This document shows positions 1 through 47,475 of a stretch of 47,475 nt of DNA, piece by piece. The notes under the pieces are model-generated. The model was not told the DNA's origin, searched no databases, and saw only the letters and a list, made by a program, of their open reading frames with translations. The position numbers and the translations under genes were made by a program. The stretch is from positions 1 through 47,475 of the forward strand of contig CACXUM010000027.1 in assembly GCA_902770835.1 (NCBI GenBank), read 5' to 3'. This DNA comes from an uncultured Bacteroidia bacterium. Lineage in GTDB: Bacteria; Bacteroidota; Bacteroidia; Bacteroidales; F082. Within the stretch, counting starts at the first letter, position 1. Each line of letters opens with the position of its first letter.

Positions 1-2
1 TT

Positions 3-116
3 GGAAAATTTTCCATTTTTGCATAAATTTCGGCAAAAATACGGAGTTTTTTCCTTTTTATAGGTTGTTTCTTGGAAATTTTTCCATTTTCAAGCGGAAA
101 TTACGGAAATTTTTCC
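3..116. repeat. Left-edge array of GGAAAWTTTTCC palindromes
   Basis: Four copies of a 12-bp dyad lie at 3-14 (GGAAAATTTTCC), 43-54 (degenerate, GGAGTTTTTTCC), 74-85 and 105-116 (both GGAAATTTTTCC). The last three are spaced exactly 31 bp apart and most copies are followed by ATTTT. The array lies beyond the 3' end of the exonuclease gene, so it would be upstream of a leftward gene outside the window. By analogy with the arrays next to the three AAA ATPases in this window, such a gene could be another ATPase of the same kind. That is inference only. Confidence 0.7.
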
Positions 117-120
117 ATTT

Positions 121-615
121 TTACAAAATCTCCCGTGCAATCCAAGCGCAAGCCTCGGCATCGACCAAGGCGTGATGATGGTTGAAAAGGTGATAGCCGC
201 AGGCTTCAGCGACGGTGTGCAGTTGATGGTTTGGCAATCGTTTCCCGAAATGCTTTCGTGAGGCGCGACAAGTGCAATAAAACTGATAGTCAGGGTAATC
301 CATTTGGTAGCAACGCATCACGGCCTTCAGGCAGCCTTCATCGAAAGGACTGTTGTGCGCCACCAGCGGCAAGCCCTCAATAAGCGGCTCGATTTGTCGC
401 CAGACGTATGGAAACACGGGCGCGTCCTCGGTGTCCTCCTTGGTAATGCCGTGGACGAGCGTGTTCCAATACAGGTAATAGTTCGGCTCTGGTTGGATAA
501 GCGAATAGAACGAGTCCACAAACTCGCCATCGCGGACAATCACAACTCCAACGCTACAAACGCTCGTGCGCTCGTTGTTGGCGGTTTCGAAATCTATGGC
601 GGCGAAGTCTTTCAT
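121..615 (-). CDS. DnaQ-like 3'-5' exonuclease (DEDDh family)
   Basis: This 164-residue protein is a stand-alone DEDDh exonuclease domain, related to the DNA polymerase III epsilon subunit. Exo I is near the N-terminus (AAIDFETAN, the D-x-E pair), Exo II is LVAHNSPFDEG, and Exo III is HHALVDAEA, giving the H-x4-D pair. The start chosen is the ATG at 613-615. It overlaps the TGA of the upstream WYL gene as ATGA, so the two are probably translationally coupled. A longer open frame reaches 675, but that part lies inside the WYL gene and has no family similarity. The family degrades single-stranded DNA or RNA ends. Pairing with a WYL regulator hints at nucleic-acid stress or defence, but the substrate is unknown. 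Confidence 0.88.
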   Translation of the reverse strand: MKDFAAIDFETANNERTSVCSVGVVIVRDGEFVDSFYSLIQPEPNYYLYWNTLVHGITKEDTEDAPVFPYVWRQIEPLIEGLPLVAHNSPFDEGCLKAVMRCYQMDYPDYQFYCTCRASRKHFGKRLPNHQLHTVAEACGYHLFNHHHALVDAEACAWIAREIL

Positions 616-1526
616 TTTGTGTTGTAATGATTCCACATCCGTTTCACTGTGCCCGCCAACTCTTGCCGCAGCCAAAGCGGTTCCAGCACTTCAAGCGCGT
701 CGCCGTTCCAAAGGAGTTCTTGCTGGAAATCGAAGGTCGGGCGGACTTGCAGGGTGAAAATGCTATGGTCGGCGTTGCGCTCGGTTTCCTTTTGGCTTGG
801 GTGCAAAGGCAAGGAACGCAGGTAGTTGGCTTGGTTGGCATTAACCTTAATCTTCACCGTTTCTATTCCGGTTCCGTCGCCACGGATGACACCGAAACAG
901 CCCTCAAAATAGACCTCGGGACTGAAATCTTTGGGATAGGAAAAAGGCGCGTCCGTCAGTTTGGCCTCCAAAACGCGGTCCATAGAGTAGATGCGGATTT
1001 TGCCCTCATAAACGCTGTTGCCGACCAAATACCAGCGTTGGCGAAACAATTTCACACAATAAGGCGCCACTCTGAAAGTGCTTTCGTGTTCTCTCCAATA
1101 ACCCTTGTAGGTGATTTCCAACACCTTACTTTTCTTCATCGCGGCCATCACCGTGTCCAAGAAATCCTGTCCCGATGGTATGTTTTCAAGCAAAATGCGG
1201 TCGCTGAGCGATTTGTTTTCAAGTAGCGTGTTGCTGACCGACATACTGTTGAGCAGCCAGCGTTGCAGGCCGTCGTCCTCAAGTGCCTCGCGGTTCTCGA
1301 TGTAATAGCGGTCGCCGTCGTGTTTGTCGCACATGATGACGAGGCCGAACATCTCTTCCACCGTGTTTTTCCAAGTGTGGAACGTGCGGCGCGGAATCTC
1401 CAGACCCTCGCTCAAATCGGTTTCGAGCCACCTGCGGTTGATTTCCTTCAGGGTGATTTTCTTGGCGCGGTAGAGCGTTTCTACAAGCCAGACGTATTTG
1501 TTGATTTGGTTTTTAGACATACTCAT
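612..1526 (-). CDS. WYL-domain transcriptional regulator
   Basis: This 304-residue protein has the layout of WYL regulators. An N-terminal winged-helix region spans about residues 1-80, with a helix-turn-helix around LEIPRRTFHTWKN. The WYL domain follows at about 115-215 and contains the literal signature in FRQRWYLVGNS. A WCX-like C-terminal domain runs to the end, around TFDFQQELLWNGDALEVLEP. WYL proteins bind nucleic acid or nucleotide ligands and often control phage defence or DNA damage genes. A -7 box lies only about 15 bp upstream, so the mRNA leader is very short; starts at ATG 1526 or the second in-frame ATG at 1520 both fit. It is followed by the exonuclease and preceded by the DUF262 pair. 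Confidence 0.88.
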   Translation of the reverse strand: MSMSKNQINKYVWLVETLYRAKKITLKEINRRWLETDLSEGLEIPRRTFHTWKNTVEEMFGLVIMCDKHDGDRYYIENREALEDDGLQRWLLNSMSVSNTLLENKSLSDRILLENIPSGQDFLDTVMAAMKKSKVLEITYKGYWREHESTFRVAPYCVKLFRQRWYLVGNSVYEGKIRIYSMDRVLEAKLTDAPFSYPKDFSPEVYFEGCFGVIRGDGTGIETVKIKVNANQANYLRSLPLHPSQKETERNADHSIFTLQVRPTFDFQQELLWNGDALEVLEPLWLRQELAGTVKRMWNHYNTK

Positions 1527-1540
1527 ACATTTTGATGGCG

Positions 1541-1548
1541 CAAAGATA
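1541..1548 (-). promoter_or_regulatory. -7 promoter box of the WYL/exonuclease operon
   Basis: TATCTTTG on the minus strand matches the Bacteroidetes consensus TAnnTTTG. Transcription would begin near 1534, leaving a leader of under 15 nt. Confidence 0.6.
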
Positions 1549-1551
1549 TAA

Positions 1552-1582
1552 AAAGCCTGTGCTAAATCGCTGCACAGGCTTT
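1552..1582. repeat. Hairpin repeat, left copy flanking the DUF262 pair
   Basis: A perfect 11-bp stem (AAGCCTGTGC pairing with GCACAGGCTT) encloses a 9-nt loop TAAATCGCT and sits just past the stop of the second DUF262 gene, so it can act as its terminator. A 27-bp core (1554-1580) recurs with three mismatches at 5591-5617 on the other side of the DUF262 pair, in the same orientation. Confidence 0.75.
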
Positions 1583-1598
1583 GAAAAAACTCTTCTTT

Positions 1599-3761
1599 TT
1601 ACTCTCCAACAATCTGTTTCACAACTTCAACTCCTTGTTCCACTCTATCTTTTATATCGATACCATCCTCGTCTTGTTCGATTTGGTACACATCTTGGTT
1701 AATTTCGTTGCCATCGGCATCGGACTCGTAAATGACAATCTTGTCGTTGAAATACTGAAGAGAAAATTCCTCTGTAAGTTGCAAACGGTCGCCATAGTCT
1801 CCTAAACCATACTTTCGCTCTAATCTATCATGCAATGCGAGGGTGAACACGTTCCAATGCCTTACAAGTCTTTCTGATGTGTGCATCTTGGCGGTATGGT
1901 AGGCTCCATCGTCATAGGAATAATACATTCCATAAGTATCAGAAAGCATAACTGGATATTTTACAAAATAATAACGAAGATCCTTTGGAGTAGCAATATC
2001 GTTTAGATAATGTTCGACGTTTTCCAACAAGGCATTGTCACTTACTTCTTCAAGTCTGTTGAGTAGGCTGTTAAGAGCGTTTTTGGTGTTTTCAAAGCCT
2101 TTGCGCTGGTTGGAAGGATGGAACAAGTCTCGCCAAGTGGAATCATTTCTCGTTCCAAGCTGCCAACGCCAATCAAGCCGTTGCGAATAGTTGCCAATGG
2201 TTAATAAAGCCCTTGAAATCAGTTTGCGTTCACAAATGTTAAAAAGTTTTCTGAATTTGTTGAAATTGGATGGGTTTTCAGTGCCAATGATAGCGATGCA
2301 TCCATAAAGCAAGTTGTGGTCTTCGAGATGGAACAATTCTTCTTCGTACTGCCGGTTTTGCTTAAGCCATTCTGATTTGGCAAGCTCCTCCTCTCTTTGT
2401 CTCTGGTTATAGGCTCCTTTCTCTGGAATAATACCTGTAAGAATTATCTCTTTGGTTTCCGCCAGTAATACGGGCATATTGTTGCGTTGGGCATCGGCAC
2501 GAATTTCGAACCGAGAGTTCCAAATCAGGTTGCGAACAATTCTGATTCTCCTTTGGAAATCGTTTTCGGAAATATTCTGCCTGTTTTGCAGATACACTAT
2601 CACAGCATATAGAAGCAGTGTCAGACTTAACGGGAATTTGCGCGTTCTGTTTCCACTGTCAACATATTCGCCGTATTCATCGCAGCATTGTTTGAAAAGG
2701 TTAAGATTGTCTTGGAAAATCTTTGTCTTGCCCGATTGGAATTGGTTACCAGAAAAATGTTTGCCAAAGAACTCGTCAATGTTGAAACCGCACCAGCAAT
2801 CGTATGCTGATTTTAGGAAATTAAGATTGTCTATTGCGTCTGGATTCTCAAAACTGTATAGTATTTTGGCTAATTTGAACTCATCTTTCTGCAAAGGTTT
2901 GTCTTGTATGTAGCAAAGCAAGTCGCTGACGAAGAAGAAATATCGCATGAACTCATCGTCAATGATGTCATTCCCGCCGCGATAAGGAAACAGCATGTCG
3001 GTCCAGTCCAAGTCGAACTTATGACGGAATTCTTCAGCAATATCGTGATTGACTTTTTCGGCCAAAGACTCAAATTCGGCCTTGAAATGCTCAAATGAAG
3101 TCAATGGTTTGCCACGAGAATTCATTTTAATGTACAATTCGTCAGTCAGGCCCATTTCGCTGATGGGGAGGAAATAGAACGACACCGATTGTTCATCGAC
3201 AAGAGCGTGCCATAGCCCCGTTTCTTTTCCAAACAATTCGTGGATGGCATCAATCATCACCAACATTCCTGTGATGGTCGGATCGTTTTGCCATTGATAT
3301 TGAAACCATGTTTGGTCTTTTATTTCATCGGACAAAACTATTTCAAATCTTGGCTTGAATTCTGTTAGTTTCTGGCAGAAGTCATCCGAACTGGGGCGAG
3401 TGTAATAACTGAAATTCCTCAAAAAAGCCCATTGATCTTCGTCTATGTTATCTTTTTTTGAGGCATACCAATGAAGTAGAAATAAGGTAGTGAGTCGTTG
3501 CTGTCCGTCAAGAGGTGTCAGTTTGCCGTCGTTGATTTCGCCATATACGAAATCTAGGGTAAGATGCCGATGGTTTTTAATGGCATCAAATATGTTGTTA
3601 AGAAAGCGTTCCCTAACCCGTTTTACTGTGCTGGTTTGTCGGCCTTGCGCGTAATCTCTTTGTATGATAGGAATCTCTATTTTGTTGATTTTGTATTTGG
3701 TTCCGTCTGATGCGATATGCTCGCCAAACACGCTTTGAAAAGTACATTCATTAATATTCAT
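1599..3761 (-). CDS. DUF262 (GmrS-like) protein, second gene of a pair
   Basis: This 720-residue protein has an N-terminal DUF262 domain, with the QRDYAQGR motif near residue 35 and the signature LDGQQRLTTL near 85. DUF262 is the ParB-like NTPase fold found in GmrSD, BrxU and SspE, where it senses or powers cleavage of modified phage DNA. A clear HNH motif is not visible in the C-terminal half; the segment FHLEDHNLLYG may be a degenerate DUF1524 core. It overlaps the upstream DUF262+DUF1524 gene by 11 nt, so the two are surely co-transcribed. The likely role is one subunit of a restriction-like defence pair, with the other gene supplying the nuclease. The pairing and motifs are seen; the defence role is inferred from the family. 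Confidence 0.82.
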   Translation of the reverse strand: MNINECTFQSVFGEHIASDGTKYKINKIEIPIIQRDYAQGRQTSTVKRVRERFLNNIFDAIKNHRHLTLDFVYGEINDGKLTPLDGQQRLTTLFLLHWYASKKDNIDEDQWAFLRNFSYYTRPSSDDFCQKLTEFKPRFEIVLSDEIKDQTWFQYQWQNDPTITGMLVMIDAIHELFGKETGLWHALVDEQSVSFYFLPISEMGLTDELYIKMNSRGKPLTSFEHFKAEFESLAEKVNHDIAEEFRHKFDLDWTDMLFPYRGGNDIIDDEFMRYFFFVSDLLCYIQDKPLQKDEFKLAKILYSFENPDAIDNLNFLKSAYDCWCGFNIDEFFGKHFSGNQFQSGKTKIFQDNLNLFKQCCDEYGEYVDSGNRTRKFPLSLTLLLYAVIVYLQNRQNISENDFQRRIRIVRNLIWNSRFEIRADAQRNNMPVLLAETKEIILTGIIPEKGAYNQRQREEELAKSEWLKQNRQYEEELFHLEDHNLLYGCIAIIGTENPSNFNKFRKLFNICERKLISRALLTIGNYSQRLDWRWQLGTRNDSTWRDLFHPSNQRKGFENTKNALNSLLNRLEEVSDNALLENVEHYLNDIATPKDLRYYFVKYPVMLSDTYGMYYSYDDGAYHTAKMHTSERLVRHWNVFTLALHDRLERKYGLGDYGDRLQLTEEFSLQYFNDKIVIYESDADGNEINQDVYQIEQDEDGIDIKDRVEQGVEVVKQIVGE

Positions 3762-5460
3762 GGCTGATTTCCTTTCCTATGATTGAAAGATAGGGTTTCA
3801 AAGTTTCATTCATTGCCTTCAAATAGGCTTTCCGGTCATCTTCTCCCCAAAAGTGTAGTTGGTTCTTTTCTGAAGGTGTATAGTATTTCAAAAACACACG
3901 GCGAGTGCAAACGGGAATATAGCTTCCTTGCTTGTCCATCTCAATTATTTTGTCGCGCTTCACGTCAAAGGTGGAGTTGTTAAGAGCAGAATTGTCGAAC
4001 TTTCCAAGCAAAGCCATGTTTCCCAACAGGTCAATGTAGTCGAGATTGCTTTCCATCCCAAAAGCAGCAATTGTTTTGTCAAACCAAGAGTTGAATGTGT
4101 CGCCGCTGAATCCTTCCCTGTTGCGACTTTCAATCTCATTTGCAAGTTCCGAATTCTTTTCAGCATTAATGTTTCGCAAAGATTGCACATGAAGGTCAAG
4201 CCATTCATTCCATTGCTGGCGTGTTTTCAAACCTTCCGAGTTTTGTGCATGGATGTGTTCGAGAGACCATCCGCCTTTTTGTGTCTTGTGCAGCCAAAAT
4301 GGAAAACGCATCGTTTTGTCGCCGTTCTTCCTTGCACTCTCCACATTGAACAGAAGCAAGATTTTGTTGATATTACCATCATCGTTGCCGTATTTCAAGT
4401 CCTGATAATCCTTTCCAAAATCAATACTTTTGGCGATTAGTTCGTCTAAAGATTTGCGGAAACCTGTTTTGGTCATCTTTGAGGAATCGTTGATCAACTC
4501 GCCAAGCGTTTTTTGTCCAACGGCAATGAGATAGCCAATCTTATGGTATAATTCATGGTCATTGAACCATTCTTTCAGTCTTTGGTAGTTTTCGACTACT
4601 TTTTTCCAGAGGTCGATTTTTTTGTCCATGAATTCATTGGAACGCGTTTTTTTGGCAAACCAGAAAAAAGTGCGGAGCCTTTCTCGGTCGTCATCTCGCT
4701 TGCCTGCCATTAGGTCAAACAAAAACTCTATTCTTGTTGGAAAGTCATCTGAATCTTTGTTTGTTATAAATCCCCAAAATCCATCGTCGTGCAATTCGTT
4801 TTCAATCGAATCCCACTGTGTGCAAATTTCAAGTTGATAACGTTTGTCAATGCCATTGTTGCGGCTTAAAAAGATGGCTTTAACAAGCTCTGCATTGGTC
4901 AGCGGGATTTTACCGATATTGAGTCGTGTAAATAGGACGGTTGCATCCTCCTTACTATCAATCTCATACCAAATGACACTTACTTTGTTGTTGAGTTTGT
5001 CAGCCATGCGAATTGCAGCATTGTTGGCATCGGGCGTTCTCTCAAACCAGTCACTGATGGTTTGAACCGCTCTGTTGATAAAGAGTTCGTCAATGTTACT
5101 GACTTTTTTCTTGACGTTGTAAAAATCAATTTCTGTCAGGAACTTTTTGCTGTCCTTTCTGATTTTGTAGTCGATGCTGAATTTGATGTTCAATCTTGGC
5201 AGATAAGTCTTGAGATAGTTCAAAATCAGATACAGGGTCGTAAGTCTTTGTTGTCCGTCAATCAACTCAAAACTGTCGTTCTCTAATTTCTTCACCACGA
5301 TAGGTTGTAGGCAATAGTTCTCCCCTTCGGGTACCGAAGCAATATCGTCAAGCAACATTCTCACCTCTTCATTCCAGCGATAGCCTCGCTGATAAGCTGG
5401 AATAATGAAGTCACCGCCGATTTCGCCTACTTTCTTCAGGTCAAGTTCTACATTTCTCAT
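3751..5460 (-). CDS. DUF262-DUF1524 (GmrSD-like) protein
   Basis: The 569-residue protein begins with DUF262 (PAYQRGYRW near residue 22 and IDGQQRLTTLYLI near 70). Its C-terminal half carries DUF1524, an HNH-type nuclease fold, with the motif LEHIHAQ near residue 400. This is the order in GmrSD type IV restriction enzymes. The open frame continues upstream to 5535, but a -7 box at 5508-5515 puts transcription start near 5500, so the ATG at 5460 is preferred. It is the first gene of a two-gene operon with the DUF262 gene at 1599. Cleavage of modified or foreign DNA is the likely function, known from the family and not shown here. Confidence 0.85.
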   Translation of the reverse strand: MRNVELDLKKVGEIGGDFIIPAYQRGYRWNEEVRMLLDDIASVPEGENYCLQPIVVKKLENDSFELIDGQQRLTTLYLILNYLKTYLPRLNIKFSIDYKIRKDSKKFLTEIDFYNVKKKVSNIDELFINRAVQTISDWFERTPDANNAAIRMADKLNNKVSVIWYEIDSKEDATVLFTRLNIGKIPLTNAELVKAIFLSRNNGIDKRYQLEICTQWDSIENELHDDGFWGFITNKDSDDFPTRIEFLFDLMAGKRDDDRERLRTFFWFAKKTRSNEFMDKKIDLWKKVVENYQRLKEWFNDHELYHKIGYLIAVGQKTLGELINDSSKMTKTGFRKSLDELIAKSIDFGKDYQDLKYGNDDGNINKILLLFNVESARKNGDKTMRFPFWLHKTQKGGWSLEHIHAQNSEGLKTRQQWNEWLDLHVQSLRNINAEKNSELANEIESRNREGFSGDTFNSWFDKTIAAFGMESNLDYIDLLGNMALLGKFDNSALNNSTFDVKRDKIIEMDKQGSYIPVCTRRVFLKYYTPSEKNQLHFWGEDDRKAYLKAMNETLKPYLSIIGKEISHEY

Positions 5461-5507
5461 AACACATTGTTTAATTTGGTAAGAGCTTTGCTTCATCCAA
5501 TTTGACG

Positions 5508-5515
5508 CAAAGGTA
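5508..5515 (-). promoter_or_regulatory. Promoter of the DUF262 operon
   Basis: TACCTTTG on the minus strand fits TAnnTTTG. A TTG at 5533-5535 (minus strand) lies 17 nt upstream as a -33 element. This decides the start of the first DUF262 gene at 5460. Confidence 0.65.
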
Positions 5516-5590
5516 AACATTTTTCCCAAACACAACCATTATTGACATATTTTTCAGACCGCTTTTGTTTCACGCTGCAAAGAAAAAGCA

Positions 5591-5617
5591 AGCCTATGCC
5601 AAATCGCAGCACAGGCT
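5591..5617. repeat. Hairpin repeat, right copy flanking the DUF262 pair
   Basis: This is the second copy of the 27-bp element at 1554-1580, with three substitutions, arms AGCCTATGC and GCACAGGCT, and the same loop core AAATCGC. It lies between two divergent promoters, where no terminator is needed, which argues for a mobile or boundary repeat rather than a simple terminator. A T-run follows at 5623-5629. Confidence 0.7.
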
Positions 5618-5669
5618 CATAGTTTTTTTCAAAAAAGACGCTTTGAGCCTTTCATGCCGAAATAAATCT

Positions 5670-5716
5670 TACTTTTGCGTCAGGGTTCTGTCCCTACCAC
5701 GGGAATTCCATTCCCG
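5670..5716 (+). promoter_or_regulatory. RAYT promoter and leader hairpin
   Basis: The -7 box TACTTTTG is at 5670-5677, placing transcription start near 5684. The leader then holds a perfect 7-bp hairpin at 5700-5716 (CGGGAAT, loop TCC, ATTCCCG), 21 bp before the ATG. RAYT genes are often flanked by the REP palindromes they act on, so this hairpin may be the cognate element. Confidence 0.6.
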
Positions 5717-5737
5717 CCGCAAAAGCCCCAAACGAGA

Positions 5738-6796
5738 ATGAACACCATCAACAACATACCCAACGAAACCTCCACATGGCAGCAGCCCGGCGCATGGCGC
5801 AAGCCGTGCATCGTGCATGTGACAATGGTGGCCAAGGGACGAGAACCCATTTTCGGCAAACTCACCCACAACGGCACACGGGCCGAGGTGGAAAAGACGG
5901 CCATAGGCTGGGCGCTCATCAACCAGCAACAACGAATGTTAGTGCTTTGCCCGGAGATGAAAATCCTTGCCGACAAGGTCATGCCCGACCATCACCATAT
6001 CGTTTTGCAGGTCAGGCGCACCATGACGCGCAGCATCAAGGAAGTGGTGCGGGGCTATATGCAGGGCTGCAAGGCTGAAGCCCGAAAATTGGGCTTTGAA
6101 GGGAACTTGTACGACGCGCCGCCATATTACCGTGTGCTTACGCACAAAGGGCAACTTCAGGCAATGATAGATTATGTGTATGCCAACGCAGAGCGGGCAT
6201 GGCAACGCAAGCAAAATCCCGAACTGTTCAATATGCACCGTAGGACTGGGGCTTGTGGCCTATTATTCACCTCAATGGGCAACCATTTCCTTCTCGACTG
6301 GCCAGAGCGCCAATTGGTGGAAATGTCGCGAAGTGCCACTGAAGAGCAAGTCCAAGAAAGGCTGAAGGCGGTGTTGCGTGCAGCGCAAAATGGAGCGGTA
6401 ACCTATACGGCTTCCATCAGCAAGGGTGAGCAATTCATCGCACGGACGCTACGGGCGCAGGGTTTCCCATTGGTCGTCCTTCTCAACGATGGTTTTCCCG
6501 AGGAAGGTTCGCCACATGAGCGGTTCTACAAACCTGGTGGCGTTTATTTTGAGGCATGTTCACAAGGGAAACTGTTGCTTTTGGAGCCGACAGAGCAGGC
6601 TTTCATCAATCCTTTCATCCGCCAATCCGTTGAAGAAACGCTTCGCCGAAAGGCCGAGGCCAAGCATTTTGAATATACGCCGATAACAACGGATTCGTTG
6701 CGGTATCGTTTTGTTGCGCTTAATGAGATGGGGAAGAGGCTTGTTGAAGGGCGTGGGGCGGATGGAATCCGCCTTGAAGGGACGGAACATGAGTAG
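5738..6796 (+). CDS. RAYT-like Y1 transposase with DprA-like C-terminal domain
   Basis: The 352-residue protein has an N-terminal Y1/IS200-type domain with the HUH metal-binding motif in MPDHHHIVL. This is followed by DYVYANAERAW, where RAYTs carry their YI-x2-NP helix; a tyrosine there may be the nucleophile. After about residue 170 there is a second domain (GAVTYTASISKGEQFIARTL, then LVVLLNDGFPEEG) that looks like a Rossmann/DprA-type fold. HUH enzymes nick single-stranded DNA at hairpins. No terminal repeats of a complete insertion sequence were found, so it is probably a single-copy domesticated REP-associated protein. The start at 5738 is chosen because the upstream TTG at 5675 lies inside the promoter. 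The C-terminal domain call is tentative. Confidence 0.75.
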   Translation: MNTINNIPNETSTWQQPGAWRKPCIVHVTMVAKGREPIFGKLTHNGTRAEVEKTAIGWALINQQQRMLVLCPEMKILADKVMPDHHHIVLQVRRTMTRSIKEVVRGYMQGCKAEARKLGFEGNLYDAPPYYRVLTHKGQLQAMIDYVYANAERAWQRKQNPELFNMHRRTGACGLLFTSMGNHFLLDWPERQLVEMSRSATEEQVQERLKAVLRAAQNGAVTYTASISKGEQFIARTLRAQGFPLVVLLNDGFPEEGSPHERFYKPGGVYFEACSQGKLLLLEPTEQAFINPFIRQSVEETLRRKAEAKHFEYTPITTDSLRYRFVALNEMGKRLVEGRGADGIRLEGTEHE

Positions 6797-6821
6797 CATA
6801 GACCTCAATGCTCAAATCATT

Positions 6822-6848
6822 CCATGCCCTTCAATCAACTTGGCATGG
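6822..6848. terminator. Bidirectional terminator between convergent genes
   Basis: A 7-bp stem, CCATGCC (6822-6828) with GGCATGG (6842-6848), sits between the RAYT stop at 6796 and the amidohydrolase stop at 6863. A short T-run (GGTTTTTGG) follows on the plus strand. Confidence 0.5.
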
Positions 6849-6862
6849 GTGCGGTTTTTGGA

Positions 6863-8488
6863 TTAATATATGTGACAAAGTTTAACCTTCGCTTCAGGAA
6901 TTGCCCTTTCGTCCACCGTCATTATATCGCGGTCAAGTATCACGAAATCAGCGTCTTTCCCTACTTCGATGCTGCCTTTTCGGGCTTCAAGGAAACAGCC
7001 TTTGGCCACCCAAATCGTGATGGAGCGCAAGGCTTGCTCGCGGGTGAGGGCGTTCTCCATTTGGAAACCTTCGGCGGGCGTGCCGTCCAAATGCTTGCGG
7101 GCGACGGCGGCATAGAAAGTGTAAATCGGGCTGATGTCCTCGATGGGGAAGTCGGTGCCGTTGATGACCCAGCCGTTCTGTTGCAGCAACTGTTGGTAGG
7201 CGTAGGCGTTCTTGATGCGCTCGCCAAGACGCTCATCGGCCCAGTCCATATCGGAAGTGCAATGCGTGGTTTGGATGGAGGGGATGACGGAAAACTCGCC
7301 AAAACGCTGGAAATCAGCGTCGCTTACCGTTTGCGAGTGCTCAATGCGCCAGCGGAGGTCGTTTTTGCCTTTGAGGTATTCGGAAAAGATGTCCAAGATA
7401 TGATGAACTCCGCCGTCACCGATGGCATGGCAGCACACTTGATAACCAGCGTCGTAGGCCTTTTGGCAAACGTGGCGGTAGAAGTCGTCGCTTTCCAGAA
7501 TCAAGCCGTCGTTTGTCGGGTCGTCGGTGTAAGGTTCAAGCAGTTTTGCGCCGCGAGAGCCTAAAGCGCCATCGGCGTAGATTTTCACGCTGCGGACGGT
7601 GAGCCTTTCCTTGTCGATAACACCTTGATTCATAAAGTAATCCATCGTCTCGTTGTCGGGATTGACCATCGCGTTGACGTGCATCTTGAGCTGTCCGGCC
7701 TGTTGCAGACTGTCAATGAGTTCGATGGTGGCGATGTCTTGTCCCGCATCGGTGACGCTCGTCAGGCCGACCGCCATGCAGTTCTCTTGCGCTTTCAGCA
7801 AGGCTTGAACCCGCAGTTCGGTTTCCATTTTCGGCACCAAAGCCTTGGCAGCATCGGCCAAATTGTCCAACAACACGCCCGTGCAGCGACCTTCCTTGAC
7901 GATGGCCATGCCGCCGTCCATCTTTGTGTTTTCGTTAATGCCCGCCAAATCAAGCACTTCCTTGGACACCAAAACGGCGTGACCGTCCACGCGGGTCAGC
8001 AGGACTTTTTTTTCTGGAAAAGCCTCGGCAAGTCTTTCATTGTCAGGAAATTCGGCCACTTCCCAAAGGTTTTGGTCCCAGCCGCGACCCAAAAGCCATT
8101 CGGAAGGGTAGAGGCTATCGTGGATTTTTAGCCGCTCAATGATTTCATCGTAGGAGCGACTGCCTTTCAGGTCGGCCCAGCGGATGAGGTTTTCGCCGTA
8201 TCCCGTGAAATGGCTGTGGCCGTCCATAAAGCCCGGATACACCGCATCGCCTTGTGCATCAATGGTTTCCTTGGCGTAATAATGGCCTGTGATGGTCGCT
8301 TCATCGCCGATGGCGACAAACTTTCCGTCTTTCACGGCAAAGGCTTGGGCTTTGGAGAAATCGTCGTCGACGGTATAGACGTTGGCATTGTGGACGATGA
8401 GGTCAACGGGTGTTTTGTGTTGGCAAGCTGTGCTCATAATCAATGTGATAGCGAGTAATGCAATGGTTTGAATGACAATTCTTTTCAT
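6863..8488 (-). CDS. Amidohydrolase 3 family lipoprotein (YtcJ-like)
   Basis: This 541-residue metal-dependent hydrolase has a lipoprotein signal peptide with the lipobox MSTAC near residue 22, so it is probably anchored in the envelope. Family motifs in order are MDGHSHFTGYG (H-x-H metal ligands, near 90), RVDGHAVLVS, DGALGSRGAKLLEPY, CHAIGDGGVHH (near 355), RIEHSQ and NGTDFPIEDISP (final metal aspartate). YtcJ-like enzymes hydrolyse amides, formamides or cyclic imides; the substrate cannot be read from sequence. It lies 16 nt after the ABC exporter gene and probably shares its transcript. Confidence 0.9.
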   Translation of the reverse strand: MKRIVIQTIALLAITLIMSTACQHKTPVDLIVHNANVYTVDDDFSKAQAFAVKDGKFVAIGDEATITGHYYAKETIDAQGDAVYPGFMDGHSHFTGYGENLIRWADLKGSRSYDEIIERLKIHDSLYPSEWLLGRGWDQNLWEVAEFPDNERLAEAFPEKKVLLTRVDGHAVLVSKEVLDLAGINENTKMDGGMAIVKEGRCTGVLLDNLADAAKALVPKMETELRVQALLKAQENCMAVGLTSVTDAGQDIATIELIDSLQQAGQLKMHVNAMVNPDNETMDYFMNQGVIDKERLTVRSVKIYADGALGSRGAKLLEPYTDDPTNDGLILESDDFYRHVCQKAYDAGYQVCCHAIGDGGVHHILDIFSEYLKGKNDLRWRIEHSQTVSDADFQRFGEFSVIPSIQTTHCTSDMDWADERLGERIKNAYAYQQLLQQNGWVINGTDFPIEDISPIYTFYAAVARKHLDGTPAEGFQMENALTREQALRSITIWVAKGCFLEARKGSIEVGKDADFVILDRDIMTVDERAIPEAKVKLCHIY

Positions 8489-8504
8489 GGTTTTTTGTGT
8501 TTCA

Positions 8505-10317
8505 TTAACTTATCGACTGCAAATCGGTCAGTTTCTTGTAAACCCCACCAAAGGCAATCAGTTCATCGTGTTTGCCGCGCTCGATGATTTGGCCTTTTTG
8601 CAGCACCACGATTTCATCGGCGTGTTGGATGGTGGAAAGGCGGTGTGCGATGACGATGGAAGTGCGCTGGCTCATCACCTTCGACAAGGCATCTTGCACA
8701 AGTCGCTCGCTTTCAGTGTCTAACGATGATGTGGCCTCGTCCAATATTAATATAGGTGGGTTCTTCAGCACGGCGCGGGCTATGCTCAGGCGTTGCCTTT
8801 GGCCGCCGCTGAGGTTCATGCCACGGTCGCCGATGAGGGTGTCGTAACCGTGTTCCAGCTCCATGATGAACTCGTGCGCGTTGGCGATTTTGGCGGCTTC
8901 GATGACCTGGTTCTTTGAGACATCCTTCATGCCGAAGGCGATGTTGTTGAACACGGTATCGTTGAAGAGGATGGTCTCTTGCGACACCACGCCCATCAGG
9001 TTGCGTAGGTCGCCGATCTTGTAGTCGCGGATGTCATGCCCATCGATGCTGACGCAGCCGCTACCCACCTCGTAGAAACGTGGCAGGAGGTCGGCCATGG
9101 TGGATTTGCCGCCGCCGCTCTCGCCGACAAGGGCGACAAACTTGCCTTTCGGAATCTTCAAGTCGATGCCTTTCAAGACCTCGTCCTTGCCATAGCTGAA
9201 ATGCACATTTTTGTATTCGATACTATTTTTGAAGTTTTTGATTTCCAGTGCGTTTTCTTTCTCTGTAATGATTTCTTCTGCATCCAAAATCTCAAAGATG
9301 CGTTCTGCGGAGGCAATGCCTTTCTGAACATTGTAGTAGCCTTGCGAGAACGATTTGGCAGGGGAGATAATCTGCGAAAACACAACGATATAGCTGATGA
9401 AGCTGCCTGCGTCGATATGGTTGCCGCCGCCGAGGATGAGCTTGCCGCCAAACCACAGCACGAGAATCACCACCGTCGACGAGAGGAATTCGCTCATCGG
9501 CGAACTCATGTCGCGCTTGCGGTGGATGCCGCGAAGCACCTTGGTGTAGTTTCCGTTTTGCTCCTCAAACTTGTCGCTTGAATATCGCAAAGCGTTGAAA
9601 GCCTTGATGATACGAAGCCCTGAAATGGTCTCCTCCACCGTGGAGATAATGCCCGCCAGTTTGGTCTGCCCTTCCTTGGATTCCTTTTTCAGCATCTTGC
9701 CGACCTTGCCGATAATCAGACCTGCCAAAGGCAAGACAATCAGCACGAAAACAGTCAGTTTTGGGCTGAGCGTAATCATAAAGGCGAAATAGAAAAGGAT
9801 GGTCAGCGGGTCTTTGATGAGCATTTCGAGATAGTTCAAAATCGAGACCTCAACTTCCTGAACGTCAGTGGTAATACGGGCTAAAGTGTCGCCCTTCTTG
9901 CGGCTGTGGTAGAAAGACAGCGGCAGAATGAGGATTTTGTTATACACGTCGCGGCGCAGGTCGTGGACGGCTCCCACGCGCACGTTGGCCATGAAATAAC
10001 AGGCGAAGAATCGTCCCAGATTGCGGAAGAAAAACGCCGCAAGCAGCAACAGACACATGAACACCAACGCATGGTATTTGCCTCCTTCGGCGATGAGGCT
10101 GCTCATAAACCAGTTGAGGTAGCCCATCAGGTAGTCGGAGGTGAAAGAAAACTCAGGTTTGGCCACGACTTCCACCGCGCCTTCCTTGAATAACAAGGTG
10201 AGGAACGGCCCGACCAAGGCAAAGCTGAACAGCGAAAAGAAAATGGTGATTAGGTTGAAGACCAGATTCAGGACGATGCTGCCCCAATAGGGCTTGACGT
10301 AGGTCAAGGCCTTCGAT
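8505..10317 (-). CDS. MsbA-like ABC exporter (fused permease and ATPase), 5' end disturbed
   Basis: The protein has about 600 residues. Six membrane segments in the first 320 residues begin at KALTYVKPYWGSIVLNLV, followed by an ATPase domain with Walker A GESGGGKST, signature LSGGQRQRL and Walker B ILILDEATSSLD. This is the lipid flippase/multidrug exporter architecture (MsbA-like). The open frame extends to 10400, but that part reads out of frame through the upstream DUF4919 gene and is not homologous. No ATG lies at the expected start. At 10311-10317 the sequence would read ATG AAG GCC if a single C (minus strand) were removed. A TTG at 10307 is an alternative start. So the gene is either mis-sequenced here, mutated or re-initiated. 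Confidence 0.82.
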
Positions 10318-10980
10318 GTCCTCGAAAAACAATTCTTCAAAGTAGAGTTTTTGTTCGTCCAAACTCCACACATTAAAAACTCTACCCGGAAAATTGTCAT
10401 TGAAATACAGCCCCTTCGTTCCGCCTAAAAAGCCAAGGACACCTTTTATAATATGCTCATCTTCAATGTCCACCACTTTAATTGCAGTTTCAGGACTTTG
10501 CCCCGTGCCTTCAGAAAAAATGGCGTCAAGCAGCTTGGTAAATAACGTGTTATATTCTTCCCATCTTTCGTCTTTCTTGTCCTTCATGCATTTGCATGTG
10601 TGAAGCAAAACAGTCAGATCAACGGGGTTGCTTTCCAAAAGAGGTACACCAGCGCTGATAATTTTTTTACAGTTATTTTTGGCGAGTGCCTTGTCAAAAT
10701 CCATTCGCTCAGAGGAAGCAAGAAAAGGCAAACCTTTGTGCTTATTTTTAAAAAGACGGCCATAATACAAATAGTAACATTCAGTTGTAGTCAATTCGGA
10801 CATGCTGTTTTTTGTTTTCTCCTCTAACTTTGGATAGTAGTAATCTGAATTGGAGTCGCTCACAACATTAAAAACAATGTGTTTGAAATCTGTGGATACC
10901 GTGTATGTGGAATCTACAGTTTGTCCAAGGGCAATGATGAATCCTAACAGTAAGACGCTGGTTAACAAAGTCTTTTTCAT
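10153..10980 (-). CDS. DUF4919 secreted protein, missing its own stop
   Basis: A signal peptide (MKKTLLTSVLLLGFIIALGQ) precedes a DUF4919 domain covering roughly residues 25-222. The conserved-looking part ends near NVWSLDEQKLYFEELFFED, around 10318. Beyond that the frame runs on for about 55 codons through the start of the ABC exporter in the wrong frame, so those residues are not real sequence of the family. DUF4919 proteins are periplasmic proteins of Bacteroidales with unknown function and about 220 residues, matching the part before 10318. The gene begins 12 nt after the purB stop. Its natural stop may have been lost by the same indel that removed the ABC start codon. Confidence 0.7.
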   Translation of the reverse strand: MKKTLLTSVLLLGFIIALGQTVDSTYTVSTDFKHIVFNVVSDSNSDYYYPKLEEKTKNSMSELTTTECYYLYYGRLFKNKHKGLPFLASSERMDFDKALAKNNCKKIISAGVPLLESNPVDLTVLLHTCKCMKDKKDERWEEYNTLFTKLLDAIFSEGTGQSPETAIKVVDIEDEHIIKGVLGFLGGTKGLYFNDNFPGRVFNVWSLDEQKLYFEELFFEDIEGLDLRQALLGQHRPESGLQPNHHFLFAVQLCLGRAVPHLVIQGRRGGSRGQT

Positions 10981-10992
10981 GATACAATAGTA

Positions 10993-12322
10993 TTAAAAAT
11001 TATACCCCGTATAATTCTCCGGCGTAATGGCCATCAGCTCCATCTTGATTTCCTTGCTCACTGGCAAGCCTTTGATAAACTCGTCAATGGCCTCTTTGTC
11101 GATGTGTTTGTTGGTGCGGGTGAGGCCTTTCAGCAGTTCGTAGGCACCTTCCACCTGCTCGCGGCGGAGGATGGTCTGGATGGCTTCGGCCACCACGGCA
11201 TAGTTTTGTTGCAGGTCTTGGCGGATTTTGTCCTCGTTGAGCAAAAGCTTGTCCAAGCCCTTCATCAGCGACTTGAGCGCAATCAAAGTATGGGCAATTG
11301 GCACGCCGATGTTACGGGTGACGGTAGAGTCGGTGAGGTCGCGCTGGAGGCGGCTGATGGGCAGTTTGGTGCTGAGGAAAGTGAGGATGGCGTTGGCCAT
11401 GCCGAGGTTGCCTTCTGCGTTCTCGAAGTCGATGGGGTTCACCTTGTGGGGCATCGCCGACGAGCCGACTTCGCCCGCCTTGATCTTCTGTTTGAAGTAT
11501 TCCATCGACACATAAAGCCAGATGTCGCGCGAGAGGTCAATCAGGATGGTGTTGACGCGGCGCAGGGCATCAAAGTAGGCCGCCATGTAGTCGTAATGCT
11601 CAATCTGCGTGGTGGTCTGCTGTCGCTTGAGTTTCAGGCTCTTCTCCACGAATTTCTTGGCGAAGGCGGGCCAGTCGATGTCGGGGTAGGCCACCTTGTG
11701 GGCGTTCATGTTGCCCGTGGCGCCGCCAAACTTGGCCGTGAAGGGCACGCTGTTGAGCATCTTCAGCTGGTCGTTGAGGCGCTCCACGAAGACATAGATT
11801 TCCTTGCCCAGATGCGTCGGGCTGGCGGGCTGACCGTGGGTTGTCGCGCCATTCTTCGGCCATGCCTTTCAGTTTGTCGATGAGTTCCTCCAAGGCGGGC
11901 TTCACCACTAATTTGTGCGCTTCCATCATCGAGAGCGGCACGGCGGTGTTGTTAATGTCCTGCGAGGTGAGGCCGAAGTGCAGAAACTCCTTGAATTCGG
12001 TGAGGTCGAGTTCGTCGAAGCGGCGTTTCAGGAAGTATTCCACGGCTTTCACATCGTGGTTGGTCTCTTTTTCTATTTCCTTGATTTCCAATGCGTCTTC
12101 CGTTTGGAATTCCTCATAGATGGCGCGGAGGTCGTCATAATCGCCATCAAAGTTTTCCAACTGCGGCAGAGGCAGTTCGCACAAGGCGATGTAATACTCC
12201 ACTTCGACCATCACGCGGTAGCGGATGAGGGCAAATTCACTGAAAAAGTCGTCCAACTCGGCGGTCTTGGAACGGTAGCGCCCATCGACGGGCGATATGG
12301 CTGTTAAAGGATTGAGGTTCAT
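10993..12322 (-). pseudogene. purB: Adenylosuccinate lyase, interrupted by a frameshifting deletion
   Basis: Two adjoining frames together make PurB, which converts adenylosuccinate to AMP and SAICAR to AICAR. The N-terminal part (from 12322) starts MNLNPLTAISPVDGRYR and runs through FLHFGLTSQDINNTAVP to AEEWRD. The C-terminal part resumes with THGQPASPTHLGKE and contains the signature GSSAMPHKVNPIDFENAEG. In the family six residues separate RD from THGQPA; here a single base does, so about 17 nt are missing at 11838-11843, across a short CCCA/ACCC microhomology. The downstream part can start at GTG 11787. Loss would make the cell purine-dependent unless a second copy exists. A sequencing or assembly error is the main alternative. 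Confidence 0.85.
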
Positions 12323-12325
12323 TAT

Positions 12326-12347
12326 TGATGTTTAATTGTTGATTGTT
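12326..12347 (-). promoter_or_regulatory. Shared 22-nt 5' leader, copy upstream of purB
   Basis: These 22 nt are identical to 16434-16455, directly upstream of the aldolase gene. On the coding strand the segment is A-rich (AACAATCAACAATTAAACAT) and ends 4 nt before the ATG. A-rich leaders aid translation in Bacteroidetes, which lack strong Shine-Dalgarno use. Part of it also encodes the last residues of the YhcG-like protein. Confidence 0.6.
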
Positions 12348-13513
12348 GAATCGTTTAATTGTTGTTGTCTTTGTAAATATAATTCTTTTTGCCGTTCAAT
12401 CTCACGGCGCAACTCTTCCTCTGTAGGTAGATAGAGTTTGTATTTTGAGGCATAAAGTTGCTCATTTTTTGACAGAGAAGAGAATCGAACAACATCGCTA
12501 TCGGTGTCCGAACAAAGGATGATTCCGATAGTTGGGTTGTCGTCAGGTTGTTTCATCAATTGGTCATACAATTGCAAGTACATATCCATTTGTCCGACAT
12601 CTTGATAACTCAATTTATTGGTTTTCAAATCGATAAGAACAAAGCATTTCAATATGTAATTATAGAATACAAGGTCGATGAAATAGTCGTTTTCTTCTGT
12701 GCGGAGGTGTTGCTGGCGGGCGACAAAAGCAAAGCCTTTGCCCAATTCCATCAAAAACTGCTGCAAATTGTTGGTGATGGCTTCCTCAAGCGTGGATTCG
12801 TGTAACGAAGGGTGTTGCTGTAGTCCCAAAAACTCCGCAATAATCGGATTTTTGATATAGGCCAATCTGTCTTTTTGAAAATCAGCCGTTTTTTCCTGCA
12901 TCTCTGCGATAACCGGTTCTTTTTTTTGCGAAAGCAGAAGCCTCTCGTAGTATTGCGTACTGATGTTCCTGTCGAGGGTGCGATAGCTCCACATCTGTTT
13001 GGCGGCCTCGTTCAAATACCAAAATCGGGCCGTTTCGTTTTCAACTCTCATCAGCCTCTCGTAGTGCGTCCATGACAGTTGGGGAAACAAGGGAATTGTG
13101 CTTTCTGATTCGGCAGGCACTGCCTGCCCTTTTGATTCAGCAGGCACTGCCTGCTGAATTGAAAAAGGTAATGACTGAAAAATAGCAGGCAGTGCCTGCT
13201 GAATTTGTAAGTTGCTGAATGTGAGATAGAACTTTCGCATATTTCTAACATTCGTTTCAGAATACCCCTTGCCAAATTCCTCGGTAAGTGCAGCTGAAAC
13301 AATCTCAATGACATGCTTGCCGTAATCGGCTTTGTCTTTGCCCATTTGCTCCTGAACGACAATTCTTTGTCCAATTAGCCAGTTGCTGACAATTTGCATA
13401 ACATTGATGGCGCGATAGGATTGGTTACGTGCGGCTTGCACGATTTGTTTTACTTCGACAATCAGTTTCGCTTCCGAATTGTCGGGGTTTTGATGTGCTC
13501 TATCTGCGTTCAT
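12332..13513 (-). CDS. DUF1016 / YhcG-family PD-(D/E)XK nuclease
   Basis: The 393-residue protein has the DUF1016 N-terminal domain at about residues 18-120 (NVMQIVSNWLIGQRIVVQEQ, then GYSETNVRNMRKFYL). The YhcG C-terminal nuclease-like domain is at about 185-375, with FIDLVFYNYILKCFVLIDLKTNKL giving the D-x(n)-D/E-x-K core, then YQDVGQMDMYLQLYD. Relatives are Holliday-junction-type or restriction-associated nucleases. The linker at about 105-135 carries QQAVPAES-type repeats encoded by three palindromic inserts. The last ten residues (QQLNDSTINN) come from the A-rich leader of purB, suggesting the gene was inserted against that leader. The start at 13513 is preferred over 13609 because of two -7 boxes at 13525-13543. 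Confidence 0.85.
   Translation of the reverse strand: MNADRAHQNPDNSEAKLIVEVKQIVQAARNQSYRAINVMQIVSNWLIGQRIVVQEQMGKDKADYGKHVIEIVSAALTEEFGKGYSETNVRNMRKFYLTFSNLQIQQALPAIFQSLPFSIQQAVPAESKGQAVPAESESTIPLFPQLSWTHYERLMRVENETARFWYLNEAAKQMWSYRTLDRNISTQYYERLLLSQKKEPVIAEMQEKTADFQKDRLAYIKNPIIAEFLGLQQHPSLHESTLEEAITNNLQQFLMELGKGFAFVARQQHLRTEENDYFIDLVFYNYILKCFVLIDLKTNKLSYQDVGQMDMYLQLYDQLMKQPDDNPTIGIILCSDTDSDVVRFSSLSKNEQLYASKYKLYLPTEEELRREIERQKELYLQRQQQLNDSTINN
13113..13199. repeat. Three GCAGGCASTGCCTGC palindromes inside the yhcG-like gene
   Basis: Copies lie at 13113-13127, 13140-13154 and 13185-13199; the third has G instead of C at the centre. The middle copy extends to a perfect 25-bp palindrome at 13135-13159. 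They are GC-rich in an AT-rich gene, keep the reading frame, and encode QQALPA/QQAVPAES-like peptide in the linker between the two domains. Confidence 0.8.
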
Positions 13514-13524
13514 ATTTTGAATAA

Positions 13525-13543
13525 CAAAAGTATCGCAAAAATA
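13525..13543 (-). promoter_or_regulatory. Overlapping -7 boxes of the yhcG-like gene, left copy of an 18-nt repeat
   Basis: On the minus strand TACTTTTG (13532 to 13525) and TATTTTTG (13543 to 13536) both match TAnnTTTG. The 18 nt AAAAGTATCGCAAAAATA at 13526-13543 recur exactly at 15023-15040, just after ATPase B. Confidence 0.6.
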
Positions 13544-13576
13544 AGAATAATATTGTTTTGTTATGAAACAAATATG

Positions 13577-13666
13577 CCGTTTTTTGGAAAAACGGACAAA
13601 ATAATTCAAAAATTTGTTGGAAAAACGGACAAAAAGTAGTTATTTTGCATTGGAAAAACGGACAAA
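13577..13666 (+). repeat. Iteron array upstream of ATPase B (17-bp repeats, 33-bp period)
   Basis: Three identical copies of TTGGAAAAACGGACAAA lie at 13584-13600, 13617-13633 and 13650-13666, each exactly 33 bp apart, about three helical turns. The first is extended into a hairpin by CCGTTTTT at 13577-13584, opposite AAAAACGG. The last ends 2 nt before the ATPase start codon at 13669, so a bound protein would block translation initiation or transcription. This is a strong candidate for an autoregulatory operator. Confidence 0.85.
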
Positions 13667-13668
13667 TT

Positions 13669-15018
13669 ATGCTTAAAAGAAAGATTGACAAGTATTTATA
13701 TGATTTTTTCAAGACCAATAACAAAGCTTTGCTTGTTACAGGTGCGAGGCAGACGGGGAAATCGTTCTCCATCAGCCATTTCGGGACAACCCATTTCGAA
13801 AGTTTCATCGAAATCAACTTTATTGAGATGCCTGATGCTGTGGATGTTATTGCCCAAGCGAAAGACCGCGACGATATGCTTTTGAGGCTCTCCGCTCTTG
13901 CCGACCGACCGCTCATCGCGGGCAAAACCTTGTTCTTCTTCGATGAGGTGCAGGAATGTCCTTCCATAGTCACCGCTGTCAAGTTTTTGGTCTCTGAAGG
14001 CAGCTACCGATACATCTTGAGTGGCTCGCTTTTAGGCGTGGAACTCAACGACTTGCGTTCCGAACCAGTGGGTTATATGGATGTCGTTGAAATGTTTCCG
14101 CTCGACTTGGAGGAGTTTTTTATGGCATTGGGCGTAAATGATGATGTGATGCAGGCCGTCAAGGATGCGTGGGAAAGCAAAAAGCCCGTTCCCGATTTCA
14201 TCCATACGAAACTGATGGAACTGTTCAGGCTTTACCTCATCGTTGGTGGTATGCCGGCGGTTGTGCAGAAATATTTGGACACCAACAACCTTCAAGATGT
14301 CCTTGCCGAGCAACAGGCCATCATTCGGCTTTACAAGCGTGATATTGCCAAATACGACCGCAATCATAAACTCTACATCGAGGAAATCTTCGATATGATA
14401 CCTTCGGAACTCAACGCCAAGAACAAACGGTTTATCCTCAAGGATTTGAACGAAAATATGAAATTCTCGCGTTACGAGAACAGTTTCATCTGGCTTAAGG
14501 ATGCTGGTGTGGCCTTGCCTGTTTATAATGTTGAGGAGCCGACTGTGCCGCTGAAACTCTCGCGCTCGCGCAATTTGTTCAAGTTGTTTCAAAACGACGT
14601 AGGACTTTTGACATGTCAATTTGCGGAAGGCATTCAGTTGCGGATTCTCAAAGACGACAAGGGAATTAATTTCGGTTCTGTGTATGAGAACGTTGTGGCG
14701 CAAGAATTACATGCGCATGGTTTTGAGTTGTATTACTTCAACAGCAAGAAGCAAGGTGAACTGGACTTTGTCATAGAGAAGGACGGCAAGGTTGTTCCCA
14801 TTGAGGTGAAGTCGGGCAAAGACTACCAACGCCACAACGCCTTGACTAATGTCTTGGCCAATCCCGATTACCAAATCAAGGATGCTATAGTGTTCAGCAA
14901 CAATAATTTGAGCCGAATCAACAAAACCATTTACTTACCGATTTACATGATAGCCTTCCTAAAAAAATCTACATTGCCACCAATTACATACACTGTTGAT
15001 TTGTCGGGATTGAGATGA
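13669..15018 (+). CDS. AAA_14-DUF4143 ATPase with PD-(D/E)XK-like C-terminus (ATPase B)
   Basis: The 449-residue protein has an AAA ATPase domain with Walker A TGARQTGKS near residue 28 and Walker B TLFFFDEVQ near 90. DUF4143 follows, with winged-helix and nuclease-like parts from about residue 215. The motif GELDFVIEKDGKVVPIEVKSG near 375 is a D-x(n)-E-x-K nuclease-type core. The start is ATG 13669; an upstream TTG at 13645 is weaker and lies within the repeats. Such ATPases are very common in Bacteroidetes, often single genes, and their function is unknown; a mobile or selfish nature has been suspected. The private iteron array in front and an 18-nt direct repeat on both sides support a self-contained module. 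Confidence 0.88.
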   Translation: MLKRKIDKYLYDFFKTNNKALLVTGARQTGKSFSISHFGTTHFESFIEINFIEMPDAVDVIAQAKDRDDMLLRLSALADRPLIAGKTLFFFDEVQECPSIVTAVKFLVSEGSYRYILSGSLLGVELNDLRSEPVGYMDVVEMFPLDLEEFFMALGVNDDVMQAVKDAWESKKPVPDFIHTKLMELFRLYLIVGGMPAVVQKYLDTNNLQDVLAEQQAIIRLYKRDIAKYDRNHKLYIEEIFDMIPSELNAKNKRFILKDLNENMKFSRYENSFIWLKDAGVALPVYNVEEPTVPLKLSRSRNLFKLFQNDVGLLTCQFAEGIQLRILKDDKGINFGSVYENVVAQELHAHGFELYYFNSKKQGELDFVIEKDGKVVPIEVKSGKDYQRHNALTNVLANPDYQIKDAIVFSNNNLSRINKTIYLPIYMIAFLKKSTLPPITYTVDLSGLR

Positions 15019-15025
15019 ACTGAAA

Positions 15026-15057
15026 AGTATCGCAAAAATAGTGCTTTTTGCGATACT
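15026..15057 (+). terminator. Strong terminator hairpin after ATPase B
   Basis: A perfect 13-bp stem, AGTATCGCAAAAA (15026-15038) with TTTTTGCGATACT (15045-15057), has a 6-nt loop and is followed by CTTTCATTTT. Its left arm is part of the 18-nt sequence duplicated at 13526-13543. Confidence 0.75.
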
Positions 15058-15088
15058 CTTTCATTTTAATTTGAAAAAATGTTTTGCT

Positions 15089-15418
15089 TCAGGTGAAAAC
15101 AAAAAACAAAACGACGGAAAGAATAAACAGAAGAAAGAAACTCACACCGTGTAGCCATTCTCGGTTCTTTATTGTTGGGAAAACCTTGGTGCGGTAGGCG
15201 AGAAGCCTTGTCATAAAGTAAATCACTGTGCTAATTGGGACAAAGATAAGAATCAGCATAATACCTAATGTCGCAATGAAAGGGCCCTCCTCAATGTACC
15301 ATGAAAAGATAATCCCCGCAGCGAGTACAACAATAGCAAACGAAATCAAGGCTATGAAAAACTTCACGACAGAGCCTTTTCCATTGCTAAATATATGAGC
15401 ATCTTTCAGTTTTCCCAT
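15089..15418 (-). CDS. Small inner-membrane protein, unknown function
   Basis: This 109-residue protein has three hydrophobic segments, at about residues 18-41 (VVKFFIALISFAIVVLAAGI), 47-70 (FIATLGIMLILIFVPISTVI) and 88-108 (LHGVSFFLLFILSVVLFFVF), and short charged loops. No recognisable domain. It begins 3 nt after the aldolase stop, so it is probably co-transcribed with fba. No role can be assigned. Confidence 0.7.
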   Translation of the reverse strand: MGKLKDAHIFSNGKGSVVKFFIALISFAIVVLAAGIIFSWYIEEGPFIATLGIMLILIFVPISTVIYFMTRLLAYRTKVFPTIKNREWLHGVSFFLLFILSVVLFFVFT

Positions 15419-15421
15419 GCC

Positions 15422-16429
15422 TTAAGCATTTTCCAGTTTGTCATTCGAGCCTAACACGTTGATAATCTTATGTTCGTAGAGTTTCTTCATACTATCGCGG
15501 GCGGGGCCGAGGTACTTGCGCGGGTCGAACTCGGCGGGCTTTTCAGCGAAGGTCTTGCGGATGGCGGCGGTCATGGCCAAGCGGCTGTCGCTGTCGATGT
15601 TGATCTTGCAGACGGCACTCTTGGCGGCCTTGCGCAGTTGCTCCTCCGGGATGCCCACGGCTGCCTTCAGCGCACCACCATATTTATTAATGGTATCGAC
15701 CTCGTCTTGCGGCACCGACGACGAGCCGTGCAGCACGATGGGGAAGCCGGGCAGCTTCTTTTCGATGGCTTCAAGCACGTCGAAAGCCAACGGAGGCGGC
15801 ACGAGGCGACCCGTGGCGGGGTCGACGGTGCACTGCTCGGGAGTGAACTTGTAGGCACCATGTGAGGTGCCGATGCTGATGGCCAAGCTGTCCACGCCAG
15901 TCTTGGTCACGAAGTCGATGACTTCCTCGGGCTTGGTGTAGTGGCTTTCTTCGGCGGCCACTTCGTCTTCCACGCCAGCCAACACACCGAGTTCGCCTTC
16001 CACAGTCACGTCAAATTGATGGGCGTAGTCGACGACCTTTTTCGTGAGGGCCACGTTCTCGTCGTATGGCAGGGCAGAGCCGTCGATCATCACCGACGAG
16101 AAGCCCATGTCGATGCAGCTCTTGCAGGTCTCGAAGCTGTCGCCGTGGTCGAGGTGAAGCACGATTTCAGGATGGGCGCAGCCGAGTTCCTTGGCGTATT
16201 CCACGGCACCTTGGGCCATATAACGCAGCAGGGTCTGGTTGGCGTAGTTGCGTGCGCCTTTCGACACTTGCAGGATGACGGGCGACTTGGTCTCGACGGC
16301 AGCCATGATGATGGCCTGCATCTGTTCCATATTGTTGAAGTTGAAAGCGGGGATGGCATAGCCGCCGTCCACAGCCTTGGCGAACATTTTGCGGGTGTTC
16401 ACAAGCCCTAATTCTTTGTAACTAATCAT
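15422..16429 (-). CDS. fba: Class II fructose-bisphosphate aldolase
   Basis: The 335-residue zinc enzyme cleaves fructose 1,6-bisphosphate to dihydroxyacetone phosphate and glyceraldehyde 3-phosphate in glycolysis and the reverse in gluconeogenesis. Visible motifs are YAIPAFNFNNMEQMQAI near the start, HLDHGDSFETC (zinc and catalytic residues, near 112), VMIDGSALPYDENV, EGELGVLAGVEDEV and VLHGSSSVPQ. Length fits the longer class II type found in Bacteroidetes. Its leader shares 22 nt with that of purB and its -7 box lies at 16505-16512, giving a 5' leader of about 70 nt. Confidence 0.95.
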   Translation of the reverse strand: MISYKELGLVNTRKMFAKAVDGGYAIPAFNFNNMEQMQAIIMAAVETKSPVILQVSKGARNYANQTLLRYMAQGAVEYAKELGCAHPEIVLHLDHGDSFETCKSCIDMGFSSVMIDGSALPYDENVALTKKVVDYAHQFDVTVEGELGVLAGVEDEVAAEESHYTKPEEVIDFVTKTGVDSLAISIGTSHGAYKFTPEQCTVDPATGRLVPPPLAFDVLEAIEKKLPGFPIVLHGSSSVPQDEVDTINKYGGALKAAVGIPEEQLRKAAKSAVCKINIDSDSRLAMTAAIRKTFAEKPAEFDPRKYLGPARDSMKKLYEHKIINVLGSNDKLENA

Positions 16430-16433
16430 GTTA

Positions 16434-16455
16434 TGATGTTTAATTGTTGATTGTT
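16434..16455 (-). promoter_or_regulatory. Shared 22-nt 5' leader, copy upstream of fba
   Basis: Identical to 12326-12347 upstream of purB. On the coding strand it is an A-rich unstructured stretch immediately before the ATG. A second, shorter TTTAATTGTTG copy lies a few bases further upstream in both leaders. Confidence 0.6.
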
Positions 16456-16504
16456 TAACTGTTTAATTGTTGGCCGATGGCTTACGGCCTATAGTTATTT
16501 CCTG

Positions 16505-16512
16505 CAAAAATA
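16505..16512 (-). promoter_or_regulatory. -7 box of the aldolase transcript
   Basis: TATTTTTG on the minus strand matches TAnnTTTG. The leader between it and the ATG contains an inverted GGCC...GGCC pair and the shared A-rich segment. Confidence 0.6.
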
Positions 16513-16533
16513 GAAATTACTTTCCAATAATTT

Positions 16534-19500
16534 TCATTTGACGCTCACTTTCTTGGAACAACTGCCATTTTCGGTACTTAACTTGATGATATACAGCCCC
16601 GAAGCCATTCCGCTCAGGTCGAGGGAAAGGGTTTCGCTTTGGCGAGAAAGGTAGGCTTGCTTTTGCAACATCCTTTCTCCCAATAGGTTATAAACCTCAA
16701 CGGAGGCGTTTCCATTTAGGTTTTCTCCCATAACAAGGGTGACTGTGCCGTCAGTAGGATTGGGGAAAACATCGAATCGAACCATTTCCCATTCGGTAAT
16801 TCCAGTTCCTACAAGGTCGATTCTCTTGCTGATAGGTTCGGTTTCGCAATCGCTATCCACAGTGACCGAAAGGATGGCTTCGGCATCGTCCTCTTGCAAA
16901 TTCCAAAGGATGTCGATTTCGTTGCCGTGGTCGAAAATGAGGCCAACGGATGCAGGCTCAAGTTGCCAAATGTATTGCATACCCTCTTGTCTTTCAATGG
17001 AATAATGGCTTGTCGGTTGCGCTTGGATGTTCACTACACTGTCACCAACAATTTCGCTTTCCCATTGGATTTCGTCAAGCAAACTGACTTTTACGGAACT
17101 GGACAAGGAATTGATGCTGTCAACTGCATGAAGCGTCAAAAGGACTTCTCCATTCGCAAGGTCTTGATTACCAAGGTGATATTGCGTGTTTGCAATTGTG
17201 TCGTTCTCGAAATGCCCATCGCCGTTGGTGGTCCAATAAAGCGAATCGCAGTCATAGGCGTAGGCCTCGCGGAGTTCGATGGCGGCTTCCTTGCACGAAA
17301 TCAGGTCGTTGCCGGCAAAGACGATGGGAACATGGGGCGGCGGGAAGCAAATGTCGTCGATGCGAATGCCAAACTCTTGTTCGCCGTGCATAATCATTCG
17401 GAATTTGAGGGTTTCACATTCGGGAAATACCGTGACTTCCCAATAGTGCCAGTCCTCGCTCGATACGGTTTGGGTCTTGTTGCCAGAGGCGGTTTCTTCT
17501 TCGATGGTCAAGGTTTCAACAGTGTTGGTGGCGTAGCACCCCGACTTGCTGAAAAACGACATCTTCCCCTCTGGGATGTAGCCCTCTGTGCTAATCCAAA
17601 GTCCTGATGGTCTGTTTTTCGGTGGCGTAACTTCAAGGCAACGAAGGCCCTCGGAGGCATCGGCTTCGGTTTGTATCCATGGGAAATATGTATTGTTTTC
17701 CCAAGTGAAAAATGGATTTAAGGTATCGGTCTCGAAGTTTTCGAAAATGCCGCCGTATTGGATGGTCGGCATGTAAGTGGCTTCGTTGAAACCGTTGCTG
17801 ATGAGGAGTTTGGTTTTGAGCCATGCGCCTATGAGGTCATTCGGCTGGGTTATGAGGCGGAAGGTCAAGTCTATGGGTTCGTAGGGCTTAAGGCTGTCGA
17901 GGATGCGATGCGGCGTTTCCACGGTTACGAAAGGCGCCAAAACATTGAAGTCGATTATGACGGGGCCGCCGTCGCAATGGCCATGATTGGTGATTTTGAA
18001 CCCAATTTCGGTGATGCCTTCGTTGAGGATATGGGTGGTGCGTTGCCCGTCGTCCGTTTGAAGTGTATAAGAAGGTTGGATGACAAGGATGGGAGCGGCT
18101 GCCATGCGCTGGAAATCAAAGGTTTGAACCATAATGCCATTGTCGAGGACAATTTGGAAAGCGATTTCCGTTTGGTTGGGAACATCTCGCCCGACCTTGA
18201 TTTTGAAGGCCTCTTGAAGGGTGATGTGTTCGTCATGCCCCAGTCGGGGACAAATGGCCACGGAATCAATGAGTTCGACATACGGCGACTCGCAAACGAG
18301 GTGGATTTCAGTGTTTTCGGCCACGTCCACGCCTGCATTGAGAAGCGTTAGGTCGATTCGGGCGGTTTCGCCAAATTCGAGGGTGTCGTTTCCGCTTTCG
18401 TCGCGGAAAAGGTAGTTCTCCATCACCATGTAAGGCCCCGAGGCGGGTGTGATGGTCACGTTACGATGGAAGCGTTTATGGTTTGCCTTGGTTACGGTCA
18501 CGTTGAATTGTTCTGCGGGCTGCATGGCCGGCAGGTTGAAGGTTTGGGCTTGGCTGGTGGCTTGCGTGAGGTAAAGGATTTCGTCGCCTTTGGCAATGCA
18601 AATGAGTGCGCCTTCATCGGCTTTGATGGTGTATTCGGGTTGGTCTTCTCGCTGGAATGCACTGGCTTCGACGGCCATCAATTGCGGCGCCTCCGTAAAC
18701 AAGTTGATGTAGGTTTCGCCCAAGTAATTGAACAGGTTCAGGGTCTTTTCAGTTTGCGTGGGCCATGCGCCATGCGGCAAAAACGACTGTTGCCCGAGGA
18801 ACATCTTACCTGCCATGAGTGAAAATGACGGATACACGATTTCGGGCGCGTTTTGGCTTCCAAGGGTGGGCATGAAATCGGGCCAGATGTAGTCGAACAT
18901 GCCCCAAGCGAGCAGGTCGTTGAAGTGGGAATAGGTGACGCTGGTCGACCCAATGCCCCCGATAGCGCCCACCTCGGCCTTGATGAACTCTTCCATGAGG
19001 CACACTGTCCATGCGTCCCAAAAATTGTTGGTCAGGCAGCCGATGGAAAAGACGAAGGTAGGATGCTGGTTGCGGAGTAAATGCACATCTCTTTTGTGGA
19101 AATAGGGACTGCCCCAAGATTCGTTTGCCGAATGGTCGCGATAGAGCGTGAGGAAGGTTCCGTCGCTGATGGCATCACTGAGCAATTGCTTGTCCATCAT
19201 GGTTTTCCAGTCGTCGAGTGCGCCGATGGAGGTGGGAATATAGTTGGCTCCGTTGGGCCCGAAATAATTGAGAACGGCTTCTGTATTGGTCGCAGTCGAC
19301 CATATCGAGTCGGGTGGCGTGACATTGGGGTTCATTTGGTCAAACACCATGTAGAGGTTGGTCGGGTGCTTGCCGAGGTGGTTGCGAAAGAAGCCATCAA
19401 CGCTTTGCGAAGTAATCAGAAACCACTTGTCTTCTTCGTAGCCGGAGGTGATGACGGGGTGGTCGTAATAGTGCGCGTCGGTGGGCGGGTTGAGTTCATA

Positions 19501-20634
19501 GTCGATGCACTTTTTCACATAAAGGCGGCAGTTGTTTTCGGAATAGGCAGGCAGGCGGCTGATGGCCAAGTCGGGGATGCTGTCGCCGTTCATGTCGGCA
19601 TAAGGGTTGTCGGAGGGGAATTGATAGGAGTGGCCTTGCGTTACGGGGATGCTGTAGACATAAGGCTTGATGCCAAAATCGGGGTCGGTGTTACGGTTGC
19701 CGCCGAAAAGCAGCACGGCAGCGGGCGGAATCGTCCAATGGTTGTAGGCGTTGAGGAGGTAGTTTCGGATGGCTTCAGGGTCGTTGCCGCCACATTCCGA
19801 AACGGTCACCACCTTGGTAGGGATGCCTTGGCGAAGGCGGAACTGTTTCAAGGTGTCGGCCCAAGCCAAAAAAATGGAGTCGTCAGGAATGATGATGAGG
19901 TATTCGCAGCCTTCCTCGTGGTTGTGGAGGGCTTGGTTGAGGAAGTCGTAATAATGCGCCTCGGGCAGCATCTTTTCATTGATGACCAAGTTGCGCAAAA
20001 TGTTGTCCCATGCGGGATTGCGATAGCGGGCATCGCCAAATTGGCCGTTGCCACCTTCAAAACTGACTTCGATGTCCATGTCGTAAACCACTTCCAAAGT
20101 CTTCCGCAAAGGGTTGTAGCGGAACGGTGTCACATTGAGCAAGGCCACATCGAGGCCACGGATTTGAGTAGTTTGCACAATAGAAACGTTTTTCGAGGGG
20201 AAGTTGGCATCTCGTCCGAAAACGCTCATGTCCTTCTGCAACTTGGGCAAACCCTTGGCACTGTTTTCCACGATGGGTGCGGCAGGCAGTAAGTCAATGC
20301 CGCTAAGGGTTTTCGTTCCTTTCTCCACGATTTTCACGCTGACCGTCGCACCTTGCGGCACGGCTATATAGCGGTTCTCGAAAGGCAAGTTGGGCAGTCC
20401 CTCGGCATTGGGCGCAAAGCAGCCTTTCAGAACGATTTCGTCGCCCTTGGCCTCGCCGTTGTCTACACGGGCCACCGTGATTTCATTGATGGAATAATGC
20501 AGCGAAAGCCCCGAAGCCGAACTGCTTTCAATGCTGAAGCCTTGCGGCGCATCGGTGCGGAAGCGGTAGGTTTGTTGCGCGTTGAGTGCGCCAAAGGCAA
20601 AGGAAAGAATGAGAAGGAAAAGATTCTGTTTCAT
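16534..20634 (-). CDS. Gingipain-like C25 cysteine peptidase, T9SS-secreted (paralogue 1)
   Basis: This 1366-residue protein has a signal peptide (MKQNLFLLILSFAFGALNAQ) and a propeptide to about residue 235. The C25 catalytic domain carries the histidine in RDHSANESWG near 500 and the cysteine in FSIGCLTNNFW near 533. Several beta-sandwich modules follow, including one at about 990-1110 resembling a lectin-like domain. The C-terminal type IX sorting domain is DVFPNPTDGTVTLVM...GLYIIKLST. The protein would cross the outer membrane by T9SS and stay on the surface or be released. The start at ATG 20634 is supported by a -7 box at 20659-20666. The neighbouring upstream gene is a paralogue. Substrate preference cannot be read. 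Confidence 0.9.
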   Translation of the reverse strand: MKQNLFLLILSFAFGALNAQQTYRFRTDAPQGFSIESSSASGLSLHYSINEITVARVDNGEAKGDEIVLKGCFAPNAEGLPNLPFENRYIAVPQGATVSVKIVEKGTKTLSGIDLLPAAPIVENSAKGLPKLQKDMSVFGRDANFPSKNVSIVQTTQIRGLDVALLNVTPFRYNPLRKTLEVVYDMDIEVSFEGGNGQFGDARYRNPAWDNILRNLVINEKMLPEAHYYDFLNQALHNHEEGCEYLIIIPDDSIFLAWADTLKQFRLRQGIPTKVVTVSECGGNDPEAIRNYLLNAYNHWTIPPAAVLLFGGNRNTDPDFGIKPYVYSIPVTQGHSYQFPSDNPYADMNGDSIPDLAISRLPAYSENNCRLYVKKCIDYELNPPTDAHYYDHPVITSGYEEDKWFLITSQSVDGFFRNHLGKHPTNLYMVFDQMNPNVTPPDSIWSTATNTEAVLNYFGPNGANYIPTSIGALDDWKTMMDKQLLSDAISDGTFLTLYRDHSANESWGSPYFHKRDVHLLRNQHPTFVFSIGCLTNNFWDAWTVCLMEEFIKAEVGAIGGIGSTSVTYSHFNDLLAWGMFDYIWPDFMPTLGSQNAPEIVYPSFSLMAGKMFLGQQSFLPHGAWPTQTEKTLNLFNYLGETYINLFTEAPQLMAVEASAFQREDQPEYTIKADEGALICIAKGDEILYLTQATSQAQTFNLPAMQPAEQFNVTVTKANHKRFHRNVTITPASGPYMVMENYLFRDESGNDTLEFGETARIDLTLLNAGVDVAENTEIHLVCESPYVELIDSVAICPRLGHDEHITLQEAFKIKVGRDVPNQTEIAFQIVLDNGIMVQTFDFQRMAAAPILVIQPSYTLQTDDGQRTTHILNEGITEIGFKITNHGHCDGGPVIIDFNVLAPFVTVETPHRILDSLKPYEPIDLTFRLITQPNDLIGAWLKTKLLISNGFNEATYMPTIQYGGIFENFETDTLNPFFTWENNTYFPWIQTEADASEGLRCLEVTPPKNRPSGLWISTEGYIPEGKMSFFSKSGCYATNTVETLTIEEETASGNKTQTVSSEDWHYWEVTVFPECETLKFRMIMHGEQEFGIRIDDICFPPPHVPIVFAGNDLISCKEAAIELREAYAYDCDSLYWTTNGDGHFENDTIANTQYHLGNQDLANGEVLLTLHAVDSINSLSSSVKVSLLDEIQWESEIVGDSVVNIQAQPTSHYSIERQEGMQYIWQLEPASVGLIFDHGNEIDILWNLQEDDAEAILSVTVDSDCETEPISKRIDLVGTGITEWEMVRFDVFPNPTDGTVTLVMGENLNGNASVEVYNLLGERMLQKQAYLSRQSETLSLDLSGMASGLYIIKLSTENGSCSKKVSVK

Positions 20635-20658
20635 AGCGAAAAAATTTGTTTCAAGCGG

Positions 20659-20666
20659 CAAAATTA
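20659..20666 (-). promoter_or_regulatory. -7 box of C25 peptidase 1
   Basis: TAATTTTG on the minus strand, 25 bp upstream of ATG 20634, fits TAnnTTTG and excludes the longer open frame from 20661. Confidence 0.55.
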
Positions 20667-20689
20667 TGAATTAAAATGAAACAAACAAA

Positions 20690-20716
20690 AAAATGCGCCA
20701 TTATTTGACGCATTTT
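20690..20716 (-). terminator. Terminator of C25 peptidase 2
   Basis: AAAATGCG (20690-20697) pairs with CGCATTTT (20709-20716). On the minus strand the hairpin is followed by a T-rich run, 20 nt after the stop at 20737. It separates the two peptidase genes into different transcripts. Confidence 0.65.
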
Positions 20717-20736
20717 CCTGTAAAGCAATTTTTCAA

Positions 20737-23700
20737 TTAGGGTAGCACGATAACTCTTACATTTGTCGCCACATTGTTTTGGATGACTTGCAGCATGTAA
20801 AGGCCACTGCCTCCTAATTTTGAAGTTTCTATTCCACATTCTGAATGTTGCATCTTACATTCATAAACCATTCTGCCCCACAAATCCACGACGCGCAGCG
20901 TTGCTTCGCCCTCAAATTGGGTCTTCACCTGAATCATGGTTTTGGCGGGATTGGGATAAACCTCAACGGCACTGGCCTGATGCTCGTCCGTCCCGGTGGA
21001 ATTGAACACATTGACCGCCAAAGCCTCTGAAACTGCCGTGGAGCCGCATGGGTTCTCGTAGCGGTAACTCACCTTGGCCTGACCGCGATACTCGCCGCTC
21101 CACTGAACTTGGGCGCGGTGACCTTGGCTCGTTATCGTGCCCGCCGTTTCGGGTTCGAGGTTCCAAATGTAGTGGACCTCGCTGATGTCCTCGCCTTCAA
21201 AATCGCTCTCGTTGACCAAGCGCAAGTCGACTTCGGTCGCTCCATTGGGCGTTTCGGGCGAATAATTTGGCTCGAAACTCGGAATGAGGCTCACGGCGAC
21301 CGTGCTGCTTTGTTGGCTTCCGTTGAGTGCAGCGGTGCCTGTGAGCGTAAGTTCCACTTGGCCTTCAGCCATGTCGGTCGGGCCGAAGGTGTAGGTTGGA
21401 TGCTCCAAAGTGCTGTCGTCGAAAGTGCCGTCGCCGTTAGTCGACCATGCAAATTCGCTGTGGTTGTAGATGTAGCCTTCGGGCGTGAAGGTTTTGTTCG
21501 AGCAGGCTTCTGTGTCGTTGCCGGCAAACAGTACCATGTTAGCGAAAGGTGGGAAACAGAGATGGTCAACCATCACGGCATCCTCGCCGCCGCTGCCTTC
21601 GGTGTTTTTCTTGAAGGTGAAACGAATCAGGTTGGTGCCTGCGGGCAGGTCGACTTCCGCTTTTTCCCAATCGCTAATGCCGCTCCACGTTTCCACTTCC
21701 TTGCCGTTCATCCAAAACTGGAGAATGTCGCCCTCTTCGGTGGAAGTCTTGTGGAGGAACGAAAACTTGTCTTCGACTTCGGTGGTAATGCCGATGTTCA
21801 CCGTGGAAACCCCGTTGTTGTTGAGCACGGGCGACCGCAGGCAATGGCCTCCATGTGCGGTGGTGTCGGCCACGATAGTCCACTGTTTGTTGCCCGAGCC
21901 TAATTTCCATTGCAGGTTGGCGTTGAGGGTTTCGCCTTCAAAGTCCTCGATGGTATAGCCCAATGGAATCTGGCTCTCAAGCAGGTCGGTGTAGTGTCCG
22001 CTTTCGGCTTGCAGGCTGTAGTTGAGAATGCCGTCAGCGGCATCGTCGTCCACATTCACGATGAAAGTGACTCTCGCCGAGCCGCCCGCATCAATGCCGG
22101 GAATGTCGATTTCGCTCTCAGCAACATTGAGGAAAGGTGCCAATAGGTTGAATTTGTTGCTGATTTCCAATGACTTGCTATGACCTTGGTTCTCAATGTC
22201 GAAGGTCAAGTAGGAGGATTGGCCTTGCATCAGGCGGTCCATTTCGGCTCCGTCCAAATCGGTGAGTGTGAGTGCGACGTATTTCAAAACGGGTGCGTTC
22301 ACGGCAAGGGTCACGCTGTCGATGAAAACATAATCGGCATTTTCCATTTTCAGGTAAAACTTCACCTTCTCTTGGTCTTCAAGGTCGTCGTTGAAATGAA
22401 CCGTGAAAGCATTATTTTGCGATTGTATCTCATTGACATTCATTCCGTTGTAGGAGAACTCGCTTTGCGTAATTTCCACGGAAGGATGGCTGCAACTGAG
22501 CGTGACTTTGAACTCGTCCAAATTGTCGAAACCCGCATTGTGGATGCTGATGCCGAAGCTGCAGGTTTCGTTATAGTCGGGGGCATGGTTGTCGTTGCCT
22601 TCTGCGTCGTTGATTTCCAAGGCGTTGAAAATCAAGTAAGGAGCATCGGTCGGAATGGTGCTGATGAAATGCTCGTAGCGGTAATAATTCTGTTTGGTGA
22701 TGGTGAGTTTCACCTTCGTCCCAACATCTTGCGGCGTAACGGCGATGGTTTGCGTATCGCCTGTTGCAATGTCAAAACCTATGATTTGTTCATTGGCACT
22801 CAGGCAGATAACGGAGCCTTCGTCGGCCTTTACCTCATATTGGTCGCTGCCAGCGGGAATTACGGGCAACATTTCCACAGTGAGCGGCTGAGGCATTTCG
22901 CTGTAAAGGGTCATGTAGGCGTCGCCGTGCTGGTGGAATAGGTAATAGGTGATTTCCTTCACGCTGTTGTCGGTCCACGAGGACTGGCGGAGGAAGAATT
23001 TTCCGGCGGCGTTGCCGAAAGCGGGACGGATGAAATTGGTCTCGTGCTGCGTGCCGTAGGTGGGCATGAAGTCGGGCCACATGTTGTCGTATGCGCCCCA
23101 AACGTAAATGTCGTTGACGAAGGAATAAGAAACCTGCGTGGCCGCGATGAGGCCCAACGCGCCAAATTGGTGGCGGTGGAACGCCTCAGCAAAACAGCCG
23201 TCAGCACCATTGTAATTGAACCTCCCCGTGAGGCAGTTGTTCGACATGACAAAAGTCAAGTCCTTGTTGGTCAAGCGTTTGATGTAACCAATGCTGTAAC
23301 TCGGTTCGCCCCAAACCTCCTCTGCGCCGTGGTCGCGGTGCTGGATGAGGAACGCGCCGCTGTTGATGGCCTCGTTCACCGAATTGCCATTGGCGCTCCA
23401 GTCGGTGAGGTGTGACATGGTTTGCGGAATGTAGCCGCAGCCATTAGGCCCGAAATAATTGAGCACGGTGTTGGTGTGCTCGTAAGTCGACCAGCGGCTG
23501 CCGGGTGTGCCTTGGTAGATGGCGTTTTGGCGGACGGGGTGCTTGCCGAGTTCGTTGGTCCAAAAGCCGTTCACCACCTCGGAACAAAGTTGGAACCAAC
23601 GCTCCAATTGGAATCCCATCGCCGTGATGGGCTTGTCGTAGAAGTCGGGATTGGTGGGCGGTTGTCGCTCATAATCAAGGTCTTTCTTGATGATATGGTA

Positions 23701-24798
23701 CATTTCTTCGGGGTTGCGTCCCGTGATGCGTCCCAAAATGATGTCGGGCATGTCGTTGTTGCCCATCACGGAATAGATATGGTCGGAAATGTAAGGGTTG
23801 TAGCCGTCGCCGCCTGGGTGGTTGTTCATCGTGTAGGAAATGATGCCTTGGTTGCCGTCGCTGCTGTGGTCGCCAAGGAAAAGCACCGCCGCTGGAGGCA
23901 TGTCCCAATTGTTGTAAGCGTTACGGATGAAATTGCGGATGGCCGTTTGGGTGTTGCTGCCGCAGTCGCTCACGGTGAAAACCTCAGTCGGGATGCCTTG
24001 CTCCATCCTGAATTGCTTGATGCTGTCGGCCAATGCGATAAAGTCCTCATTGTCAGGCGTGATAATCATGTATTCACAACCCGTTTCGCGGTTTTCGTAA
24101 TGCTTGCGGAGGCGTTCTCCGTAGTCCACTTCGGGCAGGTCGTCACGATTGAGGAGGATGTCTTGCAGGATTTGGTCCCATTCGGGAGTGCGATAACGCA
24201 GGTCGCCGATGGTGTCGTCGCCGCCTTCTATGTCAATTTCCAACTCCAAATCGCTGTAAACGACCAATTCCTTGGTAACGGGGTTGTATTGGAATGGCAT
24301 CACGCCCACTTGCACCACTTGCACACCACGAATCGTGCTGATGTCCGAAATCCGGAAAGGCGTTTCCGGATAGAAGGCGTTGCGCCCGTAGATTTCGGGG
24401 TTTTTACGATAAACGGCGGGCGAATTGTCATTATCCAACTGAGGCTCAGCCGTCGGAATGAGGTCGACATTCTTGATGACCTTAGTCTTTGACGAAACCA
24501 TCCTGAGCGAGGCCGTTGCGCCATTGGGGATGGCAACAAAGGTGCTGTGGCTCGGTAAGTTGGGGGCACCAGCCTCGTTGGGCACATAGATGCCCGAAAG
24601 AGTGATGACCTGACCCTGCACCTCGGCGCGGTCAGCGTTTTCGATGGTGACGGCACCAAGATTGTGCTTGAGAGTCAATTGGTTTCTGCTTCTGTTGCTG
24701 ATGCTGAACCCGTCAGGTTCGCCATTGAAGCGGTATTTTTGGGCTTGGAGTGTGAAGCCTGCAATGATTGCAAGGACGAAAAGTAGTGTTTTCTTCAT
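20737..24798 (-). CDS. Gingipain-like C25 cysteine peptidase, T9SS-secreted (paralogue 2)
   Basis: The 1353-residue protein has a signal peptide (MKKTLLFVLAIIAGFTLQAQ) and propeptide, then a C25 domain with the catalytic histidine in RDHGAEEVWGEPSY near residue 489 and cysteine in MSNNCLTGRFNY near 521. C-terminal beta modules follow, ending with a type IX sorting domain (VEVYPNPAKTMIQV ... GSGLYMLQVI). It shares blocks with paralogue 1 throughout, such as TVLNYFGPNG, MWPDFMPT and FRMEQGIPTEVFTV, so the two arose by tandem duplication and have diverged widely. Own promoter at 24820 and own terminator at 20690-20716. Gingipain relatives degrade host or environmental proteins; that role is inferred. 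Confidence 0.9.
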   Translation of the reverse strand: MKKTLLFVLAIIAGFTLQAQKYRFNGEPDGFSISNRSRNQLTLKHNLGAVTIENADRAEVQGQVITLSGIYVPNEAGAPNLPSHSTFVAIPNGATASLRMVSSKTKVIKNVDLIPTAEPQLDNDNSPAVYRKNPEIYGRNAFYPETPFRISDISTIRGVQVVQVGVMPFQYNPVTKELVVYSDLELEIDIEGGDDTIGDLRYRTPEWDQILQDILLNRDDLPEVDYGERLRKHYENRETGCEYMIITPDNEDFIALADSIKQFRMEQGIPTEVFTVSDCGSNTQTAIRNFIRNAYNNWDMPPAAVLFLGDHSSDGNQGIISYTMNNHPGGDGYNPYISDHIYSVMGNNDMPDIILGRITGRNPEEMYHIIKKDLDYERQPPTNPDFYDKPITAMGFQLERWFQLCSEVVNGFWTNELGKHPVRQNAIYQGTPGSRWSTYEHTNTVLNYFGPNGCGYIPQTMSHLTDWSANGNSVNEAINSGAFLIQHRDHGAEEVWGEPSYSIGYIKRLTNKDLTFVMSNNCLTGRFNYNGADGCFAEAFHRHQFGALGLIAATQVSYSFVNDIYVWGAYDNMWPDFMPTYGTQHETNFIRPAFGNAAGKFFLRQSSWTDNSVKEITYYLFHQHGDAYMTLYSEMPQPLTVEMLPVIPAGSDQYEVKADEGSVICLSANEQIIGFDIATGDTQTIAVTPQDVGTKVKLTITKQNYYRYEHFISTIPTDAPYLIFNALEINDAEGNDNHAPDYNETCSFGISIHNAGFDNLDEFKVTLSCSHPSVEITQSEFSYNGMNVNEIQSQNNAFTVHFNDDLEDQEKVKFYLKMENADYVFIDSVTLAVNAPVLKYVALTLTDLDGAEMDRLMQGQSSYLTFDIENQGHSKSLEISNKFNLLAPFLNVAESEIDIPGIDAGGSARVTFIVNVDDDAADGILNYSLQAESGHYTDLLESQIPLGYTIEDFEGETLNANLQWKLGSGNKQWTIVADTTAHGGHCLRSPVLNNNGVSTVNIGITTEVEDKFSFLHKTSTEEGDILQFWMNGKEVETWSGISDWEKAEVDLPAGTNLIRFTFKKNTEGSGGEDAVMVDHLCFPPFANMVLFAGNDTEACSNKTFTPEGYIYNHSEFAWSTNGDGTFDDSTLEHPTYTFGPTDMAEGQVELTLTGTAALNGSQQSSTVAVSLIPSFEPNYSPETPNGATEVDLRLVNESDFEGEDISEVHYIWNLEPETAGTITSQGHRAQVQWSGEYRGQAKVSYRYENPCGSTAVSEALAVNVFNSTGTDEHQASAVEVYPNPAKTMIQVKTQFEGEATLRVVDLWGRMVYECKMQHSECGIETSKLGGSGLYMLQVIQNNVATNVRVIVLP

Positions 24799-24819
24799 AG
24801 TTGATTCATTTATAGGCGA

Positions 24820-24827
24820 CAAAAATA
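24820..24827 (-). promoter_or_regulatory. -7 box of C25 peptidase 2
   Basis: TATTTTTG on the minus strand, about 22 bp upstream of ATG 24798. It rules out the longer frame from 24822. Confidence 0.6.
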
Positions 24828-24849
24828 GGAATAATTTTGTGAAAAGAAA

Positions 24850-24876
24850 AAATCCGCCCCCATTTTGGACGGATTT
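24850..24876 (-). terminator. Terminator of ATPase C
   Basis: AAATCCG (24850-24856) pairs with CGGATTT (24870-24876); on the minus strand a T-rich run follows. It lies downstream of the 3' repeat array of ATPase C. Confidence 0.6.
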
Positions 24877-24891
24877 CTTTTTCTTGAAGTA

Positions 24892-24943
24892 ATATTAATG
24901 GTGATTAATATTAACCACTATTTATATTAATCATCATTTACAT
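24892..24943. repeat. Downstream half-site array of ATPase C
   Basis: Three abutting half-sites resemble ATGTAAATGGTGATTAAT: forward at 24892-24909, inverted and shortened at 24910-24925, inverted at 24926-24943. The last overlaps the stop codon and final Met codon of ATPase C. The same half-site forms the two dyads in front of the gene. Confidence 0.8.
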
Positions 24944-26251
24944 ATCTTCGATAGACAATGCTTGAAGCGAAAGTTTATACTTTCCGAAAGCGCCGGCGGG
25001 CAGCGCTTTTGTCTTTTCTTCAAGCGTTTTTGGGTTGATTTTCTCAGGGTTGCGCTTGATTTCGGCCACGATGCCCGTGCCCTCAAACTCGTTCAGGGCT
25101 ATCATGTCGATTTCGTTGCCGCCTTTGCGGTCCCACCAGTTGCCGGCCATCGTGAACTCGCCCGATTCCATCGCTTTGGCTTGGAAATACTGCTCCAACG
25201 TCCTTCCGGAAAACTGCTCGTAATACTTGCCCATGTTTTGCCGCAAGGCGGACATCTGCTGCCGCTCAATCAGCGACTGGTAAGGCCAGATGAAGCGGAA
25301 CCAGAATCGCAAGAACTGGTCTGAAATCTCGTATGCCGTGACCTTGCTGTTGGGTTTGGCCAGCATGGGTTTGAGACGTTTCACGAGCATGAAGTTCTTC
25401 TCCAAGTTCTGCAAATAAACGCCCATGTCCTTCTGCATGACCCCATCGATTTCGCTGCGTTTGTTCATGCCTGCGGCAATTAGTTGAAGGACAGAAAAAT
25501 AGGTGTTGCTCTCGTCGCTAAACTCTTGGTTCATCAGGTCGCGGCCTTCGCTGAGGAAATAGGAGTCGGGGCGGCACACATAGTTGAGCATTTTTTCCTT
25601 TGTGTAGCATTGCGCGTCCATCAGCAGTTCCACGTATTTGGCCACTCCGCCGGTGATCATGTAAAGGCAGAGCAGGTCTTCGTTCTTGTAGTTGGGGCTG
25701 TGGTCGCGGAAGATTTGCTTCAGCACCTCGATGCGGAAGGGGAGGAGCGTGAATTTCGAGGTTGGGCGTCCGTAAAGCGGCTCGTTTTCGTCCTCGAAGA
25801 TGCGTTTCATCAATGATTGTATGCTGCCCGAGGCCACCAAGTGCAGGTGCGACTCTCGATGATAGCGGTCCCAAAGGTCTTGTATCTCGCTGAAGATGGC
25901 GGGATTCACCTTTTGGAGGTTCTGGAACTCGTCGAAAAAAACGGTGAAATGACGCTGCAACGACTCTTTCATGATGACTTCAAACAAGTCGCGGAAACGG
26001 CTGATTTGGCCGTAAACTTGAATGTTCAACTGCTCTTGAATGGTCTGCTGGAACTTTTGGCAAAGCACGGCCTCGCTGTCTTTCGAGACAAAGAGATAGG
26101 CAATGTTTTTCCCTTCCAAAGCCTTGTTAATCAACGAGGTCTTTCCCACGCGGCGGCGACCTGTCAGCACGGTGAACACCGCCGACCTTTCGGTTTGCTT
26201 CTCGCTCTGCAATAGCAGATCCAGTTCCATTTCCCTGTCGTAGAATTTCAT
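24938..26251 (-). CDS. AAA ATPase with DUF234-like PD-(D/E)XK tail (ATPase C)
   Basis: The 437-residue protein starts with a DRE region (MKFYDREMELDLL) and a P-loop, LTGRRRVGKTSLI, near residue 30. Walker B is HFTVFFDEFQNL near 105 and a sensor-type VASGSIQSLM near 135. A winged-helix region follows (NKRSEIDGVMQKDMGVYLQNL near 270). The C-terminal DUF234-like domain has GGNEIDMIALNEFEGTGIVAEIKRN near 385, a D-x(n)-E-x-K nuclease-type core. This is the ATPase family common in archaea and Bacteroidetes and of unknown function. A 36-bp dyad begins 1 nt upstream of its ATG and similar half-sites overlap its stop, so the repeats bracket the whole gene. Confidence 0.88.
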   Translation of the reverse strand: MKFYDREMELDLLLQSEKQTERSAVFTVLTGRRRVGKTSLINKALEGKNIAYLFVSKDSEAVLCQKFQQTIQEQLNIQVYGQISRFRDLFEVIMKESLQRHFTVFFDEFQNLQKVNPAIFSEIQDLWDRYHRESHLHLVASGSIQSLMKRIFEDENEPLYGRPTSKFTLLPFRIEVLKQIFRDHSPNYKNEDLLCLYMITGGVAKYVELLMDAQCYTKEKMLNYVCRPDSYFLSEGRDLMNQEFSDESNTYFSVLQLIAAGMNKRSEIDGVMQKDMGVYLQNLEKNFMLVKRLKPMLAKPNSKVTAYEISDQFLRFWFRFIWPYQSLIERQQMSALRQNMGKYYEQFSGRTLEQYFQAKAMESGEFTMAGNWWDRKGGNEIDMIALNEFEGTGIVAEIKRNPEKINPKTLEEKTKALPAGAFGKYKLSLQALSIEDM

Positions 26252-26252
26252 A

Positions 26253-26288
26253 ATATTAACCGTAATTTATATAAATCATCATTTACAT
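26253..26288. repeat. 36-bp operator-like dyad at the start of ATPase C
   Basis: Two 18-bp half-sites meet at TTTAT|ATAAA: ATATTAACCGTAATTTAT (26253-26270) and the inverted ATGTAAATGATGATTTAT (26271-26288). The dyad lies between the -7 box at 26297-26304 and the ATG at 26251, where binding would repress the gene. Confidence 0.8.
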
Positions 26289-26296
26289 TTATGCCG

Positions 26297-26304
26297 CAAA
26301 AATA
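26297..26304 (-). promoter_or_regulatory. Promoter of ATPase C
   Basis: TATTTTTG on the minus strand, with a TTTG at 26323-26326 (minus strand) 18 nt upstream as -33. Two dyads of the ATPase C repeat family lie on either side. Confidence 0.65.
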
Positions 26305-26314
26305 CAAAAAAGAA

Positions 26315-26341
26315 AAATCCGCCAAACATTTTGACGTATTT
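26315..26341 (-). terminator. Probable terminator of the S41 peptidase transcript
   Basis: AAATCCG (26315-26321) faces CGTATTT (26335-26341) with one mismatch, followed on the minus strand by a T-rich run. Same AATCCGCC-type style as the terminators at 24850-24876 and 29093-29124. Confidence 0.45.
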
Positions 26342-26353
26342 TTTCTCGAAATA

Positions 26354-26389
26354 ATGTAAATGGTGATTAATATTAATCGCCGTTTACAT
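26354..26389. repeat. 36-bp near-perfect dyad upstream of ATPase C
   Basis: ATGTAAATGGTGATTAAT (26354-26371) is followed directly by its inverted partner at 26372-26389. The arms match at 16 of 18 positions, the two exceptions being G-T-type changes. It lies upstream of the -33 element of ATPase C and 21 bp beyond the S41 stop. Confidence 0.85.
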
Positions 26390-26409
26390 TTTTTTTGTTT
26401 GGGCCGTTA

Positions 26410-27684
26410 TCAATAACCCTTAATGTACTCAATAGCCGCGTCAAGTTGGGGCTTGAGGTCGTCGTTGTGGTCTTTGCGCAGTATGATTTGGTCGGGTGTG
26501 TAGCCTGTGCCTTCCAACACCTTGCCGTCTATCCGTGCCTCGAATGTCGAGGTGTAGATGTAGTGGTGCATCGTTTCAATATTGCCAAAGGGGCCGCCAT
26601 AGTTGAGGTTGATGCTCGATGTGGGCTGCAATGGCCCAGTGGCGCCGTAGGTGCGCTCGCCTATGGTGTGGCTCGTGGGCAGCACTTTCTTGATGATGGA
26701 GGTCTCGATCTCGCCCATGCTGATGGAATTTATGTCGCAAAGGACGACGTATGGGACGTTTTCGGCGGTGAGGTCACGGTGGTATTGGCTCTGAGGGTCA
26801 ATATAATAGGGTGTCCAAGCGGAGTGCTCGTATCGTCCAGGGCCCTCCTTGTAGCGGGTTTGCATCACCTCGGTGCGCTCGTTGATGAACGAACCTACGA
26901 GATAATCGAGGTCGTCTTGGTAGCCGCCTGAGTTGGCGCGGTTGTCCAAGATGATGCCTGCCAGTTGCTCGCGCGGTGTTTCCTTGATGGCGGTCAGCCA
27001 ATGCTCAATCAAGGCTGCAGCCTCTTGAATGGTCGGGTCGTTGCTTTTCAGGATGGGTGTGATAGCCGCGCACGACTGCCAAAGGTAGGGAATCTTGCGT
27101 CCGTCGGGAAGCCTGAACAGGCAATAGGCAAAAAGCCCAACTTGACTGGTTCCTGGAATCCCGACAATAAAAAACTCGTTTGCTTCGAGTTCATAATGTG
27201 TGCCAACCTCTTGGAAGAAGCCATAAAAACGTGCTTGCTCGATGAATGACCATTCAATGTAATAGTCTCTTTTTTCCACTTCGTATTGTCCGGGAGTGAC
27301 GGCGAATAATTCAGTCGTGTCGGCAGCGGCAGGGAAGATGTTCTTGATCTGAATCGCCATGTGATGGTCTCTCAAACCGCCCATCGCGCCTTTGTAGAGT
27401 TCCTTGAGCTCGTCCAAGGTCACATCCTGGCCGGCTTCGTGTTTTGCATCGAGGGCGCGGAATTTGGGCATGTATTCGCTGTAAACGGCATCCCAGTCGG
27501 TGTTGTCAACGTCCCAAAACACATAGCCCGTGCTGATGCATTTCCAAAGATACTCGAACTGGCCGGAATAGCTATCGTAGGCCAACTTGTCCGATTCGCC
27601 GATATAGGGATGATAGTCGGCTTCTTTGCGGCAACCGCTGAAAACCAAGGCGATGATGGCTAATATGATGATGTTTCTTTTCAT
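26410..27684 (-). CDS. S41-family peptidase lipoprotein
   Basis: The 424-residue protein has a lipoprotein signal (lipobox LVFSGC near residue 17). The S41 domain occupies the C-terminal half, with LAGIILDNRANSGGYQDDLDYLVG (family LDxRxNxGG core, near 245) and CDINSISMGEIETSI, whose serine near 320 is the probable nucleophile. The end segment TGEGYTPD-like (LEGTGYTPDQIIL) is also typical. S41 members are C-terminal processing or tricorn-core-type proteases; in Bacteroidales many lipoprotein members have unknown substrates. It follows the barrel gene by 27 nt and may be the last gene of the transcript starting at 29068. Confidence 0.85.
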   Translation of the reverse strand: MKRNIIILAIIALVFSGCRKEADYHPYIGESDKLAYDSYSGQFEYLWKCISTGYVFWDVDNTDWDAVYSEYMPKFRALDAKHEAGQDVTLDELKELYKGAMGGLRDHHMAIQIKNIFPAAADTTELFAVTPGQYEVEKRDYYIEWSFIEQARFYGFFQEVGTHYELEANEFFIVGIPGTSQVGLFAYCLFRLPDGRKIPYLWQSCAAITPILKSNDPTIQEAAALIEHWLTAIKETPREQLAGIILDNRANSGGYQDDLDYLVGSFINERTEVMQTRYKEGPGRYEHSAWTPYYIDPQSQYHRDLTAENVPYVVLCDINSISMGEIETSIIKKVLPTSHTIGERTYGATGPLQPTSSINLNYGGPFGNIETMHHYIYTSTFEARIDGKVLEGTGYTPDQIILRKDHNDDLKPQLDAAIEYIKGY

Positions 27685-27711
27685 AGTTGTAATAATCTGA
27701 CAATTAATAAT

Positions 27712-28422
27712 TTAGAAGTTAGCAGCTATGCCGAGAGTAATGGAAAGCGTGTTCAGATACCGTGGGTCGCTCAGATGCGCGTATCCTTTGTGATGGCTTA
27801 CAAGGTCGTGGTAATACATGACATCCAAGCTAACGACAGGGCCTCCGCCGCTTACACTACTATCGAAAAAGCTATAACTTAGTCCCAATCCCCCTACTGC
27901 TCCCGCGATGAGACGTTGGTCTTCGCTATTGAACTCACGAATTTCATCGAAGTCGTTAAAATAGACATAGTAATCAGTCATCCAATAGGTTGTGCCTTTT
28001 GCCCAGGCTTTTATCCAATAACCGCCAAAGCCACCACAATAGGCATGGCCACGCAGTTGACGCCCGCCAAACGAGAAATCGTCCATCAGAGGAAGCATGA
28101 GATAATCATTGTTGTAACATGTGAATACAGGTTCTAAATAATGAAGATTACGGTCCATGCGGTGCCAACGTGACATAATGTCCAAATCGGCACGGATGGC
28201 CAGCCAGTCATTTAATTGATAGCGTGCCTGTAATCCAGCATCAGGGCAGATGAGGGCAGAATAGGTTTCATCGATCCGACCCATGTTGGAACGGGAGATG
28301 TTCGTCCAATTCAAACCTCCTTTCACGCCAATTGTCCATTTGGGATTCCATTGTGCATTGGCCTCCATCGCCGTCCAGCAAAACAGGACGAGAACGATGG
28401 CTTTGATAAAATTGTTTTTCAT
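27712..28422 (-). CDS. Outer membrane beta-barrel protein
   Basis: This 236-residue protein has a signal peptide ending ANAQ near residue 24, then alternating amphipathic strands such as WTIGVKGGLNWTNIS, AGLQARYQLNDWLAIRADL and GGLGLSYSFF. It ends in the aromatic residue F (TLSITLGIAANF), as barrel proteins do. It fits the PorT/OmpA-barrel-like group (outer membrane beta-barrel domain) common in Bacteroidota. Function unknown. It lies 22 nt after the RelE-type toxin gene and 27 nt before the S41 gene. Confidence 0.8.
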   Translation of the reverse strand: MKNNFIKAIVLVLFCWTAMEANAQWNPKWTIGVKGGLNWTNISRSNMGRIDETYSALICPDAGLQARYQLNDWLAIRADLDIMSRWHRMDRNLHYLEPVFTCYNNDYLMLPLMDDFSFGGRQLRGHAYCGGFGGYWIKAWAKGTTYWMTDYYVYFNDFDEIREFNSEDQRLIAGAVGGLGLSYSFFDSSVSGGGPVVSLDVMYYHDLVSHHKGYAHLSDPRYLNTLSITLGIAANF

Positions 28423-28444
28423 AAACAGAATATTTAGTTAAACG

Positions 28445-28771
28445 TTAATTGTTTTCTTTAGTTACCACTTGTTCAGCCTGTTTCTTCGGCTCGCGGCGGG
28501 TGTCCCAGAAAGCGGCGATATAAATGGTTTCGCCATTGATGAAATACACCATTTTGCTTAATCTGTTGATAACCGTGTTTCTATAGGAAAGTTTTCGGCC
28601 TTCAAACAATGGGTCAATCGCCCCAAGAAAAGGGTTGGTCAATATCAACCGTTCTGTTTCACGAACTTGCTTAATAAAGTCTTTCCTTGCTTCGCTGCCA
28701 AATCTTTTTTGTATGTATTTGGCAATTTGGTACAAAGACTTCTTTGCTTTCGGGTCCCAAATCGCTTTCAT
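28445..28771 (-). CDS. RelE/ParE-family toxin
   Basis: This 108-residue protein starts MKAIWDPKAKKSLYQIAKYIQKRFG, the usual ParE/RelE N-terminal helices. It ends with the core strand pattern NRLSKMVYFINGETIYIAAFWDTRREPKK, close to the RelE/ParE plasmid-stabilisation fold. It overlaps the antitoxin by 4 nt (ATGA), so the pair is translationally coupled. Such toxins act on mRNA in the ribosome or on DNA gyrase; which one applies here is not clear. Confidence 0.85.
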   Translation of the reverse strand: MKAIWDPKAKKSLYQIAKYIQKRFGSEARKDFIKQVRETERLILTNPFLGAIDPLFEGRKLSYRNTVINRLSKMVYFINGETIYIAAFWDTRREPKKQAEQVVTKENN

Positions 28772-29034
28772 GCCATCTCAAGTTGAAGTTCTTTTTGCTC
28801 AAATTCTTCTTCCAAATCACGGAAAACTTCTTCGCTGGGGATACCTAATCCTGCCTTATAATTGTGCTCTGCCTCGTCAAGCATGGCATTGAGTTCGTCC
28901 AAAGTGTATGGCTTCAGGTTTTCCTCATCGGCATCGGCGTATGCCATCAAGTTCATAGCCATCCAACGCATATTGTCGGGTGAGAGTGTGCTGTGGAGAT
29001 AATCCAACAATCCTCTTAATGTTGATTCGCTCAT
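28768..29034 (-). CDS. Antitoxin partner of the RelE/ParE toxin
   Basis: The 88-residue acidic protein (MSESTLRGLLDYLHSTLSPDNMRWM, then DELNAMLDEAEHNYKAGLGIPSEEVFRDLEEEFEQ) has the usual antitoxin tail PSEEVFRDLEEE, which wraps the toxin. No obvious DNA-binding domain, although the N-terminal helices may serve. First gene of the unit; a -7 box lies 27 nt upstream at 29061-29068. Confidence 0.8.
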   Translation of the reverse strand: MSESTLRGLLDYLHSTLSPDNMRWMAMNLMAYADADEENLKPYTLDELNAMLDEAEHNYKAGLGIPSEEVFRDLEEEFEQKELQLEMA

Positions 29035-29060
29035 GGTTTGCCTGTTTTGTTATTATGCGA

Positions 29061-29068
29061 CAAAAGTA
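29061..29068 (-). promoter_or_regulatory. Promoter of the toxin-antitoxin unit
   Basis: TACTTTTG on the minus strand, matching TAnnTTTG. With small gaps downstream, the transcript may run through antitoxin, toxin, barrel and S41 genes. Confidence 0.6.
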
Positions 29069-29092
29069 CAATTTTTCGTCAAAATGAAACAA

Positions 29093-29124
29093 AAAAATCC
29101 GCCAAACAATGTTGGCGGATTTTT
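29093..29124 (-). terminator. Terminator of pruA
   Basis: A perfect 13-bp stem, AAAAATCCGCCAA (29093-29105) with TTGGCGGATTTTT (29112-29124), loop of 6 nt, 20 nt after the pruA stop. AT tails on both sides make it usable in both directions. Confidence 0.8.
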
Positions 29125-29144
29125 CTTGGTGTTTATCTTTACGA

Positions 29145-30776
29145 TTATTCCTTCGCGAGGAACGGATACCCGTAAGCGGCAGCAGGAACAAACGTGTTCT
29201 TGATGGCGCGAGGGCTGGTCCAGCGGATGAGGTTCCACAGGCCACCGGCCTTGTCGTTGGTGCCGCTGGCGCGGGCGCCGCCGAAGGGCTGCATGCCGAC
29301 CACGGCTCCCGTGGGCTTGTCGTTCACGTAGTAGTTGCCGGCTGCATGGCGCAGCTTGTCGTTGGCAATCTTCTGGGCCTTCAGGCAGTTGCCGAAGAAG
29401 GCACCGGTGAGGGCGTAAGGCGAGCTCTGGTCGCAAACATCCAACATTTCCTCAAACTTGTTGTCGTCGTAAACGTAGATGGTGATGATGGGTCCGAAGA
29501 TTTCTTCCACCATGCTCTCGTAGTTCGGCACCTTGGCGAGGATGACGGTGGGCTCCACGAAGTAACCCACGCTCTTGTCGCAGTTGCCGCCGAACACGAT
29601 TTCGGCATCGGCGCTGGCCTTGGCGCGGTCGATGTAGCCCTTGCAGTTGTCGAACGAAGCCTCGTCGATGACGGCGTTCACATAGTTCGAGAAGTCTTTC
29701 ACGTCACCCATCTTGATGGTGCTCATCATGTCGCCCACGCGGTTCTTCACGTCGTTCCACATCGAAGCGGGGATGTAGGCACGCGAGGCGGCTGAGCACT
29801 TCTGGCCTTGGTATTCGAAGGCGCCACGCACGATGGCCACGGCCACTTCTTGCGGGTCGGCGCTGTTGTGGACGAAGATGAAGTCCTTGCCGCCGGTCTC
29901 ACCCACGAGGCGAGGATAGGCCTTGTACATGTCGAGGTTCTGTCCGGTGGTCTTCCACAGGCTCTTGAAGGTGCCCGTGCTGCCGGTGAAGTGAATGGCG
30001 TTGAAGTTCTTGTCCTTCAGGGCCACGCCGCTGATCACGCTGCCCTTGCCGGGCAAGAAGTTGACCACGCCGGCGGGAAGTCCGGCTTCCATGAAGATGC
30101 GCATATCGGTGTAGTTCGACAGCAGTGCAGTCGTCGAGGGCTTCCAGATGGTAGTGTTGCCCATCAGGGCGGGAGTCATGTTCAGGTTGGAGGCGATGGA
30201 GGTGAAGTTGAAAGGCGTGATGGCGAACACGAAGCCTTCCAAGGGACGGTATTCGGTGCGGTTCAGCTGGTCGTTGGCCGAAGCGGGCTGCTCGGCGTAG
30301 AGCTTGCTGGCGTAGTAGTTGTTGTAGCGGAAGAAGTCGATGGTTTCGCAGGCGCTGTCGATTTCGGCTTGGAAGCAGTTCTTCGACTGGCCGAGCATGG
30401 TGGCGGCGTTGATACGGGCGCGGTACTTGGTGGCCAACATCTCGCCGATGCGTGCCATGATGGCGGCGCGCTCGTCCCAAGGCGTGTTCTCCCAGTCGTG
30501 CTTGGCGGCTTGGGCGGCGTCGATGGCCATGCGGACTTCCTTTTCGCCTACCTTGTGGTAGCGTGCGATGACGTGTTTGTGGTCGTGAGGCATCACCACT
30601 TCGCCCATGTCGCCCGTGCGGACTTCCTGGCCGTTGATGATGGCGGGGATTTCAACGATTTCGTTGGATTGTCTTTCGAGTTCCTTCTGGAGTTCGATTC
30701 TTTCCGGACTGCCTGGCTTGTAGCTTTTTACAGGCTCGTTTTCCGGCTTCGCAAATGTGATCAGTGCGTTGTTCAT
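29145..30776 (-). CDS. pruA: L-glutamate gamma-semialdehyde dehydrogenase
   Basis: The 543-residue protein is the stand-alone 1-pyrroline-5-carboxylate dehydrogenase, oxidising glutamate semialdehyde to glutamate with NAD in proline or arginine breakdown. Motifs are ITPFNFTSIASNL near 190, HFTGSTGTFKSLW near 265, RLVGETGGKDFIFVH with the general-base Glu near 295, and FEYQGQKCSAASRAY with the catalytic Cys near 330. The C-terminal PFGGARASGTNDKAGG is typical. It stands alone between terminators; no proline dehydrogenase is nearby. Its leader resembles that of the gene at 39101. Confidence 0.95.
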   Translation of the reverse strand: MNNALITFAKPENEPVKSYKPGSPERIELQKELERQSNEIVEIPAIINGQEVRTGDMGEVVMPHDHKHVIARYHKVGEKEVRMAIDAAQAAKHDWENTPWDERAAIMARIGEMLATKYRARINAATMLGQSKNCFQAEIDSACETIDFFRYNNYYASKLYAEQPASANDQLNRTEYRPLEGFVFAITPFNFTSIASNLNMTPALMGNTTIWKPSTTALLSNYTDMRIFMEAGLPAGVVNFLPGKGSVISGVALKDKNFNAIHFTGSTGTFKSLWKTTGQNLDMYKAYPRLVGETGGKDFIFVHNSADPQEVAVAIVRGAFEYQGQKCSAASRAYIPASMWNDVKNRVGDMMSTIKMGDVKDFSNYVNAVIDEASFDNCKGYIDRAKASADAEIVFGGNCDKSVGYFVEPTVILAKVPNYESMVEEIFGPIITIYVYDDNKFEEMLDVCDQSSPYALTGAFFGNCLKAQKIANDKLRHAAGNYYVNDKPTGAVVGMQPFGGARASGTNDKAGGLWNLIRWTSPRAIKNTFVPAAAYGYPFLAKE

Positions 30777-30827
30777 TACTTGTTATTTAAAGATTTGAAG
30801 ATTTAGAATTTCAAGATTTTTGCGGTG

Positions 30828-30835
30828 CAAATATA
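30828..30835 (-). promoter_or_regulatory. -7 box of pruA
   Basis: TATATTTG on the minus strand. The leader down to the ATG at 30776 holds repeated AAATCTT-type words, also seen before the gene at 39101. Confidence 0.55.
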
Positions 30836-30860
30836 GTAAAAATCATTGCGAAAAACTTCG

Positions 30861-30878
30861 TTGCGAAATTTTTCGCAA
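30861..30878 (-). terminator. Hairpin after ATPase D
   Basis: TTGCGAAA (30861-30868) pairs with TTTCGCAA (30871-30878). A further TTGCGAAAAA lies at 30846-30855. It follows the stop of ATPase D by 9 nt and fits a terminator; a T-run is only partial. Confidence 0.5.
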
Positions 30879-30886
30879 CAATAAGC

Positions 30887-32335
30887 CTAAATAGTCGGTT
30901 CAAAAAGACTATCTAAAGTTACGGTTTTTTGGAACACACCGCTGTGCAGGCCATATTTCAGGCCGTATGTGGTGACGAGGGTCATCTGCACATTGTGCGT
31001 CCGGCTCACATGGTCAATCATCCATTGCAGGCGCTCGCGAAGTTGCATCTCATAGTCGGCCTTGACTTCAAATTCCTTATTGACGAATTTCATCTCGCAG
31101 AGATTGATTACCCTATCGGAGCGGCTGATGATGAGGTCGATTTGCATCCCTTTCTGTCCGTCAATCCCGCGCATTGTCCAAGGGGAGTTTTCCGAACTGA
31201 CGCCAGCCACGCCCAAACCGGCCTTGACTTGCTCGACATGGCCGAGGCAGGCGTTTTCGAATGCCCGTCCCCGCCAAGGGTTGAGCGAGGGATGGTTCTC
31301 GTTGTCGCGCCAGAAATGTCTGCCCCGTCCGCGTCCTTCCACTTGGTCGAGGTAGAAAAGGCAAAACGGGTCGATGAGGCGGTATTGCAGGTTTCGTTTG
31401 TTGTTCTCGAAAGGCTTGTAGCGTTCGATGAAGTCGCTGGCTTCCAAGGCGTGAAGTGCTTGCGAGAGCGACTTGCCCGCGACAATGCCCGTTTTCTCCG
31501 CGATTTCTTCGCGGCTATATCCGCTTTGGCGTTTGGAAAGTTGTCGGATGATGGCCTTGTAAGGCTCGGGCGACCTGAACAAGGAGTTGAACAGCCTTTC
31601 GAATTCGTTTTTCAGTTTTGCCTTGTGGTCGAAATACAGGCTGTCGATGGTTTGGGCCAAACTCAGTCCGGGCTGTACATAACTGAGGTACATCGGTATG
31701 CCGCCGACGGCCATGTAGAGTTGGAGAATGTCGTAACGCGAAAGGGTAACATCCTGTGATTTCAGCAGTTGCTCGGCCTCGTGAAGTGTGAAAGGGGCAA
31801 GTTGTATCTCGGCGTTTACGCGGTCGTAAAGCCCACCATACGAGTTGATGAGGTTGTCCTGAATCCAAGAGGTGGCCGAGCCACACACGATGAGCATCAG
31901 GTTGTCTTGTCCGGCTCCCCAACCGTTCCAGAAATGCTCGAAGGCAGTGACGAAGCCCGACCGTGGCGTGTCCATCCAAGGCATCTCGTCGATAAACACC
32001 ACTAATCTTTTGTTTTTGTCTTGTTTTTCAAGCAGTTCCCTCAGTCGGTCGAAGGCTTCCATCCAGTTTTTTGGGCGCGAGATTGTTTTGGCACCATATT
32101 GAATCAGGCAGGAATGGAAAGCCTCAAGTTGGGCTTCGAGCAGGTTGCCTTCTTCCAACTCCAAAGGCGAAACGCCGGTGTGGTAGAACGCGAGGTGTTC
32201 TTTGAACAGTTCTCTCACCAAGTAGGTTTTTCCCACTCTTCTGCGACCGTATATGGCCACCAATTGCGATTGTTTCTTGCGGAAAAGCCTTATGAGTTCT
32301 TCGATTTGTTGTTTTCGCCCGATAATGTTGCTCAT
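30887..32335 (-). CDS. AAA ATPase with DUF234-like PD-(D/E)XK tail (ATPase D)
   Basis: The 482-residue protein has Walker A IYGRRRVGKTYLV near residue 30 and Walker B LVVFIDEMPWM near 112. A sensor segment LIVCGSATSWI follows. A winged-helix region is near SGYSREEIAEKTGIVAGKSLSQAL (about 275). The DUF234-like domain has MQIDLIISRSDRVINLCEMKF near 405, a D-x(n)-E-x-K core with the K conserved. It is more distant from ATPase C than the shared plan suggests and its operator repeat is entirely different. It lies between pruA and an NlpC/P60 gene; neither neighbour is functionally related. Its array lies upstream of its own -33 element. Confidence 0.88.
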   Translation of the reverse strand: MSNIIGRKQQIEELIRLFRKKQSQLVAIYGRRRVGKTYLVRELFKEHLAFYHTGVSPLELEEGNLLEAQLEAFHSCLIQYGAKTISRPKNWMEAFDRLRELLEKQDKNKRLVVFIDEMPWMDTPRSGFVTAFEHFWNGWGAGQDNLMLIVCGSATSWIQDNLINSYGGLYDRVNAEIQLAPFTLHEAEQLLKSQDVTLSRYDILQLYMAVGGIPMYLSYVQPGLSLAQTIDSLYFDHKAKLKNEFERLFNSLFRSPEPYKAIIRQLSKRQSGYSREEIAEKTGIVAGKSLSQALHALEASDFIERYKPFENNKRNLQYRLIDPFCLFYLDQVEGRGRGRHFWRDNENHPSLNPWRGRAFENACLGHVEQVKAGLGVAGVSSENSPWTMRGIDGQKGMQIDLIISRSDRVINLCEMKFVNKEFEVKADYEMQLRERLQWMIDHVSRTHNVQMTLVTTYGLKYGLHSGVFQKTVTLDSLFEPTI

Positions 32336-32363
32336 TGCCTTACAAATGACTGGTTTAAGGCTG

Positions 32364-32393
32364 CAAAACTACGGAATATTTCCAAACCAGCAA
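32364..32393 (-). promoter_or_regulatory. Promoter of ATPase D
   Basis: -7 TAGTTTTG (32371 to 32364, minus strand) and -33 TTG (32393 to 32391) are separated by 19 nt, the usual Bacteroidetes spacing. The repeat array begins 18 nt further upstream at 32412. Confidence 0.65.
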
Positions 32394-32411
32394 AACAATT
32401 TTTGTATTTTA

Positions 32412-32556
32412 TTTACCCGCGAAACCCTATTTTTATCATCTCGTGGGTAATTATAAATTTTTTATTTACCCGTGAAATGGTGGTTTCTGTGTTTCGTGGG
32501 TAATTATCGTTTTCTTATTTACCCACGAAACGGCATTTTAGGTATTTCGCGGGTAA
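32412..32556. repeat. Alternating half-site array upstream of ATPase D
   Basis: Six half-sites of TTTACCCRYGAAA type. Forward copies are at 32412-32424, 32465-32477 and 32518-32530, exactly 53 bp apart. Inverted copies (TTTCGYGGGTAA) are at 32439-32450, 32492-32503 and 32545-32556, also exactly 53 bp apart; the first has TCTCG. Adjacent half-site centres are 26 or 27 bp apart, about 2.5 helical turns, and the orientation alternates. The segments between are unrelated AT-rich 13-14 bp. It fills the gap between ATPase D and the NlpC/P60 gene. Confidence 0.92.
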
Positions 32557-32579
32557 TTTGATTTGGTTTTTCGGGAACA

Positions 32580-33323
32580 TTACCCCATTCGCTTAATGGC
32601 TTGCAACCGATGTGTATGCACATTCAATTCTTTATTAAATATCCCCGTTTGGTCAAGGTAGTCGATGCGGACTTGTCCCGAGGCGTGGATGATTTGCTCG
32701 TCGCCCATGAGGATGCCTACATGCGTGATTCGTCCATCCTCATCGCCGAAAAAGGCCAAATCTCCGGCGCATGTTTCTTGCAGGAAATACACCAAATCGC
32801 CGCAAGCCACCTGCTGTGAAGCATCGCGGGGGAGGAGCAAGCCACTCAAGCGGGCGCAAATTTGCACCAAGCCTGAACAATCAATGCCAAATGCCGTGCG
32901 GCCTCCCCAAAGATAAGGCGCACCGAGCAGTTTCTTGGCGTTTTCAACCATCAGTTCAGGCTGAAAATGCTGTGGCATTTCCGCTGCGTCAGGATACGGC
33001 TCGTAAAGTGGCGTGCCCAAGGTCAATAATTTGCTATCGTATTCCGCGACGGCCTTATTAATAAGGTATGGCTTTTTGCTTTTCAAAGCGATGAAATCCG
33101 CATCGTTGATTTCGCAAAACTGTTTCGCCTGAATCCAGCCTTCGTAAAACTCGGTTCCTGAGCCTGTCGAAGGGCCGTTTTCTGTTTGAATCAAAAGCCA
33201 TTCTGGAGCTTTGTCCAAAACGGTATAGGTTTCATTATAAAGCAGTTGGCTCACCATTTCGGAGGCGTGTCGGGCTTCCTTGCGCAAGGCGATGGCGGAT
33301 AAATTGCAGATGCCGTGGGTCAT
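32580..33323 (-). CDS. NlpC/P60 (C40) peptidase, YkfC-like
   Basis: The 247-residue protein has no signal peptide and starts at MTHGICNLSAIALRKEARHASEM. The N-terminal SH3-like part runs to about residue 120 and the NlpC/P60 domain follows. Catalytic residues appear in FGIDCSGLVQ (Cys, near 150), ITHVGILMG (His, near 200) and IIHASGQVRIDY. This resembles cytoplasmic YkfC-type gamma-D-glutamyl-L-diamino acid endopeptidases that recycle muropeptides. A short repeat-like insert encodes GPSTGSGT in the SH3 region near residue 55. The frame extends to 33362 but the start at 33323 is preferred. Divergent from the PgpH-like gene. Confidence 0.83.
   Translation of the reverse strand: MTHGICNLSAIALRKEARHASEMVSQLLYNETYTVLDKAPEWLLIQTENGPSTGSGTEFYEGWIQAKQFCEINDADFIALKSKKPYLINKAVAEYDSKLLTLGTPLYEPYPDAAEMPQHFQPELMVENAKKLLGAPYLWGGRTAFGIDCSGLVQICARLSGLLLPRDASQQVACGDLVYFLQETCAGDLAFFGDEDGRITHVGILMGDEQIIHASGQVRIDYLDQTGIFNKELNVHTHRLQAIKRMG
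33153..33176. repeat. Dispersed repeat-like insert in the NlpC/P60 gene
   Basis: These 24 nt on the minus strand contain CCTTCGACAGGCTCAGG, which I recognise from dispersed repeat elements in many environmental and gut bacterial genomes. It is inserted in frame and gives the peptide GPSTGSGT between LLIQTEN and EFYEGWIQ. Identity of the element is from memory, not from a search. Confidence 0.5.
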
Positions 33324-33467
33324 GATTTTTCTTTGTTTTCTGACCGCTAAATTAGGTAACAAATCGGTGCAATCGGCCTTTTTTCGACGATTTTTTTCAA
33401 GCGATTGGAGTTTTTCTTAATTTAGCACACGGATTATAAGCCGATTGTAATTTTTAAATAATTGGTT

Positions 33468-35522
33468 ATGAGTAAGATAAAGGATTTTCTGAACAGAATA
33501 AGGCATAGTTATTATGTTGTTGCCAAGGTGATTGCCTTTTTGGTGGCCATTGTTTTGGTTTGTTGGCAGATGCCGCGTACGGGCAAGTTCAAATATGAAT
33601 ACCAACTCTCCAAACCGTGGCAACACGAAACCCTGTATGCACCCTTCGATTTCCCGATTTACAAGGATGACGAGACGTTGAACGCTGAAACAGAGGCTGT
33701 TGCTGCCAAGGTGAAGCCGATTTTCGTCTTCAACGATGAGGAAATGACTGCCGCACGCAATGCTTTGTTCAATGCGTTTGAGGCGAAATGGAGCGGCAAT
33801 TCCGATAAGGAATACAACCTCGACGAATTGTTTATTCTCTACGATTCCATTGAGGATCAAGGAATTGTGGCCTATGACAATGCGACGAGCAACCTTGCAC
33901 CCGAAACCGAAGTGAGCGTGATTCGCAACAAGGTGATGCGCACCGTCCGCTATGGCGATTTCTATTCGATGAATGAGGCGACTGAAGCGGTCGCGAAGGC
34001 TTTGGAAAACATTGATAAACAGATAGATACAAAACTACTCTCGGAGTTGCTCAACGGCGCGTTGCGGCAGAATGTTTTCTACAATGCTGAGATTACCAAA
34101 TTGGAGAAGGAGAAGGCGGTTTCGGCCATTTCGCTCACCTACGGCATGGTGCAGAAGGACGAAATCATCGTGTCGGAAGGGGAAATCATTAGCCCGCACA
34201 CCTTCGACATTTTGAATTCGTTGCAGCATGAATACACCTCACGTTCCATGTCGAGCGATGAGTCGCTGCGGGTGCTGCTGAGCCAACTTTTCCTCGTGGC
34301 ACTCATCTTTACACTTATGGGCTTGTACGGCAACAAGTTACACAAAAAAGTCTTTTCTGAATTGAAGAACATAGTGCTCTTGCTGACGCTCATGCTGATT
34401 GTCATCCTACCCTCGTATGTCCTTGTCAAGTTCGAGCCGGGACTGGTTTATTTGATGCCGGTGTGCCTGCTCGCCATCATGGTAAGTTCGTTCTTCAACC
34501 TGCGCTTGGCGTTTTCCACCCAAGTCTTTGCCGTGATGTTGATTTCGCTCGTGGTACCCAATCCTTTCCAGTTCATTTTCATGCAGTTGGTGGCCACGGT
34601 GCTTACGGTGTTCAGCATGTCGAACCAGCGGGCGCACCACCGTTTCATCCAAACGACCTTGTTTGTGTTTGTGGGCTATCTGTTGGTTTATGCGGCGTTC
34701 ACGTTTTTGTCCACTTCCGAAATCGACTGGTGGGATGTTTTCCTTCTGGTTCTGAACGCTTTGTTCACCCTGCTTGCCCAGCCGCTCATCCTCATGCTTG
34801 AGCGCATTTTCGGTGTGCCTACTTCGCTCTCGCTTTTGGAGTTGAGCAATACCAACAGTCCGCTATTGCGACAATTGGCGGCAACTGCCCCCGGCACTTT
34901 CCAACATTCCATCCAAGTGGCCAACCTTTGTGAGGAGGTGCTTTTTGAAATCGGTGGCGACTCGCAGTTGGCTCGCACAGGGGCTTTGTATCACGACATC
35001 GGGAAGACGAAAAACCCAATGTACTTTACTGAAAACCAGCATGGAGCATACAGCCCGCACAACGGTCTTTCCAATAAGGAGAGCGCAGAAATCATCATTT
35101 CCCATGTGACTGACGGCATCGAATTGGCGCACAAGGCACATGTGCCAGAGCGCATCATCGATTTCATCCGCACCCACCACGGCACGCGCCGCACGGATTA
35201 TTTCTTCATCAACGAGCAAAAAGCGCATCCTGATGAGGTGATTGACCCTGCACCGTTCACTTATCATGGTCCTGCACCATTCTCACGCGAGACCGCCGTG
35301 TTGATGATGGCCGACAGCATCGAGGCGGCATCACACAGCCTGAAGGAGCCTGACGAAAAGAAAATCAGCGACTTGGTCGACAACATCATCAACAAGCAGA
35401 TGGAGGCAGGGCAGTTCCTCAACACCGACCTCACCCTCCGCGACATCGAGACCTGCCGCAAAGTGCTGAAAAAGAAGTTGATGAGCATTTACCATGTCAG
35501 GATTGCTTATCCGGAGAAGTGA
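33468..35522 (+). CDS. 7TM-HD family phosphohydrolase, PgpH-like
   Basis: The 684-residue protein has one N-terminal membrane segment (about residues 16-36) and an extracytoplasmic domain to about 270. A 7-TM bundle follows at about 275-460, then an HD domain with TFQHSIQVANL, LYHDIGKTKNP (the HD pair, near 515), HVTDGIELAHKAHVPE, RTHHGTRRTDY and MMADSIEAASH. This is the PgpH (YqfF) group, membrane phosphodiesterases that hydrolyse c-di-AMP. The start at ATG 33468 is preferred over the TTG at 33462. A weak -7-like TAATTTAG lies at 33417-33424. Single gene, divergent from NlpC/P60 and followed by HipBA. Confidence 0.9.
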   Translation: MSKIKDFLNRIRHSYYVVAKVIAFLVAIVLVCWQMPRTGKFKYEYQLSKPWQHETLYAPFDFPIYKDDETLNAETEAVAAKVKPIFVFNDEEMTAARNALFNAFEAKWSGNSDKEYNLDELFILYDSIEDQGIVAYDNATSNLAPETEVSVIRNKVMRTVRYGDFYSMNEATEAVAKALENIDKQIDTKLLSELLNGALRQNVFYNAEITKLEKEKAVSAISLTYGMVQKDEIIVSEGEIISPHTFDILNSLQHEYTSRSMSSDESLRVLLSQLFLVALIFTLMGLYGNKLHKKVFSELKNIVLLLTLMLIVILPSYVLVKFEPGLVYLMPVCLLAIMVSSFFNLRLAFSTQVFAVMLISLVVPNPFQFIFMQLVATVLTVFSMSNQRAHHRFIQTTLFVFVGYLLVYAAFTFLSTSEIDWWDVFLLVLNALFTLLAQPLILMLERIFGVPTSLSLLELSNTNSPLLRQLAATAPGTFQHSIQVANLCEEVLFEIGGDSQLARTGALYHDIGKTKNPMYFTENQHGAYSPHNGLSNKESAEIIISHVTDGIELAHKAHVPERIIDFIRTHHGTRRTDYFFINEQKAHPDEVIDPAPFTYHGPAPFSRETAVLMMADSIEAASHSLKEPDEKKISDLVDNIINKQMEAGQFLNTDLTLRDIETCRKVLKKKLMSIYHVRIAYPEK

Positions 35523-35561
35523 GTTTTTGCGTAAAACCGTTTGACTTTCAAAAATAATCTG

Positions 35562-35569
35562 TATTTTTG
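35562..35569 (+). promoter_or_regulatory. -7 box of the hipBA operon
   Basis: TATTTTTG matches TAnnTTTG. Transcription would start near 35576, so the dyad at 35587-35629 lies in the early transcribed region. Confidence 0.6.
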
Positions 35570-35586
35570 CATCTATAAATACAACT

Positions 35587-35629
35587 ATCGGATAAGTTAA
35601 GATAGAATATTATTCTTAAATTATCCGAT
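35587..35629. promoter_or_regulatory. Palindromic operator of hipBA
   Basis: Outer arms ATCGGATAA (35587-35595) and TTATCCGAT (35621-35629) and inner arms TTAAGA (35597-35602) and TCTTAA (35614-35619) share the same centre at 35608. E. coli HipB binds TATCC-N8-GGATA sites, and the TATCC/GGATA words are present here with a wider spacer. A further partial half-site AGATAACTTA is at 35631-35640. Autoregulation by the HipB-HipA complex is inferred. Confidence 0.8.
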
Positions 35630-35653
35630 TAGATAACTTAAAAATGAGATGTT

Positions 35654-35977
35654 ATGTTGGATTATTACGAATACTCCATACCTGAGTTGGTACAGCTCCT
35701 TGGAACCCGTTTCAAGGATTACCGTATGCGCTCACGCATGACGCAGAAAGATGTTGCAGAGCAATCAGGATTGACTATCAACACGATACATAAGTTTGAG
35801 AACGGACAAGTGCCTAACATGTCGCTCAGCACTTTTCTTCTGCTGCTGAAAGCCATCGGCTGCATAAACAGCCTTGATGAACTGCTACCCGAACTGCCCG
35901 AATCGCCTTATCTGATGAAAGAAAACGGGAAAAAGGCGCAGCGCATCAGACATTCTTCTCCAAAATCGAATACCTAA
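35654..35977 (+). CDS. hipB: HipB-like XRE-family antitoxin
   Basis: The 107-residue protein has an XRE helix-turn-helix at about residues 12-75 (LVQLLGTRFKDYRMRSRMTQKDVAEQSGLTINTIHKFENG), followed by LPELPESPYLM and a basic tail. It lies directly before HipA with a 12-nt gap and after a large dyad, so it is the antitoxin and DNA-binding partner. Start at ATG 35654. Confidence 0.88.
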   Translation: MLDYYEYSIPELVQLLGTRFKDYRMRSRMTQKDVAEQSGLTINTIHKFENGQVPNMSLSTFLLLLKAIGCINSLDELLPELPESPYLMKENGKKAQRIRHSSPKSNT

Positions 35978-35989
35978 AGCTGAACCACT

Positions 35990-37480
35990 ATGACCACAAG
36001 AATACTGAAAGTGATGCTCTGGGGACGGGAAGTCGGGAGGCTTTGCATCGACCCGCGCCGCCGTTTGCCTTATTTCGAGTACAACCGCGAATGGATAGCA
36101 TCGGGGCTTGACATCTCGCCCTTGGATGCATCCATCAAATTGCCGCAAAACCTCCGCCCGATTTTCGGCGCGTCGGAGAAAATATACCAGAAACTGCCTC
36201 CGTTTTTGGCCGACTCGCTGCCCGATGCATGGGGAAACGAACTTTTCGAGCAATGGCGAATCCAGCAAGGCATCAAGCCAAACGAGATAACGCCTTTGGA
36301 CAAACTCGCTTTTATCGGGAAACGGGCTATGGGCGCGTTGGAATTCCTTCCCGAAACCTCGAACTTCAATGCAAGGGAAAGCCTCAACCTGAAAGCCCTG
36401 ATTGACTTGGCCGAGCAAATCCACATGCAGCGCGAGAACGCCCGCATCGACCCCGAACAGTCGCTCACCATGCAAGCCTTGATGACGGTCGGCACTTCGG
36501 CGGGCGGACGACAGCCCAAGGCCATTATTGCCATTAACCGCGAAACGGGCGAAATCCGCAGCGGACAAATTGGAGGTTTAAAAGGTTTTGAGCATTGCAT
36601 CCTTAAGTTCGGCATCAAGGAACGCTCGACGGCGGAACTCGAAATGACTTACTATGAGATGGCAAAAAAGGCCGGAATACGAATGATGCCGAGCTGGCTG
36701 ATGGACATTGAGGGCGACAAGCACTTCATAACCAAGCGTTTCGACAGGGAAGGGGAGCGGAAACTCCACATGCAGACTTTGGCCGCGCTTTATCCCGAAG
36801 CCGACAGTTATGAGCGTTTGCTATGGGTCTGCCGGAAAATGCGTCTCTCCGAACTTGACAGCGAGGAGGTTTTCCGTCGGATGGTTTTCAACATTTTGGC
36901 CAACAACACCGACGACCACAACAAGAATTTCTCTTTCCTTATGGACGAGCAGGGCCGATGGCGCCTTTCGCCCGCCTACGACTTGACCTACATCTTCAAC
37001 ACGGGCGGCTTCCTTCCCGAAACGCGGCACTGCCTGATGATTCGGGGGAAGTATGACGGCATCACGCGGGAAGATGTTATGGAACTTGCTGCTGAAAACG
37101 GCATACGCAAGGCGGAGAGCATTATCGGTGAAGTTGGAAAAGCTGTTTCGGAATTTCGTGGGATTGCAGAGCAAAATAATGTGAAAGAGCAATGGGTTTC
37201 TGCCATTGAGAATACGCTTAACAAGAATCTGGAGTTTTGGGGACTTGTCCATGTTAAGGCCGCAAACACTTATCTTGATACCAGCGGTCGTAAGATTGAG
37301 AACGCCCGCATAGAGCAGCAATACAAAGGCAACTATCATCTTCTTGCCACTATCGACGGCAAGGAACGTAAGTTTGTTATCCGCAAAAAGACCGCTGAAC
37401 ATGAGGAAATTAGTTGCGTGGGAACGGCCAATCTGCCTGATGGATTTCTTAAGGACTTAGTTTCAAAATATTTGCTTTAA
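35990..37480 (+). CDS. hipA: HipA-family serine/threonine kinase toxin
   Basis: The 496-residue protein has the HipA N-terminal subdomain (FEYNREWIASGLDISPLDASIKL, then LPPFLADSLPDAWGNEL, about residues 25-85). The kinase core follows: GTSAGGRQPKAIIAIN near 165, the HFITKRFDREGERKLHMQTL region near 245, and the catalytic loop FNILANNTDDHNKNFSFLMDE near 300 with LSPAYDLTYIFN as the DFG-like magnesium site. HipA kinases phosphorylate targets such as GltX and induce dormancy; the target here is unknown. All key motifs are intact. The stop at 37480 overlaps the convergent WbqC gene by 18 nt. Confidence 0.9.
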   Translation: MTTRILKVMLWGREVGRLCIDPRRRLPYFEYNREWIASGLDISPLDASIKLPQNLRPIFGASEKIYQKLPPFLADSLPDAWGNELFEQWRIQQGIKPNEITPLDKLAFIGKRAMGALEFLPETSNFNARESLNLKALIDLAEQIHMQRENARIDPEQSLTMQALMTVGTSAGGRQPKAIIAINRETGEIRSGQIGGLKGFEHCILKFGIKERSTAELEMTYYEMAKKAGIRMMPSWLMDIEGDKHFITKRFDREGERKLHMQTLAALYPEADSYERLLWVCRKMRLSELDSEEVFRRMVFNILANNTDDHNKNFSFLMDEQGRWRLSPAYDLTYIFNTGGFLPETRHCLMIRGKYDGITREDVMELAAENGIRKAESIIGEVGKAVSEFRGIAEQNNVKEQWVSAIENTLNKNLEFWGLVHVKAANTYLDTSGRKIENARIEQQYKGNYHLLATIDGKERKFVIRKKTAEHEEISCVGTANLPDGFLKDLVSKYLL

Positions 37481-38068
37481 GTAATTTGTTGCTTCCGGCC
37501 CCTCATTGAAAATCAAGTCCAAAACACTCAAATCCACCGCAAAGGGAAATTTTGTGCTGAAAACTTGGTAATATGCTGGAAATGAGGTGTTTTTAATCTC
37601 TTTCTTCGGGCTGAAAGCCTCGCGCAAGTCGTTCTCCGCCTCGCGCACATAATCTGTAGTATGGACAGTTTCCATCTTGATTTTCAGCATTTTGAGGATT
37701 GCCTGCAAAGCCGCATCGTTCAAATCGATAAGCCGCTCGAAATGACCTTCGAAAATCGGCCGCAGATAGTCATAGTAATGGTCGAAATAAGGCGCAGCCT
37801 TGTACGCTGACTCCAAACAGCGGCTATGAATGTGCTGCCACGGCTCCACGGGGCTGATTATTATGTCCTTGGTCATCGTGTGGTTGCCGTGTACCTTAAC
37901 CACTGGCACGCTTAGGCTCTCCACGCCATTGGCCGTCATCACGCGGCAGCGGTTGCGGTAGGTCTGCTTGCGGTAGGTCTCAAACACTTCAATTAAAGGC
38001 TCGTCTTCAGTGAGAAAACGAGCCATGTAACTGATGCTTGGGAAATAGGCTGTCGAGAAAAGTGTCAC
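37463..38068 (-). CDS. WbqC-like family protein
   Basis: The 201-residue protein has the WbqC pattern: FSTAYFPSISYMARF at the start, FETYRKQTYRNRCRVMTANG, LSVPVVKVHGNHTMTKDIIIS and a final NEGPEATNYL. WbqC-like proteins occur in surface polysaccharide gene clusters and elsewhere with unclear function. The start is a GTG that overlaps the thioredoxin stop (GTGA), so the two are co-transcribed. The C-terminal end overlaps hipA from the other strand. Confidence 0.82.
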   Translation of the reverse strand: MTLFSTAYFPSISYMARFLTEDEPLIEVFETYRKQTYRNRCRVMTANGVESLSVPVVKVHGNHTMTKDIIISPVEPWQHIHSRCLESAYKAAPYFDHYYDYLRPIFEGHFERLIDLNDAALQAILKMLKIKMETVHTTDYVREAENDLREAFSPKKEIKNTSFPAYYQVFSTKFPFAVDLSVLDLIFNEGPEATNYLKQIF

Positions 38069-38502
38069 TTAATCAATTGTTCCTCAATGACTTTCCTGTA
38101 ACCTTCTTCCGGCAAAGCCCCGACTTGCATCATCGGCTGGCCCTCCAAGGGGATGAACAGCACCATGGGGATGCTTTTCACCTGAAATGCTGCGGAGAGG
38201 CCGCGCTCTTGGTCAGTGTTGACCTTGTAAACCAGCAACTTGCCGTCGTATTCCTCGGCCAATTTCTCCATGATGGGAGCCACGCGGCGGCACGGTCCAC
38301 ACCAGTCGGCGTAAAAGTCGACAACGGCGGGAAGTTCGCCTTTATAGATAAAGGTGTTCGGGTTTTTCTCAAAGTCCCATACTTTCTTCAGAAACTCGTT
38401 GTAAGTCAAATGCTTGACCTTCGATTCTTCTTTCTTTTCTTGCGCGTTGGCAGTGAAGCCAAAGGCAAGGATTGCAATAGCGATTAGGATGGTTTTTTTC
38501 AT
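38065..38502 (-). CDS. Exported thioredoxin-fold protein
   Basis: This 145-residue protein has a signal peptide (MKKTILIAIAILAFGFTANAQ) and a thioredoxin domain with the CXXC motif VDFYADWCGPCRR near residue 65, the cis-proline loop VKSIPMVLFIP and a C-terminal helix. The export signal points to periplasmic disulfide or redox duty, unlike the cytosolic TrxA. The start ATG 38502 is preferred over the longer frame to 38592, which overlaps the preceding gene. Coupled to WbqC by a GTGA overlap. Confidence 0.85.
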   Translation of the reverse strand: MKKTILIAIAILAFGFTANAQEKKEESKVKHLTYNEFLKKVWDFEKNPNTFIYKGELPAVVDFYADWCGPCRRVAPIMEKLAEEYDGKLLVYKVNTDQERGLSAAFQVKSIPMVLFIPLEGQPMMQVGALPEEGYRKVIEEQLIK

Positions 38503-38554
38503 GATAATGGTTTTTATTTTTTGCTTTTCATTTTTCCATTTCTTTGATGAAATC

Positions 38555-38761
38555 TTATAGACTGTCGCATTCGTACACTCGTCCTTCATCAAGGTCTTTC
38601 AAGGATCGTTCGTAGGCTGTCATTCTTTTGCGCCGAGGTCTTGATACCTTTCCAACCCCACGTAACATGCTGATAGCCTTTTTGATGTCGTTGATGAGCG
38701 ACATGTCCTTGATGTCGACTATCAATTGCCCCTCGGCAGGAATGTTTGCTGTGTTTGCCAT
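38555..38761 (-). CDS. Antitoxin-like small protein with an in-frame nonsense codon
   Basis: The 68-residue product (MANTANIPAEGQLIVDIKDMS to DLDEGRVYECDSL) ends in a motif typical of RelB/Phd-type antitoxins. Directly after the TAA stop at 38555-38557 the same frame continues as DFIKEMEK and ends at a natural TGA at 38528-38530. A single change GAA to TAA would explain this, so the antitoxin-like protein has lost nine residues. No toxin gene is present downstream, where the thioredoxin gene lies instead. It is therefore an orphan and truncated antitoxin, or a different small protein. A -7 box lies at 38791-38798. Confidence 0.6.
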   Translation of the reverse strand: MANTANIPAEGQLIVDIKDMSLINDIKKAISMLRGVGKVSRPRRKRMTAYERSLKDLDEGRVYECDSL

Positions 38762-38790
38762 GATACCTGTTTTTTGTGGTTTTACGGCTG

Positions 38791-38798
38791 CAAAAATA
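38791..38798 (-). promoter_or_regulatory. Promoter of the antitoxin-like/thioredoxin/WbqC unit
   Basis: TATTTTTG on the minus strand, about 30 bp upstream of ATG 38761. It is divergent from the box at 38853. Confidence 0.6.
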
Positions 38799-38852
38799 AT
38801 CAAACTATCGGAATTTTGCCGCAAAACATGTTCCAATTTCGCTTTTTTTTTC

Positions 38853-39100
38853 TACTTTTGCAGCTTCAAATCAATGCTAATAATTATGCTAAACACTTGT
38901 AAATCATTGATTATCAATGTAATGGGGGGGGTAAAACTCCTTTCCATGTTTTTTCATACCCTTAGTCCAAGACGGGCCGAAATGGCTTGCCTTGGATTTT
39001 TTTGTGCCTGCCATTGCGAACGGAGCGGCGCAAGGCGGGTCTTCGGAATCCTTGAATCTTAAATCTTAAATCTTTAAATGTTTCACTAAATCATCACAAA
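38853..39100 (+). promoter_or_regulatory. Promoter and long leader of the adhesin operon
   Basis: TACTTTTG at 38853-38860 starts a 240-nt leader with no credible gene. It contains a run of eight G (38924-38931), a segment at about 39013-39051 resembling the CATTGCGAGCGGAGCG-type dispersed repeats, and an AAATCTT-repeat stretch just before the ATG like that of pruA. The whole 38762-39100 gap is otherwise empty. The weak frame at 38628-39062 is not considered real. Confidence 0.5.
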
Positions 39101-39403
39101 ATGTTCATAAAAAAGAATTCCCTGAAAGCCCTTGCGCTTTCGCTCGGGCTGGCAGCCCTGATGGCGCCGGCCACCACACTGAACGGCCAGAGCAGGCCCG
39201 GCGGCTTGTTCGGCACCGACCCGCAAACCAACGACGACAGCCCCGAAGGCTTGATGAACCAAAACCGCAGCGGCGTGAGCTTAGAGGTGTTCAGCAACGG
39301 CAACTTCGGCGAGCAGCCCGCTCCCCTCGGCAGCGGCCTTGTCCTGCTGATTGGCGCCGGCCTCGGCTATGTGGCACTCAAAAAGAAGGAGGACGAAAAA
39401 TGA
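39101..39403 (+). CDS. Small secreted protein with C-terminal sorting-like tail
   Basis: This 100-residue protein has a signal peptide (SLKALALSLGLAALMAPATTLNG). A Gly/Asn/Gln-rich middle follows (GLFGTDPQTNDDSPEG), and the C-terminus is PAPLGSGLVLLIGAGLGYVALKKKEDEK. That end has the three parts of a sorting signal: a Pro/Gly motif, one hydrophobic segment and a basic cluster. Similar tails occur on small Bacteroidales proteins near cleaved-adhesin genes; the processing enzyme is not established. It overlaps the following adhesin lipoprotein by 4 nt (ATGA), so both are made together. Confidence 0.6.
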   Translation: MFIKKNSLKALALSLGLAALMAPATTLNGQSRPGGLFGTDPQTNDDSPEGLMNQNRSGVSLEVFSNGNFGEQPAPLGSGLVLLIGAGLGYVALKKKEDEK

Positions 39404-41301
39404 AAAGACTTGGAATGATTGTGATGGCCGGCCTTTTGGTGCTGGGCCTCGCACAGTGCAAGAAAGAACAAACCAGCAACACCCAAAGCGAGGGCAACGC
39501 CGTGAGGATTACGCTGAACGTCAGCGGCAACGGCAACGGCTCAAGGGTGAATGTGGACCCTGCCGCTACGGAACAAGTCACTTTTACGAATGGCGACCAA
39601 ATCCTGGTGGCTAACAACGGCGCTGTGGTCGGCACACTGACCCGCACCGATGGTGTCTTTTCTGGCGACATCACCAGCCCCACGGAAGGCCAACTCCTCT
39701 ATTTCTACTTCCTCGGCAACAAGCAAGGAACGGTCGCCAACGGCGCTACCGAATTGACCGTGAACATCAGCGACCAAACCAACGAACTCCCCGTGATTTC
39801 GATGGGGAAATCGACGGTGGAATATTCCGCTGACGTAACTTCCTATACCTCGCGTCTCTACAACAAGTGCTCGCTGATGATGTTCAACGTGACCACGCCT
39901 TCCACGGCTGCCATCTGCATCACGGGGATGAACAACACCGTGACGGTTGACTTCAGCAACCCGACCGACGAAGGCTTCACCTACGGCAAGGACGGCGACG
40001 GACTGATCACGATGCCCGGCGTGACTTCGGAAAACGACACGACCTGGGCCATCGTGCTTCCGCAAGCCGCTTTGGCTGAAGGCGAGGACGGCTCAGTTTA
40101 TACCGCCGACGATAAGTACGCCGGCACCCGCCCCAAAATGGATGCAATCGGGATGAACACGTTCCTCAATGCAGGCGTTGACCTGACTGCGGCAATTATC
40201 ACTGCTTTTACCGTAGACTTCGAAAACGGCCTTCCCGAAGGCTGGACGACCATCGACGCCGATGGCGACGGCTACAACTGGGTGCTTGACACGGAATGCG
40301 AGTCTGCCTATGGCTATAACCAAAGCAATGCAGGTTTCAATGGCGGCCACATGATTCTCTCTGGCTCGTACCATAAAACTGCAGGTGCTCTCCATCCTGA
40401 CAACTACCTTGTGTCGCCTAAAGTGATCTTGCGCAGCGGCAGCACCTTCAGCTTCTGGGCTGGCTCACAGGACTATCAATATCCCGCCGAGCACTTTGGC
40501 GTGTTCGTCTCCGACAACGACACGACCGACTGGACGATGGTTCAGGAGTGGACGATGACCGCCAAGGGCGCGAGTGGCAACAGAGGCGCAGGCCGCGACG
40601 GCAACACCCGTGACCAAGGCAATTGGCACCAATATACTGTCGACCTGAGTGCCTATGCCGGACGGAAATACATCGCCATCCGTCACTTCGATTGCACCGA
40701 CAAATTCTTTTTGAATGTCGATAATATCAGATTGGGCGACCCCGAACCCGGGACCTCATTCTCACAGAACTTCAATAATTCTGTTTTGCCCGAAGGCTGG
40801 ACCACCATCGACGCCGATGGCGACGGCTACAACTGGGTGCTTACCACGCAAACGGCAGCCTATGGCTATAGTGGTCACAATGATGGCCACTATGGAACCG
40901 TAGGGATGACTTCAGGCTCATACCATGGATCTGTTGGTGCCCTCCATCCTGACAACTACCTTGTGTCGCCTAAAGTGAACTTGGTTCAGGGCAGCACCTT
41001 CAGCTTCTGGGCTTGCGCCCAGGATGCCGATTATCCCGCCGAGCACTTTGGCGTGTATGTGTCCGACAACGGCACGAGCGGCTGGACGATGGTTCAGGAG
41101 TGGACGATGACCGCCAAAGGCGCGAGTGGCAACAAAGGCAATGGCCGCGACGGCAACACCCGTGACATAGGCAACTGGTATCAATATACCGTCGACCTGA
41201 GCGCCTACGCCGGAGAGAAGTACATCGCCATCCGTCACTTCAATTGCAGCGACGAGTTCTTTTTGGAAGTCGACGATATACTGCTGACCGTCAACAGATG
41301 A
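39400..41301 (+). CDS. Surface lipoprotein with two cleaved-adhesin domains
   Basis: This 633-residue protein has a lipoprotein signal (MKRLGMIVMAGLLVLGLAQC), a fimbrillin-like N-terminal part (about residues 30-275), and two copies of a cleaved-adhesin domain like those of gingipains and HagA. The copies are at about 275-445 and 455-630, joined by a short linker (GDPEPGTSF). Each starts with EGWTTIDADGDGYNWVL, a calcium-site-like motif, and contains TMVQEWTMTAKGASGN. The two copies are nearly identical at DNA level. No type IX sorting domain is visible, so surface anchoring is by the lipid. It may bind glycans or other cells. Confidence 0.8.
   Translation: MKRLGMIVMAGLLVLGLAQCKKEQTSNTQSEGNAVRITLNVSGNGNGSRVNVDPAATEQVTFTNGDQILVANNGAVVGTLTRTDGVFSGDITSPTEGQLLYFYFLGNKQGTVANGATELTVNISDQTNELPVISMGKSTVEYSADVTSYTSRLYNKCSLMMFNVTTPSTAAICITGMNNTVTVDFSNPTDEGFTYGKDGDGLITMPGVTSENDTTWAIVLPQAALAEGEDGSVYTADDKYAGTRPKMDAIGMNTFLNAGVDLTAAIITAFTVDFENGLPEGWTTIDADGDGYNWVLDTECESAYGYNQSNAGFNGGHMILSGSYHKTAGALHPDNYLVSPKVILRSGSTFSFWAGSQDYQYPAEHFGVFVSDNDTTDWTMVQEWTMTAKGASGNRGAGRDGNTRDQGNWHQYTVDLSAYAGRKYIAIRHFDCTDKFFLNVDNIRLGDPEPGTSFSQNFNNSVLPEGWTTIDADGDGYNWVLTTQTAAYGYSGHNDGHYGTVGMTSGSYHGSVGALHPDNYLVSPKVNLVQGSTFSFWACAQDADYPAEHFGVYVSDNGTSGWTMVQEWTMTAKGASGNKGNGRDGNTRDIGNWYQYTVDLSAYAGEKYIAIRHFNCSDEFFLEVDDILLTVNR
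40237..41297 (+). repeat. Internal tandem duplication of the cleaved-adhesin domain
   Basis: Two copies about 553 bp apart, from 40237 and from 40792, with long stretches identical or differing by one base, such as 40238-40290 against 40793-40845 and around 40537 against 41089. The indel difference (555 against 552 between anchor points) keeps the frame. Confidence 0.8.
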
Positions 41302-41310
41302 TGGGCAGTT

Positions 41311-41399
41311 CTTCCGAATTTGCAATTCGGAAGTGTTGAGAGGGGAATTTGCAATTCCCGCATGATCGTAGAGACGTCACGGTGAGTGGCGTCTCTACG
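41311..41399 (+). terminator. Three hairpins after the adhesin operon
   Basis: First, CTTCCGAAT (41311-41319) with ATTCGGAAG (41325-41333). Second, GGGAATT (41343-41349) with AATTCCC (41353-41359). Third, CGTAGAGACG (41367-41376) with CGTCTCTACG (41390-41399), followed by TGTTTTTTT. The third is a good terminator. The first two share the core AATTTGCAATT and the second resembles the GGGAATT hairpin before the RAYT gene. The third resembles the GTAGAGACG-type palindromes common in many genomes. Confidence 0.6.
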
Positions 41400-41557
41400 T
41401 GTTTTTTTGCCTGCCGGGGCACTGCCGTAGGCCACCAGCTTGCGTCCAAAGGTTACAAAATCCTTCAATGAGTGTTTTTTTTCAAAAAAATCTCCCTCAT
41501 TGAGGGATTATTTGTATTGGAAAGCTATGATGTTTCCTCAAATCCAGTGAAATATTG

Positions 41558-41565
41558 TATTTTTG
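41558..41565 (+). promoter_or_regulatory. -7 box of hutI
   Basis: TATTTTTG, with start of transcription near 41572 and a 12-nt leader to ATG 41584. The longer frame from 41563 is thereby excluded. Confidence 0.6.
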
Positions 41566-41583
41566 CCGCAAATTTTTTTGAAT

Positions 41584-42825
41584 ATGCTCATCGTCAATAT
41601 CAAGGAACTCGTCGGCATCGAGGAACAAGGCCGACTGCTGAAACGCGGCCCCGAAATGGCCGAAACGGGAAGGATCAAGGACGCCTTCCTATTGATTAAA
41701 GGAAAGAAAATCGCCGACTACGGTCCGATGGACTCGGAGGCTTGTAGGAAATATCTTGCTGAAAACCATCGCATTCACGATGTGAATGGCAGCGTGGTCA
41801 TGCCTGCTTTTTGCGACTCGCACACGCATCTGGTCTATGCCAATTCGCGCGAGATGGAGTTTGTCGATAAGATTCGCGGCCTCAGTTATGAGGAAATCGC
41901 GAAGAGGGGAGGAGGCATCCTCAACTCGGCCAAGGCAACGGCGGCGGCCTCAGAGGACGAACTTTACGACATGGCGCAACAACGCTTGGACGAGGTGATG
42001 CGCATGGGCACGGGTGCCATCGAAATCAAGAGCGGCTACGGCTTGACCACCGAAAGCGAACTGAAACTGCTGCGCGTCATCCGCCGACTGAAGGAAAACT
42101 CGCCATTGGTCATCAAGTCGAATTTCCTCGGGGCGCACGGTATCCCGATGGAATATCGCGGGCATCAAGAAGATTACGTCGATTTGGTCATCAACGAAAT
42201 GATTCCGCTCGTGGCGGCTGAGGACTTGGCCGACTTCATCGACGTTTTCTGCGACCAAGGCTTCTTCACCGTCGAGGACACCGAGCGTATCCTCATGGCG
42301 GGCATCAAATATGGCATGAGGCCGAAAATCCATGCCAACGAAATGGCCATTTCGGGCGGCGTGCAGGTGGGCGTGAAATATGGCGCCATCTCCGTCGACC
42401 ACCTTGAACAAATGGGCGACGAAGAGATTGAATGTCTGAAAGATACGGAAACCATGCCGACGGTTTTGCCAGGCTGTGCGTTCTTCCTCAACCTGCCGCT
42501 TTCGCCTGCAAGAAAGATGATTGATTCGGGTTTGCCGGTGGCGATGGCCTCCGATTTCAACCCGGGCACTTCGCCTTCGGGCAACATGCAACTCATCATG
42601 TCGATGGCCTGCATCCGTTACAAGCTAACGCCCGAAGAGGCCTTGAACGCCACCACTTTGAACACTGCCTACGCAATGGGCGTGAGCGATGAAGTGGGCA
42701 GCATCACCAAGGGCAAGTTGGCCAACCTCATCATCACCCAACCGATGACGCAATTGGAATTCATGCCCTACTATTACGGCGCGAACAAGGTGGCCAAGAT
42801 GATATTGAACGGAAAATTCGTCTAA
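41584..42825 (+). CDS. hutI: Imidazolonepropionase
   Basis: The 413-residue enzyme hydrolyses 4-imidazolone-5-propionate to N-formimino-glutamate, third step of histidine degradation. Motifs are FCDSHTHLVYANSRE (H-x-H metal ligands near 77), SGYGLTTESELK, FLGAHGIPMEY, IHANEMAISGG, ISVDHLEQM and MASDFNPGTSPSGNM. No hutH, hutU or hutG gene is adjacent; in this window it stands alone before a lipoprotein gene 21 nt downstream. Confidence 0.95.
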   Translation: MLIVNIKELVGIEEQGRLLKRGPEMAETGRIKDAFLLIKGKKIADYGPMDSEACRKYLAENHRIHDVNGSVVMPAFCDSHTHLVYANSREMEFVDKIRGLSYEEIAKRGGGILNSAKATAAASEDELYDMAQQRLDEVMRMGTGAIEIKSGYGLTTESELKLLRVIRRLKENSPLVIKSNFLGAHGIPMEYRGHQEDYVDLVINEMIPLVAAEDLADFIDVFCDQGFFTVEDTERILMAGIKYGMRPKIHANEMAISGGVQVGVKYGAISVDHLEQMGDEEIECLKDTETMPTVLPGCAFFLNLPLSPARKMIDSGLPVAMASDFNPGTSPSGNMQLIMSMACIRYKLTPEEALNATTLNTAYAMGVSDEVGSITKGKLANLIITQPMTQLEFMPYYYGANKVAKMILNGKFV

Positions 42826-42846
42826 CTAAAACAAATCTTTAATTCA

Positions 42847-44367
42847 ATGAAATTCAGTAAATTGGTTTTGCTTTCTTGTTTGGTGGCAAGTCTTCTCGGC
42901 TCGTGTAGGAAAGCGCATTACGATTTGGATAATGTTCACGGCGTGAACGCCCAAGGTGAGTTGTTGTTGCCTATCGCAAGGAAGTCGGTGACGATGATGG
43001 ACATGATGCAGCGTTTCCAAATCGATAGTTTGATTGATTGCAATGCTGACGGCACCCTTTCCTATAATTATTCGTATGAGCATTTTGGTGCGGTGAAAGG
43101 TGAGGAACTGCTGAGATTCAACGACTTGAACTACGAAGAACATTTCGCTTTCGAAAATCCCTTCCCGTTGGTTTTGCCCCAAGCATTTGACACGATGCTC
43201 CATTTCAACCATAAGATTCTTTTCGAGGCGGATCATATCAGTGTGTTGGAGGCCATGATGCGCTCAGGGCGGTTCGATTTTGATATTCAGACGAATATTG
43301 GGCTGTTGCGGCGGGTGGTCATACGCTCTTCCGACATAAAGGATGGAGCGGGAAACGACTTGGAACTTGATTTTCAAATCAATGCGGATTCCATCGGCTT
43401 CGACCTTGGCGGAATGAGGTATGAAACAGATTCTGCCAACACCCTGAACCTGAGTTATGACTTGTATTTCCGTATCCAAGGCTCGACCAACGACGAATTG
43501 TTTTTCGATATCGACATCAAGGGTCGCGACTTGGCCATTCAGGAGATGCGTGGCTTTGTGGAATCCTATGGTTCGGAAAGCCGAATTGACACTGCTTTCA
43601 ACCTTTTCCCCGACAACATCATAGGCAGCCTTGAAATCAATGGGGCGCGACTCCATCTCAGCGAGCGCAACACTTTCGGTTTGGCGGCGCGATTGGAGTT
43701 GGACACTGCGTTGGTTTCGGGCGAGGGCATTGCTCCTTATTCCCTTTTCGATCCTATGCCAGTTGTGGTCGATTTGCCATCGCAACTTACTTTCGCTGAG
43801 GTGTTTAACCAATCATTGAACGGTCAGTTGAACGCCAGCAGCAGCAGGGTTTACTCGGTGTCGAACTTCATCGTGAATCCTTCGGGCTTCTCGGATATGG
43901 TCACGGTGGCCGACACTTGCAACATCGATGTTCGTGTGGATGTGAACATTCCATTCGCTTTCGCCGTCGAAGATGTGAGGTATCTTGATACGGTCCATTT
44001 GGGACTTTCTGAAATCAATATGCCTGATATGATTGAAAGCATCACTTTGGAGATGACTTTCAACTCGACCCTTCCGCTGAACTTGGGCGGTCGATTCTAT
44101 ATGTATGACTCTGAGAGTGATAAAATTACGGACACTCTTGTCGCCAATGACGAAATCATAAGGGCGTCATTCGATGGGCAGCCGACCACTACGGAGGTGA
44201 GCATCGAAATCACGGAGAACAGGATCGAAAAAGTCTTACATTCCGACCGAATCATCATGCTCTACGAGTTGGATACCGATGCCCGTGATGTGGTGCTGAA
44301 CGCTAACCAAAAACTGGAATTGTATGTGAAAACCAAAGTAAAATACGATGGCGTAGCTGAAATTTAA
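42847..44367 (+). CDS. Large lipoprotein, unknown function, partner of DUF5723
   Basis: This 506-residue protein has a lipobox (LLGSC near residue 20) and no recognised domain. It is rich in beta-strand patterns such as GSLEINGARLHLSERNTFGLAARLELDTAL and in Asp/Asn. It is followed after 11 nt by the DUF5723 barrel, and the same pairing of a lipoprotein with a DUF5723 protein is frequent in Bacteroidota. It may be exposed on the outer membrane and work with the barrel. No enzymatic motif was seen. Confidence 0.7.
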   Translation: MKFSKLVLLSCLVASLLGSCRKAHYDLDNVHGVNAQGELLLPIARKSVTMMDMMQRFQIDSLIDCNADGTLSYNYSYEHFGAVKGEELLRFNDLNYEEHFAFENPFPLVLPQAFDTMLHFNHKILFEADHISVLEAMMRSGRFDFDIQTNIGLLRRVVIRSSDIKDGAGNDLELDFQINADSIGFDLGGMRYETDSANTLNLSYDLYFRIQGSTNDELFFDIDIKGRDLAIQEMRGFVESYGSESRIDTAFNLFPDNIIGSLEINGARLHLSERNTFGLAARLELDTALVSGEGIAPYSLFDPMPVVVDLPSQLTFAEVFNQSLNGQLNASSSRVYSVSNFIVNPSGFSDMVTVADTCNIDVRVDVNIPFAFAVEDVRYLDTVHLGLSEINMPDMIESITLEMTFNSTLPLNLGGRFYMYDSESDKITDTLVANDEIIRASFDGQPTTTEVSIEITENRIEKVLHSDRIIMLYELDTDARDVVLNANQKLELYVKTKVKYDGVAEI

Positions 44368-44378
44368 AATGATTGGAA

Positions 44379-45785
44379 ATGAAAAAGTTATATAAGAATT
44401 TTACCTTGATGATGGCCGTTTTTGCCATCGCTGCTGTGCAGGCTCAGGAGGTTTCTCCTGTCGATTTTATGAGGATGAACCCTTATCAGATGAAGGCCAA
44501 TCCCGCTGCGGATTTGCCATACGAGAGCGTGATGTCGTTGCTGGTGGGCAACATCGGCTTGGATGTGCAAAACACCACCTTGCGCTATAACAACCTCTTC
44601 GATTTCGATACAGATGGCCGCCCCGCTGCCATCAATTTGAGACAGTTTTCCAACAGTCTGAAAGAGAAGAATTTCGTGGGCATTAATGCGAACATGGATT
44701 TCTTCACCTTGTATCGCCGCTTGAAAAAAGGGATGCTTACTATTAATTATGGTGTGAAGGAACATAGCGATGTGAAGTTCAACGATGGGCTGTTCAAGTT
44801 GTTGGGCTATGGCAACGCGGCCTTCACGGGCGAGAGCAATCCCGTCAAGGTCAATATGGACGTGAACGTGCAACTCTATCAGGAGTTGGCTGTGGGTTAT
44901 CAGTTGAATGTCAGTGAGAAACTCTCGTTGGGAGGTCGTGCCAAGTTGCTTTTCGGCATAGGCAATGTCACTACTGATGCGATTGATGCCCGATTGTTCA
45001 CCGACCCCGATTCCTACGCGCTCCGTTTGGAAGAGGAGGTTGCCGTGCGGATGTCGATGCCCAAAGTGATGTATGTCGACGACGATGGCCGATTGAAAAC
45101 CAATGGCCTGTTCATCATGGGCGACTTGTTCCGCAATCTCGGATTTGGCATTGATTTGGCTGCCGAATACCGCTTTGATGATCAGTTCAGTATGGTGGCT
45201 GCGGTCAACGATTTGGGCTTTATTCATTGGGGATACAACAACATCCAGTTGAATGGCAGCATCCATGATGCGGGCCAGTTCTATGACAACAGCGGTTTCC
45301 TTTTCAACGGCATGGACATTGATCAGTTACAAAGTGTCATCGCCGACGAGTCTTATCGTGAGTTGTTCCTTGATACTTTGCAGCAGTATTTCCAATTGGA
45401 GTTTGCACCCATGGAGAAATACAATACTGCACTGAATACCAATCTCTTGCTTCGAGGCAACTACGACCTCGATGCCCATAACCGCTTCAGTGCGCAAGTG
45501 CAGGGACGTTTCTTGGGCAGCGGCTTCCGTCCTGCCTTTACATTGGCCTACAATGGCAACTTTTTCGAGAAACTGGATGTTTGCGCCACCTATACAATTA
45601 TGCCCAACAGTTACGACAACATCGGTTTGGGCATTTCAGGCAGGCTGTTTAAGACTTGCAACATCTACTTGACAACCAACAATGTAATCGGCTTTTTCTC
45701 CCCAATGAACCTAAGCGGGATGAATGTGCAAGCGGGCATTGTGTTTGTGTTGCGTCCAGAGGACAAGAACAATGAATACGAATAA
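44379..45785 (+). CDS. DUF5723 outer membrane barrel protein
   Basis: This 468-residue protein has a signal peptide (MKKLYKNFTLMMAVFAIAAVQAQ) and many amphipathic strands, including LSLGGRAKLLFGIGNV, GFGIDLAAEYRFDDQFSMVAAVNDLGFIHWG and LSGMNVQAGIVFVLRP. The family is a predicted beta-barrel of unknown role. ATG 44379 is used rather than an upstream TTG at 44373. It follows the lipoprotein gene by 11 nt and overlaps the radical SAM gene by 14 nt. Confidence 0.8.
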   Translation: MKKLYKNFTLMMAVFAIAAVQAQEVSPVDFMRMNPYQMKANPAADLPYESVMSLLVGNIGLDVQNTTLRYNNLFDFDTDGRPAAINLRQFSNSLKEKNFVGINANMDFFTLYRRLKKGMLTINYGVKEHSDVKFNDGLFKLLGYGNAAFTGESNPVKVNMDVNVQLYQELAVGYQLNVSEKLSLGGRAKLLFGIGNVTTDAIDARLFTDPDSYALRLEEEVAVRMSMPKVMYVDDDGRLKTNGLFIMGDLFRNLGFGIDLAAEYRFDDQFSMVAAVNDLGFIHWGYNNIQLNGSIHDAGQFYDNSGFLFNGMDIDQLQSVIADESYRELFLDTLQQYFQLEFAPMEKYNTALNTNLLLRGNYDLDAHNRFSAQVQGRFLGSGFRPAFTLAYNGNFFEKLDVCATYTIMPNSYDNIGLGISGRLFKTCNIYLTTNNVIGFFSPMNLSGMNVQAGIVFVLRPEDKNNEYE

Positions 45786-46401
45786 GGCTGGCTCTGATGC
45801 TGCGCTCATCTTCGGCATCAGCCGCCACCGCCTGACTACGGATGGCGAGGGCGTCACTACTTTGGTGGCGTTCAGCGGCTGTCCTTTGCGCTGCAAGTAT
45901 TGCCTCAACAAGGCCTCGTGGGAACCCGATAAGGGTCGGCTTTATACGCCTGAAACGCTTTTCGAGGAGGTGAAAATCGACCAACTCTATTTTTTGGCAA
46001 CCAAAGGCGGCATTACCTTCGGCGGGGGAGAACCTTTGTTGCAGGTCGAATTCATCAAGGAGTTTCGTGAGCTTTGTGGCTCGCAATGGCATCTTTTGGC
46101 CGAAACCAGCCTCAATGTGCCGTTTGAAAATGTGAAAACGCTTGATGCTGTTTTGGATGGCTACATTGTCGACATCAAGGACATGAATCCTGAGATTTAC
46201 AAAGCCTATACTGGAAAAGACAATGCTTTGGTGTTAAGCAATTTGCAATGGCTTTTGCAGCATGGCGACCCAAACCGTATCATGGTGCGTGTGCCTCACA
46301 TCCCCGACTTCAACATGGATGATGATGTGGAACGAAGCAAAGAACGTCTTGAAAAGATGGGCGTGACGAGCATTGACGAGTTCCAATATATAATAAGGTG
46401 A
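45772..46401 (+). CDS. Radical SAM activating-enzyme-like protein
   Basis: This 209-residue protein has the iron-sulfur cluster motif GCPLRCKYCLN (C-x3-C-x2-C near residue 40) and the SAM motif GGITFGGGEPLLQ. The C-terminal part has YIVDIKDMNPEIYKAYTGKDN, as in pyruvate formate-lyase activating enzymes. It is shorter than PflA (about 245 residues). Its starting codon lies inside the 3' end of the DUF5723 gene with a 14-nt overlap, so it is made from the same message although the functions seem unrelated. No glycyl-radical enzyme gene is nearby. Which glycyl-radical or other target it activates is unknown. Confidence 0.82.
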   Translation: MNTNKAGSDAALIFGISRHRLTTDGEGVTTLVAFSGCPLRCKYCLNKASWEPDKGRLYTPETLFEEVKIDQLYFLATKGGITFGGGEPLLQVEFIKEFRELCGSQWHLLAETSLNVPFENVKTLDAVLDGYIVDIKDMNPEIYKAYTGKDNALVLSNLQWLLQHGDPNRIMVRVPHIPDFNMDDDVERSKERLEKMGVTSIDEFQYIIR

Positions 46402-46422
46402 AGGAAAAAATCACTTCAAACC

Positions 46423-46452
46423 TTGTTTTGTATAAAATAATTCGTATTTTTG
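46423..46452 (+). promoter_or_regulatory. Promoter of the TonB-C gene
   Basis: -33 TTG at 46423-46425 and -7 TATTTTTG at 46445-46452 with 19 nt between, the best-spaced promoter in the window. Confidence 0.7.
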
Positions 46453-46478
46453 CCGCGTTAACCTAAAAAACTAATATC

Positions 46479-47315
46479 ATGACAAAAGGCAAACAAACCT
46501 GCAAAATCCTGAAGGAAATCCGCAAGCAGATTGCGGCAGAGAACGATATTCATTTGGTTATCGAGGAATGTACCTACCAAGGCGACTGCAAAGGAACCTG
46601 CCCGAAATGCGAGGCCGAAGTGCGCTATTTGGAGCGCGAGTTGGAGAAACGGCAACGGTTGGGCAAAGCCGCAGTCGTTGCTGGCCTTTCAGTAGGTTTG
46701 TTGGGCGCAAGCCAAGTGGCTTTGGCGCAGGAGCCGGACAGTTTGAACATGAATCAAAATAATTTGGGGACGTTGCGAGGGGACATGACAATTGTTGAGT
46801 ATGGAGCTATCCCTCTTTATCCTCCTCCAACTTTTCCCTACTGTCATGTGCTGACCCAAGAGGAGATAAGTAATGTGGCGATAAGCAAATTGCCTAAATC
46901 GGGCAATCTGATAGTGGTGGGTGGAAATTTGACATGTTCTGAAGAAGAATCTCTTTACAACAGGGAGTGGAAACCCCAGCCAGATACCTTGTTTGAAAAG
47001 ACGAAGTGTCTTTATGCTCCAAAGTTTGAAGGCGGTGAGTCGATGCTTGTGGAGTTCCTCTCCCAAAACTTGGGCAAAAATGCCGATGGCAATGCTTACG
47101 GCGACATGGAAGTGGCTTTCACGGTGGAACCCAATGGCAAATTGTCGCACATTGATATAATAAAAGGTGTCAATGAGCAATTAGATGCTCAAGTCGCGGC
47201 GCTGTTCAAGTTCATGGAATGGAAGCCTGCCATTTGGGAATTGAATTCGGGAGAAAAAATCCCATTTGCCTGCCAATGCGTGCAGAAACTGCATTTTCCG
47301 ATGATTACACATTAA
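46479..47315 (+). CDS. TonB C-terminal-domain protein with N-terminal Cys motif
   Basis: This 278-residue protein has an N-terminal segment TCKILKEIRKQIAAENDI followed by ECTYQGDCKGTCPKCEAE, with cysteines in a C-x5-C-x3-C-x2-C arrangement. A membrane segment comes next (GKAAVVAGLSVGLLGASQVALA, about 62-84). The C-terminal domain at about 185-275 resembles the TonB carboxy domain (GDMEVAFTVEPNGKLSHIDIIKGVN, then FKFMEWKPAIWELNSGEK). The cysteine cluster faces the cytosol if the membrane segment runs in to out. Such fusions are common among Bacteroidales hypothetical proteins; a role in energy transduction or partner recruitment is only guessed. Confidence 0.7.
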   Translation: MTKGKQTCKILKEIRKQIAAENDIHLVIEECTYQGDCKGTCPKCEAEVRYLERELEKRQRLGKAAVVAGLSVGLLGASQVALAQEPDSLNMNQNNLGTLRGDMTIVEYGAIPLYPPPTFPYCHVLTQEEISNVAISKLPKSGNLIVVGGNLTCSEEESLYNREWKPQPDTLFEKTKCLYAPKFEGGESMLVEFLSQNLGKNADGNAYGDMEVAFTVEPNGKLSHIDIIKGVNEQLDAQVAALFKFMEWKPAIWELNSGEKIPFACQCVQKLHFPMITH

Positions 47316-47327
47316 ATACATAAGGTT

Positions 47328-47475
47328 ATGATTAAGAAATTCATTTTTGGGTTTGTTCTGTTTTTGCTGGCTCAAAGCATAATGGCGCAGACAACGGATA
47401 CCATTGATTGCGAGTTTTGGTGGCCGGAAGGTGAGCAAATAATGTGGGGCGTTCCTGAGCAAATGCCCAATTTCC
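47328..47475 (+). CDS. Secreted protein, partial at window edge
   Basis: Begins MIKKFIFGFVLFLLAQSIMAQTTD, a signal peptide with cleavage near MAQ, then TIDCEFWWPEGEQIMWGVPEQMPNF up to the window end. It starts 12 nt after the TonB-C gene, so it is in the same operon. The C-terminal domain is not visible; a further TonB-C type protein is possible. Confidence 0.55.
   Translation, partial: MIKKFIFGFVLFLLAQSIMAQTTDTIDCEFWWPEGEQIMWGVPEQMPNF

Follow-up and report, generated by a model that had tools for sequence, protein, structure and literature searches.

AbiEi, the antitoxin of the type IV abiE system, represses its own promoter through inverted repeats. Plasmid iterons are direct repeats of approximately 17–22 bp, which are spaced at helical pitch next to the gene for a winged-helix Rep protein and are bound by it. 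In the MNS/STAND ATPases, SSO1545 and Cdc6/Orc1, a P-loop ATPase domain is followed by a winged-helix-like domain (PMC4599002, PMC8195603, in the parts available), and the same part of PMC4599002 reports that Orc1-like relatives bind DNA. According to the available portion of PMC12988326, PDC-S01 ranks fourth in frequency among defences when all prokaryotes are considered, PDC-S01 and PDC-S27 both consist of ATPase domains fused to PD-(D/E)XK members, and most of these candidates still await validation. By the accessible sections of PMC13356809, PDC-S01 is the individual locus met most often among the defence systems of the rumen. No account of the PDC-S01 mechanism was found in the open literature searched, as far as its accessible text goes. 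Private (gene-specific) arrays were not described in the accessible text of six papers (PMC8195603, PMC6629376, PMC4599002, PMC12988326, PMC13356809 and PMC11514479), a set that excludes subscription papers, preprints and the candidates' original paper.

Three AAA ATPase genes were present in the window, the whole stretch of 47,475 nucleotides analysed here from an uncultured Bacteroidia bacterium (Table 1). The earlier note had reported three such genes with regular arrays and a common D..ExK core, and the genes, arrays and motifs were all found in the sequence. Against the PADLOC models, the gene at 13669–15018 matched PDC-S01 over residues 1–446 of 449 (E 8e-202), and the genes at 24938–26251 and 30887–32335 matched PDC-S27 over residues 2–413 of 437 (E 1.8e-41) and 1–478 of 482 (E 5e-187), respectively. 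For the last of these, the Pfam cut-offs of ATPase_2 and AAA_14 were reached and DUF234 was not reported at E 0.001.

Table 1. ATPase genes, repeat arrays and gain/loss blocks in the window.
Feature	Position	Strand	Remarks
Class I ATPase, AAA_14 + DUF4143	13669..15018	+	above Pfam curated cut-off; C-terminal ELDF..IEVK motif; PADLOC PDC-S01
Private array 1, three exact 17-mers TTGGAAAAACGGACAAA	13584..13666	+	pitch 33 bp
Class II ATPase, ATPase_2 + DUF234	24938..26251	-	above Pfam curated cut-off; EIDM..AEIK motif; PADLOC PDC-S27
Private repeats, downstream side of ATPase 24938–26251	24892..24943		three copies in two orientations; last overlaps stop codon
Private repeats, upstream side of ATPase 24938–26251	26271..26389		three copies, including imperfect dyad 26354–26389
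Gain/loss block, ATPase 24938–26251	24834..26412, approximate		flanks align in G031 (L161) and G029 (L171)
Class II ATPase, ATPase_2 with QIDL..CEMK motif	30887..32335	-	Pfam; PADLOC PDC-S27
Private array 3, three dyads (six half-sites), alternating orientation	32412..32557		steps 27/26/27/26/27
Gain/loss block, ATPase 30887–32335 and array	30878..32590, approximate		missing in G024, G033, G012, G007 and G029
Orphan array, TTGCGAAA-type repeats	30846..30879		precede another ATPase_2 gene in G018 and G031

The exact copies of TTGGAAAAACGGACAAA started at positions 13584, 13617 and 13650, the final one stopping two bases short of the ATG. They were the only exact copies in the genome searched (3.26 Mb, 85.8% complete); elsewhere, copies with zero or one mismatch were absent and three with two mismatches were found (one for the reversed-pattern control). 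At the gene 24938–26251, an 18-mer occurred six times with up to three mismatches; the mean in shuffled sequences was 0.04 and none of 100 shuffles reached six. The downstream set of these repeats corresponds to the start at 24892 given in the earlier note, which had not described it as such. The half-sites of array 3 started at 32412, 32439, 32465, 32492, 32518 and 32545. Since the window held two additional matches to this half-site (up to two mismatches) and one of 100 shuffles got to eight matches, it is the order of the half-sites, not their mere number, that stands out. The claim that an array immediately precedes each gene was correct in that an upstream set exists at all three, and incomplete in that roughly half the class II genes are flanked on both sides.

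Arrays at AAA ATPases proved to be more extensive than the earlier note had it. The genome encodes 85 AAA_14-type ATPases above the Pfam cut-off, which we divided into class I (AAA_14/DUF4143 type) and class II (ATPase_2/DUF234 type), these being the first 57 and the last 28 entries of the AAA_14 score list and not a per-gene domain call. At least three copies of a 13-mer were present in the 220 bases upstream (one mismatch, both strands) for 44 of the 85 ATPases, compared to two of the 291 control ORFs and none of the 255 shuffles. As controls we took simple ORFs, 150 aa or longer, from the same loci rather than annotated genes; of the initial 349, the 58 whose intergenic region also belongs to an ATPase were excluded. 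One of the two scoring controls was itself an ATPase_2 paralogue; the other, in L043, matched AbiEi antitoxin models and was the only non-ATPase control with at least three copies. A constant-pitch array, with at least three same-strand copies of a gene-specific word just upstream, was observed at 36 of the 57 class I genes and at none of the 291 controls. The 36 genes correspond to 35 separate arrays, as C14:46899 and C14:47649 are divergent and the single array that separates them was counted for both in the pitch, constant-pitch and tree counts. The other 21 class I genes had fewer than three constant-pitch copies, and eight of these lacked even a pair. The arrays differed in length between genes.

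Pitch was narrowly distributed in class I. It was 22–23 or 32–34 bp in 34 of 35 genes with at least three same-strand copies, and 106 of the 108 spacings in these genes were 22, 23, 32, 33 or 34 bp; among random 14-mer pairs from control regions, 165 of 566 also fell in the 22–24/32–34 set. Class II genes carried dyads (23/27 genes versus 33/283 controls, and 20/123 in low-GC controls), and the same dyad recurred downstream in 14 of the 28 genes. A looser both-sides test (common 12-mer, one mismatch) was positive for 21/55 class I genes versus 46/283 controls; the dyad and both-sides tests used 283 of the 291 controls, 27 of the 28 class II and 55 of the 57 class I genes. The best class I word reappeared downstream at only 3 of 57 genes, the words being chosen automatically, so that genes without a clear array give weak words. 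Chance or AT-richness as the source of the arrays was rejected on the controls, the shuffles and the low-GC dyad controls. A CRISPR-like array was rejected on anatomical grounds, the copies being few, at a pitch of 22 or 33 bp and located at ATPase gene promoters.

The arrays lie at the promoter. The motif TAnnTTTG, which we take to be the promoter consensus, was present at 80 of the 85 ATPases versus 113 of the 291 controls. Among the 52 genes with this box and at least three copies, the nearest copy was within 40 nt of the box in 37. A copy stood upstream of the box in 51, and 12 also had one downstream; most copies are therefore outside the ATPase mRNA.

In class I, the pitch follows the protein tree while the word changes. 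The choice between two and three helical turns needed a single change on the tree, compared to a shuffled mean of 10.0 (0/500 as low), with 33 of the 35 genes included; C75:371, which runs off its contig, and C75:1216, with a pitch of 40, were left out. Word distance tracked protein distance (Mantel rho 0.48, 0/2000 permutations as high) for 37 of 46 proteins, nine having an unclear word or being fragments or near-duplicates; the set of 46 omits L101, L108, L111–L116 and several own-genome matches. The co-diversification of protein and site proposed earlier agrees with both results. A local covariation scan of the 37 proteins singled out no one DNA-reading segment: the best partial r was 0.36 at residues 241–255, followed by 0.32 at residues 91–105 in the ATPase core. 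A winged-helix segment is probably located at about residues 231–300.

The earlier note had called for a search for the repeats at homologues and at unrelated genes; at the former they persist, and at the latter they are rare (the 2/291 and 0/291 given above). The word TTGGAAAAACGGACAAA was found near-exact (90–99%) at homologues in Treponema and in Bacillota MAGs (Eubacterium, Clostridia), where the proteins are 59–65% identical and the spacers unrelated (38–50% identical). Five of ten plasmid-borne homologues, from Collinsella, Agathobacter, Vibrio, Glaesserella and Segatella hominis, showed the same 32–33 bp pitch with other words. No array was seen at four of the ten, nor at the single archaeal homologue examined.

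ATPases of both classes usually end in what appears to be a PD-(D/E)XK-type domain. By pattern search, 12 of the 55 complete class I paralogues showed no ExK motif, with C8:10178 corrected by eye and C56 kept among the motif-bearing proteins although its match looks spurious. Arrays were kept at five of these 12, and also at shorter ATPase_2 genes where Pfam reports no nuclease domain, so that upkeep of the array needs no nuclease action on it.

Of the three roles put forward in the earlier note, namely autorepression, DNA-based spread and defence, autorepression fits best, because the arrays adjoin the promoter and persist without the ExK motif or the nuclease domain. The pattern suggests that each ATPase recognises and controls its own gene. 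We give a probability of roughly 0.62 to cooperative self-binding and autorepression, with one insulated operator per paralogue. In this model the P-loop ATPase would read its own short DNA word beside its own promoter, binding its own array in a sequence-specific manner. The word would recur along a single face of the double helix, at every two or three turns in class I and as dyads in class II. Several subunits would sit side by side as an oligomer and, once bound, would silence that single gene or meter its transcription. The packing of the oligomer would set the pitch, constant within a clade, and the DNA-reading surface would set the word; with words diverging from one paralogue to the next, the roughly 85 paralogues of a cell would avoid repressing each other. 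Gene and operator would travel between genomes as a cassette. The purpose, judging from the candidate-defence label, is likely to keep a harmful defence-type enzyme silent until needed. The correspondence between array and gene is not strictly one to one, since the dyads of 32412–32557 precede a different ATPase in G018 and the C14 array lies between two divergent ATPases. The downstream copies of class II exceed what autorepression alone explains.

A wider proposal is possible and we advance it tentatively. The arrays may represent a self-recognition code of cross-phylum ATPase-nucleases, most copies of which would co-evolve with their own fixed-pitch array as orthogonal, cassette-borne, self-controlled defence or selfish genes. 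Cross-repression resembling superinfection immunity would push new copies to new words, as in phage immunity groups, and the two-sided dyads of class II might also serve cassette gain and loss.

Gene and array come and go as one block, at times leaving an orphan array. Empty sites were found at orthologous intergenic places. In the five genomes missing the 30878..32590 block, the aligned flanks abut, and in G031 and G029, 70–80 unaligned bases separate the flanks of the 24938–26251 block. The TTGCGAAA-type repeats stand in G018 and G031 directly 5' of an ATPase_2 gene of 360 aa (MKNPFKFG...), which is missing from the corresponding place in the window. A solo dyad exists in G030, with the two flanks overlapping by 53 bases, where G000 has dyad-gene-dyad. 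At the block edges the aligned flanks share short stretches of at most about 10 bases, namely TTTTTCG at the 30887 site and an A-rich one at C14:73394. The empty sites, the solo dyad and these shared stretches, together with the two-sided dyads of class II, the repeats on both sides of the window gene 24938, the homologues of the class I window gene in other phyla and in 61 plasmid records, and the 54 DUF4143 and 92 AAA_14 matches within one genome, would agree with a one-gene mobile element that has the arrays as its ends or its landing sites and whose ATPase-nuclease uses the flanking word to move, to excise or to re-enter solo sites like a transposase. We regard this as unlikely. No clear target duplication was seen by eye at three block families, with flanks about 70–96% identical, which limits the resolution. 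Moreover, the edges at C14:73394 lie tens of bases outside the dyads, direct-repeat recombination explains the solo dyad equally well, the class I word is seldom found downstream, some paralogues keep their array without the ExK motif, and viral contigs contained no relatives of the two class II window proteins. As to the DNA-based spread suggested earlier, gene and array behave as a gain/loss block, but protein-driven spread is unproven because neither a clear target duplication nor excision chemistry was seen. A homing-endonuclease logic was rejected: the array is complete and beside the gene, so that insertion leaves it undestroyed.

The array could also be a defence sensor or self-label, from which the resting ATPase would be released, activated or turned to cutting by DNA of an invader, by single strands or by a copy of the word that titrates it. 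The PADLOC candidate status of both families, the rank of PDC-S01 and the ATPase and PD-(D/E)XK fusion of both (PMC12988326, available part), and the D..ExK motif, found in all three window proteins and by pattern in 26 of 27 class II proteins, are consistent with this. However, the same part of PMC12988326 states that validation is pending for most such candidates, and the link with phages is slight: 8 of 50,697 phage records contain a homologue of gene 30887, and the two class II queries had none in viral contigs. A sensor is in our opinion quite improbable, and defence stands here as a candidate label. Very improbable, finally, are repeats bound by a host regulator, RNA elements, terminators or functionless slippage products: some nearby inverted repeats resemble plain terminators (e.g., upstream of C5:91207) and array length varies, but words that differ by the dozen could not all be read by one host factor, conservation of the word extends across phyla with unrelated spacers, the pitch is constant and no such array occurs at any of the 291 controls, and most copies lie outside the mRNA.

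The arrays mark a family listed, in the available parts of the literature, among the commonest anti-virus defence candidates. As most copies are preceded by a gene-specific DNA target that can be read off the sequence, binding, repression and cutting become directly testable. The dozens of natural protein–DNA pairs sharing one geometry with different words may help to decipher a recognition code and could supply orthogonal operators.

Like AbiEi, the ATPases have repeated sites at the gene's own promoter, with inverted repeats flanking a promoter-like box; AbiEi, however, is a small protein without ATPase or nuclease and is not known to have multiplied into dozens of copies with different words. 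The iteron-type trait, direct repeats at helical pitch adjoining the gene, is present in class I, next to the gene of a candidate winged-helix binder. The ATPase arrays differ from iterons in their dozens of unrelated words per genome, in a pitch that is also 32–34 bp, and in that no replication-origin function is indicated. We presume that the window proteins belong with the MNS/STAND ATPases, SSO1545 and Cdc6/Orc1. They differ in that a sequence search of the PDB with two proteins and one profile (gene 30887 not among them) matched no chain, and private arrays are not described in the available parts of PMC4599002 and PMC8195603. The closest likeness is to PDC-S01 and PDC-S27, the PADLOC single-gene phage defence candidates, whose models the window proteins match over their whole length. 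Compared to these families as presented in the accessible parts of PMC12988326 and PMC13356809, where arrays are not mentioned, most of the genes described here bear their own fixed-pitch or dyad array.

The source genome (3.26 Mb, 76 contigs, 85.8% complete, the window being one contig) contained 54 DUF4143, 43 ATPase_2 and 92 AAA_14 matches, 85 of the last above the cut-off. The stretches surrounding these 85 genes were extracted and each gene was located; the top 57 on the AAA_14 score list were assigned to class I (AAA_14/DUF4143-type) and the remaining 28 to class II (ATPase_2/DUF234-type). At least three copies of a 13-mer (one mismatch) lay within 220 bases upstream of 44 of the 85 ATPases, compared with 2 of 291 control ORFs (simple ORFs of at least 150 aa from the same loci) and 0 of 255 shuffled sequences. 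The rarity of repeats at unrelated genes, set beforehand as a test of the earlier note, was thus observed, and one of the two scoring controls was an ATPase_2 paralogue. The other, the sole non-ATPase control with at least three copies, was an AbiEi-like gene (locus L043:1362-1994, + strand; PADLOC E 6.5e-67, no Pfam match at 0.01), and in the 170 bases upstream of it two inverted repeats bracketed a promoter-like box. ATPase genes were frequently adjacent or back to back (loci L009, L039, L051, L005 and L025), and the divergent ATPases at C14:46899 and C14:47649 (contig:position) had one array in common.

ATPase genes of the window and a related short gene, with Pfam domains
Gene	Position	Strand	Domains
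ATPase gene	13669-15018	+	AAA_14 + DUF4143
ATPase gene	24938-26251	-	ATPase_2 + DUF234
ATPase gene	30887-32335	-	ATPase_2; DUF234 not reported
Short ATPase_2 gene (MKNPFKFG..., 360 aa)	L161:1153-2235	+	no nuclease domain reported
Short ATPase_2 gene (MKNPFKFG..., 360 aa)	L162:8125-9210	-	no nuclease domain reported

In the window itself, the sequence confirmed the regular arrays claimed at all three ATPases, and the claimed D..ExK motif was present near the C-terminus of each protein. The placement of one array had to be amended: the set at 24892 lies downstream of gene 24938, and a separate second set lies upstream. Repeats therefore flank this gene on both sides, and the automatic two-sided dyad test did not score it. 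Terminator-like hairpins of the AATCCGCC type adjoin the dyads at 24842-24890 and 26296-26345, occur also at 29086-29137, and match several congener intergenic sites; they extend the direct repeats flanking gene 24938, between which recombination could be possible. A ParE-type toxin gene (28445-29034) has a short partner ORF upstream with a 4-base overlap, possibly forming a toxin-antitoxin pair.

The class I arrays were characterized by a constant pitch. At least three copies at constant pitch were found at 36 of the 57 class I genes (35 separate arrays, as the one between a divergent pair was counted twice), at 1 of 28 class II genes and at 0 of 291 controls. Among the 35 class I genes having at least three same-strand copies of their best 14-mer, spacings were 22-23 or 32-34 bp in 34 genes and in 106 of 108 single intervals. 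Such distances by themselves are not rare, since 14-mer pairs drawn at random from the upstream regions of controls fell at 22-24 or 32-34 bp in 165 of 566 cases; unlike the distances alone, the constancy of spacing within a gene is rare. The protein tree separated two-turn from three-turn genes with a single change (33 genes, support 85/84, with a long-branch warning), compared with a mean of 10.0 changes under shuffled pitch labels, where 0 of 500 shuffles were as low.

The repeated words themselves varied from gene to gene, as the earlier note had proposed, and a few close paralogues shared one. When the best 14-mers were searched with one mismatch in 737 kb, pooling good words with the weak ones of genes having no clear array, 222 matches fell upstream of the gene from which the word came and 33 on its downstream side; a further 43 were at other ATPase genes and the remaining 74 in other places. 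The best word recurred downstream in only 3 of 57 class I genes, and the privacy test for the word of gene 13669-15018 was clean over the whole available genome sequence. The close paralogues C4:50722 (L006) and C2:36778 (L013) have the common word ATTCCCCAAGAAAAGTG, with eight more matches elsewhere in the searched 737 kb that may be orphan arrays.

Gene 13669-15018 has its nearest relatives in uncultured Bacteroidales/Bacteroidia MAGs, and the upstream regions of its homologues were examined at 15 loci. Repeats upstream of orthologues, another test set beforehand, were found with the word largely preserved: five copies at 98.8% identity and pitch 33 in Treponema sp. UBA3870 (protein 65% identical), three at 98% and pitch 32 in a Eubacterium MAG (59-60%), and three at 90% and pitch 33 in a Clostridia MAG (62%), phylum labels being subject to mis-binning of MAG contigs. 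Against the best window spacer, the spacers at these loci showed 38-50% identity. At two homologues of 63-66% identity (L119 and L121) the words had changed, and the array of C7:97885, whose protein is about 60% identical, likewise has another word. Over 37 clade members, word distance rose with protein distance (rho 0.48, a value reached in none of 2000 permutations), which agrees with the suggested co-diversification of protein and site. The strongest local segment was residues 241-255, read as part of a putative winged helix, with an ATPase-core segment nearly equal. Among ten plasmid class I homologues examined upstream, four lacked an array of three; 32-33 bp arrays of other words were present in Collinsella, Agathobacter, Vibrio coralliilyticus, Glaesserella and Segatella hominis, and a repeat set spaced 42 bp in Vescimonas. 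A DUF1016/YhcG-type PDDEXK gene (12332-13609, internal 27-bp repeat at 13101-13162) adjoins the window's class I ATPase; by eye, the sequence directly 5' of the array differs at homologue loci L113, L114 and L116, which suggests that this gene is absent there.

The class II genes carried dyads. Inverted repeats (arm at least 11, spacer 9-40) were found at 23 of 27 class II genes versus 33 of 283 controls (20 of 123 low-GC controls), and the same dyad was also present downstream in 14 of 28. A looser test asked for one 12-mer common to both flanks and was passed by class II genes in 19 of 27 cases, by class I genes in 21 of 55 and by controls in 46 of 283, so that sharing of sequence between the flanks may extend to some of class I. 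Seven class II plasmid homologues were examined: dyads were clear in Butyrivibrio, Emticicia and Segatella hominis, weak or unrelated in Phocaeicola, Malaciobacter and Desulfosarcina, and absent upstream of the archaeal homologue of Natronomonas. Within the same order, relatives about 50% identical to gene 30887 (29 loci, viewed by eye and uncounted) had varied upstream dyads or half-sites.

We propose that each ATPase would bind its own promoter array cooperatively and so repress itself, diverging words insulating the paralogues from one another. Such binding, oligomerisation and repression are the most likely reading because of the promoter-proximal position, helical pitch, privacy and co-inheritance of the arrays. 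Array upkeep does not require the nuclease motif, since constant-pitch arrays are kept at 5 of 12 class I proteins lacking ExK and repeats also at shorter ATPase_2 genes without a Pfam-reported nuclease domain (DUF234 likewise goes unreported by Pfam in gene 30887). The alternative that ATPase gene and repeats form a mobile element is kept alive by the class II downstream dyads, for which repression alone does not account.

Gain and loss were compared in 40 congeneric genomes. Gene 30887 and its array are absent from G024, G033, G012, G007 and G029, where the aligned flanks abut. In G018 and G031 the site holds a different ATPase_2 gene with its own repeats directly before it, the window's dyad array being retained in front of that gene in G018; several further congeners have unrelated genes. 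This occupant of the site in the two congeners is the short MKNPFKFG gene, which has GCGAAAAATTTCGCAA repeats directly upstream, reaching into the start codon, and repeats of this type remain without that gene at window positions 30846-30879, as an orphan array. Gene 24938 is absent from G031 and G029, with 70-80 unaligned bases between the aligned flanks. The block at C14:73394, with two-sided dyads, is absent in 12 of 12 congeners with junctions examined, and in nine the outer flanks meet within about 10 bases. At C14:66270, G000 has dyad-gene-dyad and G030 a single dyad, the pattern that recombination between direct repeats, or the opposite event, would leave.

Private arrays are not described in the parts consulted of the literature on these ATPase families and on the PADLOC candidates PDC-S01 and PDC-S27, both matched by window proteins; in the searched text of PMC12988326, repeat, operator and promoter vocabulary gave no mention of them. 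In Galdieria, an alga, expanded 'archaeal ATPases' of disputed origin adjoin telomeres (PMC6629376). PDC-S01 ranks fourth among defences across prokaryotes, validation still pending for most such candidates (PMC12988326), and is the individual locus met most often in rumen genomes (PMC13356809).
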